A DNA stretch of 35,983 nucleotides, taken from positions 1 through 35,983 of IMG/VR virus record IMGVR_UViG_3300044681_000091, one strand, 5' to 3'. A model generated the notes under the pieces. It did no database searches and was not told where the DNA came from. It saw only the letters and a program-made list of their open reading frames with translations. Position numbers and translations under genes: made by a program. Origin of the DNA: a virus. Below are positions 1 through 35,983 of the stretch, piece after piece. Numbering within the stretch: position 1 is the stretch's first letter; every line of letters starts with the position of its first letter.

Positions 1-596
1 AAGTTAGACTCCCAGTTTTTATCTACGAGTTCCCAATTCTCGTCTATGTTATCCCATATAAAGGCTACGTCTTGTGGCTCGACAACATTAAATCCTACAG
101 CAGCAAGAGTGCCATCTATGTAATTGGCTAAATACTTCTCTTCAAAATTGAAGGTTAGATTGTAACCAATAAAGTCAGTCATCTCTTTTCCTGTCTCTAC
201 AGATGCTCCAGCAGAGTTATACCCATATTCGTAACCACAGAACATAAGACTTCCGTTGTTGTCCTCTACAATGATGTAATACTTGCTCCACGCAAAGTCC
301 ATCACCATATCGTCAGTAATGTAGTCAGTCTGTTTAAGAGCTACTTCAATTATCTGTTCAACATAGGTTGTCCCATTATTATAACTCGAAATAACATTTT
401 GTGTTAGATTTGAGTCTCTAAACACCTCAAACTGAAAGGCATTGGGGTTGTTAGTTACACTGGATATTCTCCTGTAACTATCAAGGGTAACATCTCCAAG
501 AGTGTCAAATGGTACTAAGTAGATATTCTTAATACCAGCAACAACGCTCTTGCATTTCTTAGCCCTACCTCTTAGTAATCTTTGGCAACTCCCCAT
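1..596 (-). CDS. Second tail-tube-like protein (paralogue), 3' end cut by window edge
   Basis: About 198 codons are visible and the gene runs off the left edge. The translation aligns along its length with the tail-tube protein encoded at 3540-4067: both begin with a short Cys-containing leader (MGSCQRLLRGR versus MACDLSLGR), then KNIYLVPF / KNLYFVNF, then LTQN...SS...GTT..EQ.IEV.LK, then the shared motif IVEDNNG, then GY.LT and AVGF.V. This alignment decides the start at 596. Unlike the first copy, this protein continues past the AVGF motif into a Trp/Asp-rich extension (WDNIDENWELVDKNWE). The family builds or caps the tail tube. Whether this copy is a minor tube subunit, a terminal ring or a tube-fibre adaptor is inference. 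It overlaps a 40-codon ORF by 32 nt at its 5' end. Confidence 0.8.
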   Translation of the reverse strand, partial: MGSCQRLLRGRAKKCKSVVAGIKNIYLVPFDTLGDVTLDSYRRISSVTNNPNAFQFEVFRDSNLTQNVISSYNNGTTYVEQIIEVALKQTDYITDDMVMDFAWSKYYIIVEDNNGSLMFCGYEYGYNSAGASVETGKEMTDFIGYNLTFNFEEKYLANYIDGTLAAVGFNVVEPQDVAFIWDNIDENWELVDKNWESN

Positions 597-687
597 TAGA
601 TTGTTCTTTTTCTATTTTCTTTAAAAATGCCTCCAGCTTCTTTATATTCTCAGCCTTCGGTTTATACATACCAACTTTAGCTCTCAT
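565..687 (-). CDS. Small basic protein overlapping the tail-tube paralogue start
   Basis: A 40-codon ORF (MRAKVGMYKPKAENIKKLEA...), ending in ELPKITKR and a TAG stop. Its ATG lies 2 nt after the stop of the head-tail connector gene, and its last 32 nt overlap the first codons of the tail-tube paralogue in another frame. The position suggests translational coupling across the junction. The protein is Lys-rich with a predicted amphipathic helix in the middle. I do not recognise a family. It could simply be a translated leader that carries ribosomes to the next gene. Confidence 0.5.
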   Translation of the reverse strand: MRAKVGMYKPKAENIKKLEAFLKKIEKEQSNGELPKITKR

Positions 688-689
688 AT

Positions 690-1205
690 TTATAGAACCC
701 AAGAATGAAAGTTAACATCTTTGTCTGGGTACATCTCTCCATTAGTAGTTTCGTTGTACTCAGGAAATAACGTGCTATAAAAGTTCATATAATCAACAAA
801 CCTTCTTGTGTAGAACTCAGCAGTATCATTAATCTTGGCAAGCATCATTTGCATTTCTTCTAAGCTGATTGTCTCCGAAGCCTCTGAACGATGTTTGTAA
901 ACCCCTCCGTTATTGATTTGGTACATCGCAAAAGGAAGATAACTGCTCTGAGCAAACCAGATAAGCATAGGCTTAATATAATCTTCCAATAAGTTTTTAT
1001 AGTTTGCGTTTCCAATATCATCAATAGTACCGTTTAAAATTAGTGTCTGTAGCTTAGCATACAACTTACCACCCAAATATGTTTGAATGTGTGTATCCTG
1101 CGCTACTTCAATAAACTGCAATATCTTATCGTTATCAACATTTCCATCAATGATAGACTTGCGTTTTATGTCGTTTATAGTTATGAATAGTGCCTTGTTA
1201 GCCAT
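690..1205 (-). CDS. Head-tail connector (neck adaptor) protein, gp6-like / DUF6712-like
   Basis: 171 aa, mostly helical: MANKALFITINDIKRKSIIDGNVDND, then QDTHIQTYLGGKLYAKLQ, then a helical C-terminal half ending HSWVL. The early pattern of 'DGN.D.DKI..FI..AQD.HIQ.YLG..LY' is what I know from Bacteroidota phage connector proteins next to portals. Such adaptors form a ring under the portal and receive the tail. It is encoded 2 nt after the portal gene, which fits this role. Family assignment is from pattern memory, not from a search. Length is normal for this class. Confidence 0.65.
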   Translation of the reverse strand: MANKALFITINDIKRKSIIDGNVDNDKILQFIEVAQDTHIQTYLGGKLYAKLQTLILNGTIDDIGNANYKNLLEDYIKPMLIWFAQSSYLPFAMYQINNGGVYKHRSEASETISLEEMQMMLAKINDTAEFYTRRFVDYMNFYSTLFPEYNETTNGEMYPDKDVNFHSWVL

Positions 1206-1207
1206 AA

Positions 1208-3019
1208 TTATTTAGTTTTAGGATAAGCACCTCCGTTTGGCATATCAGCAGGTCTAATACCTACTTCTGCTGGATTAACAGGCTCTACAAAACCTTCAGA
1301 CTTAGCCTTAGAAGCATCTACTTCAGACCCAGCTTGTACTTTAAGTCTATATACCTTTCTCTCCCATAGGTGCTTGCAGTTCTTGCCACCTTTGAATTTT
1401 AATAGTGAATAGTTGCGTTTCTTGTGACCAAGCTCTGCATTCACCCCATTAAAAGACATCATATCAATGTCCTCTTTACGGAACACAATGTTTCTCTCAG
1501 TAAGAGCCTCCATCTTCTGGCAGAACAATCTACTTCCAGGACTCTTTCTCATCGGAGAATAAGCATAACGCACCTTAAATCCGTTATTATCTTGCTTAGA
1601 GTTCTTTTCTGGAGACGCATCTCGCTCTGACACCTCTTTTAAGGCTATTTTAAGCTCTTCTAACGAACTTTCTGTGCCATCTAATACTTGGCTATCAATA
1701 AGCTCCCATTCGTCGCTTACAACCTCTCCTAAATCGAAAAGAGTATTATATAGTTCTTCACCCTCTTCATCAGAGAAGTCATCCATCTCACAAGACTCTA
1801 AGTCAGAAGATAATTTAGCCTTCTCACCAGTCTCTTCTTCTTTGCGTACTTTAGTCTCGATGTTGTCAAGTTCAGTAAACTCGATAGGTTGTAGAGTAAC
1901 AAAGTATAGGTTTAAGTAGATACCATTGAAGTTTAGTATCTCGTTAAAGCCATCAATAAGGTCTCTTTGGAAAGGTCTGATTACTACGTTATCCATAATA
2001 ACAGAAGCAGTCCTAAGCTCTTCAGCGTTGTTACCAAAGCCTGTGTTGTCTTTAATACCCATAAGGATAGGAGAAACAATTCTGTGACCCATCATAATCT
2101 TCTCTCTTGCCTCAGTAGATAAGAACTGATATTGTGCGTGTGCATCTGGCAAGTGAATAGGTTCTAAGTCAGCTTTAGCATCAGCAGACTCGTTAAAAGT
2201 CAAGATAAACTTACCTGCATTAGAAGACCCACTGAATTTATCATATATCTTACGCTCTATAATCTCTTGAGTCTCTTCTGGTGGAACACCATTATTGAAG
2301 TTAATCAAAAGAGAAGGCTGAAGACCATTCTTTATATTGTTGATGTGGTAGTTAGAAACCTCTTCTTCTAAGTTGCAATACTGAAGACATCCGTTATAGT
2401 CAACAGGAGCATAGTAATAGAAACCAGATTTATAAGGTTTGATAACAAACATCTCAATAGTTTCTGTCTTACTGCCATTACCAAAAGAAGGGATTCTCTT
2501 AGGTTTATCTTGTGGTTTAATATCACACCACTTAGGATGGTAATACCAAGCCTTAATCTTACCTTCAGATGCCTTCTCTGCTCTCAATGTTTCCATTGGG
2601 AAGTGTAGCACCTGTAAGATTTGTGTCTTTTGTTTGTTATATACAACTTGAATAGCTGCTTGACCAAGCATCTTGTAGTCATTTACAATACGCTTTACAT
2701 CTTTAGCTTTAAAGAGAAGTTTAAATTTGGCATACATCTCTGGCTTGACATCGCTATCTGTAGCCTCAAGACCTCTACCATAAATCATCTCTGAGATACC
2801 ATTTATACACCCAGCATTAGTTGGACTGCCCAAATAACGCTCAATAAGCATATCAAAGTAATCGTTGTACTCTCCGTACTCAACCCAGTCTCTGTTATAT
2901 ACCTCTTTAACTTCTGGAGAGGCATATCCAGACAGATTCACAACCTTTACAGAACTCTTGTATTCTGCTTTAGGCTGAGGCTGGGCTTGCATCGTTACTC
3001 TTCCTATTTTCTTAGTCAT
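1208..3019 (-). CDS. Portal protein with C-terminal extension
   Basis: 603 aa. Residues 1 to about 390 have the make-up of a phage portal: an early YNRDWVEYGEYNDYFDMLIERY segment region, a helical clip/stem area, then AREKIMMGHRIVSPILMGI followed by NNAEELRTASVIMDNVVIRPFQ, the typical late-portal helix. Portals form the dodecameric ring at the capsid vertex through which terminase pumps DNA. After an acidic linker (about 390-475) comes an additional domain with VRYAYSPM, SRLFCQKM, KEDIDMMS and a GGKNCKHLWERKVY motif (Cys548, His550). I associate that block with other Bacteroidota phage head proteins; its role is unknown. The gene lies late in the virion operon, downstream of capsid and tail tube, rather than next to terminase. 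Confidence 0.85.
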   Translation of the reverse strand: MTKKIGRVTMQAQPQPKAEYKSSVKVVNLSGYASPEVKEVYNRDWVEYGEYNDYFDMLIERYLGSPTNAGCINGISEMIYGRGLEATDSDVKPEMYAKFKLLFKAKDVKRIVNDYKMLGQAAIQVVYNKQKTQILQVLHFPMETLRAEKASEGKIKAWYYHPKWCDIKPQDKPKRIPSFGNGSKTETIEMFVIKPYKSGFYYYAPVDYNGCLQYCNLEEEVSNYHINNIKNGLQPSLLINFNNGVPPEETQEIIERKIYDKFSGSSNAGKFILTFNESADAKADLEPIHLPDAHAQYQFLSTEAREKIMMGHRIVSPILMGIKDNTGFGNNAEELRTASVIMDNVVIRPFQRDLIDGFNEILNFNGIYLNLYFVTLQPIEFTELDNIETKVRKEEETGEKAKLSSDLESCEMDDFSDEEGEELYNTLFDLGEVVSDEWELIDSQVLDGTESSLEELKIALKEVSERDASPEKNSKQDNNGFKVRYAYSPMRKSPGSRLFCQKMEALTERNIVFRKEDIDMMSFNGVNAELGHKKRNYSLLKFKGGKNCKHLWERKVYRLKVQAGSEVDASKAKSEGFVEPVNPAEVGIRPADMPNGGAYPKTK

Positions 3020-3022
3020 ATC

Positions 3023-3397
3023 TTATATAATAATGTAGTCGTTGCTTTCGCCATCTTCATACTGCTCATAGTAATTAGTATTGATAGTATGTTTAACGGT
3101 TTTATTTGATTGAGAAGTGACATACGCCTTATCTCTAAACCAAAGCACGCCACCCTTTTTAAACTCTAAATAATATCCATATCCTTCTCTGAGAATAGTA
3201 AAAGAAACATCTATTGTTACAAAATTGCTTACATCTGAAGCAACCTCAGCAACTAAATCAGAGAAACTCTCACTAATCCCTGTTCCATCTTCAGTAATAA
3301 TAAGACTAATGTTGTCAAATGGCGCAGCAAGAGTCGGAAAGTTTCTTGGCACTATTTGCAAAGTTTGTTCTGAAGTATTTGGGTTTAGCCTAATCAT
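3023..3397 (-). CDS. Small virion-operon protein, unknown
   Basis: 124 aa from ATG at 3397 (MIRLNPNTSEQTLQIV); a longer reading from 3424 adds nine residues with no support. It is predicted to be beta-rich (VTIDVSFTILREGYGYYLEF, GVLWFRDKAYV) and ends in an acidic YEQYEDGESNDYIII tail. It lies 3 nt upstream of the portal gene and after a strong terminator, so it may be the first gene of a portal-connector transcript. A small head or tail decoration role is possible, but I do not recognise a named family. Confidence 0.7.
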   Translation of the reverse strand: MIRLNPNTSEQTLQIVPRNFPTLAAPFDNISLIITEDGTGISESFSDLVAEVASDVSNFVTIDVSFTILREGYGYYLEFKKGGVLWFRDKAYVTSQSNKTVKHTINTNYYEQYEDGESNDYIII

Positions 3398-3429
3398 ATT
3401 CTTTATATAATACAAACTCAACAAAGAGT

Positions 3430-3445
3430 TCTATACATATAACTA
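3430..3445 (-). promoter_or_regulatory. AT-rich element TAGTTATATGTATAGA, candidate promoter
   Basis: The minus strand reads TAGTTATATGTATAGA. A near-identical copy, TAGTTATATAAATAGA, lies upstream of the scaffold gene (5674-5689), and a shorter version (TAGTTATATAGA, 15364-15375) lies just upstream of the first virion gene. Here it sits between a terminator (3476-3504) and the next gene, where a promoter would be expected. It does not match TAnnTTTG, so it may be a site for a phage-specific sigma factor or just AT-rich leader. Confidence 0.3.
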
Positions 3446-3475
3446 AAAACTACTTTTTTGTTTCATATATGTAGA

Positions 3476-3504
3476 TAAAAAAAGAGGAGGCAAATGCCCC
3501 CTCT
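3476..3504 (-). terminator. Rho-independent terminator after tail-tube gene
   Basis: On the minus strand a 9-bp fully paired stem, AGAGGGGGC / GCCTCCTCT (one G-U), with loop ATTT is followed by seven T residues. It lies 36 nt after the tail-tube stop codon, so it would end the highly expressed tail-tube transcript before the portal block. Confidence 0.85.
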
Positions 3505-3539
3505 AAGTTTATTGCAACAATTTGGTAAATTAAAACTAA

Positions 3540-4067
3540 TTAAGAACCAGATACAATAGTGAATCCAACCGCAGAAGGAGTATCTCCTAAGAAGTTTGCA
3601 GGTTTCTTCTCCATACCAGTCAAGGTAAGAGTGTAACCAGACAAATCAGACATAGCAGTACCAGTAACGATAGTTCCTCCAGTTACATCACATCCGTGTT
3701 CAAGACCAGCCAAGAAGTAGTTTCCGTTGTTATCTTCTACGATAACGTGAGGTCTTCCGTAAGCAAGAAGTTTTAGTTCTTTGTGGTCAGCAACAGTTAG
3801 TTTTTTAAGAGTTACTTCGATTACTTGCTCGAAAGCAGTAGTTCCAGTATCTCTACTTGATTGAATGTTTTGAGTGAAAGAAGATGCACCTTTAATTTCG
3901 TATTTATATGCGTCAGGAGTACCAGCGATAGCGTCAATCACATCTGTGTTCGTTGCATCGTATGTAATAGCTCCTAAGTCTCCGAAATTAACAAAGTACA
4001 AGTTCTTTAATCCTCCAACTGAATCTTTGCAAGGTTCAAGTCTTCCTAATGATAAATCACAAGCCAT
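3540..4067 (-). CDS. Major tail tube protein
   Basis: 175 aa: MACDLSLGRLEPCKDSVGG, KNLYFVNFGDLGAITYD, a central SFTQNIQSSRDTGTTAFEQ segment, VIVEDNNGNYFLAGLEHG, and an ending of TPSAVGFTIVSGS. Size, beta-rich make-up and position fit a siphophage tail tube subunit, the hexameric ring protein that polymerises around the tape measure. The gene is isolated by a terminator on each side (4113-4151 before, 3476-3504 after), as often seen for genes needing high expression. A diverged paralogue lies at 1-596. It contains a glycine-rich, low-complexity turn (VTGGTIVTGTAMSD). Family call is by context and pattern. Confidence 0.78.
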   Translation of the reverse strand: MACDLSLGRLEPCKDSVGGLKNLYFVNFGDLGAITYDATNTDVIDAIAGTPDAYKYEIKGASSFTQNIQSSRDTGTTAFEQVIEVTLKKLTVADHKELKLLAYGRPHVIVEDNNGNYFLAGLEHGCDVTGGTIVTGTAMSDLSGYTLTLTGMEKKPANFLGDTPSAVGFTIVSGS

Positions 4068-4112
4068 TTGTATATATTTTAAAAGTTAAGTAATTGTAGG
4101 TAGTTGTTTAAT

Positions 4113-4151
4113 TAAAAAAGGGCAGGCAGGCTTTCGGCTTACCTACCCTTT
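4113..4151 (-). terminator. Strong terminator after major capsid gene
   Basis: The minus strand has arms GGGTAGGTAAGC and GCCTGCCTGCCC, pairing at 11 of 12 positions (two G-U), with loop CGAAA, followed by TTTTTT. It lies just after the capsid stop codon (4171) and would terminate or attenuate the capsid transcript before the tail-tube gene. Confidence 0.88.
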
Positions 4152-4170
4152 CTCTATTCAATCATTAAGA

Positions 4171-5103
4171 TTATGCAGGAGTGTAAAGAACGATGTCAGA
4201 ACCGATTCCGTATTGTACACCAGCGGTTAGGCGCATAATAACTCTTACATTTTGAGAACCATCCAAGTCAGCCATATCGATAACCTTAACTTCATTGTGG
4301 TCAGACAACAAACCAGTACCGAAGTACAAGTTAGATTTCTCAGCAGCTACCATATAGTTGTTAGCAAGTCCATTGGCAACGAAGATTTTAACACCATCGA
4401 AAGACAAAGACCCGTTGTTCCACCATTGAGTACCTTGAGCGTTAGTACCATTAGCACCAAGACCAGAAGCACCGAATCCACCAAGAGCGCGTACATAAGC
4501 ACGAGCTACGTTTTGAGAAACATATAGATAAAGGTCTTCTTTTCCGTAAAGAGTAGCAGGGATAGCATCAACCACTTTACCCATCTCAGCGATTACGTTA
4601 GCAGCAGTAACAGTAGTACCAACTACATCAACTACAGTAGCGTCAGCAGTCATCAAAGTAACAAGACCATCAAATTGACCAGCAGTAGCGTTAACACCTC
4701 TCCAGATGTTGATTTCGTTAGCTTGAGCAACTTTAGCAGCAACGTGAGCGATTAAGAAGTCAGCGAAAGAAGGAGGCAAGTTGTCAAATGCAGAGTATCC
4801 CATTTGTACTGCTTCCCAGTCAGAACGGAAGTCTTTCTTACAAAGTTGCAAGTTAACTTGGAATTCTTCTGGTTGAAGAATACGCTCAGTCAAGGTCAAA
4901 GTAGAAGTAGGGTCAAAATCACAAGTAGCGTTTTTCAACAAATCGTCAGTTGCAATTTTTTTGATTACTTCTTTGTACTTGATGTTCGGTTTGATTTCGA
5001 TTCCACCATTTTCGATGGTAGAAGCTGACAAAAGAGCGGCAGAGATATATTTGCCTGCAAATTCACCAGCATAGGTAGTGGTAATTGAAGTAGTAGTAGC
5101 CAT
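4171..5103 (-). CDS. Major capsid protein (HK97-fold type)
   Basis: 310 aa, MATTTSITTTYAGEFAGKYI..., with the cargo of a Bacteroidota phage capsid: an early N-arm, a hydrophobic helix FADFLIAHVAAKVAQANEINIW (spine-helix position, about residues 112-134), glycine-rich ALGGFGASGLGANG, and a late beta block ending RLTAGVQYGIGSDIVLYTPA. It self-assembles into the icosahedral shell. It directly follows the acidic scaffold gene by 27 nt and precedes a strong terminator. There is no visible N-terminal delta domain; a separate scaffold gene fits that. Sequence similarity to named families was not tested. Confidence 0.82.
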   Translation of the reverse strand: MATTTSITTTYAGEFAGKYISAALLSASTIENGGIEIKPNIKYKEVIKKIATDDLLKNATCDFDPTSTLTLTERILQPEEFQVNLQLCKKDFRSDWEAVQMGYSAFDNLPPSFADFLIAHVAAKVAQANEINIWRGVNATAGQFDGLVTLMTADATVVDVVGTTVTAANVIAEMGKVVDAIPATLYGKEDLYLYVSQNVARAYVRALGGFGASGLGANGTNAQGTQWWNNGSLSFDGVKIFVANGLANNYMVAAEKSNLYFGTGLLSDHNEVKVIDMADLDGSQNVRVIMRLTAGVQYGIGSDIVLYTPA

Positions 5104-5130
5104 TTTAAATTAATTTATTAGTTAGGTTTA

Positions 5131-5622
5131 TTATTTAGCAATTTTAGACATTACCAAGTCAAGAGTAGTCATAGCTCTGTTTTTAGCGAACAAATGAACC
5201 TCTTGTTTTGATACTTCGGCTTCTGGAGAGTGCATTAGAGGTTGCGCTACTTCTTGAGAAGACAAGTCTTCATTTAGTTCAGCAGGAACTTCCATTTGCT
5301 CTTCAGATTTCATATTCTGCATAATGGCATCATACATTGCTTTCATCTCAGCAATAGCACTTGCCAACTCTTCTTTGGTAGCATATTTGTCCTCACCTTC
5401 AGCAACATCCTCAACAACATCTTCTGGAGACATTTCGTCTTCTGGAGATGAAACAGGAGCTTCAGCAAGTTCTTCAGCTACCACTTCCTCAACTTCGGGT
5501 TGTGCTTCCAATTCAGCAGAGACAACTTCAGCTTGCGCCTCAACGTCTTTTACTTCATCTTGAGCAACCTCCTCAGACAAGAAAACATTCTTTAGTTTCT
5601 CAACGAGTTCTGTGGCTTTCAT
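5131..5622 (-). CDS. Scaffolding protein (acidic, separate)
   Basis: 163 aa. Residues about 15-80 are extremely Glu/Val/Ala-rich (VEAQAEVVSAELEAQPEVE), followed by a coiled-coil helix KEELASAIAEMKAMYDAI and a shorter C-terminal helix ending TLDLVMSKIAK. The acidic, helical, low-complexity make-up with a small basic C-terminus, directly upstream of the capsid gene, is what capsid scaffolds look like: they sit inside the procapsid and are removed, usually by the protease encoded upstream (6772-7677). Function is inferred from context. Confidence 0.7.
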   Translation of the reverse strand: MKATELVEKLKNVFLSEEVAQDEVKDVEAQAEVVSAELEAQPEVEEVVAEELAEAPVSSPEDEMSPEDVVEDVAEGEDKYATKEELASAIAEMKAMYDAIMQNMKSEEQMEVPAELNEDLSSQEVAQPLMHSPEAEVSKQEVHLFAKNRAMTTLDLVMSKIAK

Positions 5623-5673
5623 ATAATTAATTTTGATTAGTATTTAGGTGTTATTTAAGTTTAACAACGAAAA

Positions 5674-5689
5674 TCTATTTATATAACTA
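5674..5689 (-). promoter_or_regulatory. AT-rich element TAGTTATATAAATAGA, candidate promoter
   Basis: The minus strand matches the element at 3430-3445 at 14 of 16 positions. It sits in the 101-bp gap upstream of scaffold and capsid, the only real gap in this part of the operon, so a second promoter for the capsid genes would be expected here. Confidence 0.35.
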
Positions 5690-5723
5690 TAGATATTTAT
5701 TCTGTTGTATTTTTAGCTTATTT

Positions 5724-5870
5724 TTATCCGTTATGGCTTACAATAACTCTTGCGCCATTAGGTAACTTTTCTTCTTTAACCTCAACCCTCTCGATTATTG
5801 GTTTTTCAACTGGTTTTTGTACCTGTTTCTCTAATTCTTTCTTCTTTTTCATAAATAGTGATTTAAACAT
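5724..5870 (-). CDS. Small Lys/Glu-rich protein
   Basis: 48 aa (MFKSLFMKKKKELEKQ...), starting immediately after the stop codon of the preceding gene (TAA then ATG). It is a highly charged helix followed by IIERVEVKEEKLPNGARVIV, a short beta-like hairpin. No family is recognised. The direct abutment suggests coupled translation with the Cys-rich protein upstream. The virion-operon location suggests a minor assembly role. Confidence 0.6.
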   Translation of the reverse strand: MFKSLFMKKKKELEKQVQKPVEKPIIERVEVKEEKLPNGARVIVSHNG

Positions 5871-6017
5871 TTAACTTATTTTAGTTATATTTCCGATACC
5901 CTGAGCCTGCATAGAGCCATCGCAACACTTTCTTGAGTAGGTGTTATCTTTACACAAACAACCTCTATTACCAGACTTAGGGCTTGTTCTGCTTGCGGTT
6001 TTGTTTTTTTTAAGCAT
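5871..6017 (-). CDS. Small Cys-rich protein of Bacteroidota phages
   Basis: 48 aa from ATG at 6017 (MLKKNKTASRTSPKSGNRG). The motif CLCKDNTYSRKCCDG followed by QAQGIGNI is a pattern I have seen in small proteins of Bacteroidota phage virion operons. Four Cys in a CxC...CC arrangement could bind a metal or form disulphides. A longer reading from 6119 would overlap the upstream gene by over 100 nt and adds a shadow-like hydrophobic leader, so it is rejected. It overlaps the upstream gene by 8 nt. Function unknown. Confidence 0.7.
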   Translation of the reverse strand: MLKKNKTASRTSPKSGNRGCLCKDNTYSRKCCDGSMQAQGIGNITKIS

Positions 6018-6645
6018 AGCTTTGAATTTTAGAGAAGAAGAAAATAATGTCCCACACATCAAAATCACCGCCTGAAGCTGCAATTCTCCACTCAGCACCA
6101 TTAGTAACAAAATCAGCATCTATGTAGTATTGGAATATTGCGTGATGGTTATGCTCTACTCCAGCACCTAAAGGAAATGATAACTCAGAGTGTAGTCTAT
6201 CGTATGGAGTTCCGTTAGTTCCTTTTAAGATAATATGTCCGTAAGAACTTACCGCTGGTGCTTTATCGTATTTAAAAACAACAGTAGCCATATACAGGTC
6301 GTTCTCGACACTACCCAAAACCTTCTCATTCTCTGGGTCGTAGTAATCTATCCCTGATTGACTTCTTACGATGTTCCCTCCGTTGTTTGGCAATACCACT
6401 TCCGTACCTTCTTCTATTGTGAGTTTGTTTGAGGAGGTATAAACAGTGTCGTCGTATCTTACCCACCCTAATTGTTGAGTTGGTGCATCTTTAGGATACA
6501 ACTTAATCCACGCACCTCCTTGAACTGCCCATATACCTGATTCAGTAGTTACAATAGTGCCGTCTTCAATATTGCAAGCTAATCTTGACGCATCAGTAGT
6601 AACGTCTGTTTGAACCTTATACGATGTGTTAAAAACTGTACTCAT
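6010..6645 (-). CDS. Beta-rich virion protein, unknown (possible decoration or fibre)
   Basis: 211 aa. It starts MSTVFNTSYKVQTDVTTDAS and contains a turn-rich first half (NNGGNIVRSQSGIDYYDPEN) and a second half with alternating beta strands (LYMATVVFKYDKAP, YGHIILKGTNG, FPLGAGVEHNHHAIFQYYID) and an end rich in aromatic residues (DVWDIIFFFSKIQSYA). This is the composition of a jelly-roll type head decoration or fibre protein. Its ATG overlaps the stop of the preceding small gene (ATGA). It is between protease and scaffold genes, so a head role is the most economical guess. Confidence 0.65.
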   Translation of the reverse strand: MSTVFNTSYKVQTDVTTDASRLACNIEDGTIVTTESGIWAVQGGAWIKLYPKDAPTQQLGWVRYDDTVYTSSNKLTIEEGTEVVLPNNGGNIVRSQSGIDYYDPENEKVLGSVENDLYMATVVFKYDKAPAVSSYGHIILKGTNGTPYDRLHSELSFPLGAGVEHNHHAIFQYYIDADFVTNGAEWRIAASGGDFDVWDIIFFFSKIQSYA

Positions 6646-6782
6646 TTACCTTGTCCTTTATATAGTTTCTTATAATTCTTACTTGACTTTAGCGCAGAGG
6701 TTTGACTCTTTGCGTGTACGTTAGGGCGAGATACTTTAGGTTTCTCTACCTTTATAGCTACATTCTGTTTTTTAGTTGCCAT
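6642..6782 (-). CDS. Small basic protein of the virion operon
   Basis: 46 aa, pI clearly basic: MATKKQNVAIKVEKPKVSRP, then NVHAKSQTSALKSSKNYKK and an ending YKGQGK. The NVHAK...SKNYKK..KGQG pattern recurs, to my knowledge, beside the protease gene in other Bacteroidota phages. Overlaps the protease gene by 11 nt on one side and the next gene by ATGA on the other. It may be a DNA-binding or assembly peptide inside the head; function unknown. Confidence 0.65.
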   Translation of the reverse strand: MATKKQNVAIKVEKPKVSRPNVHAKSQTSALKSSKNYKKLYKGQGK

Positions 6783-7677
6783 CTATTTCTTTGAGTTTAG
6801 ATATTGCCCAGTTAACTCCAGCACTTCCACCCCAAGCGTCCCACATAAGACCTCCGCATCCTTCTGAATAAGGCACATCTTTGTTTTGCTGATGGCGTTT
6901 AAAAGAAGCCATTCTCGCTATTGTAGAACGAGTTAAACCTTCGCCACTTGCAAGTTGATTTGCTCTTTCCTTTCCTACAGGTGTTCCGCAGCTCCCCCAT
7001 CCATTCTCCTCAGCCCATTTCAAGGCTCTACGTGCATTATTTTTTGCTGCCTGAGGATAATCATTGTAAGATTGTAATTCGATGTTAGATGCGCTTAAAA
7101 TGGCTTCCTCGAGTTCGTAAATCTTAGACAAAGCCTCCATCTCATCATAGTCAAGAGTTTCTTTAGCTTTTAAGCGTTCTCCTTCAATAGAGAATCCTTT
7201 TACTTTGCCAGTCTTTACATACTCATCCCACACATCTTGATTGTTTACCTTCATAGAAACCATCCAAGTCCCTACAGGTACATCCAATCCATAAAACGCA
7301 CTTTTGTCTTTCTGCAAGTCCTCAACAATCCAAGACTCAACTACAGACATTCCGCTTAGACCAACCTCGTGTTCCAATGTAGAATTGTTCTGCTTGCCTC
7401 TTGATAAGAATAACTCAGCAGCCTTTCTTACGGTGTCTTCGCTAAAAACGATATAGTACTCTTCATCTTCGTTTTTTCTATATATCTTCTTATTTGGGAT
7501 AAGAGCCGCGCCCATAAGGATGCGTTTCTCTTTGTCCACCTCTGCAAGATTTACATTCTCTTGCATTGCTGATAGATATATAAAGTCTTCTTCGATTGCT
7601 GGATTCTCTACGATTGAGATAGCCTCTATTCCGCTGAACTCATCGTTTTCATCTACAAATAATTCTATAGTTCTCAT
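6772..7677 (-). CDS. XkdF-type phage head protease with C-terminal extra domain
   Basis: 301 aa. The N-terminal half matches XkdF-like putative prohead proteases: MRTIELFVDENDEFSGIEAISIVENPAIEE, LMGAALIPNKKIYR, then STLEHEVGLSGMSVVESWIVED and KVKGFSIEG. Candidate catalytic residues are His103 and Ser163 with an acidic partner nearby, by analogy with herpes-assemblin-like proteases. Residues about 205-301 form a separate module: YPQAAKNNARRALKWAEENG, WGSCGTPVGKERANQLASGE, SFKRHQQN and GCGGLMWDAWGG. I recognise this module as recurrent in Bacteroidota phage head proteins but not its role. It should mature the scaffold and capsid. Confidence 0.8.
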   Translation of the reverse strand: MRTIELFVDENDEFSGIEAISIVENPAIEEDFIYLSAMQENVNLAEVDKEKRILMGAALIPNKKIYRKNEDEEYYIVFSEDTVRKAAELFLSRGKQNNSTLEHEVGLSGMSVVESWIVEDLQKDKSAFYGLDVPVGTWMVSMKVNNQDVWDEYVKTGKVKGFSIEGERLKAKETLDYDEMEALSKIYELEEAILSASNIELQSYNDYPQAAKNNARRALKWAEENGWGSCGTPVGKERANQLASGEGLTRSTIARMASFKRHQQNKDVPYSEGCGGLMWDAWGGSAGVNWAISKLKEIDGN

Positions 7678-7707
7678 ATATATGTAACTTAATTGTTTAA
7701 AATTGTT

Positions 7708-10212
7708 TTAAATTGTAGCTGCCGAAACTCTGTTTCTGTCGAGTTCTTGAGCAGTTGTTACATCCTTAGCTACCACATAAGTTTTTATTGGTTTATCTAA
7801 TTGAGATTGTACTAAAGAAGCTAACTGGCTGACATTAGACTGACCTACAACATTAAAGTCTGGTGCCTGTACAGATGTCTCTGCTCCAGCAGTACTACCT
7901 GTGCTTACACTTGGTGGTGCAGCAGAGGCTGATGACTGAAATTGTTGTTTAGCAATCATAGCCACTTGAGCGAGACCCAATACAGTTGCGGCAGCGGCAG
8001 CAATCTGCGCTCTAATGATAGACGAAGGGTCTCCAATAATAAGCTGAGAACCATAAGCTCTTAGAGCTGAAGAGGCGGTGTCCATTAAAGCCATAGATAT
8101 TCTAAATGCCTTCTCTGTCTTAAACCTTTTCTTCTCTATAGCCTCTTGCTTTAATCTTAGCTTTTCTTCATTAGCTGCGATTTGCTGGTTTATCTTGTCC
8201 TTCTCATCCTTAGATAGGTTTTCATTAGAAAGTCTCGCTCTAAGCTCGTTATTTACTTTATTAGTCTTGTTTTCTTCCTTCTGGGCTTGAGCCTCAAAGT
8301 CAGCATCAATAAAGTCAGCAAGTGCTTGAACATATTCCTTAGCCTTGTCTATGTCGCTTGCAAACTTCTCTAATGATGCTTTTCTAATGGCAGTTTTAGA
8401 TTCCTCAGTCTTTCTTGTGTTTTCTATATCAAGAAGTCTAAGTTGCTCTTCAATCTCGCTATAAGCCTCTCCGTTTGCTTTTCTTTCAGCTAATTCATTC
8501 TGCAACTTCATTCTTTCTCCAACAAGGTCTTCTTGCCTAAACTTCTCTCTAAGCTCAAGTCTTTCAACTTCAGTTCTTGCGTCAGCAATTTGACCTTCTC
8601 TCTGGAATGATGTTATAGCTCTTCTTGTTCTAATAAACCCTTCAACATCTGATGATTGTTGAGCATCTTTTATGTTCTGAAGCTCTGTATTAAATGCTTT
8701 GTTAAGCATAAGCATAGCGTCGTTAAACTCAGCTTCAGCCTCAAGCAATTCATCTTTTAAAGTCTGGTCAGCCTCAAGGATGAGTCTCTTATAGTTCTCT
8801 TCATCTTCTTGAGTCCACTTATTGTCTTTTTCAGCCTGTGTCTTTTTCTCATCAAGCTGCTTAATATAGTTTTCTTTTCTTAGCTTCTCCTCGTTTAAAA
8901 ACTGCTGCTTCTTAATTTCAAGTTCAGCAATAGCAAATCCCCTATCTTGCTCTAATAAGCCTTCAGCATTTAGTGAGTTATCTTGCAAAGACTCTTGTCT
9001 GTACTTTTCTATCTCAGAAGATAAGTCGAATAAGTTTTGTTTAAAAGTAGCAAGCCTCTTATCGGTAGTTTCTTTGTCCTTTTTACAATCCCCAAATAGA
9101 AGGCATAAAAAGTTGTTTCCTTCAAGAGACTTTATTGTTTCGTCAAATCTTTTCTTGTTTCCAGATAATAATTCATCTACTTGAGAATCTATTGCGTCTA
9201 CTTGGCTTTGCAAGTTTTTCTCAAGATTAAATGCAGCAACCTGTCCAGTTTTGTTTAAAGTCTCTATAGCATTAGCTTGATACGCATATCCCTGTACGGT
9301 AGTCTTAAAACTCTTAGTAACAAGAGCGTCTGCCGCCTTCTGCCTTTCTTCCTCAAGAACCGCTCTCTGTTCATATAGTTTCTCAAGAGCGTCTTTCATT
9401 GTTTTTTCTTGAGCCTCGAAAATTAACAATTTAGCTCTTGCTTCAATATATTCTTCAACAGAGCCAGTCAATTCATCAAACCCATCTTTCTTTAATTTCG
9501 CTAAAGCTCCCTGGTATTCTAATGAAGATTTACTTGACTGCTTAATTGTCTCTCCGTATTGCCTTAAAAGAGCTATTTGACCCTGCGCTCCAGCTAACGC
9601 TTTTGTTGTGTCTTCTGTAGCCTTTTTAGCTTCTCTCTGGCTTAATGTATATTTTTCAATAAGAGTAATAACTAACTGAATAGCTATAACAACACCACCA
9701 GCACCAAGTAGTTGCCTTCCTAAATTTTTAAAAGCACCTGAAACACCTTGAGAATCTTTAACAAGAGCAACGAAATAGTAAGATAACTGAGACAAGTTAT
9801 TCGCTACCGCAGTAAACCCATAGTTAGCATCAGATACAGTTCTACCAACTTCTACAAGAGTCTGTGAAGCAAGCCCAGAGCTATTCCTAAGCCTATCCAT
9901 ACTATCGGTTGTCTTGATAGTGTTGTCGCTAAATGCAGCAAGCTCTAACTTTTGTTTATTTATCTCCTCAGTTACTGCCCTATACTCGAAAGGCATTTCT
10001 TTCAACTTCCTGCTCTGTCTTTCAAGAGCGGTTATGTTTCGCCTTATAGACTCCTCATTCTTATTTCTAACCGCCATACTTGCAATAAGCGTATTAGACA
10101 AAGACTTTTCAGCAGCTTCAATATCTTTTAAGGATGTCTTAAACCCATTTAACTCTACGGTAGCTTCATCAGTATCAACCGTAATCTTTATTAACTTATC
10201 TAATTCTGCCAT
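7708..10212 (-). CDS. Tail tape measure protein
   Basis: 834 aa, the longest gene here. It is almost wholly helical and coiled coil, rich in Glu/Lys/Gln/Ala, with a hydrophobic segment near residues 165-186 (LLGAGGVVIAIQLVITLIE) and a low-complexity Ser/Ala/Pro tail. This is the standard architecture of tape measure proteins, which set tail length and pass into the host envelope. At roughly 0.15 nm per residue the tail would be about 125 nm (rule of thumb). In most siphophages this gene follows the tail assembly chaperone directly; here five genes separate them. It overlaps a 51-codon gene by 13 nt. Confidence 0.9.
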   Translation of the reverse strand: MAELDKLIKITVDTDEATVELNGFKTSLKDIEAAEKSLSNTLIASMAVRNKNEESIRRNITALERQSRKLKEMPFEYRAVTEEINKQKLELAAFSDNTIKTTDSMDRLRNSSGLASQTLVEVGRTVSDANYGFTAVANNLSQLSYYFVALVKDSQGVSGAFKNLGRQLLGAGGVVIAIQLVITLIEKYTLSQREAKKATEDTTKALAGAQGQIALLRQYGETIKQSSKSSLEYQGALAKLKKDGFDELTGSVEEYIEARAKLLIFEAQEKTMKDALEKLYEQRAVLEEERQKAADALVTKSFKTTVQGYAYQANAIETLNKTGQVAAFNLEKNLQSQVDAIDSQVDELLSGNKKRFDETIKSLEGNNFLCLLFGDCKKDKETTDKRLATFKQNLFDLSSEIEKYRQESLQDNSLNAEGLLEQDRGFAIAELEIKKQQFLNEEKLRKENYIKQLDEKKTQAEKDNKWTQEDEENYKRLILEADQTLKDELLEAEAEFNDAMLMLNKAFNTELQNIKDAQQSSDVEGFIRTRRAITSFQREGQIADARTEVERLELREKFRQEDLVGERMKLQNELAERKANGEAYSEIEEQLRLLDIENTRKTEESKTAIRKASLEKFASDIDKAKEYVQALADFIDADFEAQAQKEENKTNKVNNELRARLSNENLSKDEKDKINQQIAANEEKLRLKQEAIEKKRFKTEKAFRISMALMDTASSALRAYGSQLIIGDPSSIIRAQIAAAAATVLGLAQVAMIAKQQFQSSASAAPPSVSTGSTAGAETSVQAPDFNVVGQSNVSQLASLVQSQLDKPIKTYVVAKDVTTAQELDRNRVSAATI

Positions 10213-10355
10213 TGTCTATTTCTTTTAATGCTTTCCTTTAATTCTTTTAAGTTTGTCGGTGCTTTATACTTGCCTTTAGCGATGTCTATATCCTCATCAC
10301 CTATATACCAGTCTGAGTTGTTTAGTAGGTCTAATATGTGTTTTAGTGTATTCAT
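10200..10355 (-). CDS. Small protein between tail-tip and tape measure genes
   Basis: 51 aa, MNTLKHILDLLNNSDWYIGD, then EDIDIAKGKYKAPTNLKELK and a basic end (ESIKRNRQWQN). Its ATG overlaps the stop of the tail-tip gene (ATGA) and its end overlaps the tape measure start by 13 nt, so it is very likely translated by coupling. No family recognised; a role as a chaperone for the tape measure is possible but speculative. Confidence 0.65.
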   Translation of the reverse strand: MNTLKHILDLLNNSDWYIGDEDIDIAKGKYKAPTNLKELKESIKRNRQWQN

Positions 10356-12403
10356 AACTTGTTTTTTAGTTCAAACTCAGCTTTTCCTTCTCCTAAATTG
10401 TATTCCACTTGATTTATAGTATATTCTCTTTGGTTTACAATTATAGTGTCCTCTAACTTTATAGCATTGCTTCCGCTTAGTAGCGATAATGGCAAGTTAG
10501 CGGTGACCTTAACAAATCTTGTTCTAACATCAAAGACAGAAGATATATAATCGCTGTAATAGTTATTAAACAAAGTCTGTTCAAACACCGTGTTTGTGTA
10601 TTCGTTTAACTCAGCCTTGAAATTGATGTTTATATCTGTATCTGTTAAAGCAAGTGAGTTGCTTGGTATGTAGTATGTGCCAATATCTACGGGTGTAGTT
10701 CCGTCTGTAACTCTAATGTTTGTACCTGTTTGCTGATAAGCATAGAACACAAGTGGCGCACCAACATAAGGCTGACCAGTTCCGTCATCGTTCAACTTAT
10801 CTACAGACCAACCCCATTGCACAACGGTTGAAGCTCCTGTATTTACTTCGTATAATCTCTCATACTTGTGATGCGCAAATGGCACAGTTATCTCGTACTT
10901 CTGTCCATCGTATTTATCCTGTATAGCATACTCTTCTTCTGCCCACTCATAGTTAAACTGCTCTAAGTGATTTTGAGCAAATAAAGACTTGGTATCAGAG
11001 TATTTAAATGAAATTTGATTATATAAGTTAGATGGAGATACTACGGATGAAGAAACATCTACATACTTGGTTATATCTTTAGGCGTTCCGCTTGCATAGA
11101 ACGCATCTAAGGGCTTAACTACAATTTCTGAACCGCTATCATAGGCAGTAAGGTTAAACATCTTAAATAGCCCTGTAAGAAAGTCTATGACCTTCATCTT
11201 GGGTATGTTTAAGTTGACATCAAATACAATATCCGTAGTTAGAGCCTGATTAGCGGTAAAGGTAAACGTATTAGTTGTGTTGCCAGCAGAAGCATATCTG
11301 GTTAGAAATATGTTAGTACTTGAGCTTACATCAAATGCAGTCGTGTGCTGAATCCTAACCTTATAAGTACCATTGCTTGTTAAGTCAAAAGCGGTAAATG
11401 AATAAGAATAAGCACCAGAGTTTCCAACGAATGATTGTATAACAGAACCATTTTGCTCTATGAAAATGTCAAATGAATCTGTTGCGCTAACATTAACATC
11501 TAACTGCATATTATACTTAGACGCGCCAGATTCGCCTATGTCAAATATCTGAAAGTTATCACCACTCCAATATGTGCCATTCCAAGTGGTATAAGGAAAC
11601 TTATTTAAGTAAACACTTCTTGGTTCTGAAGTATCAATCTTGCCCTTTTCTCTATGTAGCCACATATAGAGATTATAAAAGTCGTTCTCAGACGTACTAA
11701 AGAAATCATTGCTAAATACAATATCGGAAGCATATCCGTTGGCGATGCTATATTTATTCTCTATGGCTTTAATGATGCAGTACAACCTAATAGCATACTT
11801 CATATTTGTGTAATCACCACCAGAAGAACCAGTAGCAACCGCTAAGTTACCAGAACCGCTTGATGTACTATAGTACCATCTCTCTTCTGCGCTAATTAAT
11901 GGAGTTATAATAGCGTCAGGGTAAGATACGGAATCAACAGTTATATCTCTTCCGTTTTGCAAGTAAGTCCTTACATTTAGATAATTGTAGTTAGTGTTAA
12001 AGTTAGACAACCAAGTCAAGTCCTCTAATTGGTCTTCACCGAGCAAATCCTTCAAAGATACTAATCCACCAAAGAATGTCAACTTATAGGCATAAGCCTT
12101 GTTGTCCTTCATTTCCACTTCGTCAAGCCTAATCTTGCCAGTTTTAAATGGCTGGTAATTTATCTCCAATACCGCATCAGCTTTTACTCTGGCATCAAAG
12201 CCATTATTTAGGTCTGGGTTGTAATAGTGTTTAAAGATTTTATTGTTTTGTCTTGAGGCAGGCACATTGAATCCCTGAGAATAGTCAGAGAATACCTTGC
12301 CAATGTCCCTTACATTCTGAATAGATGAGGTGATGCTAACGCCTTCGTCATCAAACATCTCAACACGCTCACCATTTACATATAACTGTATAGAATACTT
12401 CAT
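10352..12403 (-). CDS. Large tail-tip / baseplate-like structural protein
   Basis: 683 aa. The N-terminal region (DIGKVFSDYSQGFNVPASR, KIFKHYYNPDLNNGFDARVK, INYQPFKTGKIRLDEVEMKD, YKLTFFGG) is a pattern I know from Bacteroidota phage tail-tip proteins. It continues as a long beta-rich protein with carbohydrate-module-like stretches (SFVGNSGAYSYSFTAFDL, NGTYKVRIQH) around residues 290-390, and ends in a second conserved block (TIIVNQREYTINQVEYNLGEG). It probably forms part of the distal tail and host contact. It lies next to the 377-aa protein with a 0-nt gap and overlaps the next gene by ATGA. Confidence 0.65.
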   Translation of the reverse strand: MKYSIQLYVNGERVEMFDDEGVSITSSIQNVRDIGKVFSDYSQGFNVPASRQNNKIFKHYYNPDLNNGFDARVKADAVLEINYQPFKTGKIRLDEVEMKDNKAYAYKLTFFGGLVSLKDLLGEDQLEDLTWLSNFNTNYNYLNVRTYLQNGRDITVDSVSYPDAIITPLISAEERWYYSTSSGSGNLAVATGSSGGDYTNMKYAIRLYCIIKAIENKYSIANGYASDIVFSNDFFSTSENDFYNLYMWLHREKGKIDTSEPRSVYLNKFPYTTWNGTYWSGDNFQIFDIGESGASKYNMQLDVNVSATDSFDIFIEQNGSVIQSFVGNSGAYSYSFTAFDLTSNGTYKVRIQHTTAFDVSSSTNIFLTRYASAGNTTNTFTFTANQALTTDIVFDVNLNIPKMKVIDFLTGLFKMFNLTAYDSGSEIVVKPLDAFYASGTPKDITKYVDVSSSVVSPSNLYNQISFKYSDTKSLFAQNHLEQFNYEWAEEEYAIQDKYDGQKYEITVPFAHHKYERLYEVNTGASTVVQWGWSVDKLNDDGTGQPYVGAPLVFYAYQQTGTNIRVTDGTTPVDIGTYYIPSNSLALTDTDININFKAELNEYTNTVFEQTLFNNYYSDYISSVFDVRTRFVKVTANLPLSLLSGSNAIKLEDTIIVNQREYTINQVEYNLGEGKAEFELKNKL

Positions 12404-13537
12404 CTATCTAATAGTGTTTATTTTGTCAAATGCGTACTCAAACTCAAGAGTGTAGTCAATCAACTTGTCATTTACGCTTGTTTTAAAGCTAAGCGAGTTA
12501 CTATTTAGGGAAACTGGCAAAACATCTGTTCCGTTGTCTATCCAAATCTGTTCACTAAGCATTAGTTGTTTAATGACTTCGTTATATTGCTCATCAATGA
12601 ATCCTGTGTTCATACTGATTCTCTCTCTACCATTCTTGTTGTAAATCTTATATTGAGGAGAAGATGTGCTATAGGTAACAGGGCTTCCGCTAAAGTCCAT
12701 TATATTAGCCTTGTAAGACTCAGAAGTAGTGCTTAGGCTATTAACTGCCTTCTTGAAAAACCAAATGTTCTGCAATGCTCCAAACTTGTTATAGAAGATT
12801 ACATTCATAGGAGCGTATTTGCACTCTTCAATCTCCTCAAGAGTTATAACTGTTGTGCCTCCTCCTGTAGTAGATGCTATAGTGATTGTGTCTCCATCTT
12901 GCAATTCAGCAGAAGCGGTAAGTCTCACATATTGAATCTTTTGGTCTGTGTCTCCTGTGTCAGCAATGTTAATCGGAGTCAAAGCATAACCCCAAGACAC
13001 ATCATAAGTGTTCCAGAAGTCCTCTACTGCTTCCCATAGAACATCAGCTCCAGCATCGGAGGTAAGTGTAATAGTAGATAAATCCTCAGCCCATATAGGA
13101 AATACGATGTCTTGTCCTGAGTTATAGTATATAATTGTGTTTGATTGTAAGAGTTGTTTAGATAGTTCAGCATTTACACCATCCTCAAAGTTGGTATAAC
13201 CATCTACTGCGAGCATATTTGCAGATGCGCCACTAAAGATGTTAGTCCCTGATGAATTATAGATGTTATAGCTATACTTAACCCAAACAATATCTGTTGA
13301 GTAATTACCATACTCGGTAACTAAAAAGTCTTTTATGTACTCAGACAACTCAAATACCACATAGTTTGAGTCAGCTATCTCATATTTAGTGAAAGTATAG
13401 TTAGCCGTGCCTGGTATATCGGTAGTCTCACCTGTCCATACAAAAAGACTAAGTGTAACATAGTTTAAAGCGGCAGATGTTCCGCCTGTTGGTACTTTTG
13501 CGTAGTAAGGACTTCTTACATTTATCTTTGTACTCAT
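12404..13537 (-). CDS. Distal-tail-like structural protein, unknown
   Basis: 377 aa, beta-rich with Thr/Ser/Asn/Tyr abundance and no signal peptide. It begins MSTKINVRSPYYAKVPTGGT, a start typical of Bacteroidota phage tail-tip proteins, and carries ELSEYIKDFLVTEYG, a CKYAPMNVIFYNKFGALQNIWFF block (about 237-260) and a late DYTLEFEYAFDKINTIR strand. It abuts the 683-aa tail protein directly, so both probably belong to the same tip complex. No enzymatic motif is seen. Confidence 0.6.
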   Translation of the reverse strand: MSTKINVRSPYYAKVPTGGTSAALNYVTLSLFVWTGETTDIPGTANYTFTKYEIADSNYVVFELSEYIKDFLVTEYGNYSTDIVWVKYSYNIYNSSGTNIFSGASANMLAVDGYTNFEDGVNAELSKQLLQSNTIIYYNSGQDIVFPIWAEDLSTITLTSDAGADVLWEAVEDFWNTYDVSWGYALTPINIADTGDTDQKIQYVRLTASAELQDGDTITIASTTGGGTTVITLEEIEECKYAPMNVIFYNKFGALQNIWFFKKAVNSLSTTSESYKANIMDFSGSPVTYSTSSPQYKIYNKNGRERISMNTGFIDEQYNEVIKQLMLSEQIWIDNGTDVLPVSLNSNSLSFKTSVNDKLIDYTLEFEYAFDKINTIR

Positions 13538-13546
13538 ATCGTTTTA

Positions 13547-14059
13547 TTATTGCTTCTTATATATTATCTTTTCCAATTCTATTTGTAAGTCTGCTCCAAA
13601 GGCTAAAGCTAAATCTTGTCCCATCTGCGCAGATATTCTCTCAAACACCAATGTTAAGAAGTTAGTCCCTTTATTATTAAACCTCTCCAGAGAGCCATTT
13701 TTTGATATGCCATCAGCGACTTTGTAAGCAATCCTATTCGCATCTTTTAATGTTTTAGGCTTAAATCTTCCCTTAGAGTCTCTAATTCTAAAGTTATCCT
13801 TACTCATAATCCACCTTGCTATAGCACTTAAAGGAGGTAACTTCTTTCCAACACCCCTACCTTCATCTATAATCCTACCATAGCTATATCCACTTATGAC
13901 TAAGGCAATAGAGTTATTTAATTGGTCTATGTCGAAAACAAGGCTATTAGATAGGTCTCCAGAGGCAATAGTCTTATCTGCTACTAACTTTCTTCTATAC
14001 TCCCTAATAAGTAGGTCTCCGTATAGCTTTAATTCTCTATCTAAGGCATTCTGATTCAT
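13547..14059 (-). CDS. HK97 gp10-like neck / head-closure protein
   Basis: 170 aa. The centre (SGYSYGRIIDEGRGVGKKLPP, then LSAIARWIMSKDNFRIRD) matches the YG.IIDEGRG..PP...I..W signature I associate with HK97 gp10-type or virion morphogenesis proteins, which act at the head-tail joint. A helix-rich N-terminus and a basic segment (RDSKGRFKPKTLKD) surround it. It is 13 nt from the following gene in the operon. Its distance from the portal and connector genes (over 10 kb) is unusual. Confidence 0.7.
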   Translation of the reverse strand: MNQNALDRELKLYGDLLIREYRRKLVADKTIASGDLSNSLVFDIDQLNNSIALVISGYSYGRIIDEGRGVGKKLPPLSAIARWIMSKDNFRIRDSKGRFKPKTLKDANRIAYKVADGISKNGSLERFNNKGTNFLTLVFERISAQMGQDLALAFGADLQIELEKIIYKKQ

Positions 14060-14072
14060 TATTATTTATAGA

Positions 14073-14531
14073 TTAGCAGACAGATATATTATTAGCCACT
14101 TGTATCTGTAAGTTAGCTCCCCAGCCAGCTAATTCATTCTCAAATCTATCCATAAATGGAGTAGCCTCTACATTACCTATGAGCTGGACGTTATCGCTAA
14201 ACAAAGTACCTCTCGACAACTGACTTACCACATCATTAATCACCTGTAATTGGGTGTTTAATATATCGTGTAGGTTAGTGTTTTTAAAGAACTCATCATC
14301 TGTGTTGTCATTCTTATTGTAGTCAACCACATCTAAGCATAGTATCTGCATACTAAATGTAATTGTGTTGTTGCCTATCTGTGCATTAGAGATGTTTAAA
14401 TGGGCTAAAGGAAATATCGTAGTCTTATCTAAGTCCACCTGAAAGATGTCTCCATAGGTAACCGTAAATACATTAGGGTTAGACCTTAGCCTGTCTTTTA
14501 TCTTGTCTAATATGTCGTAAAACTGTGTCAT
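14073..14531 (-). CDS. Putative tail terminator / completion protein
   Basis: 152 aa: MTQFYDILDKIKDRLRSNPN, then DIFQVDLDKTTIFPLAHLNI and ITFSMQILCLDVVDYNKN, then LQVINDVVSQLSRGTLF and a late FENELAGWGANLQIQVANN. The mix of a short helix, two beta strands, then a helix and a final strand fits tail terminator proteins that cap the tube. It lies just before the gp10-like gene, a frequent pairing. Call is from layout and predicted secondary structure, not from a firm family match. Confidence 0.5.
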   Translation of the reverse strand: MTQFYDILDKIKDRLRSNPNVFTVTYGDIFQVDLDKTTIFPLAHLNISNAQIGNNTITFSMQILCLDVVDYNKNDNTDDEFFKNTNLHDILNTQLQVINDVVSQLSRGTLFSDNVQLIGNVEATPFMDRFENELAGWGANLQIQVANNISVC

Positions 14532-14548
14532 CTATTTATTGTTTATAC

Positions 14549-15360
14549 CTATTGTCTATATGCTTGCTTAATCATTGCTGCCTCTAAATCAGATTTCTCT
14601 TTCTCAAACTCTAACCACATTAGGCATTTATGTAATGAAATTTTGGTAATCTCATCAATTCTTCGTATGTCTGCTCCAGCGAGACTATAAATTGACTGAT
14701 ACCATCCCCATTTTTTACCAAAGGCATCTTTGGAAGTGAGGAACTGCCCTTGTCCGCTATCTCCTGTGCCTGTTGATGTAAAGAGAGAATTGTATATTTC
14801 GATAATTTTTTCCCTAAACGATAAAAAAAAACTTGTGCGCCAAAGGCTACATTAAGCGGAGCATCCTTCATAACCTCAGACCACTTATCACTACCACCAT
14901 AATCCTCTATCAAATACAAGTCCTTCTTGCCAGCTATAATGGGTCTATATAAAACTGCCATAGCTTTGTGCATAGTGTCTATGCTCTGCATATACTTCTC
15001 AGCATCTAAATACTCACCAAAGGACATATCATCCAGCTTAGGTATAAATCCAAACTCCACAGTCACACCATCACTACCAGTCATCTTAAACCTTCTAACT
15101 AAAGGCACATCCTCATTAAGACACTTGCTTATCTGATTTATAACAGACTCAAACATAGAAACAGGCAATCCATAGCTCTCTTTCAATGTAAGCCCGCAGA
15201 ATATCTCCAGGGACTTTAAATTCAAAAACTCAGCAGCTTCTGAAGTACTTCTGTCCTCTACACCATTCAATATCTTAGCGTACTTCTGATATTGATGTAG
15301 CTTTATACCCGCCATCTCTGTAGGCACTCTTAACTCTAACTCTATCTTCTCTTTGTTCAT
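14549..15360 (-). CDS. Tail assembly chaperone, long form made by -1 frameshift
   Basis: The first 179 codons are read in the frame starting at 15360. At the T9 run (minus strand 14831-14823) the codons GTT TTT TTT give a classic T-TTT-TTT slip site, and a shift to -1 after 14824 opens 91 more codons ending at TAG 14549. The -1 stretch encodes a protein-like domain, FGKKWGWYQSIYSLAGADIR, then RIDEITKISLHKCLMWLEFE, as in known Bacteroidota tail chaperones. The -1 frame has a TAA at 14852-14854 just upstream of the slip site and no ATG before it, so it cannot be a separate gene. Predicted long form: 270 aa. The lambda gpG/gpGT pair works this way. A one-base homopolymer error is the alternative. 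Confidence 0.8.
14620..15360 (-). CDS. Tail assembly chaperone, unshifted short form
   Basis: 246 aa without the frameshift. The N-terminal part, MNKEKIELELRVPTEMAGIK, then KLDDMSFGEYLDAEKYMQSI, is a common first domain of Bacteroidota tail chaperones. It also appears to be protein-like after the slip point (VFFYRLGKKLSKYT, GDGISQFIVSLEQTYEELMR), so about 67 codons are read in two frames. It coats the tape measure before tube assembly. It is the first gene of the virion transcript, 75-90 nt downstream of a TATATTTG promoter element. Confidence 0.72.
   Translation of the reverse strand: MNKEKIELELRVPTEMAGIKLHQYQKYAKILNGVEDRSTSEAAEFLNLKSLEIFCGLTLKESYGLPVSMFESVINQISKCLNEDVPLVRRFKMTGSDGVTVEFGFIPKLDDMSFGEYLDAEKYMQSIDTMHKAMAVLYRPIIAGKKDLYLIEDYGGSDKWSEVMKDAPLNVAFGAQVFFYRLGKKLSKYTILSLHQQAQEIADKGSSSLPKMPLVKNGDGISQFIVSLEQTYEELMRLPKFHYINA
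14823..14832 (-). other. Ribosomal -1 slippery sequence (T9)
   Basis: The minus strand reads G followed by nine T, with zero-frame codons GTT TTT TTT TAT. The heptamer T TTT TTT permits tandem P- and A-site slippage. A second A-rich candidate (GGG AAA AAA) lies 15 nt further on. I did not find an obvious strong stimulatory hairpin immediately downstream. Confidence 0.7.
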
Positions 15361-15404
15361 ATATCTATATAACTAAATTATTCAATAATGTATCACCTTC
15401 TATC

Positions 15405-15425
15405 TATTTAGAATTAGTCTAAATA
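15405..15425. promoter_or_regulatory. 21-bp dyad TATTTAGA-N5-TCTAAATA (operator candidate, copy 1)
   Basis: A perfect 8-bp inverted repeat with a 5-nt centre (ATTAG). It lies just downstream of the TATATTTG promoter element (15446-15453), between it and the first virion gene, where a repressor would block early elongation. The same dyad occurs perfectly at 17842-17862 and with two mismatches at 16053-16073. Confidence 0.6.
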
Positions 15426-15445
15426 ACAATAACGATATTTATTCA

Positions 15446-15453
15446 CAAATATA
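15446..15453 (-). promoter_or_regulatory. -7 element TATATTTG of the virion operon
   Basis: The minus strand reads TATATTTG, an exact match to the Bacteroidota -7 consensus TAnnTTTG. No clean TTG is present at the -33 spacing, so it may need an activator or a phage sigma factor. It would start RNA about 70-80 nt upstream of the tail chaperone ATG. Confidence 0.5.
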
Positions 15454-15509
15454 GCTTAAAAACGGAACACTTTTGCTATATTGCAGTTATATATACAGAG
15501 CCGCAAATC

Positions 15510-15710
15510 TCTTTAAGTTGCTAAACTTGTGGATGTCTCGTGAAGACTGTACACCACTTGGTTCAGATAAATTTAGGCTTAGGAATTGCGATGTCGAGAA
15601 TAATCTCCCTTAGTCTTTCGATGCACCCCAACATCATTCAACCTAACCCACAAGAACGCAAACAAGTTCTTTTGCAAGAACAATTATAAAGACAAGGGGG
15701 GTGCTTCAAT
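15510..15710 (+). ncRNA. Hairpin-rich non-coding segment, possible structured RNA
   Basis: Perfect stems in order: AAGTT/AACTT (15515-19 with 15524-28), GTGG...GTCT/AGAC...CCAC (15529-15557), a long-range GCACCCC/GGGGTGC (15623-29 with 15698-704), and inside it AAGAAC / GTTCTT / AAGAAC (15652-57, 15666-71, 15676-81), where the middle arm can pair with either flank. Such a triple arrangement allows two exclusive folds. I see no consensus promoter, and perfect stems do not fix the strand, so the plus-strand label is tentative. It could also be a DNA element such as an origin. Confidence 0.4.
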
Positions 15711-15764
15711 CCACTTCCTATTATTGTTTATACATACTGTTTAGCCTACAATTTCAAAAGTGAA

Positions 15765-15862
15765 TGAAATCGTTAAAATGGAGTGAATCACTTCGGAAAA
15801 ACCCGTTTTACGTTGAAATCATTAAATCGATGTGAATAGCAATCCAAACCCTCAATTTACGT
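15765..15862. repeat. Imperfect tandem repeat, period about 49 bp
   Basis: Two units begin TGAAATCGTTAAA (15765) and TGAAATCATTAAA (15814). Both continue with GTGAAT, then AAACCC and TTTACGTT at similar spacing. The first unit also contains a hairpin AAGTGA...TCACTT. The block looks like diverged iteron-type repeats or two binding sites. No third unit was seen. Confidence 0.45.
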
Positions 15863-15875
15863 TACTTTGCTCTAA

Positions 15876-15900
15876 AACGCATTTTAAAGCGTTCTAACGC
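15876..15900. repeat. Three alternating arms AACGC / GCGTT / AACGC
   Basis: AACGC at 15876-80 and again at 15896-900 flank GCGTT at 15889-93, so the middle arm can pair left or right. It repeats, with other bases, the design of the AAGAAC/GTTCTT/AAGAAC triple at 15652-15681. Confidence 0.4.
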
Positions 15901-16052
15901 ACTATCTTTGGTTGAGGTATAGATAGGTATCACCTTAGTAGAGAAAGTTCATTAGAGGCGATTTATTAGTGTTTATAAGGGCTTGGAATGGTTTGTTATG
16001 CATCTTATCCCTACCTAATCAAATTATCAGCACATTAGCAAAAAAATACATT

Positions 16053-16073
16053 TATTTAGACTAATTAAAAATA
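16053..16073. promoter_or_regulatory. Degenerate copy of the TATTTAGA dyad (operator candidate)
   Basis: TATTTAGA-N5-TAAAAATA; the left arm is exact and the right arm matches 6 of 8. It lies 14 nt from the terminator at 16087-16112. Confidence 0.4.
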
Positions 16074-16086
16074 AGGATTTAGGTAT

Positions 16087-16112
16087 AAAAAAAGGGGGCT
16101 TAATTGCCCCCC
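16087..16112 (-). terminator. Terminator closing the 17.6-16.1 kb cassette
   Basis: On the minus strand GGGGGC-AATTAA-GCCCCC followed by seven T, 26 nt after the stop codon of the gene at 16138-16977. It separates the accessory cassette from the virion promoter. Confidence 0.9.
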
Positions 16113-16137
16113 TCTGTGATTTAGTTTGTGATTTAAA

Positions 16138-16977
16138 TCAGTTCAATACCTCGCTCAATTTATGCACCTCATCAAGTTTAATATCGTGGCATCCGATTTT
16201 TATCGTGTCATCCTTAATGCCTATTGTAGTATAGTATCCTATTTTAAATCCTTTAATGCATTTGCCCGCCTTAATTCTGTGGTAAAGTATTTTAGCCTCA
16301 TTTAGTGGCACGCTCGCACCTCTTGAGGTTTCGATTGTGTCCCCCTCTTTTGATAGCCTTAATAGGGCGTGGGGTATATTATTAAGGTAGTTTATTGCCC
16401 CCTCGTAAAACTTTGTTATTTGCTCTTGTGCCTTGTGTTTATTAAACTGCCTTGTTTGTCTTTTAGCAAAATTTAATACCCGCTCTAAACCAAATAATTG
16501 TGTTTCATCCTTTACAATTTCAGCGTATCTCATCACCGATTTAAACTTGTCCCCCTCTATTGTTTGGGTGTCCTTATTGAATTGATGATACTCGTTTAAT
16601 TTGTGTGCCAAATAAACTACGCTATTAATATACCCCTCTTTTGTTTGTGGTTTTCTTGCCCCCTCTATTTTCTTTAATAGTTTATTGACCTCATTGTACA
16701 CAAGTTCTACATCCGATTGGGTTGCGAAAAATTGCTTATAATGATTTGTAGCGTAGCTTAATGCCGATATGTGTTTCTGTGTGGTTCTCGAATAACCCCG
16801 GTCATTAATTAGTATTGTATTATCATCAATAAATTGACCTAATAAATAATGATGTCCATAGGAATAAATCTTGTCCCCGTAAAAAAATACATTTCCTGAT
16901 TGATTGCGCCCCTCGTATTGTGTACGCTGTGCGAAAACGTGAATAACCTCGTCCGTGTTTTTAAATACTTTTTTCAT
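16138..16977 (-). CDS. DUF8033-like phage protein of unknown function
   Basis: 279 aa. The first third (FAQRTQYEGRNQSGNVFFYG, DKIYSYGHHYLLGQFI, ILINDRGYSRTTQKHISALS) matches a family I have seen in very diverse phages with the pattern 'R..SGN..F.GD.IYSYG....A.........L.N..GYS.TT..H'. The remainder is helical and basic (KRQTRQFNKHKAQEQITKFY), with a late beta block (FKIGYYTTIGIKDDTIKIG). No role is known to me. Glu-Gly pairs are encoded repeatedly as GAG GGG, giving many CCCCTC runs on the plus strand unlike neighbouring genes, a hint of separate origin. Last gene before a strong terminator. Confidence 0.65.
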   Translation of the reverse strand: MKKVFKNTDEVIHVFAQRTQYEGRNQSGNVFFYGDKIYSYGHHYLLGQFIDDNTILINDRGYSRTTQKHISALSYATNHYKQFFATQSDVELVYNEVNKLLKKIEGARKPQTKEGYINSVVYLAHKLNEYHQFNKDTQTIEGDKFKSVMRYAEIVKDETQLFGLERVLNFAKRQTRQFNKHKAQEQITKFYEGAINYLNNIPHALLRLSKEGDTIETSRGASVPLNEAKILYHRIKAGKCIKGFKIGYYTTIGIKDDTIKIGCHDIKLDEVHKLSEVLN

Positions 16978-16981
16978 CTGT

Positions 16982-17248
16982 TTAGTCTATTAAGGTTGAA
17001 TAATCGTTTAAAAATTGGTTGTATAAAATTGTCCACGCAAGTTGCTCGGGGGTTTTATTAAACTCGCCCAATAAAGGGCAATAAAAATTTAAAGGGCGCG
17101 CCTCATTAATAATGTCCCAACAATTAGCCTTGTACATAAGAACCCTATTAAATTCCTCGTATAAAATATCCTCGCGGTTTTCTTGTTCGTAATGCAACAA
17201 TAGGTTGGCAATGTCCTCTAAAAGTTCTCTAATGTTTTGTGGCTTCAT
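16982..17248 (-). CDS. Small acidic hypothetical protein
   Basis: 88 aa, MKPQNIRELLEDIANLLLHY..., two or three predicted helices with an aromatic C-terminal half (PEQLAWTILYNQFLNDYS). It ends 4 nt before the DUF8033-like gene and shares its GC-richer composition (a GGCGCGCC stretch occurs inside). Not recognised. Confidence 0.6.
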   Translation of the reverse strand: MKPQNIRELLEDIANLLLHYEQENREDILYEEFNRVLMYKANCWDIINEARPLNFYCPLLGEFNKTPEQLAWTILYNQFLNDYSTLID

Positions 17249-17259
17249 AGTTCTAAAGA

Positions 17260-17355
17260 TTAAGCGTTAAATAAAAATAAATTAAGGATACAAAAGGCGA
17301 TAAGGGCTAACATAGTCAGCACCGCCAAGGTCATTTGTTTGAGTTCGTTTTTCAT
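17260..17355 (-). CDS. Very small membrane protein (31 aa)
   Basis: MKNELKQMTLAVLTMLALIA followed by FCILNLFLFNA and TAA. It is one hydrophobic helix of about 22 residues with a short charged N-terminus, so a single-pass N-in or N-out peptide. It sits 11 nt upstream of the next gene in the cassette. Such mini-membrane proteins are common in phage early regions, sometimes as host-envelope effectors; here nothing more can be said. Confidence 0.55.
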   Translation of the reverse strand: MKNELKQMTLAVLTMLALIAFCILNLFLFNA

Positions 17356-17375
17356 AGTAATATAAATTAGGTTAA

Positions 17376-17609
17376 TTAATAAAGTTTTTTTTCAATGGCG
17401 TTAATTTCCGTTTTAGGTAGGTAGGAAATGGCGTCCAAATAGTTATCATAAGCTAACTCGCAAATCTTATCATATTTGGCGCATAGTTTCTCATCCCCTA
17501 AGCCGTCAGCCTTATCTCTTAAATCATTGTTTTCATTGTAGCGGATAAGGAATTTAACCGCCTTGTTTACTTGTGATTGGTTTTTTTTGTTCTTAGCAAT
17601 AATTTTCAT
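17376..17609 (-). CDS. Small charged hypothetical protein
   Basis: 77 aa from ATG at 17609 (MKIIAKNKKNQSQVNKAVKF). A reading from an upstream TTG would add three residues and is less likely. It is helical with alternating Lys/Asp/Tyr (LCAKYDKICELAYDNYLDAI). First gene of a four-gene cassette that has its own promoter (17681-17710) and terminator (16087). Confidence 0.6.
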   Translation of the reverse strand: MKIIAKNKKNQSQVNKAVKFLIRYNENNDLRDKADGLGDEKLCAKYDKICELAYDNYLDAISYLPKTEINAIEKKLY

Positions 17610-17626
17610 AATGTGCAAATTTAATT

Positions 17627-17644
17627 TGTTAAAGTTTTGTTAAA
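17627..17644. repeat. 18-bp direct repeat, copy 1
   Basis: TGTTAAAGTTTTGTTAAA occurs exactly here and at 17789-17806, and in near-identical form on the other strand at 31551-31567. The unit is itself a doubled TGTTAAA with 11-bp spacing, so one helical turn. It lies between the promoter at 17681 and the ATG at 17609, an operator-like position. Confidence 0.5.
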
Positions 17645-17680
17645 ATTTCAATGTGGCTCACCTCGGCCGGTTTCATAAGT

Positions 17681-17710
17681 CAAACATATATATATAGTAT
17701 AGGGCGCAAA
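17681..17710 (-). promoter_or_regulatory. Bacteroidota-type promoter TTTG-N18-TATGTTTG
   Basis: The minus strand has TTTG (17710-17707), an 18-nt spacer and TATGTTTG (17688-17681), a full match to the -33/-7 consensus with accepted spacing. It would drive the cassette 17609-16138 with a leader of about 65 nt. Confidence 0.65.
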
Positions 17711-17788
17711 AATTATGTGTGCATTTTTAACACATTTCAAACTTTTGTTATATTTGTAACAATCAATGAAGAAATCAAACAAATCAAG

Positions 17789-17806
17789 TGTTAAAGTTTT
17801 GTTAAA
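17789..17806. repeat. 18-bp direct repeat, copy 2
   Basis: Exact second copy of TGTTAAAGTTTTGTTAAA, here followed by a third GTTTTG. It lies upstream of the promoter at 17681-17710. The rest of the gap 17619-17972 holds the promoter, the dyad, a terminator and the repeat block described separately, with no gene. Confidence 0.5.
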
Positions 17807-17841
17807 GTTTTGTGTATATCAATTTTATTGTTATAAGCATC

Positions 17842-17862
17842 TATTTAGAACCAATCTAAATA
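17842..17862. promoter_or_regulatory. 21-bp dyad TATTTAGA-N5-TCTAAATA (copy 2)
   Basis: Perfect 8-bp inverted repeat around ACCAA, identical in both arms to 15405-15425. It directly abuts the terminator hairpin (17862-17893). Confidence 0.6.
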
Positions 17863-17893
17863 AGAAAAGGGCTGACCAAACGGACAACCCTTT
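17862..17893 (-). terminator. Terminator of duplicated 3'-end cassette A
   Basis: On the minus strand AAAGGG-TTG...CAG-CCCTTTT, a 6-bp outer stem plus a 2-bp inner pair around a mismatch, followed by a T-rich run (TTTTCTTA). Its arms and the flanking TTTAAAATACCC are shared with the terminator at 20362-20395. Confidence 0.65.
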
Positions 17894-17899
17894 AAAATA

Positions 17900-17979
17900 C
17901 CCACTATGTTTAATGACCTACTATGTTTAATGATGTGGTTTTATACCTACTCGATTTAATTACCCACTCGATTTAAGAA
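17900..17979. repeat. 17-bp direct repeats, cassette A (four units)
   Basis: Units at 17900-916, 917-933, 946-962 and 963-979, consensus CCYACTMKRTTTAAKRA, arranged as two tandem pairs separated by 12 nt. The last unit overlaps the stop codon of the gene at 17973. The same repeat plus hairpin arrangement occurs downstream of terL at 20402-20504. Confidence 0.85.
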
Positions 17980-18323
17980 TTATATTCCCATTCGTGTGTC
18001 TTTGTATTTATTCTAACTTCTCTGCCATTCCATTCTTTCCCCATTAAATACCATTTAAAGTTCTTTTGCTGAATCTTTGGTAGTCCTAATGTATCGAGCA
18101 GACCGTTCAACCGTTCTTTGGTTGTGGTGCTGAACCATCCACAAGTATCAATCAAGATTGATTCGCTATATCTAACCTTTGTAGCTATTTCGTTTCCGTG
18201 TAAAGACAATCTTGAAATAAGTGTTGTGCTACATTCAAAACCACTCCAAACATCTGTATTTCCCATTCTAAAGTTTTCGTGATTTAAAAACTTCTTTACT
18301 GCTAATTCTGTAATCTTTCTCAT
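17973..18323 (-). CDS. Small phage/mobile-element protein with GW-TTKERLN motif
   Basis: 116 aa from ATG at 18323 (MRKITELAVKKFLNHENFRM). The sequence runs GNTDVWSG..., LSLHGNEIATKV, then a GWFSTTTKERLNGLLD motif and a late FKWYLMGKEW. I know this pattern ('K...AF..G..F..GNT.V.......  LHGN.IA......  GW.S.TTKERLN') as a widespread small protein of phages and plasmids without assigned function. Starting at 18350 would overlap the previous gene by 17 nt. Last gene of the 20.1-18.0 kb cassette; its stop lies inside the direct-repeat block. Confidence 0.65.
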   Translation of the reverse strand: MRKITELAVKKFLNHENFRMGNTDVWSGFECSTTLISRLSLHGNEIATKVRYSESILIDTCGWFSTTTKERLNGLLDTLGLPKIQQKNFKWYLMGKEWNGREVRINTKTHEWEYNS

Positions 18324-18333
18324 CGTTATTCGT

Positions 18334-18651
18334 TTACTTCGCTTCAACAATTAATCCTATCTGTTCAAATATATTTACCGCAGTCTGTTCGCTTGACAAA
18401 ACTTCACTCAAGATTGAGTAGGCCTTATTGCTGTCCGTACATTCGAAACCATCCATAACATCTTTTGTTTGCCATAAATTGTCCACATAGTATCCGTATT
18501 TTCTAAGAATGTCCTTAGCCATATCTATTTCCGCTTGCCTTCTCACATCGGCATATTCACTTGCCTCTGAATGACATTGAGGATAATTTTCTGATATGAA
18601 ATTTATGTAATCTCTCTGCCATTGTATTAAATTTAATAGTTCCGTTTCCAT
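18334..18651 (-). CDS. Hypothetical small protein, cassette 20.1-18.0 kb
   Basis: 105 aa, METELLNLIQWQRDYINFIS..., helical, acidic, with a central RQAEIDMAKDILRKYGYYVD. No named family. It starts 2 nt after the stop of the next upstream gene... and is the largest of a run of tiny genes with the same junction type (stop-NT-ATG). Confidence 0.6.
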   Translation of the reverse strand: METELLNLIQWQRDYINFISENYPQCHSEASEYADVRRQAEIDMAKDILRKYGYYVDNLWQTKDVMDGFECTDSNKAYSILSEVLSSEQTAVNIFEQIGLIVEAK

Positions 18652-18653
18652 AG

Positions 18654-18818
18654 TTATTTAATTTTAAGGTTCTCTAAATACTCAATATAATCAACCAATG
18701 CGTTGATGTAGTAAACATCATCTGTTTTCATTTCCTCCAATCTATATCCGTAGAAATAGTCAATACCATCCTTTGCATCCTTTAGTATCTTTTTTAAATC
18801 AAATTGCTTAGCTACCAT
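18654..18818 (-). CDS. Small hypothetical protein (54 aa)
   Basis: MVAKQFDLKKILKDAKDGID, then YFYGYRLEEMKTDDVYYINA and ending YLENLKIK. Its TAA is followed by CT and then the ATG of the next gene (TAACTATGG), and its own start follows a TAG by two bases. Amphipathic helices throughout. Not recognised. Confidence 0.6.
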   Translation of the reverse strand: MVAKQFDLKKILKDAKDGIDYFYGYRLEEMKTDDVYYINALVDYIEYLENLKIK

Positions 18819-18820
18819 AT

Positions 18821-18997
18821 CTATTCGTTTTCTTTTTGTTTGTTCATTAAATCGCTCATATCATCAATCATCATTTGTCTTTTGTCGCTATTCAATATAG
18901 TGTCAATTAAGAACCATAACTCATCATCAGAATTTGCGTTCTCGTGATAAAACCAATTAATGTAGTTCTCAACCAATTCTTCAATCGTATTTTCCAT
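18821..18997 (-). CDS. Small acidic hypothetical protein (58 aa)
   Basis: MENTIEELVENYINWFYHEN..., ending MSDLMNKQKENE. Fully helical and acidic, a size and charge often seen in phage early regulators or host-enzyme inhibitors, but nothing specific can be claimed. Junctions TAGATATGG on both sides. Confidence 0.6.
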   Translation of the reverse strand: MENTIEELVENYINWFYHENANSDDELWFLIDTILNSDKRQMMIDDMSDLMNKQKENE

Positions 18998-18999
18998 AT

Positions 19000-19155
19000 C
19001 TATTTGTTTTTGATTTGTTGTTGTTTGTAATTGTTTAGAAAAAAGTTATCGTTGTAGATTCTACCGAACTCCTCAAATAGTAGGGTCAGTTCATTTAGTT
19101 TCACAAGGTCTTTTGACTTTGTTTTTTTAGGTAGTTTATTAATTGGCTTTTTCAT
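19000..19155 (-). CDS. Small basic hypothetical protein (51 aa)
   Basis: MKKPINKLPKKTKSKDLVKL, then NELTLLFEEFGRIYNDNFFL and ending KQQQIKNK. Basic N-terminus and a helical middle. It starts 2 nt after the previous stop (TAGCTATGA). Not recognised. Confidence 0.6.
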   Translation of the reverse strand: MKKPINKLPKKTKSKDLVKLNELTLLFEEFGRIYNDNFFLNNYKQQQIKNK

Positions 19156-19157
19156 AG

Positions 19158-19370
19158 CTATTCCTCATATATGTTTATGTCAATCATCATTCCGTTTAAA
19201 TTCATTTGGCTAAATGGTTCTTCTATGTCGTAGCAACGAACCCCATCTGATTTGTGTAGATTTATTGAGATTCGGTCTGAAATACATTTGAGAAAGAACA
19301 AGTGTTGTTCTGTTGTAGTGGTATTGATAAAATCAATTACTTCTGTGTGCATTTCGGGTGTCATTTTCAT
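19158..19370 (-). CDS. Small acidic hypothetical protein (70 aa)
   Basis: MKMTPEMHTEVIDFINTTTT, then EQHLFFLKCISDRISINLHK and an ending GMMIDINIYEE. Start could also be the second Met. Part of the same tightly coupled gene row. No family recognised. Confidence 0.58.
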   Translation of the reverse strand: MKMTPEMHTEVIDFINTTTTEQHLFFLKCISDRISINLHKSDGVRCYDIEEPFSQMNLNGMMIDINIYEE

Positions 19371-19373
19371 AAT

Positions 19374-19631
19374 TTAAAAAGTTAAGTGTCTGTCTAAATC
19401 CATTTCCTCGAGTAGTTTCTTTCCTACCTCGTATTCCTCATCTCCATCTGTAAAGTAAATACTTGGGTCATCCATTACACTTACTTCTATGTCCTCTAAC
19501 CGACATTGGTTGTAATAAATTGCGGTTGCCTGTAATTTTACATCGTTAAATGTAAATTCAACGCTCGGTCTTAATATGCTTATCCAAGCCTCTTGATAAG
19601 TTACTTCAATTTTGTTTTCCGTTGTTTCCAT
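19374..19631 (-). CDS. Hypothetical protein (85 aa)
   Basis: METTENKIEVTYQEAWISIL, then FTFNDVKLQATAIYYNQCRL and acidic segments (MDDPSIYFTDGDEEYEVG). Predicted as a small alpha-beta protein. Three bases separate it from the next gene. Not recognised. Confidence 0.58.
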   Translation of the reverse strand: METTENKIEVTYQEAWISILRPSVEFTFNDVKLQATAIYYNQCRLEDIEVSVMDDPSIYFTDGDEEYEVGKKLLEEMDLDRHLTF

Positions 19632-19646
19632 TGTTTTTTATTTTAT

Positions 19647-20105
19647 TTAGTTATTAAATACTTTGCCATCTTCGGTAAATTCATAATCATTAGCCTCAAA
19701 AAAGAACGAGGCATAATCTTCTGTGCTTTGATATTCAAAATCAGAATTACAAGCCTTTAAAAAGGCATCGATACATTCATCAATATCTTTTGTTTCATTC
19801 CAAGGATTCATAAGTGTGTCATCCATACAATACCCCGTTAAACTTTTGTTTAAATCAAAATTGTAGTCAAAATCAACATATTTGTCATTGTATTTTATTG
19901 TGCATCTCGATAAATTGCCCCAATCAATACTATAATCGGTTATTTCCAAACCTATCTCTTTAGCCCAAGCTAATAAGCTACCGATACAATCTTCTGCCCA
20001 AAAGTATTCTTCGACAAGACTTGAATTTGCAATAACATATTCCTTAGCCACTTCTGATAATTCATCAAACCTATAAACATCTACTTTAATTTCTTGTGTT
20101 CTCAT
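19647..20105 (-). CDS. Acidic phage protein with 'FDELSEVAK' motif
   Basis: 152 aa from ATG at 20105 (MRTQEIKVDVYRFDELSEVA); a reading from 20174 adds a basic leader overlapping the promoter region. The opening 'Y.F.ELSE.AK..A' followed by an acidic body rich in Trp/Tyr/Asp (EYFWAEDCIGSLLAWAKEIG, FDYNFDLNKS) is a recurring phage protein type of unknown role. First gene of the cassette after the promoter at 20278-20310. The strong acidity recalls DNA-mimic proteins, but that is only a thought. Confidence 0.6.
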   Translation of the reverse strand: MRTQEIKVDVYRFDELSEVAKEYVIANSSLVEEYFWAEDCIGSLLAWAKEIGLEITDYSIDWGNLSRCTIKYNDKYVDFDYNFDLNKSLTGYCMDDTLMNPWNETKDIDECIDAFLKACNSDFEYQSTEDYASFFFEANDYEFTEDGKVFNN

Positions 20106-20277
20106 TTGTTTCTGATTTAAGTTATTAATTCCTTTTGTTGAAACAAATCTCGCCCTACTATTTTGACTACGCAAATTAAATATGTTAAAATTTTCCTAAA
20201 GAAATGTTAAAATGCAAATGACCCATTGCACTAATGAATCCCGCACGCACGCATATACAAAAAACTTTTCTGACTAA

Positions 20278-20310
20278 CAAAATTATTTTCACTTGGCTAC
20301 TCATTGCCAA
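20278..20310 (-). promoter_or_regulatory. Promoter TTG-N22-TAATTTTG with overlapping inverted repeat
   Basis: The minus strand has TTG (20310-20308), a 22-nt spacer and TAATTTTG (20285-20278). An inverted repeat TTGGC-N8-GCCAA (20293-20310) covers the -33 element, so repressor binding there would block it. Otherwise the gap 20106-20508 holds the terminator and direct-repeat block listed separately; I see no gene in it. Confidence 0.55.
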
Positions 20311-20361
20311 TCGGTAACATATTTGTCAATATGGGAACTGAAAAACATAGGCGAGCAGGGC

Positions 20362-20395
20362 AAACAAAAAAGGGCAGACAAAATGCCCACCCTTT
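20362..20395 (-). terminator. Terminator of duplicated 3'-end cassette B (after terL)
   Basis: On the minus strand AAAGGG...CCCTTTTTT, with a nested GGGC/GCCC alternative, followed by TTTTTTG. It shares the arms and the flanking TTTAAAATACCC with the hairpin at 17862-17893. Confidence 0.65.
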
Positions 20396-20401
20396 AAAAT
20401 A

Positions 20402-20504
20402 CCCTCTCGGTTTAAGAACCCACTATGTTTAAACACCTATTTATGCCACAAGGGCTACTGAGTTTAATGACCTACTCGGTTTAAGAACCCACTCGGTTTA
20501 AGAA
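20402..20504. repeat. 17-bp direct repeats, cassette B (five units)
   Basis: Units at 20402-418, 419-435, 454-470, 471-487 and 488-504 match CCYACTMKRTTTAAKRA, the last two differing at one base (CCTACTCGGTTTAAGAA and CCCACTCGGTTTAAGAA). They lie between the terL stop codon and its terminator, in the same orientation as cassette A at 17900-17979. Confidence 0.88.
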
Positions 20505-20508
20505 TCAA

Positions 20509-21750
20509 TTACCTAATTACATACTTTCCAGAATTATGTCCTTGCACCAAATACTCAAGAGCATAACGCATTGCATCCAGATAGTGATTAAATGAATCTA
20601 CAGGCTTGGCGTTCTTATCTTGCCAAGTGTAGTTATTAAGTTCTCTTACAATTCCGTGAGAGTTCCTATCTACTATAATCTCATAATCTTGCATAAGTGC
20701 AATCCCACTTAAAATACTCCCTTGTCTTTTAATAGTAGGTTTAATGTTTACACCCTTTCGCTTTATCTCATTGATTAGTCGAGGCTCTGCACTATCACAG
20801 ATAATCAAATCCATACCACACTCCATCTTATTGCGTATAGCTATCTCCTCTGTACTCATATTAGGCTTCCCATAAATCTCCCTTACCCATAATCGCCTTC
20901 CTTCTTTATCTATCGAAATCTTAACAAGAGTTGTCATATCCACCGCAAAACCAAAATCCTGCCCATAGACACTAAGCTCAGTTTGTAAGTAATCACCTAC
21001 TCTCCAATTCCTATAAACCGCTCCCTCTGCCTTAGATAGCCATCCACCAAGAATCTGGTGCTGGTACTTATCTGGTCTCTTAACCTTCATTTCCTCTATC
21101 TGACTTAAAAAAGATTCAGACAGGTTGCCTTTATTATCCCTGTAGTCTGTGTGTATATAAGTAGTGTTGCCTTCTTGTCCATTCCAGCCCTCTGGTATTC
21201 CATTGTTTTGTATAAACCTTGTGTATATCCAATGCTCCTTTGTAGTAGGGTTTAATATAAGAATACATCTGTTCTGCTTGTTCTTACTTCTAACAGAGAA
21301 ATCTATCTTGTCAAAGACTGATTCATCTACAAGTTCCTCTGCCTCATCCAATACAAAGGTTGTAACGCCATTTAGAGACTTCAGGGCAGCAGTTTGGTTA
21401 CCAGATGATGTTCTGATACCTTTGAAGATAATAGAGCTTCCTGTGGTCAGATTTATAATCTCATCCTTAGTTATCCTAAAATCATCCATAGCCTCCATAA
21501 GATTTATCTTCTCTATAAACTCTGGTATAATAGATGTCTGGGCAGATACCATAGTATAACGAGAGAACAGTACCTTATGCCCATCTTGATAAGTTAAGTC
21601 CAAAAGAAACATAGCTACGCCAAAAGACTTACCCGAGCCTCTACCTCCTGTAATTAGAAAGTATCTTGATGGAGAACTCCATAGCACTTGGTACTTAGGG
21701 GCTATCCATATCCCACTATTAACCTGTTCTTCTATCTCTTCGTGATTCAT
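20509..21750 (-). CDS. terL: Terminase large subunit (PBSX/Terminase_3 type)
   Basis: 413 aa. ATPase domain: Walker A GGRGSGKS near residue 35, an adenine-motif-like FSRYTMVSAQTSIIPEF, Walker B TTFVLDEAEE near 130, coupling motif LNPTTKEHWIYTRF. Nuclease domain: YGQDFGFAVDMTTLVKIS (first Asp), LIICDSAEPRLI (second), and DAMRYALEYL (third). It packages DNA into the procapsid and cuts concatemers. It overlaps the preceding gene by 4 nt. Intact length for the family. Downstream is the direct-repeat and terminator cassette, then a separate small-gene cassette, so it is not followed by the portal gene as in most phages. Confidence 0.95.
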   Translation of the reverse strand: MNHEEIEEQVNSGIWIAPKYQVLWSSPSRYFLITGGRGSGKSFGVAMFLLDLTYQDGHKVLFSRYTMVSAQTSIIPEFIEKINLMEAMDDFRITKDEIINLTTGSSIIFKGIRTSSGNQTAALKSLNGVTTFVLDEAEELVDESVFDKIDFSVRSKNKQNRCILILNPTTKEHWIYTRFIQNNGIPEGWNGQEGNTTYIHTDYRDNKGNLSESFLSQIEEMKVKRPDKYQHQILGGWLSKAEGAVYRNWRVGDYLQTELSVYGQDFGFAVDMTTLVKISIDKEGRRLWVREIYGKPNMSTEEIAIRNKMECGMDLIICDSAEPRLINEIKRKGVNIKPTIKRQGSILSGIALMQDYEIIVDRNSHGIVRELNNYTWQDKNAKPVDSFNHYLDAMRYALEYLVQGHNSGKYVIR

Positions 21751-22139
21751 TTCTCTGATGCTATTAATTCCTTCATATATTCGTAATCCTCTTGGGCAAC
21801 CTTGCTAACTTTGTACTCACCATTACACTTGCCCTTAATCCAATTAGACACGCTAACATCACTAACGCCTAATGCTTTTGCACAGGCAGCGATAGTTGGA
21901 TATAGTTGGTTTGTTTCTTCGCAATACACAACGCATCCACCATACACTCTACCAGCCGCTCTCTTCTTAGTTACAAGCCTTCCATATCTATCTTCGTGCG
22001 GAGGCTTCCTGTCATTCTTAAAAGCCTCAATCATAGCTTCAATATATGCTCTGTGGTTTTCTCTTGTTGTATACTCTAAAAGGTTTTCGTAGTAGCTTAT
22101 AAGAGACCTTCTCATCTCAAGTATCTTTTCTTCATTCAT
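21747..22139 (-). CDS. HTH/NUMOD1-like DNA-binding protein, possible small terminase
   Basis: 130 aa. The C-terminal part, LYPTIAACAKALGVSDVSVS, then NWIKGKCNGEYKV, reads like a NUMOD1-type helix-turn-helix (a modular DNA-binding unit of homing nucleases), with no nuclease domain in front. The N-terminal part is charged and helical (MRRSLISYYENLLEYTTREN). It ends 4 nt into terL and begins 8 nt inside the preceding gene, so it is co-translated with terL. A site-specific DNA-recognition role for packaging would fit, but the upstream gene is an equal candidate for the small terminase. Confidence 0.6.
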   Translation of the reverse strand: MNEEKILEMRRSLISYYENLLEYTTRENHRAYIEAMIEAFKNDRKPPHEDRYGRLVTKKRAAGRVYGGCVVYCEETNQLYPTIAACAKALGVSDVSVSNWIKGKCNGEYKVSKVAQEDYEYMKELIASEK

Positions 22140-22575
22140 CGGTCTTAGATGTATCTGTTATGTCGATAGTGTCATCTTTTGCTTCTTTATGCGCAGATGG
22201 GTTGGGTTGGTTGTTTATAAAGTTAATTACAGGTGCATTTCGCTTCACTTGAGTGTTTGTAGTCTCCCTTTCGACAGGTTTTCCATATTTATACTGAAAA
22301 AGCATATTTAAGTGAGCAAATGAGCCTTCTTTAGCCTTCTCCGCTAAGAAATCCCACACCTCTTGCTCAGAACCAAAGGCATTTTTCATAGCCCTCATTG
22401 CATACGATGGTATTCTGTCCTTAACTGCCTTATTTTCCATTGCTGGAGGCAAAGATTTGGCTCTCTGTACTATTTCTTTAGTTTCTTGCTTAGATTGCAA
22501 GCGTTTGTTGTTTTTCCTGCCATCTGTCGGCTTCTGGTTTCTTGGTATCTTCGGTATTCCTGGCTTCCTTCCCAT
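22132..22575 (-). CDS. Putative terminase small subunit / DUF5681-like protein
   Basis: 147 aa. A basic N-terminus (MGRKPGIPKIPRNQKPTDGR) is followed by a helical core: YAMRAMKNAFGSEQEVWDFL, then GSFAHLNMLFQYKYGKPVE, and an Asn/Asp/Thr-rich tail. The GSF.HL..L..YKYGKP.E motif occurs in proteins encoded just before terL in Bacteroidota phages. It overlaps the preceding gene by 86 nt and the next by 8 nt. Overlap this long leaves the exact start open; the next Met is at 22443. Confidence 0.5.
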   Translation of the reverse strand: MGRKPGIPKIPRNQKPTDGRKNNKRLQSKQETKEIVQRAKSLPPAMENKAVKDRIPSYAMRAMKNAFGSEQEVWDFLAEKAKEGSFAHLNMLFQYKYGKPVERETTNTQVKRNAPVINFINNQPNPSAHKEAKDDTIDITDTSKTDE

Positions 22576-22840
22576 TTTCTATGTTTTTATTAATTTTGTT
22601 TAACTTGTCGTTCATTATTTTAAAGGATAAGGCATAATATGCTTGCCAAACGTCCTCTTCTTTGTAAATCTTGTTCATTTCAGCCTTTTTGTCTCCCTTT
22701 TGGACAAATATCTTGTATAAATTGGCTTTGTAAGCAGTTTCCTCTACCCAAACTTCATATCCATTGTTTTTGCACCAACGATTGCCTTCCCTCTCGTGGT
22801 CTTTAGGCACATAATAGCTTATTACTTTCTTTTTAGCCAT
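22490..22840 (-). CDS. Hypothetical protein with Lys/Glu-rich tail
   Basis: 116 aa from ATG at 22840 (MAKKKVISYYVPKDHEREGN), 14 nt after the preceding stop; a start at 22879 would overlap that gene and adds a Cys/Tyr leader without support. It has an alpha-beta beginning (WCKNNGYEVWVEETAYKANL) and a helical, charged end (EARNTEDTKKPEADRWQEKQ) that overlaps the next gene by 86 nt. Not recognised. Confidence 0.55.
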   Translation of the reverse strand: MAKKKVISYYVPKDHEREGNRWCKNNGYEVWVEETAYKANLYKIFVQKGDKKAEMNKIYKEEDVWQAYYALSFKIMNDKLNKINKNIENGKEARNTEDTKKPEADRWQEKQQTLAI

Positions 22841-22853
22841 ATTTACAACATTT

Positions 22854-23474
22854 TTATAACATTCGTACCATAGCTTCAAGTCTCTCCTTCACTAAGTATA
22901 ACTTCTCAGCAGGTATTTTGTTTATAACAGGTGTTAATATGTGTTCGGATTGCTCAATTTGAGTCTTCATATTAAATATAGTCTTCTTTAAAGACACTAT
23001 CTCATCAACAAGCATATTATTCCTCTTAATTAGGTCAAGTTCGCTATTTATCTCATCTAACCTTTCATCTTTTGCATTCATTCCAAGCAATTCCTTATTG
23101 TATAACAAAGAAAAGTCATCAATCAGCTTAGAATAGTTCTTAGAGAACGATAAAAGCGCAGGGTGAATGTGTTTTATGGCGTGTAGAGCAGTACTATGGT
23201 CTCTATTCATATATTTAGCAGCGGACTCATAAGAAGCATCTAAATAGATTCTTGACAGGTAATAAAATAAACATCTACAATCAGAAACAATTCTAAGCCT
23301 TGTGTTACTTTTAAGTACCTCTTTTTTCACGCCTGTATGCTCCTCTATAAACTTGACTATCACATCAAATCCAGCATCTCTGTTCTTAATATATGAAATC
23401 CTGTCTTTCCCTCTAAAGGCATATACTCCTTTATATACTTTATTAATTCTCTTCGTTTCTATCGTCTTCTCCAT
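22854..23474 (-). CDS. DnaA domain IV-like DNA-binding protein
   Basis: 206 aa. Residues about 60-105 carry a DnaA C-terminal (domain IV) signature: LFYYLSRIYLDASYESAAKY, then MNRDHSTALHAIKHI. The RDHSTALHA core (residues 91-99) is the hallmark that reads DnaA boxes. No AAA+ domain is present, and residues about 130-206 form a coiled coil (LDEINSELDLIKRNNMLVDE). So it can bind DNA but not hydrolyse ATP. It could mark the phage origin, compete with host DnaA or regulate genes. It overlaps the preceding gene by 32 nt. Confidence 0.8.
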   Translation of the reverse strand: MEKTIETKRINKVYKGVYAFRGKDRISYIKNRDAGFDVIVKFIEEHTGVKKEVLKSNTRLRIVSDCRCLFYYLSRIYLDASYESAAKYMNRDHSTALHAIKHIHPALLSFSKNYSKLIDDFSLLYNKELLGMNAKDERLDEINSELDLIKRNNMLVDEIVSLKKTIFNMKTQIEQSEHILTPVINKIPAEKLYLVKERLEAMVRML

Positions 23475-23742
23475 AAGTCATTTCTATTCTTGGGTCATCT
23501 AATAATTGTTCGTTTTGCATATACCTTACCAAGTCATTTGTGGTAAAGAATGCGCTTAAATCTATTGCTTTCTTTATTCCAGCACACTCTAAATAGTGTT
23601 CTGCTTTCTCAAGTATCTTTAGGCTATTTCTCATTTCCTCAATAGTAGAACCGTGCTTTAAGTCGTGTAAAGCCATAAGGTAATAATCATTTATCAACCT
23701 CTTTCTTTGCTCTTCTTCAGAATCCATCGGGAACTTAGCCAT
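23443..23742 (-). CDS. Hypothetical helical protein (99 aa)
   Basis: MAKFPMDSEEEQRKRLINDY, then ALHDLKHGSTIEEMRNSLKI and an acidic end RIEMTYGEDDRNEEN. All-helical. It is 4 nt downstream of the exonuclease gene and overlaps the DnaA-like gene by 32 nt, suggesting coupled expression. Not recognised. Confidence 0.6.
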   Translation of the reverse strand: MAKFPMDSEEEQRKRLINDYYLMALHDLKHGSTIEEMRNSLKILEKAEHYLECAGIKKAIDLSAFFTTNDLVRYMQNEQLLDDPRIEMTYGEDDRNEEN

Positions 23743-23746
23743 TCTT

Positions 23747-24526
23747 CTATAATATAGACTTATAAATATAGTTGTTTATAATCTCTTTAGAATTATCTAC
23801 TGCTATATACTTTTTGTATATATCTATGCCTCGCATAACAGAATCCCATCCAGCTTGTATAAACTCACCAGAGCATTCATATATTGCCAAGTCTTTAGTG
23901 TCCTTATTGACCACTAAGAATATAAACTCATCCACATCGAACAAATACATATAAAGCGCAGCTTGAAGCGCATAATTATAGTTCTTTGCAGTCCAATGGA
24001 ATTTTTCAACTGGGTCACTTGTCGTTTTTAAATCTATGATTCTATTGAACCCTAAAGCATCTGCCTTGCCTCTTACTGCGTAACCATTTATTTCCTTTAT
24101 GGCTGGGACTTCTGTTCTGCAATTCTCTAATAATGAAGCCGCCTCTTTGTTTTTCCAAACCGCCTCAGATATATAACTTGCTGATGTGTACTCTGACTGA
24201 GTGAACACATTGGCTGAACCAAACTGAGCAACCGCATCTTTGTACGCCTTAGTAGCCTTAGTACCTTCAGTAACTTTAATGTCATCAAGTCTGTGTGGCT
24301 CAAGAACTGCTAAGTGTACTAACCTACCTAAAGATAAGGCTGGTGAGTCAGAACTCATATTAAGCGATTTAACGTACGATTTAGGACTCTCTAATAGTTT
24401 CTTCATAGAAGAAGAAGAAAGTGCGTTAGAACCAAGATAACCATAGTAAAATGAGTCTTCAAGCATCTTGTTTAGTATGTCGCTCATCTCCCATACTTTT
24501 CCATCCATTGTTTTAATTGTCTCCAT
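23747..24526 (-). CDS. RecE/exonuclease VIII-like PD-(D/E)XK nuclease
   Basis: 259 aa. It contains the ordered motifs of the RecE C-terminal nuclease (DUF3799-type): SSSSMKKLLESPKSYV, LGRLVHLAVLEP (His71), RGKADALG (Asp156), IIDLKTT (Asp165-x-Lys167) and LQAALYMYL (Gln188, Tyr192). It should resect double-strand ends to make 3' single strands for the ERF annealing protein encoded at 29853. First gene after a consensus promoter (24550-24581) and a terminator, so it heads the exonuclease-terminase transcript. Confidence 0.88.
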   Translation of the reverse strand: METIKTMDGKVWEMSDILNKMLEDSFYYGYLGSNALSSSSMKKLLESPKSYVKSLNMSSDSPALSLGRLVHLAVLEPHRLDDIKVTEGTKATKAYKDAVAQFGSANVFTQSEYTSASYISEAVWKNKEAASLLENCRTEVPAIKEINGYAVRGKADALGFNRIIDLKTTSDPVEKFHWTAKNYNYALQAALYMYLFDVDEFIFLVVNKDTKDLAIYECSGEFIQAGWDSVMRGIDIYKKYIAVDNSKEIINNYIYKSIL

Positions 24527-24549
24527 TTGTTTTATTTTATTTGTTTAAA

Positions 24550-24581
24550 CAAACCTAATCATAAGTTTTTACCTATGCAAA
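24550..24581 (-). promoter_or_regulatory. Consensus promoter TTTG-N20-TAGGTTTG
   Basis: The minus strand has TTTG (24581-24578), a 20-nt spacer and TAGGTTTG (24557-24550), an exact match to the Bacteroidota -33/-7 pattern. It sits between a terminator (24591-24616) and the RecE-like gene, leaving a short leader of about 20 nt. Confidence 0.8.
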
Positions 24582-24590
24582 TTTTTGTAT

Positions 24591-24616
24591 AAAAAAAGGG
24601 AACATCTCTGCTCCCT
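24591..24616 (-). terminator. Terminator of the early/replication transcript
   Basis: On the minus strand AGGGA-GCAGAGATGT-TCCCT followed by seven T, starting 6 nt after the stop of the gene at 24622. A short stem, but the U-run and position are convincing. Confidence 0.72.
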
Positions 24617-24621
24617 ATATG

Positions 24622-24762
24622 CTATCTGTCTCTCCAAGTGGTGTAGGCAATAGCAAGTCTCTGGTCTTCTCTTGGGTACTCAGCTATCATCTTTGGGTTA
24701 GCCATAAACCTTGCGATGAACTCTTGCTGCGTTTCCCCAGACATAGGCTTGGGTAGTGGCAT
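24622..24762 (-). CDS. Small phage protein with 'EFI.RFM.NP.M' motif
   Basis: 46 aa, MPLPKPMSGETQQEFIARFM, then ANPKMIAEYPREDQRLAIAY and TTWRDR. The pattern 'EFI.R.M.NP.M..E.P...QRLA.AY..W' is widespread in phages, both stand-alone and at the ends of head proteins; its role is unknown. It starts 2 nt after the DUF3310 gene and is the last gene before the terminator. Confidence 0.65.
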   Translation of the reverse strand: MPLPKPMSGETQQEFIARFMANPKMIAEYPREDQRLAIAYTTWRDR

Positions 24763-24764
24763 AG

Positions 24765-25028
24765 TTATTTGTCTTTATAATCATATATAATACCTCCAGA
24801 TTCTAAGAAAGCATCTCTCTTAGCATCTCTCTTAGCCCTGATAATCTCTATTTCCCTTTGTAGGTAGTCTAAAGCCTTCTCAAGGTCTCTAACCTCATCG
24901 TCCTTCTTTCCAGCTCTGACAACGTACTTAATGATGTTGCCCCTGTTGAAATTAAGTCCGTACATAGATGCAAACTCAATCACATCTACTTGTGTCCCGT
25001 TTTCATAATGTAATACGCTACTTCTCAT
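24765..25028 (-). CDS. DUF3310 family protein
   Basis: 87 aa. The core HYENGTQVDVIEFASMYGLN, then FNRGNIIKYVVRAGKKDDEV and RDLEKALDYLQREIE, closely follows the DUF3310 pattern (IE.......F..GN.IKY..R.G.K......DL.KA..YL..EI). This small helical family is common in phages of many hosts and is sometimes labelled nucleotide-kinase-like without proof. It ends in a Lys/Asp-rich tail and overlaps the upstream gene by 4 nt. Confidence 0.85.
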   Translation of the reverse strand: MRSSVLHYENGTQVDVIEFASMYGLNFNRGNIIKYVVRAGKKDDEVRDLEKALDYLQREIEIIRAKRDAKRDAFLESGGIIYDYKDK

Positions 25029-25348
25029 TCAAAATTGTGTTTGTAATTATATCTTTCAACATTCAACTTATAATACTCAAAAGCCCTCATTCCTGTAATG
25101 TGGCTATCTGTCGGCACAAAGTATTTCCATCCCTTAGATGCGCCTCTGTTTATATAGTAAAAAAAGAAAGCTGCGGTTTTGCCAGATGTTTTTTCAAATA
25201 TAACGCTTGCAGTCAAATCACTCGTGGGTATAATCTCTTTAATCTTAAAAGATTCATTATTAAAGTTTCCCTCCCTGTCTTGCCTTGAAAACCTTTGCTC
25301 CACTTCTTTAGTGAACTTGTCAAGCTCTATTGCTATCGTCTTCTGCAT
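25025..25348 (-). CDS. Hypothetical Bacteroidota phage protein
   Basis: 107 aa: MQKTIAIELDKFTKEVEQRF..., beta-rich middle (TSDLTASVIFEKTSGKTAAF), then FFYYINRGASKGWKYFVPTD and SHITGMRAFEYYKL. The SKGWKYFVPTDSHI.GMRAFE motif strikes me as recurring in Bacteroidota phages, function unknown. Overlaps by 4 nt with DUF3310 and by 29 nt with the gene before. Confidence 0.62.
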   Translation of the reverse strand: MQKTIAIELDKFTKEVEQRFSRQDREGNFNNESFKIKEIIPTSDLTASVIFEKTSGKTAAFFFYYINRGASKGWKYFVPTDSHITGMRAFEYYKLNVERYNYKHNFE

Positions 25349-25562
25349 TTTCTATATCAATGTTTAGTTCCTGTGGTTTCTTTAGCGCATCTGAATCAGC
25401 TTGATACTTATCGTGTGCATTTTCATAGCCTTCAATCCTTGTCATTATATGGCGTGTCCTATTTGCCATATCAAAGGTCATAAGTGCCATTTGTTCTAAT
25501 GCCTCTATTCTTGAGTACAATTCATCTACTCTGCTTTCTTTACTGCTTTTTGCATTCTTCAT
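25320..25562 (-). CDS. Small coiled-coil hypothetical protein
   Basis: 80 aa, MKNAKSSKESRVDELYSRIE, then ALEQMALMTFDMANRTRHIM and an acidic tail (NIDIENAEDDSNRA). Single long helix or coiled coil. It abuts the nuclease-like gene without a gap. Not recognised. Confidence 0.58.
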   Translation of the reverse strand: MKNAKSSKESRVDELYSRIEALEQMALMTFDMANRTRHIMTRIEGYENAHDKYQADSDALKKPQELNIDIENAEDDSNRA

Positions 25563-25970
25563 CTAAGATATTCCTTTAAGTTTGTTTAAATTCCACTTTT
25601 TGCCAAGTCCTTGTAGAAACGACACAACTGGCATATTGCAGTCGTTCCATTTATTATCTACATAGAAACGAGTAACCACACACTTACTTAAAGGTATGGC
25701 GGTCTTGTCATCGTAATGTTCGTGTTCTACCTTTAAAACAACGCTTCCATTGCCTTCACAAGCCTTAACCCAATTATCAGACATTCTCTCAAGCATAAGT
25801 CTTTGTCCTGTAGGGATTATGTTGTTCTTTCTTTTAATCTCCATCAAGATAAGAAACTTATTGTTAAATTCCAAAACCGCATCTACATCTGATGGATGAA
25901 TAACTCCGTTCTGAACGCCAGAGAAATCCACTGCCTGTTTTACTTGGTTTACGTTTCTAATTAAACCCAT
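25563..25970 (-). CDS. Putative PD-(D/E)XK nuclease-like protein
   Basis: 135 aa. IHPSDVDAVLEFNNKFLILM followed by EIKRKNN gives an Asp (28/30) - Glu44-x-Lys46 arrangement like a PD-(D/E)XK or Holliday-junction-resolvase fold; GQRLMLERM follows as the usual next helix. A late CVVTRFYVDNKWNDCNM is less typical. It may process branched or broken DNA, or be an inactive relative. It is co-encoded with recombination genes. Moderate assignment. Confidence 0.55.
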   Translation of the reverse strand: MGLIRNVNQVKQAVDFSGVQNGVIHPSDVDAVLEFNNKFLILMEIKRKNNIIPTGQRLMLERMSDNWVKACEGNGSVVLKVEHEHYDDKTAIPLSKCVVTRFYVDNKWNDCNMPVVSFLQGLGKKWNLNKLKGIS

Positions 25971-25979
25971 TGGTTGTGT

Positions 25980-26402
25980 TTAATTATATTGGTTTAGGAG
26001 TATCTTTAAATCATTCCAGATAGCTAAAAAGCATCTGCCACAACTTGTAGGTTGTTTATTAACGTGAAATACTCGGTTATAGATGGCAAGCATCTTTTTC
26101 TGATGCACAGGTGTAATTACACTTGAGTTCTCATTAAGCCTATCCATAAGATAGTTGTACTCAGCTTCCGTAAAGCACTCTGGTTTGTTGTATCTAAACA
26201 ACTCATTTAGTTTAGCCTTACGCTCATCACATCCGCAGTCTTCTCCAGCAATAAACTTTACCGCCTTCTTAATACCTGTAGCTTCTGTAATCTTTTCAAT
26301 AGTGTCTCCAAGTCCAGTAGATTGATTGCTTGTTTCGCTATCAAACTTAGCCTTCCATTCTCTGTACTCTTTTGTTCTTTTGTCTCCTTTAAATGCTTCC
26401 AT
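25980..26402 (-). CDS. Cys-rich hypothetical phage protein
   Basis: 140 aa: TGLGDTIEKITEATGIKKAV, then KFIAGEDCGCDERKAKLNEL, then PECFTEAEYNYLMDRL, ending SCGRCFLAIWNDLKILLNQ. The DCGCDERK motif plus a late CxxC could form a metal-bound or disulphide core. I recall the same layout (GDTI...TGIK....  DCGCDER...LN) in many Bacteroidota phages; no function known. It overlaps the sigma-like gene by 14 nt. Confidence 0.62.
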   Translation of the reverse strand: MEAFKGDKRTKEYREWKAKFDSETSNQSTGLGDTIEKITEATGIKKAVKFIAGEDCGCDERKAKLNELFRYNKPECFTEAEYNYLMDRLNENSSVITPVHQKKMLAIYNRVFHVNKQPTSCGRCFLAIWNDLKILLNQYN

Positions 26403-26970
26403 TGTTTTTAGATTTTTTTTTGATTAGATGAAAGTCTCCGTTAAAAAAGTCTTCTACATCCTCCATAAATTTATCCTTCAGTATCTTCCTGTAATTCTTT
26501 ACTGAGTTGAATATAGATGTTAGACTTATCTTACTTATAGAGGATATATCCCTTAAAGACATATCCGATTTAAAATATGTGTTACACAACTTAGCGTGAT
26601 AGACATCCCAAGAGTTAATCTCCTCAGACACCATCTCAATCAAAGAACCTAAAGCCCTATCTAACTCTTCGCTCTTTTCATCAGTTTGCTCATCCTCTAT
26701 GTCATCAGATTCTATGTACTCATATATATCAACAAACCTATACTTAGACTTCGCCTTAGCGTAGCTAAAATATAGGTTTCTTAAAGTAACGAATATATAA
26801 AACTTGTTGACCTCGTCATCATCGTACATAATCCTCTCATCATCCTCAACGTACTTATATACGTTTAGGTACATTTCGTGGACAATGTCTTCGGCTACAT
26901 CTTTAGGGCAGCCAAAACTTAGAACCATTCTAAGCCACAAGTCGTGATTCTTTGCAAGTATCTCAAGCAT
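26389..26970 (-). CDS. Sigma-70-like (ECF-type) phage factor
   Basis: 193 aa from ATG at 26970. Residues about 22-77 look like sigma region 2: CPKDVAEDIVHEMYLNVYKY, then KFYIFVTLRNLYFSYAKAKS. After an acidic linker, residues about 135-170 look like region 4 with an HTH: MSLRDISSISKISLTSIFNS, VKNYRKILKDKF. It likely directs RNA polymerase to a later gene class. The start at 26970 is favoured over 27006 because the upstream 58-codon gene ends exactly there (ATGCTTGA overlap) and a purine-rich AAGGGAAAGAG precedes it, one of the few SD-like sites in the window. Confidence 0.72.
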   Translation of the reverse strand: MLEILAKNHDLWLRMVLSFGCPKDVAEDIVHEMYLNVYKYVEDDERIMYDDDEVNKFYIFVTLRNLYFSYAKAKSKYRFVDIYEYIESDDIEDEQTDEKSEELDRALGSLIEMVSEEINSWDVYHAKLCNTYFKSDMSLRDISSISKISLTSIFNSVKNYRKILKDKFMEDVEDFFNGDFHLIKKKSKNNGSI

Positions 26971-27139
26971 CTCTTTCCCTTTGGTATAATATGTGTATAA
27001 ACACAATTCCTAAGCATATCCTAATTAGGTTAAACTGCTCCGCCTCCTCTGTGTATTCAAAACCATCTGGTTCTACATCGTGAAGAACATCTATACCTAA
27101 CAGAAACCCATAAATTAATTCAAAGCTAACCCAAAACAT
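26963..27139 (-). CDS. Small membrane protein (58 aa)
   Basis: MFWVSFELIYGFLLGIDVLH, then DVEPDGFEYTEEAEQFNLIR and ICLGIVFIHILYQRERDA. Two hydrophobic segments flank an acidic loop, so a two-pass membrane protein is predicted. Its stop overlaps the sigma-like start, and it begins 1 nt before the NinG gene end, so all three are translated in series. I have an impression of similar proteins in Bacteroidota phages; role unknown. Confidence 0.62.
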   Translation of the reverse strand: MFWVSFELIYGFLLGIDVLHDVEPDGFEYTEEAEQFNLIRICLGIVFIHILYQRERDA

Positions 27140-27140
27140 A

Positions 27141-27569
27141 TTAATACATTTTTTTGTTTAAACTTACATAATGCTCAACAAGTCTTTGCAATTCTTCTAT
27201 GCTTGCAGACCATTGAGTTTTTGACTTGTTAAACAACTCCATAGCCTTGTCTGCGCCTAAATATAGTGAAAAAAGATATTGTTCGCCCTGATTAAATCTA
27301 TTACACTTCAAACATTGTACCTGTACGTTCTCCTCATCCCATCTTGTAGCATATTTTGTTCTGCTTATAAAGTGTCCAGCTTGCATCTTTTTCCATTCAT
27401 CTGTCTTTCCACAAGTAACACAAGTTGACTTTCCATTCACAGAATACCTCCTTCTTATATACTCACTAAACACCACATCCAATTTCTTTATTATCTTGCT
27501 TTTAAGAGGCTTTTTAGCCCCAGCCTTAGTCTTTGCTTCTGTTTTAGTGGAAGTGTTCTTAGATGGCAT
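27141..27569 (-). CDS. ninG: NinG/Rap-type recombination endonuclease
   Basis: 142 aa. A basic Ala/Lys/Thr-rich N-terminus (to about 25) leads into the family core: DVVFSEYIRRRYSVNGKSTC, VTCGK (C50/C53), MQAGHFISRTKYATRWDEEN (His66), VQVQCLKCNRFNQGEQ (C86/C89). Lambda NinG (Rap) resolves branched recombination intermediates; the four Cys and His suggest a zinc-stabilised HNH-like fold. It fits with the RecE-like, ERF and SSB genes nearby. Confidence 0.88.
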   Translation of the reverse strand: MPSKNTSTKTEAKTKAGAKKPLKSKIIKKLDVVFSEYIRRRYSVNGKSTCVTCGKTDEWKKMQAGHFISRTKYATRWDEENVQVQCLKCNRFNQGEQYLFSLYLGADKAMELFNKSKTQWSASIEELQRLVEHYVSLNKKMY

Positions 27570-27609
27570 ATAAAATAGTGTATTATATTAATACTTTGTT
27601 ATGTTGTAA

Positions 27610-28344
27610 TTAGAACAATGTTGTTTGTGATAAATAAGGTTCAAGTCTTTTGTTTGCAATTATACAATAATCTTTACTTAATTCGCTGCCTATCCATCTT
27701 CTTTTGTATGTATGTGCAGATTTAGCAGTTGTTCCACTTCCCATAAATGGGTCATAAACTATATCTCCTTCTTTGCTGAAATAATTTATAAAATAATTAG
27801 GCAACCAATCTCCAAAAGCAAAAGAATGCCCTCCGTTTTCTTTCCCAGAGTTTACTGGTTTTATAATTGCGTTTCTTATATAATCTCCATTTTTATTTGA
27901 AAAGTTACAATAGTTGAATTTCCTACTTAATGGTTCATCCTTAGATATGCAAAAAATGTATTCATAAGAACTACTACACATAGTATCTACAATATGAGAT
28001 GGTGGATTAGTTTTCGCCCAAATGAATGTCTCCTTTATATTGTCGGCATACTTATTTAAAATGTAAGAAACTATCCCTCTGTTCCCAGTAACTTCTTGTA
28101 CATTCCAAAATATATGATACTTAGTTACTCTTAAAAGTTCATCTATCCATTTTGATGTTTGTTCAAAGTATTCTTTTATATCAAGATTATCTTCGTATTC
28201 ATTATAATCCTTTTTCTTTAAACCACCGCTTATACTTGACTTGCCTAAATTATAAGGAGGAGATGTTACAACCATATCCACATAATTGTCAGGCATTCTT
28301 GACATAGTATCTAAACAATTTTCATTATGTATTTGATTAATCAT
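27610..28344 (-). CDS. DNA methyltransferase, beta class (N6-A or N4-C)
   Basis: 244 aa. Catalytic motif IV TSPPYN is near the N-terminus (27-32) and the AdoMet motif I DPFMGSGTT is near the C-terminus (198-206), followed by GSELSKDYCIIANKRLEPY. This circular order defines the beta class. It methylates adenine-N6 or cytosine-N4; the target cannot be told from sequence. With no restriction enzyme next to it, protection of phage DNA from host restriction is the likely role. It overlaps the previous small gene by 8 nt. Confidence 0.9.
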   Translation of the reverse strand: MINQIHNENCLDTMSRMPDNYVDMVVTSPPYNLGKSSISGGLKKKDYNEYEDNLDIKEYFEQTSKWIDELLRVTKYHIFWNVQEVTGNRGIVSYILNKYADNIKETFIWAKTNPPSHIVDTMCSSSYEYIFCISKDEPLSRKFNYCNFSNKNGDYIRNAIIKPVNSGKENGGHSFAFGDWLPNYFINYFSKEGDIVYDPFMGSGTTAKSAHTYKRRWIGSELSKDYCIIANKRLEPYLSQTTLF

Positions 28345-28612
28345 AAGCCCCAGTTATTTTGTTTCTTGTTTCCTCACTTTTTTTAACTTCGGTATATCCT
28401 AAGTTCTTATTAGCGAATCCTAATCTTGCTAATACTTTTATGTCTAACACTTTATTGCCTCTATACAAACCATCGACTTCTTTATAAACAACTTCCTCAA
28501 GTGTTTTCTTTATAGTTTCAGTTTTCTTTCCTTTTTGAATCTCAGTCTCTATTGTTATGTTGCAATAAACTATCTCATCAATTTCTATGCTGTCCGTTTT
28601 GTACTGTATCAT
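28337..28612 (-). CDS. Small hypothetical protein upstream of methyltransferase
   Basis: 91 aa, MIQYKTDSIEIDEIVYCNIT, then IETEIQKGKKTETIKKTLEE and an ending NKNLGYTEVKKSEETRNKIT. Beta-strand rich beginning, basic helical end. It overlaps the methyltransferase start by 8 nt, so it may act with it. Not recognised. Confidence 0.58.
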   Translation of the reverse strand: MIQYKTDSIEIDEIVYCNITIETEIQKGKKTETIKKTLEEVVYKEVDGLYRGNKVLDIKVLARLGFANKNLGYTEVKKSEETRNKITGAYD

Positions 28613-28631
28613 AATAATCCTTCAATAATGT

Positions 28632-29462
28632 TTAAACTACTTTCTTGAATGTTCCTTGTTCAAGTATATCGTATGGTGAGTCAAGAACCTGTGGTAAACC
28701 AAACTTGTTTACCTCAAAGGAAAAGTTCTCAAACTGAAAACCTCTGCTTCTTTTACAGGAGACCGTAACCCATCCTTGATTCTTTGTGTTTGATTCTAAT
28801 TGTATTTGTGTCTCTGCTTTCTTCTCCAAGAAACTACCCAAGTGTCCTGTTGGCTTGTCTGTGCCAAAGTTTGAGTGTATAACCGTAACTATGTGGCAGT
28901 TCAATTCCTCTGTCCATCTCATAAGGTGCTGAACTACATTGTTGGCTTGCTCTAAGTCATTCACATCACTCACAAGGTCAGCTATACCATCTATAATAAC
29001 CACACCTACATTCTTTACTTTATTGTATAAATAGTATTCTATAAAGGCTAATCTTTCTTTGTAGCTATACTTTCTAAGCGCATAAGTGTGATAGTTATTA
29101 AACTCTTTTACATTTGCTATGTCTAAAGGTCTTTTGAACACTCTTTGTGCGTGGAAATGTCCTTGCTCAGTATCAAAGTGTACTAATGCCCTACCTTCTC
29201 TAAATCCCTTTAAAATGCCTCCAAAGTCAATAGTGTTGTTTAAGTAAACAGAGGCGAGTAAAGAAACGAAGAATGTCTTTTTTGTTTTAGGCGGTGCTTG
29301 TACAAAGCTGAAGTTACCATAAGTACCAATGGGTATAGGATATACATCTGCGCCCATCTGAGCATATCCACAAGATATAGCCACAGGTGGATGCTCAACA
29401 GACTCTTTAGGGTCTATCTTGCAGTCTGCTTCAATCTTTTCAAATAATTCTATGTCTGTCAT
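28632..29462 (-). CDS. RecA-fold ATPase (RepA/DnaB-like helicase type), altered Walker A
   Basis: 276 aa. The position of Walker A holds QAPPKTKKTFFVSLLA (residues 55-70): Lys62-Thr63 is in place, but the usual Gly-Lys-Thr glycine is Lys. FDTEQGHFHAQRV (97-109) supplies the typical glutamate, and VGVVIIDGIADLV (152-164, Asp158) is Walker B. HIVTVIHSN and KKAETQIQLESN resemble later RecA-fold motifs. It is probably the replicative helicase or a helicase-loading ATPase. It is followed by a 52-nt gap to SSB. Confidence 0.78.
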   Translation of the reverse strand: MTDIELFEKIEADCKIDPKESVEHPPVAISCGYAQMGADVYPIPIGTYGNFSFVQAPPKTKKTFFVSLLASVYLNNTIDFGGILKGFREGRALVHFDTEQGHFHAQRVFKRPLDIANVKEFNNYHTYALRKYSYKERLAFIEYYLYNKVKNVGVVIIDGIADLVSDVNDLEQANNVVQHLMRWTEELNCHIVTVIHSNFGTDKPTGHLGSFLEKKAETQIQLESNTKNQGWVTVSCKRSRGFQFENFSFEVNKFGLPQVLDSPYDILEQGTFKKVV

Positions 29463-29514
29463 TACTGATGTTTAAATATAAAGGGGAGACTTTTGCCTCC
29501 CCTGTATATAAGGT

Positions 29515-29829
29515 TTAGAATGGTAAACCGCTATCGTCAACCGATACAAGTTGTGGTTGGCTATTCCCCACAGCTTGTTGTTTAGCTACTGCCTCAACTT
29601 TACCATCAGTCCAAGTTACTTTACCGCTACCTAAATAGTCTTTCTTCTTCTTAGCATCTCTCTCCTCTTTTGTCTGAGAATCAAACAGAGAAACATTCTT
29701 ACCCCACTCATTAGGAGTATCGTTTACAGAGATTGTAAAGTCGTAATAGACCGCTCCGTTTTTACCTTTTACGAACTTCTCCTTTGGGAGTTTTGTTACA
29801 TCAATACTTACATTTAATAAACTTGCCAT
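29515..29829 (-). CDS. ssb: Single-stranded DNA-binding protein
   Basis: 104 aa, an OB-fold type layout: NVSIDVTKLPKEKFVKGKNG, AVYYDFTISVNDTPNEWGKN, then a flexible Gln/Val-rich linker and a C-terminal tip VDDSGLPF. The acidic tip ending in Pro-Phe is the SSB protein-interaction tail that binds recombination and replication partners. It is encoded between ERF and the RecA-like ATPase, as expected. Confidence 0.85.
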   Translation of the reverse strand: MASLLNVSIDVTKLPKEKFVKGKNGAVYYDFTISVNDTPNEWGKNVSLFDSQTKEERDAKKKKDYLGSGKVTWTDGKVEAVAKQQAVGNSQPQLVSVDDSGLPF

Positions 29830-29852
29830 AATCTTCTTTTTTATTTAGTTAT

Positions 29853-30449
29853 TTACTTAATTAATTTATCTGCTACTTGTTTTGACACATTGTATTTCTT
29901 TCTAATCTCATCAATGCTACCTCCAGCCTTTACATAAGACAACGCCTTCTCAAACTCTGGCGTATTCTCATTTAGCCACTTCTTATCTGTAGTTGATGTT
30001 GCTGATGTAGTTTGTGATTTGTCGTGAGTGTTGGTTGAGTCAGCATCTTTAGTGTCATCAATCAAGAATAGTCCGTTAAGAGCGTACTTTCTTGCGTAAG
30101 ATGAAGATGAGCCAAAAGACTGAGCAATATCCATACCCTTACGATTAGGGTCAATACCAGCCTGTGCTTTAGCTTCTACGTTGCCATCTGGTGCGTGTAG
30201 TATCGCTCTTGCCTCAATATAAGGTAATGCTCCTTCAATAGACTTTACTTCGTCTGTAATAGTTAAAGACAAGTTGTACTTAGATAATAATGGTTTTACC
30301 GATTCTAAGATGTCTTCTTGGTTTCTGTAGCTATACTTCCCGAAGGAGTTGTATTGGCTCTTTGGTGCTTTCAGTTCTGTCTGAATCGCAATTACTCTGT
30401 CGTGAAAAGACATTTCGTTGAGGTCAATTTGTTTAGGTTTTGTTGCCAT
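29853..30449 (-). CDS. ERF-family single-strand annealing protein
   Basis: 198 aa. Pattern of the ERF superfamily: MSFHDRVIAIQTELKAPKSQ, then YNSFGKYSYRNQEDILESVK, LSLTITDEVKSIEGALPYIE, and QSFGSSSSYARKYALNGLFL followed by IDDTKDAD. A Ser/Thr-rich linker (about 135-155) leads to a small C-terminal HTH-like helix bundle (IDEIRKKYNVSKQVADKLIK). It should anneal the single strands made by the RecE-like nuclease at 23747 to complete recombination. Confidence 0.9.
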   Translation of the reverse strand: MATKPKQIDLNEMSFHDRVIAIQTELKAPKSQYNSFGKYSYRNQEDILESVKPLLSKYNLSLTITDEVKSIEGALPYIEARAILHAPDGNVEAKAQAGIDPNRKGMDIAQSFGSSSSYARKYALNGLFLIDDTKDADSTNTHDKSQTTSATSTTDKKWLNENTPEFEKALSYVKAGGSIDEIRKKYNVSKQVADKLIK

Positions 30450-30486
30450 TTTAATTGTTGTTTAATTGTTTAGGTATGCAATATAG

Positions 30487-30798
30487 TTATTTCTTGGATA
30501 AAAACAATAACTCTTCATATTTTATTTTTATCTCCACAAGTCGTTCTTGAGTCTCCTTAACTCTTGAGTGAGCCATATCTTCAGAGTGTTCGAGTTCCAT
30601 TGTGTAGTAAAACATTGATGAAAGTGAATTAAATAGTTTAGCTACTTTCTCGTTGTTTGGGTCTTTGCCCATAGCGTCTTTTATAATAGCGTAGGCATCT
30701 CTAAAATCCTCAAGGAACTTATCCCTCTTGGTTATCGTAGACGGCAGATTTAATGACTTCTTTGTACTCAACTGGGCAGTCTTTATCACATAACTCAA
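30487..30798 (-). CDS. Helical hypothetical protein (103 aa)
   Basis: MSYVIKTAQLSTKKSLNLPS, then FRDAYAIIKDAMGKDPNNEK and a coiled-coil end (ERLVEIKIKYEELLFLSKK). It overlaps the preceding small ORF by 80 nt in another frame, so either the start is further downstream or the two genes are truly nested. No internal Met exists before residue 43. It lies next to ERF; not recognised. Confidence 0.55.
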   Translation of the reverse strand: MSYVIKTAQLSTKKSLNLPSTITKRDKFLEDFRDAYAIIKDAMGKDPNNEKVAKLFNSLSSMFYYTMELEHSEDMAHSRVKETQERLVEIKIKYEELLFLSKK

Positions 30799-30898
30799 AA
30801 ACGTATGTGGTTAGTTGTTCTTCTCTTAGTCTAAGCCTGTTTATCTCATTCAATAAGGCTTCAATTCTTGCGTCTTTATAGGATAGTAAATCGTACAT
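30719..30898 (-). CDS. Small Bacteroidota phage protein (59 aa)
   Basis: MYDLLSYKDARIEALLNEIN, then RLRLREEQLTTYVFELCDKD and CPVEYKEVIKSAVYDNQEG. The 'REEQL..YVFELCDKDCP..YK.VI' segment looks like a small protein I have seen in early regions of related phages. It overlaps 80 nt with the next gene in another frame. Confidence 0.6.
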   Translation of the reverse strand: MYDLLSYKDARIEALLNEINRLRLREEQLTTYVFELCDKDCPVEYKEVIKSAVYDNQEG

Positions 30899-30902
30899 AG
30901 TT

Positions 30903-31025
30903 TTATATTAATTTTATTGATTCCATTTGATATTTTCGTTCTTCTTGTATAGGGTCTCTTCTATATTCTATTTTGTAACCAGTTATAGGATTGATTCCGT
31001 GATTCCACCAATCTCTCTCTTCCAT
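30903..31025 (-). CDS. Small hypothetical protein (40 aa)
   Basis: MEERDWWNHGINPITGYKIE, then YRRDPIQEERKYQMESIKLI. Its TAA is followed by AACT and the ATG of the next gene... The WW-HGINPITG start is distinctive, but I know no family. It shares 65 nt with an overlapping small membrane ORF in another frame. Confidence 0.5.
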   Translation of the reverse strand: MEERDWWNHGINPITGYKIEYRRDPIQEERKYQMESIKLI

Positions 31026-31107
31026 AGTCTATTAAGTTTATCACCACAAAGATTAACATAAGCGGTGTGTGAGTAATTATGATAAATATCTTAAAAATTG
31101 TGTTCAT
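30961..31107 (-). CDS. Possible small membrane protein overlapping another ORF
   Basis: 48 aa. MNTIFKIFIIITHTPLMLIF, then VVINLIDYG is strongly hydrophobic, followed by a basic tail. The overlap of 65 nt with the 40-aa gene downstream is awkward, yet the hydrophobic helix lies mostly outside the overlap (31107-31026), which would otherwise be empty. Tentative. Confidence 0.4.
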   Translation of the reverse strand: MNTIFKIFIIITHTPLMLIFVVINLIDYGRERLVESRNQSYNWLQNRI

Positions 31108-31164
31108 TTCTTTATAAGGTCATAGCATTAAATTTTTATATTATTTTAAGGGTGTATCCTGATT

Positions 31165-31311
31165 TCATAATATGTTTCTAAAGATTAGCATCAATAATAA
31201 TGGTACGGTACAAATAAGTACAATGTCTATAAAGAAGCTGAGTGATTTCTCTAACTTCTCGTGTTTGTCTTTGTAATACTCTTCTGAGCCTTTGATGTCT
31301 TTTAAGTCCAT
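31165..31311 (-). CDS. Small membrane-anchored protein (48 aa)
   Basis: MDLKDIKGSEEYYKDKHEKL, a charged helix, then EKSLSFFIDIVLICTVPLLL and MLIFRNIL, one transmembrane segment. Typical early-region phage mini-protein. It starts 3 nt after the zinc-ribbon-like gene. Function unknown. The 57 nt that follow (31108-31164) hold no gene. Confidence 0.55.
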   Translation of the reverse strand: MDLKDIKGSEEYYKDKHEKLEKSLSFFIDIVLICTVPLLLMLIFRNIL

Positions 31312-31314
31312 ATC

Positions 31315-31458
31315 TTAGTCTAAATCTGCTTCAAAGCATTCGGTTGAACAATATCCATCTTTAAACATTGGTTCTCCACACATCTTACAAGTGTGTTCTA
31401 CTTCTTCTTCTGGGTCATCTATCCAACCCCATTCTTGCATACTAAATTTTACGCTCAT
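31315..31458 (-). CDS. Small zinc-ribbon-like protein (47 aa)
   Basis: MSVKFSMQEWGWIDDPEEEV, then EHTCKMCGEPMFKDGYCSTE and CFEADLD. Four Cys in C-x2-C ... C-x3-C order make a compact zinc ribbon. A tiny metal-bound protein of this type may touch RNA polymerase, DNA or a host protein. First gene after the terminator and repeat region at 31551-31603; no clear promoter match found in the gap. Confidence 0.6.
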   Translation of the reverse strand: MSVKFSMQEWGWIDDPEEEVEHTCKMCGEPMFKDGYCSTECFEADLD

Positions 31459-31550
31459 AGTTAAGTTGTTTAATTGTTGTTAATTGTTGTTTAAGTTTCT
31501 TGAGGCTAATTTATAAAAGAAATTTAACTACGCAAACATTTTATAGACGT

Positions 31551-31567
31551 TTTAACAAACTTTAACA
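31551..31567. repeat. Third copy of the TGTTAAAGTTTTGTTAAA repeat (one-base deletion)
   Basis: The minus strand reads TGTTAAAGTTTGTTAAA, identical to the 18-bp repeats at 17627 and 17789 except for one missing T, and in the opposite orientation. It lies upstream of the small-gene row 31458-30719 and next to a terminator. Confidence 0.45.
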
Positions 31568-31575
31568 TTTAGGCA

Positions 31576-31603
31576 AAAGAAAAGGGGCTGCTTTCACAAC
31601 CCC
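31576..31603 (-). terminator. Terminator after the M15-like gene
   Basis: On the minus strand GGGGTTG-TGAAAG-CAGCCCC (7 bp, one G-U) followed by TTTTCTTTT. It ends the 32.4-31.7 kb unit. Between it and the gene is a simple run of ACAATAAGAA and AGACAAACAA direct repeats (31611-31656). Confidence 0.75.
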
Positions 31604-31671
31604 TAATCCCAGACAAACAATAGACAAACAACAATAAGAAACAATAAGAAACAATCAAATATACATCACAA

Positions 31672-32097
31672 TCACCAAAGATAAAAACCGTATTCTTTTA
31701 AGTCATCAACATCGAAATACACAACTTCTCTGTTTACCGCAATTCTCGCAACACCAAATAATATCAGTTGCTGAATTAGGTTAAATCTCCTTTTATGTCC
31801 AACACAACGAAGCCTAACTGCCTTTCCAGCCCTATGTGAATCGTTGCTGACTAACTTTATTTTATCGGCATAAACCTTAGAAACATATCCAAGGTCAACC
31901 TTTATAACCATTCTGTTTCTGGCACATATCTCATCAAGCAATACGACAAGCTCTCTGTCCATAAACCTAAATCCACTTCCTGGAGTATCTGGACTATCAA
32001 ACATATCCCAAGTCAAAACCTTTAATCCAAAGGTGTTATTGTCTTGCTCTTTCTCAGCAATCTTATCGACAAGGTTTTTGTTCGCTTCCATTATCAT
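31672..32097 (-). CDS. M15-peptidase-like protein with altered metal ligands
   Basis: 141 aa. The layout follows phage D-Ala-D-Ala carboxypeptidase-like (Peptidase_M15_3) proteins: FDSPDTPGSG, FMDRELVVLLDEICARNRMV, VDLGYVSK in place of the usual SGYR, SNDSHRAGKAVRL, and RRFNLIQQLILFGVARIAV. But the ligand Asp of SH-x6-D is Arg95, and the second His-x-Asp is Asp129-x-Asp131 instead. Only His88 is kept. So it probably cannot bind catalytic zinc and may be a peptidoglycan-binding or regulatory derivative. It lies outside the lysis cassette. Start may be the third codon (ATG at 32091). Confidence 0.62.
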   Translation of the reverse strand: MIMEANKNLVDKIAEKEQDNNTFGLKVLTWDMFDSPDTPGSGFRFMDRELVVLLDEICARNRMVIKVDLGYVSKVYADKIKLVSNDSHRAGKAVRLRCVGHKRRFNLIQQLILFGVARIAVNREVVYFDVDDLKEYGFYLW

Positions 32098-32104
32098 TGT
32101 TTAC

Positions 32105-32377
32105 TTACTGCTTGTCTTGTGTTCTAAGCATTAGGCTACCTTGTCTTTCATCAATAGACTTTATAGCTCTGTATATAACTCTTGTCTTTCTCTTGACATC
32201 ATCAACCTCACCTTTCTTAGATTCAGAGCCAAGATTAGCATACATATTAGCGTTTAACTCAAGAAGAGAGTCTATCTTCTCTACATCTGAATAAGACTTG
32301 TGTGATAATACTCTAAATACAAAATCTTCTAATTCTTCTTTGCTTGGTATCTTCGCTGGAATATCTATGTCTTTCAT
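32105..32377 (-). CDS. Conserved small Bacteroidota phage protein
   Basis: 90 aa from ATG at 32377 (MKDIDIPAKIPSKEELEDFV); a reading from 32449 adds a leader in the promoter region. Continues FRVLSHKSYSDVEKIDSLLE, then LNANMYANLGSESKKGEVDD and VIYRAIKSIDERQG. The pattern KIPSKEELEDFV.RVLSHKSYSDVEKIDSLLELNA is one I associate with many related phages, role unknown. First gene of the leftward unit facing the plus-strand promoter at 32442; -7-like elements TACATTTG (32403-32396) and TAAATTTG (32417-32410) precede it. Confidence 0.65.
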   Translation of the reverse strand: MKDIDIPAKIPSKEELEDFVFRVLSHKSYSDVEKIDSLLELNANMYANLGSESKKGEVDDVKRKTRVIYRAIKSIDERQGSLMLRTQDKQ

Positions 32378-32441
32378 TGTATATCTTGATTGAAACAAAT
32401 GTAGTGAAACAAATTTAATTAAAATTTTAACATTTGACTTG

Positions 32442-32471
32442 TTGCACATAAACTTTTTTCACATATATTTG
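32442..32471 (+). promoter_or_regulatory. Plus-strand consensus promoter TTG-N19-TATATTTG
   Basis: TTG at 32442-32444, a 19-nt spacer and TATATTTG at 32464-32471 is a perfect Bacteroidota -33/-7 promoter, and the only full match on the plus strand that I found in a gene-free region. It points into 32475-32763, which has no gene. It is divergent from the leftward early unit. Confidence 0.78.
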
Positions 32472-32476
32472 CAGAG

Positions 32477-32763
32477 ATGATTTAAGCGTCTGAAAACACG
32501 ATTCGGTCATCAGCTTATAAATGTGGTAGAATGGGAAGCAGACACACCACAACTTCAACCTAAAGCAAACGAAGGTCTGTACTCAGTAGGATGAGTGGAA
32601 TTGCAAGTCTTAGAACCTACATTACTAAGATGTCCTAATGCTCTCAAGAACTCAACTGAAGCAATTAATGGACAGGGTGGCTTAGGGCTACCTATGTCCA
32701 TACGCAACTCAGAATCTAACAAAAGCAATTAGCTAAATAGAGACTATATAGAGATATAGCTCT
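32477..32763 (+). ncRNA. Candidate structured RNA downstream of plus-strand promoter
   Basis: About 285 nt with at least seven helices: GATGATT/GGTCATC (32476-82, 32505-11), TGTGGT/ACCACA (32522-27, 32546-51), CAGAC/GTCTG (32539-43, 32575-79; crosses the previous helix, so a pseudoknot), ACTCA/TGAGT (32581-85, 32592-96), AATTGC/GCAATT (32599-604, 32661-66) enclosing CTTAG/CTAAG (32609-13, 32625-29), GGACA-GGTGGC-TTAGG-GCTACC-TA-TGTCC (32670-32699), and a final AGAG-CTATAT/ATATAG-CTCT hairpin (32739-32763). G-U pairs favour the plus strand. It is not a tRNA or tmRNA by any sign I can see. No T-run terminator follows. Confidence 0.7.
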
Positions 32764-33217
32764 TAATAATCTTCTTAGCAAGCAAAATAAAGATAACTAA
32801 AAAGACAAGAGGCAACAAGTAAGCGTAGTTAGTCCTCTTAACTTCTTTATCTAAAGACTTCTCTTCTTTAATAGACTCTTCAGACTTATTATCTTGTACC
32901 TCCGTAGAAGCGTTTACAGACGATTTAAGAGACTCTTTCTTTTTTCTGATAGTTACAGACTTTGCATTAGAGAAAGTCCTTGTAACGCCTCCTAAAGTTA
33001 TTTCAACAGGCTTCAGAGAGTCTTTTGCTATGACTTCTATCTCAAAGGTGTCTATGTTTAAGAGAGTAGAGTCTTGGGTAGTATGTTTAATGATTGTATT
33101 AGTCTCAGTCTTTATAGACTCTTTAGACTCTGTCTTTGCTATTTGTTTTTTAACTGAACAAGACGTAAACGACAAACTACTAATCAATAGTATCGCCAAA
33201 GTAATAATTAGCCTCAT
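32744..33217 (-). CDS. Unimolecular-spanin-like lipoprotein (u-spanin candidate)
   Basis: 157 aa. Signal peptide MRLIITLAILLISSLSFTSC ends in a lipobox-like FTSC, so Cys20 would be lipidated in the outer membrane. The middle is charged and Ser/Thr/Lys/Glu-rich, with two predicted coiled-coil parts. The C-terminus has a membrane helix (YAYLLPLVFLVIFILLAKKI). Lipid anchor plus C-terminal TM is the make-up of u-spanins, which link and fuse inner and outer membranes at the end of lysis. It overlaps the lysozyme gene by 38 nt. Assignment rests on topology and position, since spanins share little sequence. Confidence 0.65.
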   Translation of the reverse strand: MRLIITLAILLISSLSFTSCSVKKQIAKTESKESIKTETNTIIKHTTQDSTLLNIDTFEIEVIAKDSLKPVEITLGGVTRTFSNAKSVTIRKKKESLKSSVNASTEVQDNKSEESIKEEKSLDKEVKRTNYAYLLPLVFLVIFILLAKKIIKSYISI

Positions 33218-33638
33218 CTATTCTTCTATTCGTTAAACCTATTAGTACTTTGCCTCCTGCTTTATTCCACTTCATAAACTCCTTCAGTATAGAAGGGTCA
33301 CAAGGATTAGCGTTTACCTTCTTTAGTAGTGTAGACTTCTTTAAAGCACCACATCCTAAGTTATATGAGAAAGATACTAAAGCGTCAAATTGCTCTTGAG
33401 AAATGTCAGCAATTACGTTGTCATTAACGCACTTCTCAAACTTAGATACTACCACCTTTAAAAGCAAGTCAGCCACCTCCTTAGAGAGGGGCTTGTCTTG
33501 CATTGTTACCTTAGTACCATCAGGATAAAAAGTATTGCCATACCCGATAGTAGGTATCTTAGCAGGGCAGAGGTAAGGCTTTGCAGAATAACCCTCGTGC
33601 TTCTTAATTAACTTTAATCCTTGTTCAGATATTCTCAT
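33180..33638 (-). CDS. GH24 lysozyme endolysin
   Basis: 152 aa. Starts MRISEQGLKLIKKHEGYSAK with catalytic Glu15, then Cys24 and Thr30 in the E-8aa-C-5aa-T arrangement of P22/phage-21-like lysozymes, followed by PTIGYGNTFYPDG. The helical C-terminal lobe contains QEQFDALVSFSYNLGCGALK and a late GLTNRRIDEANYYF (the G..NRR.E signature). It cleaves the glycan strand of peptidoglycan. No signal peptide or SAR helix, so release depends on a holin. Between holin candidates and the spanin-like gene. Confidence 0.9.
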   Translation of the reverse strand: MRISEQGLKLIKKHEGYSAKPYLCPAKIPTIGYGNTFYPDGTKVTMQDKPLSKEVADLLLKVVVSKFEKCVNDNVIADISQEQFDALVSFSYNLGCGALKKSTLLKKVNANPCDPSILKEFMKWNKAGGKVLIGLTNRRIDEANYYFGDTID

Positions 33639-33668
33639 AAAACGTTAAACAATGTAATTACAATGTGA

Positions 33669-33887
33669 TTACAATTCTTTGTTTTGGTTCTTTTTGATAA
33701 GTGACTTGATACCACTCTTTAAATCATCAGGTGCTAAGAATAGTGCAAGTGAGATAAGTAATGTACCAAAGAAGATAGTAGTATCACCATCCTTCTCAGT
33801 CAAGTAGTAGAAATTCCCAATCAATAGTAAGAATCCTAATATCGTAGTAGTAATCCCTTCTTTAAAGTTCTTTTGTAGTTTGTCCAT
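33669..33887 (-). CDS. Small two-TM holin candidate
   Basis: 72 aa, MDKLQKNFKEGITTTILGFL, then LLIGNFYYLTEKDGDTTIFF, GTLLISLALFLAP and a basic tail (DDLKSGIKSLIKKNQNKEL). Two hydrophobic helices with a charged C-terminus and a location 30 nt upstream of the lysozyme fit a class II holin. It overlaps the previous gene by 1 nt. Which of the three membrane proteins is the actual holin is not shown. Confidence 0.6.
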   Translation of the reverse strand: MDKLQKNFKEGITTTILGFLLLIGNFYYLTEKDGDTTIFFGTLLISLALFLAPDDLKSGIKSLIKKNQNKEL

Positions 33888-34198
33888 TATCGTGTCTTTA
33901 ATCTTTCGTTCTCTCTCTTTAAGTAATCTACTTCTACTCTTAATGCGTGAACCTCTGCGGTAAGTGCTAACACCTGTTCTCTTAGTTCATCTTTCTCTTC
34001 GCCAGACTTGGATAATAACGCTTCCAAGTTACGAACTCTGTGTTTTAGGTCATCTCTAAATTGCACCGTGTCGTTGTTTTCGTTGTCTTGTTTCTTAATC
34101 TCTGCTTTAGTCTTGAGTCTTATCTCCATATACTTCCATATAGAAGCAGAACCTGCTACACCCACCAGAGTAACGATGACCTGAATATACTCTCCCAT
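33887..34198 (-). CDS. Membrane-anchored coiled-coil protein
   Basis: 103 aa. One N-terminal hydrophobic segment (MGEYIQVIVTLVGVAGSASI), then a basic turn and a long coiled coil with heptads (LKHRVRNLEALLSKSGEEKD, LTAEVHALRVEVDYLKRENE). Topology like an inner-membrane spanin or a holin partner. Overlaps its neighbours by 1 nt on both sides. Function by context only. Confidence 0.55.
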   Translation of the reverse strand: MGEYIQVIVTLVGVAGSASIWKYMEIRLKTKAEIKKQDNENNDTVQFRDDLKHRVRNLEALLSKSGEEKDELREQVLALTAEVHALRVEVDYLKRENERLKTR

Positions 34199-34569
34199 TA
34201 TGAATGTAATTTTTGGTTAAAAACTCTAATTGTGTTCCAAGCGGCAAATAACATAATGATTATCCATCCTACTCTTGAACCTGATAATAAATCAGCCCAA
34301 TACAAATTCAGTACGGTTGAGATAGCAATTAGTGTAGCTGCTTGAACTGCGATTAAACGCATTCTAAGTGTTCCGTTGTATAGAACTGCCCACATCTGAA
34401 ATAAACCCGCTGCAATAGCTCCTACGCATAATAGAAACGACTTATGCTCGAACTCCACAATCAGTGATGCTGGTAAGGCTATTAAATGGCAAAAAGCAAT
34501 TAGAACTTCATTAGGTTCTGAATCGCTAAACCAAAATATCTCTCTAAATCTGTCTAATCCCTTTTTCAT
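34198..34569 (-). CDS. Multi-pass membrane protein of lysis region
   Basis: 123 aa with about four hydrophobic segments: VLIAFCHLIALPASLIVEF, FLLCVGAIAAGLFQMWAVLY, MRLIAVQAATLIAISTVLNL and WIIIMLFAAWNTIRVF. It begins with a charged MKKGLDRFREIFWFSDSEPN leader. A holin or a host-envelope modifier is possible. Follows a terminator (34579-34604), so it may be the first gene of the lysis unit. Confidence 0.55.
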   Translation of the reverse strand: MKKGLDRFREIFWFSDSEPNEVLIAFCHLIALPASLIVEFEHKSFLLCVGAIAAGLFQMWAVLYNGTLRMRLIAVQAATLIAISTVLNLYWADLLSGSRVGWIIIMLFAAWNTIRVFNQKLHS

Positions 34570-34578
34570 TGTCTTTTG

Positions 34579-34604
34579 ATAAAGGGGGGTCTATAAAACC
34601 CCCC
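34579..34604 (-). terminator. GC hairpin after the fibre unit
   Basis: On the minus strand GGGGGG-N9-CCCCCC followed by TTTATC. The stem is strong but the U-tract is short, so termination may be partial. It lies between the small fibre-associated gene and the lysis genes. Confidence 0.6.
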
Positions 34605-34635
34605 GTATTCACCAAATAAGCCTATTTTTAGTGAT

Positions 34636-34863
34636 TTAACTCACCGAAACTTCTTTGTAAGAACCATCTGCAAGGTCAATCTCAATATTACCATACTTCT
34701 CTTCTAAGGCTTTAATAATCTCTTGTTGTTCATCTGAGACTTGTGCTAAAGCGTGAAGCAAGTTGTGCTTTTGAGATTCCAAAACACCCACATCGTGTAG
34801 ATATGCAGCTTGTTTCTGTTGTACTTCTTTTAGGCTTTGTAATTCTTGTTCTTCAATTTTCAT
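34636..34863 (-). CDS. Small coiled-coil protein next to tail fibre
   Basis: 75 aa, MKIEEQELQSLKEVQQKQAA, then YLHDVGVLESQKHNLLHALA and EQQEIIKALEEKYGNIEIDL, ending ADGSYKEVSVS. One long helix of heptads and a short C-terminal hairpin. I recall such proteins just after fibre or structural genes in Bacteroidota phages (possibly assembly helpers), without proof. Confidence 0.58.
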   Translation of the reverse strand: MKIEEQELQSLKEVQQKQAAYLHDVGVLESQKHNLLHALAQVSDEQQEIIKALEEKYGNIEIDLADGSYKEVSVS

Positions 34864-34891
34864 AATATAGGGTTTTTCTCAAAGATAGTAA

Positions 34892-35983
34892 TTATCCTTC
34901 TAATGCTTCGATTCTTGCTTTTAGACCATCAATGATTTCTTGTTGCTCTTGGATAGCTTTAATCAGCATAGGAACGAATACAGAGTATTTAACAGACTTG
35001 GTAACTGTGCCTAAGTCAAATCTCTCAGTAGTCATCTCTGGCTCATCAGTCACGATAGTTTCGTAAACCGCTTCTGAGATTACATTTCCTTCTTCATCTA
35101 ATTCAGCAGGAGTAACTTCTACTTGCTCAGTCTTGTAAACGATGTTTCCTTCTTCATCTCTTACTTCTACTTGTCTTTCTTCAAAGTCTGGAGACTCATC
35201 AATCATTGAAGGGAATACTTCCTCTAATTCTTGAGCAACTACACCAAGTTGTTTTTTATCACTTCCAATCAAGTTGTAATTACGAATCTTAACTTGCATT
35301 AAATCATCTAACTTTGGAGAAGCATCGACTACATTCTCTTTTAGTTTAGCATCAGAAAAAGCACCATACGAGTTATTTAAATTCTGAACATTGCCATTTG
35401 AAAAGATAGTTAATTTAGCTTCCGTTACATCTCTAAAGTATGCAAAGTAATTAGATGTGTTATTAGGAGATGCACCATCAAAATAGGCAAACAATCCATA
35501 AGGGTCGGTTCCTGAATGGTAAAAGTTTGTAATTGTATTACCATTTGTAGTATTCTTCATTTCGTGATTTGAACTTGCACTACCATACGAACCAGTATTA
35601 CTCACCTTTAAGTAACCCCCACTCGTGATACGCATTTTTTCAGAAATACTTCCTCCACCATAAGTCTTAAATACAAGGTCTGTAGCACTTGGGTTTGTAG
35701 TAGAACTACTTGATTGTATCAACTCAATAGAGCCTTTAACGCCTGCTGCTGATGCATCTGTAGAGTAGAAATCAATAACGCCGAGTTTAGAATCAAGAGC
35801 CCAATCAGAGCCATTGTGAACATTTTTTAGCCTTAGAGTTACTCCATTAACAATATCATCTGCCGCAAGGTCAAGGTTTGCAGTAACAGTTGTAGTTCCA
35901 ACCCCTAAATTAGCACTTGAATCAAGACGCATTCTTTCTGTTCCTCCTGCGCTAAAAGACATAAGGTCAAGACTATGCCGATA
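34892..35983 (-). CDS. Tail fibre with C-terminal S74 chaperone domain, 5' end cut
   Basis: About 363 codons are visible; the reading frame is open through the right edge, so the internal ATG at 35962 is not the true start. The repetitive beta-rich part (SFSAGGTERMRLDSSANLGV, VFKTYGGGSISEKMRITSGG) resembles phage fibre and adhesin trimers. Around residues 200-260 (numbered from 35962) comes the Peptidase_S74 intramolecular chaperone: AFSDAKLKENVVDASPKLDD (Ser203 and Lys residues of the self-cleavage site) and KKQLGVVAQELEEVFPSMID. A long acidic insertion and a terminal coiled coil (IQEQQEIIDGLKARIEAL) end the chain. The domain trimerises the fibre and then cuts itself off. Confidence 0.9.
   Translation of the reverse strand, partial: YRHSLDLMSFSAGGTERMRLDSSANLGVGTTTVTANLDLAADDIVNGVTLRLKNVHNGSDWALDSKLGVIDFYSTDASAAGVKGSIELIQSSSSTTNPSATDLVFKTYGGGSISEKMRITSGGYLKVSNTGSYGSASSNHEMKNTTNGNTITNFYHSGTDPYGLFAYFDGASPNNTSNYFAYFRDVTEAKLTIFSNGNVQNLNNSYGAFSDAKLKENVVDASPKLDDLMQVKIRNYNLIGSDKKQLGVVAQELEEVFPSMIDESPDFEERQVEVRDEEGNIVYKTEQVEVTPAELDEEGNVISEAVYETIVTDEPEMTTERFDLGTVTKSVKYSVFVPMLIKAIQEQQEIIDGLKARIEALEG

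Follow-up and report, generated by a model that had tools for sequence, protein, structure and literature searches.

Introduction

ROOL and GOLLD are elaborate phage RNAs with no assigned function, the former containing multiple pseudoknots (PMC12286853). Both often occur near tRNA islands, and GOLLD is often more than 800 nt in length. The HEARO RNA and the omega RNA of IscB are structured RNAs that can sit directly upstream of an HNH ORF. The small RNAs of phages include the c4 antisense RNA (PMC2864571).

Here we describe a candidate RNA, hereinafter family W, from a 35,983-base IMG/VR phage record, the whole of which we refer to as the window. The RNA spans positions 32472–32735 of the plus strand (~265 nt), its 5′ end being placed from a −7 promoter box and its 3′ end where conservation stops. 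It is like ROOL and GOLLD in being phage-encoded and elaborate, but differs from them in size and fold, has no tRNA in the window (ARAGORN made no call there for a tmRNA or tRNA-like RNA), and is not matched by their Rfam covariance models. With c4 and other phage sRNAs it shares a small size; unlike c4, it displays a conserved tertiary fold and an orientation-independent location, and no target complementarity was identified, the one host genome looked at being uninformative. As with HEARO and omega RNAs, an HNH ORF lies directly downstream in one relative (L155), but this ORF has just 138 aa, does not directly follow the RNA elsewhere, and the RNA matches no Rfam family.

An earlier sequence-only reading of this DNA had proposed that the plus strand harbors a structured RNA not yet described, with an Infernal search against Rfam as a check. 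In such a search of Rfam 15 nothing was recovered at the gathering cut-off; with E-values up to 5, one search returned two meaningless sub-threshold matches and another none. No Rfam model of a group I intron or known ribozyme was matched either, and the RNA is intergenic in all inspected loci. Family W is thus undescribed as a class in Rfam 15, and as a kind it joins the ornate phage RNAs such as ROOL and GOLLD. From the covariation and the strong conservation relative to its nearest relative detailed below, we conclude that a real, conserved, structured RNA is almost certainly present at this locus.

Location and Boundaries of the RNA

All plausible genes of the window are on the minus strand, as previously noted, and the RNA lies in a gene-free stretch at 32378–32743. 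On the early side it is flanked by a minus-strand gene of 90 aa with no known function (32105–32377); the 114-aa ORF listed there begins too early, as the relatives start with MKDIDIP, which places the true start at 32377. On the late side is a minus-strand gene for a spanin-like lipoprotein (32744–33217) that is convergent with the RNA. Farther along the early side, the minus-strand gene A1 (31672–32097) and its relatives code for a conserved protein with the signature FDSPDxPGSG...SHRxGKA...YFDxD, which by eye resembles an M15 peptidase that has lost its metal-binding residues but has no Pfam match. The window also codes for a sigma-factor-like protein (26389–27006, minus strand; PHROG 1740), relatives of which are present in most of the RNA-bearing contigs.

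The end of the RNA was earlier taken to overlap the last spanin codons in antisense. However, conservation runs out at about 32735, without a conserved terminator at the 3′ end, whereas the 3′ end of the spanin gene is at 32744. A hairpin that does overlap the spanin gene (32740–32762) stems from an 11-nt tandem repeat; since this repeat is missing in the closest relative, L004, the hairpin falls outside the conserved element.

Promoter and Conservation among Relatives

The consensus of Bacteroidota promoters is TAnnTTTG/TTTG (PMC7366714). Immediately upstream of the RNA, a promoter-like sequence of the form TTG-N19-TATATTTG occupies 32442–32471 of the plus strand, with the −7 box TATATTTG at 32464–32471. 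As this pattern has 2 matches in the window against 0.8 expected, the promoter alone is weak evidence. Comparison with the relatives splits the earlier proposal of a rightward Bacteroidota promoter into two parts. The −7 box TAnnTTTG is retained immediately 5′ of the RNA, with little variation in spacing, in all homologues with contigs reaching that far, whereas the −33 TTG is not conserved, being correctly spaced only in the window and L004. Such a box is in line with recognition by the main sigma factor of Bacteroidota, and promoter and gene content together suggest Bacteroidota as the hosts.

Homologues were fetched from IMG/VR by an exact 20-mer from the element, CAACCTAAAGCAAACGAAGG, which is present in at least 15 other contigs of uncultivated phages, namely L004, the close relatives L154 and L155, and twelve farther ones (L156–L167). 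In this distant set the window RNA can be aligned over about 260 nt, and the DNA just outside has no visible similarity to the window. A covariance model built for the family (R3) has matches of 118–137 bits in 16 records, among them the training sequences; the window, itself in the training set, scores 119.8 bits (E = 3.6e-23) and, with its covarying S1, S2, S4, S5 and PK2 (see below), is accordingly a member of family W. Beyond these records, a search of 50,697 phage records and 72,556 plasmids turned up no homologue, and R3 had no match when run on 19 records of related phages in their entirety, these having been reached via the family S (see below) and A1 loci. None of the 395 genomes from the phylum of a Bacteroidales MAG matched R3, a weak result given that this search was run without a positive control. 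Nonlabens phage P12024L, the isolate whose terminase comes closest (51% identical), is without this RNA at the equivalent place; an R3 match of 17.6 bits elsewhere in its genome has many broken pairs and was taken as chance.

The nearest relative, L004, has the same layout as the window and differs from it by 2 substitutions and no indels over the 316 nt from the promoter to the RNA end, as against 32 of 375 third codon positions in three flanking genes (p = 4e-7). One of the substitutions (32545) is at an unpaired position and the other (32631, T to C) turns a G-U pair of helix S5 into G-C. We read this pattern as pointing to purifying selection on the promoter and the RNA; the low divergence is support rather than proof, since local recombination could lower it as well. 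Both substitutions would be nonsynonymous in the sole overlapping ORFs of the plus strand, which argues against a protein reading. A peptide-coding role was likewise dropped for both this RNA and that of family S, there being no conserved ORF in either.

Secondary Structure, Pseudoknots and Covariation

The structure was assessed on a structure-aware, hand-fitted alignment (with N as filler) of 13 distinct sequences over 32472–32735, which fall into two main clades, 4 of the window type and 9 of the other type. All helix arms of the window were checked base by base. The 5′-most element is the hairpin P1 (32476–32511), pairing GAUGA with UCAUC in the window and UCUUG with CAAGA in the other clade, with 4 of its 5 pairs compensated around an invariant inner CGU/ACG (32487–32489/32498–32500). 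It is followed by an H-type pseudoknot: S1 (UGUGGU, 32522–32527, with ACCACA, 32546–32551; 5 of 6 pairs compensated and three helix versions outside the window clade) is crossed by S2 (GCAGAC, 32538–32543, with GUCUGU, 32575–32580; 3 pairs compensated). The hairpin S3 (CUUC/GAAG, 32553–32574), with the loop AACCUAAAGCAAAC, is invariant, but the 20-mer used for finding the relatives would itself account for this, and the invariance is not evidence.

Downstream, the hairpins S4 (ACUCA/UGAGU, 32581–32596; 2 pairs compensated) and S5 (GUCUUAG/CUAAGAU, 32607–32631; 5 pairs compensated) are joined through their loops by a second crossing interaction, PK2 (GUAGG, 32586–32590, with CCUAC, 32616–32620), in which 2 pairs are compensated and 100% of cells are paired. 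The 3′ portion holds the helix S8 (32639–32663) and the long hairpin S6/S7 (32670–32699), of the form GGAC-A-G-GGUGGC/GCUACC-UAU-GUCC, in which GGAC/GUCC is replaced by GGAU/AUCC among the relatives. S8, which changes from UGCU/AGCA to ACUC/GAGU in the other clade, was counted by script as an eleventh helix outside the set of ten analyzed below.

Across these ten helices and 52 pairs, 99.1% of cells are paired, and 22 of the 52 pairs show a compensatory change. The covariation score is 0.401; shuffles gave 0.148, with none of 500 as high, and sliding the partners by 1–3 columns lowered it to 0.068 or less, these slid-partner controls yielding 0–3 compensated pairs. As the sequences fall into two main clades, fewer independent events underlie these numbers than the count of cells would imply. 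Variation is also seen within the larger clade, where S1 occurs as CUGGC/GCCAG, CUGAC/GUCAG and CCGAC/GUCGG, PK2 as ACAGG/CCUGU and AUAGG/CCUAU, and S5 in two versions, with one S2 pair varying between G-U, G-C and A-U. The prior description of at least seven helices with one crossing pair and a GGACA-GGTGGC hairpin is therefore upheld and strengthened: the stems are almost always intact in the relatives, both helices of the S1–S2 pseudoknot have compensated pairs, and S6/S7 is recovered in the alignment. PK2 was absent from that description. To our knowledge, few new RNA classes contain two pseudoknots that covary independently of each other.

Folding energy was discarded as a line of proof, the MFE z-score being an unremarkable −1.83 on the plus strand and −1.61 on the minus strand. 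The plus-strand value is what might be expected if the helices were chance products of an AT-rich spacer without any functional RNA, but the compensatory changes contradict such an origin and, along with the sequence conservation, make it barely credible.

Genome Context and Orientation

Across the phage contigs carrying it, the RNA is always located between late and early genes. In the window, L004, L154 and L155 it opposes the genes, with spanin/lysozyme genes on one side and a small early gene on the other. Another 12 contigs have it pointing the same way as the genes at the same late/early boundary; this co-directional arrangement is seen in L157–L167, where in the inspected loci the RNA lies between a small basic late ORF, itself behind a holin-like gene, and early genes (a 50-aa ORF and NinG). 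The boundary is thus kept while the orientation flips, which leads us to favor a separate RNA gene over a leader, a riboswitch or an antisense regulator of lysis. A cis-regulatory leader is further disfavored by the window having no plausible plus-strand gene downstream of the RNA.

Regulation of lysis by a cis-antisense RNA or convergent transcript acting on the spanin gene, as the sequence-only reading had entertained, would be in keeping with the RNA converging on the 3′ end of that gene in the window. However, the spanin overlap is not conserved, an RNA running with the genes in L157–L167 cannot be antisense to them, and it is structure rather than complementarity that is conserved. We hence consider such regulation improbable.

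The RNAs of the window and L154 are about 98% identical, as opposed to 41–85% for the flanking proteins, which suggests exchange between phages. This raises the alternative of a mobile cassette, either an element resembling a ribozyme or intron, or an RNA that homing endonucleases bring along. In its favor, L155 codes for an HNH endonuclease-like protein (1476–1892, minus strand; identified with PHROGs) on the RNA's own strand and immediately 3′ of it, and L049 has, in the slot that holds the RNA in its relatives, a GIY-YIG-like ORF (by eye; 1619–2050, minus strand) behind a Bacteroidota-type promoter. Nevertheless, the RNA interrupts no gene, has no intron or ribozyme match in Rfam even at E-values up to 5, and is not directly followed by an HNH ORF in the window or the other inspected loci, rendering a mobile element an unlikely explanation.

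A Second RNA Family in the Same Slot

Dozens of related phages that have the dn/A1 gene in common (the dn protein scan found only 5 loci) carry another RNA in this slot, about 80–150 nt long and on the same strand, hereinafter family S (~100 nt). It is found upstream of the A1-like gene in L005, L001, L034, L045, L030, L019, L104, L098, L040, L029 and L047, and further in L050, L038, L042, L012, L112, L115, L118, L120, L123, L125 and L131. Of 20 records tested, 15 have its promoter, TTGACnnTGTCA...TGTAACTTTG, at roughly one copy per genome, and chance matches are few. In L005 (4122–4152, minus strand), L029 and L050 the family S promoters have a palindromic −35 region, TTGACWWTGTCA, possibly an operator. 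In more distant relatives, TTG-N19-TAnnTTTG is seen in the equivalent place (L053, 5976–6005, minus strand; L062, near 1977, minus strand), followed by another gene-free stretch.

The family S fold is a single hairpin, stem-(G)(A/U)-AGY-loop-RCG-A-stem, whose motif is loop-E-like by eye; in a hand-made alignment 85% of its cells are paired, with a covariation score of 0.725 as compared to 0.197. A 3′ block, GGMUARSUAURUY, is present exactly once in each of 32 loci, and the family has no Rfam match. We dropped a general outer stem P1 for family S, as the swap control was not significant, and likewise the idea of its 3′ motif being an exposed seed, as it is no more unpaired than the rest.

Families S and W share the locus, the strand, a Bacteroidota-type promoter and the blocks CCUAAAGC (in some members of S, and as a loop in the window RNA) and GGCUANCUAURUC. 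The window carries the family S 3′ block with one mismatch at 32686–32698; the corresponding block near the 3′ end of both families, GGCUANCUAUGUC, which they may share through homology or by chance, is part of the S6/S7 hairpin in family W and is found at 3426–3438 (minus strand) of L029. On the other hand, the folds differ and the models do not cross-detect: the models of the family S P2 hairpin (R1/R2) reach a best plus-strand score of 2.9 bits in the window and miss its hairpin, for which reason the window RNA was dropped as a diverged member of family S. The two families may be distantly homologous, or they may be unrelated and have only the slot in common.

The constant late/early position with a flippable orientation, and the occupation of the slot by an apparently unrelated short RNA in related phages, as might be seen with exchangeable origin modules, bring up an action in cis, as a replication-origin transcript or primer, or as a packaging or transcription-boundary element between the late and early modules. 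Indeed, a replication or packaging element would also fit the orientation and position. Against this, there is no GC-skew switch at the locus, no iterons were found there, and two pseudoknots exceed what a primer needs; an action in cis is accordingly unlikely, if slightly less so than a mobile element.

Functional Implications

The best reading of family W is that of a stand-alone, trans-acting structured phage RNA, to which we assign a probability of roughly 0.6 on the strength of comparative sequence analysis. Under this proposal, the RNA gene at 32472–32735 of the plus strand would be transcribed from the putative Bacteroidota-type promoter into a transcript of ~265 nt predicted to fold compactly with two pseudoknots. 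Its orientation and position suggest that it might act in trans during infection, most likely by partnering a protein or host machinery rather than by simple antisense pairing.

Extending this to both families, we tentatively suggest that the late/early boundary in a large, uncultivated group of siphophages of the Bacteroidota type might be a dedicated RNA-gene slot, in which unrelated structured RNAs (a 265-nt double pseudoknot and a 100-nt hairpin) are swapped as cassettes, each possibly acting in trans on the host, e.g., on its RNA polymerase, ribosomes or a defense system. The consensus fold of family W is defined and its length is within reach of structure determination and biochemistry, and, with its slot also being filled by a second RNA family, the purpose of structured phage RNAs becomes directly testable.
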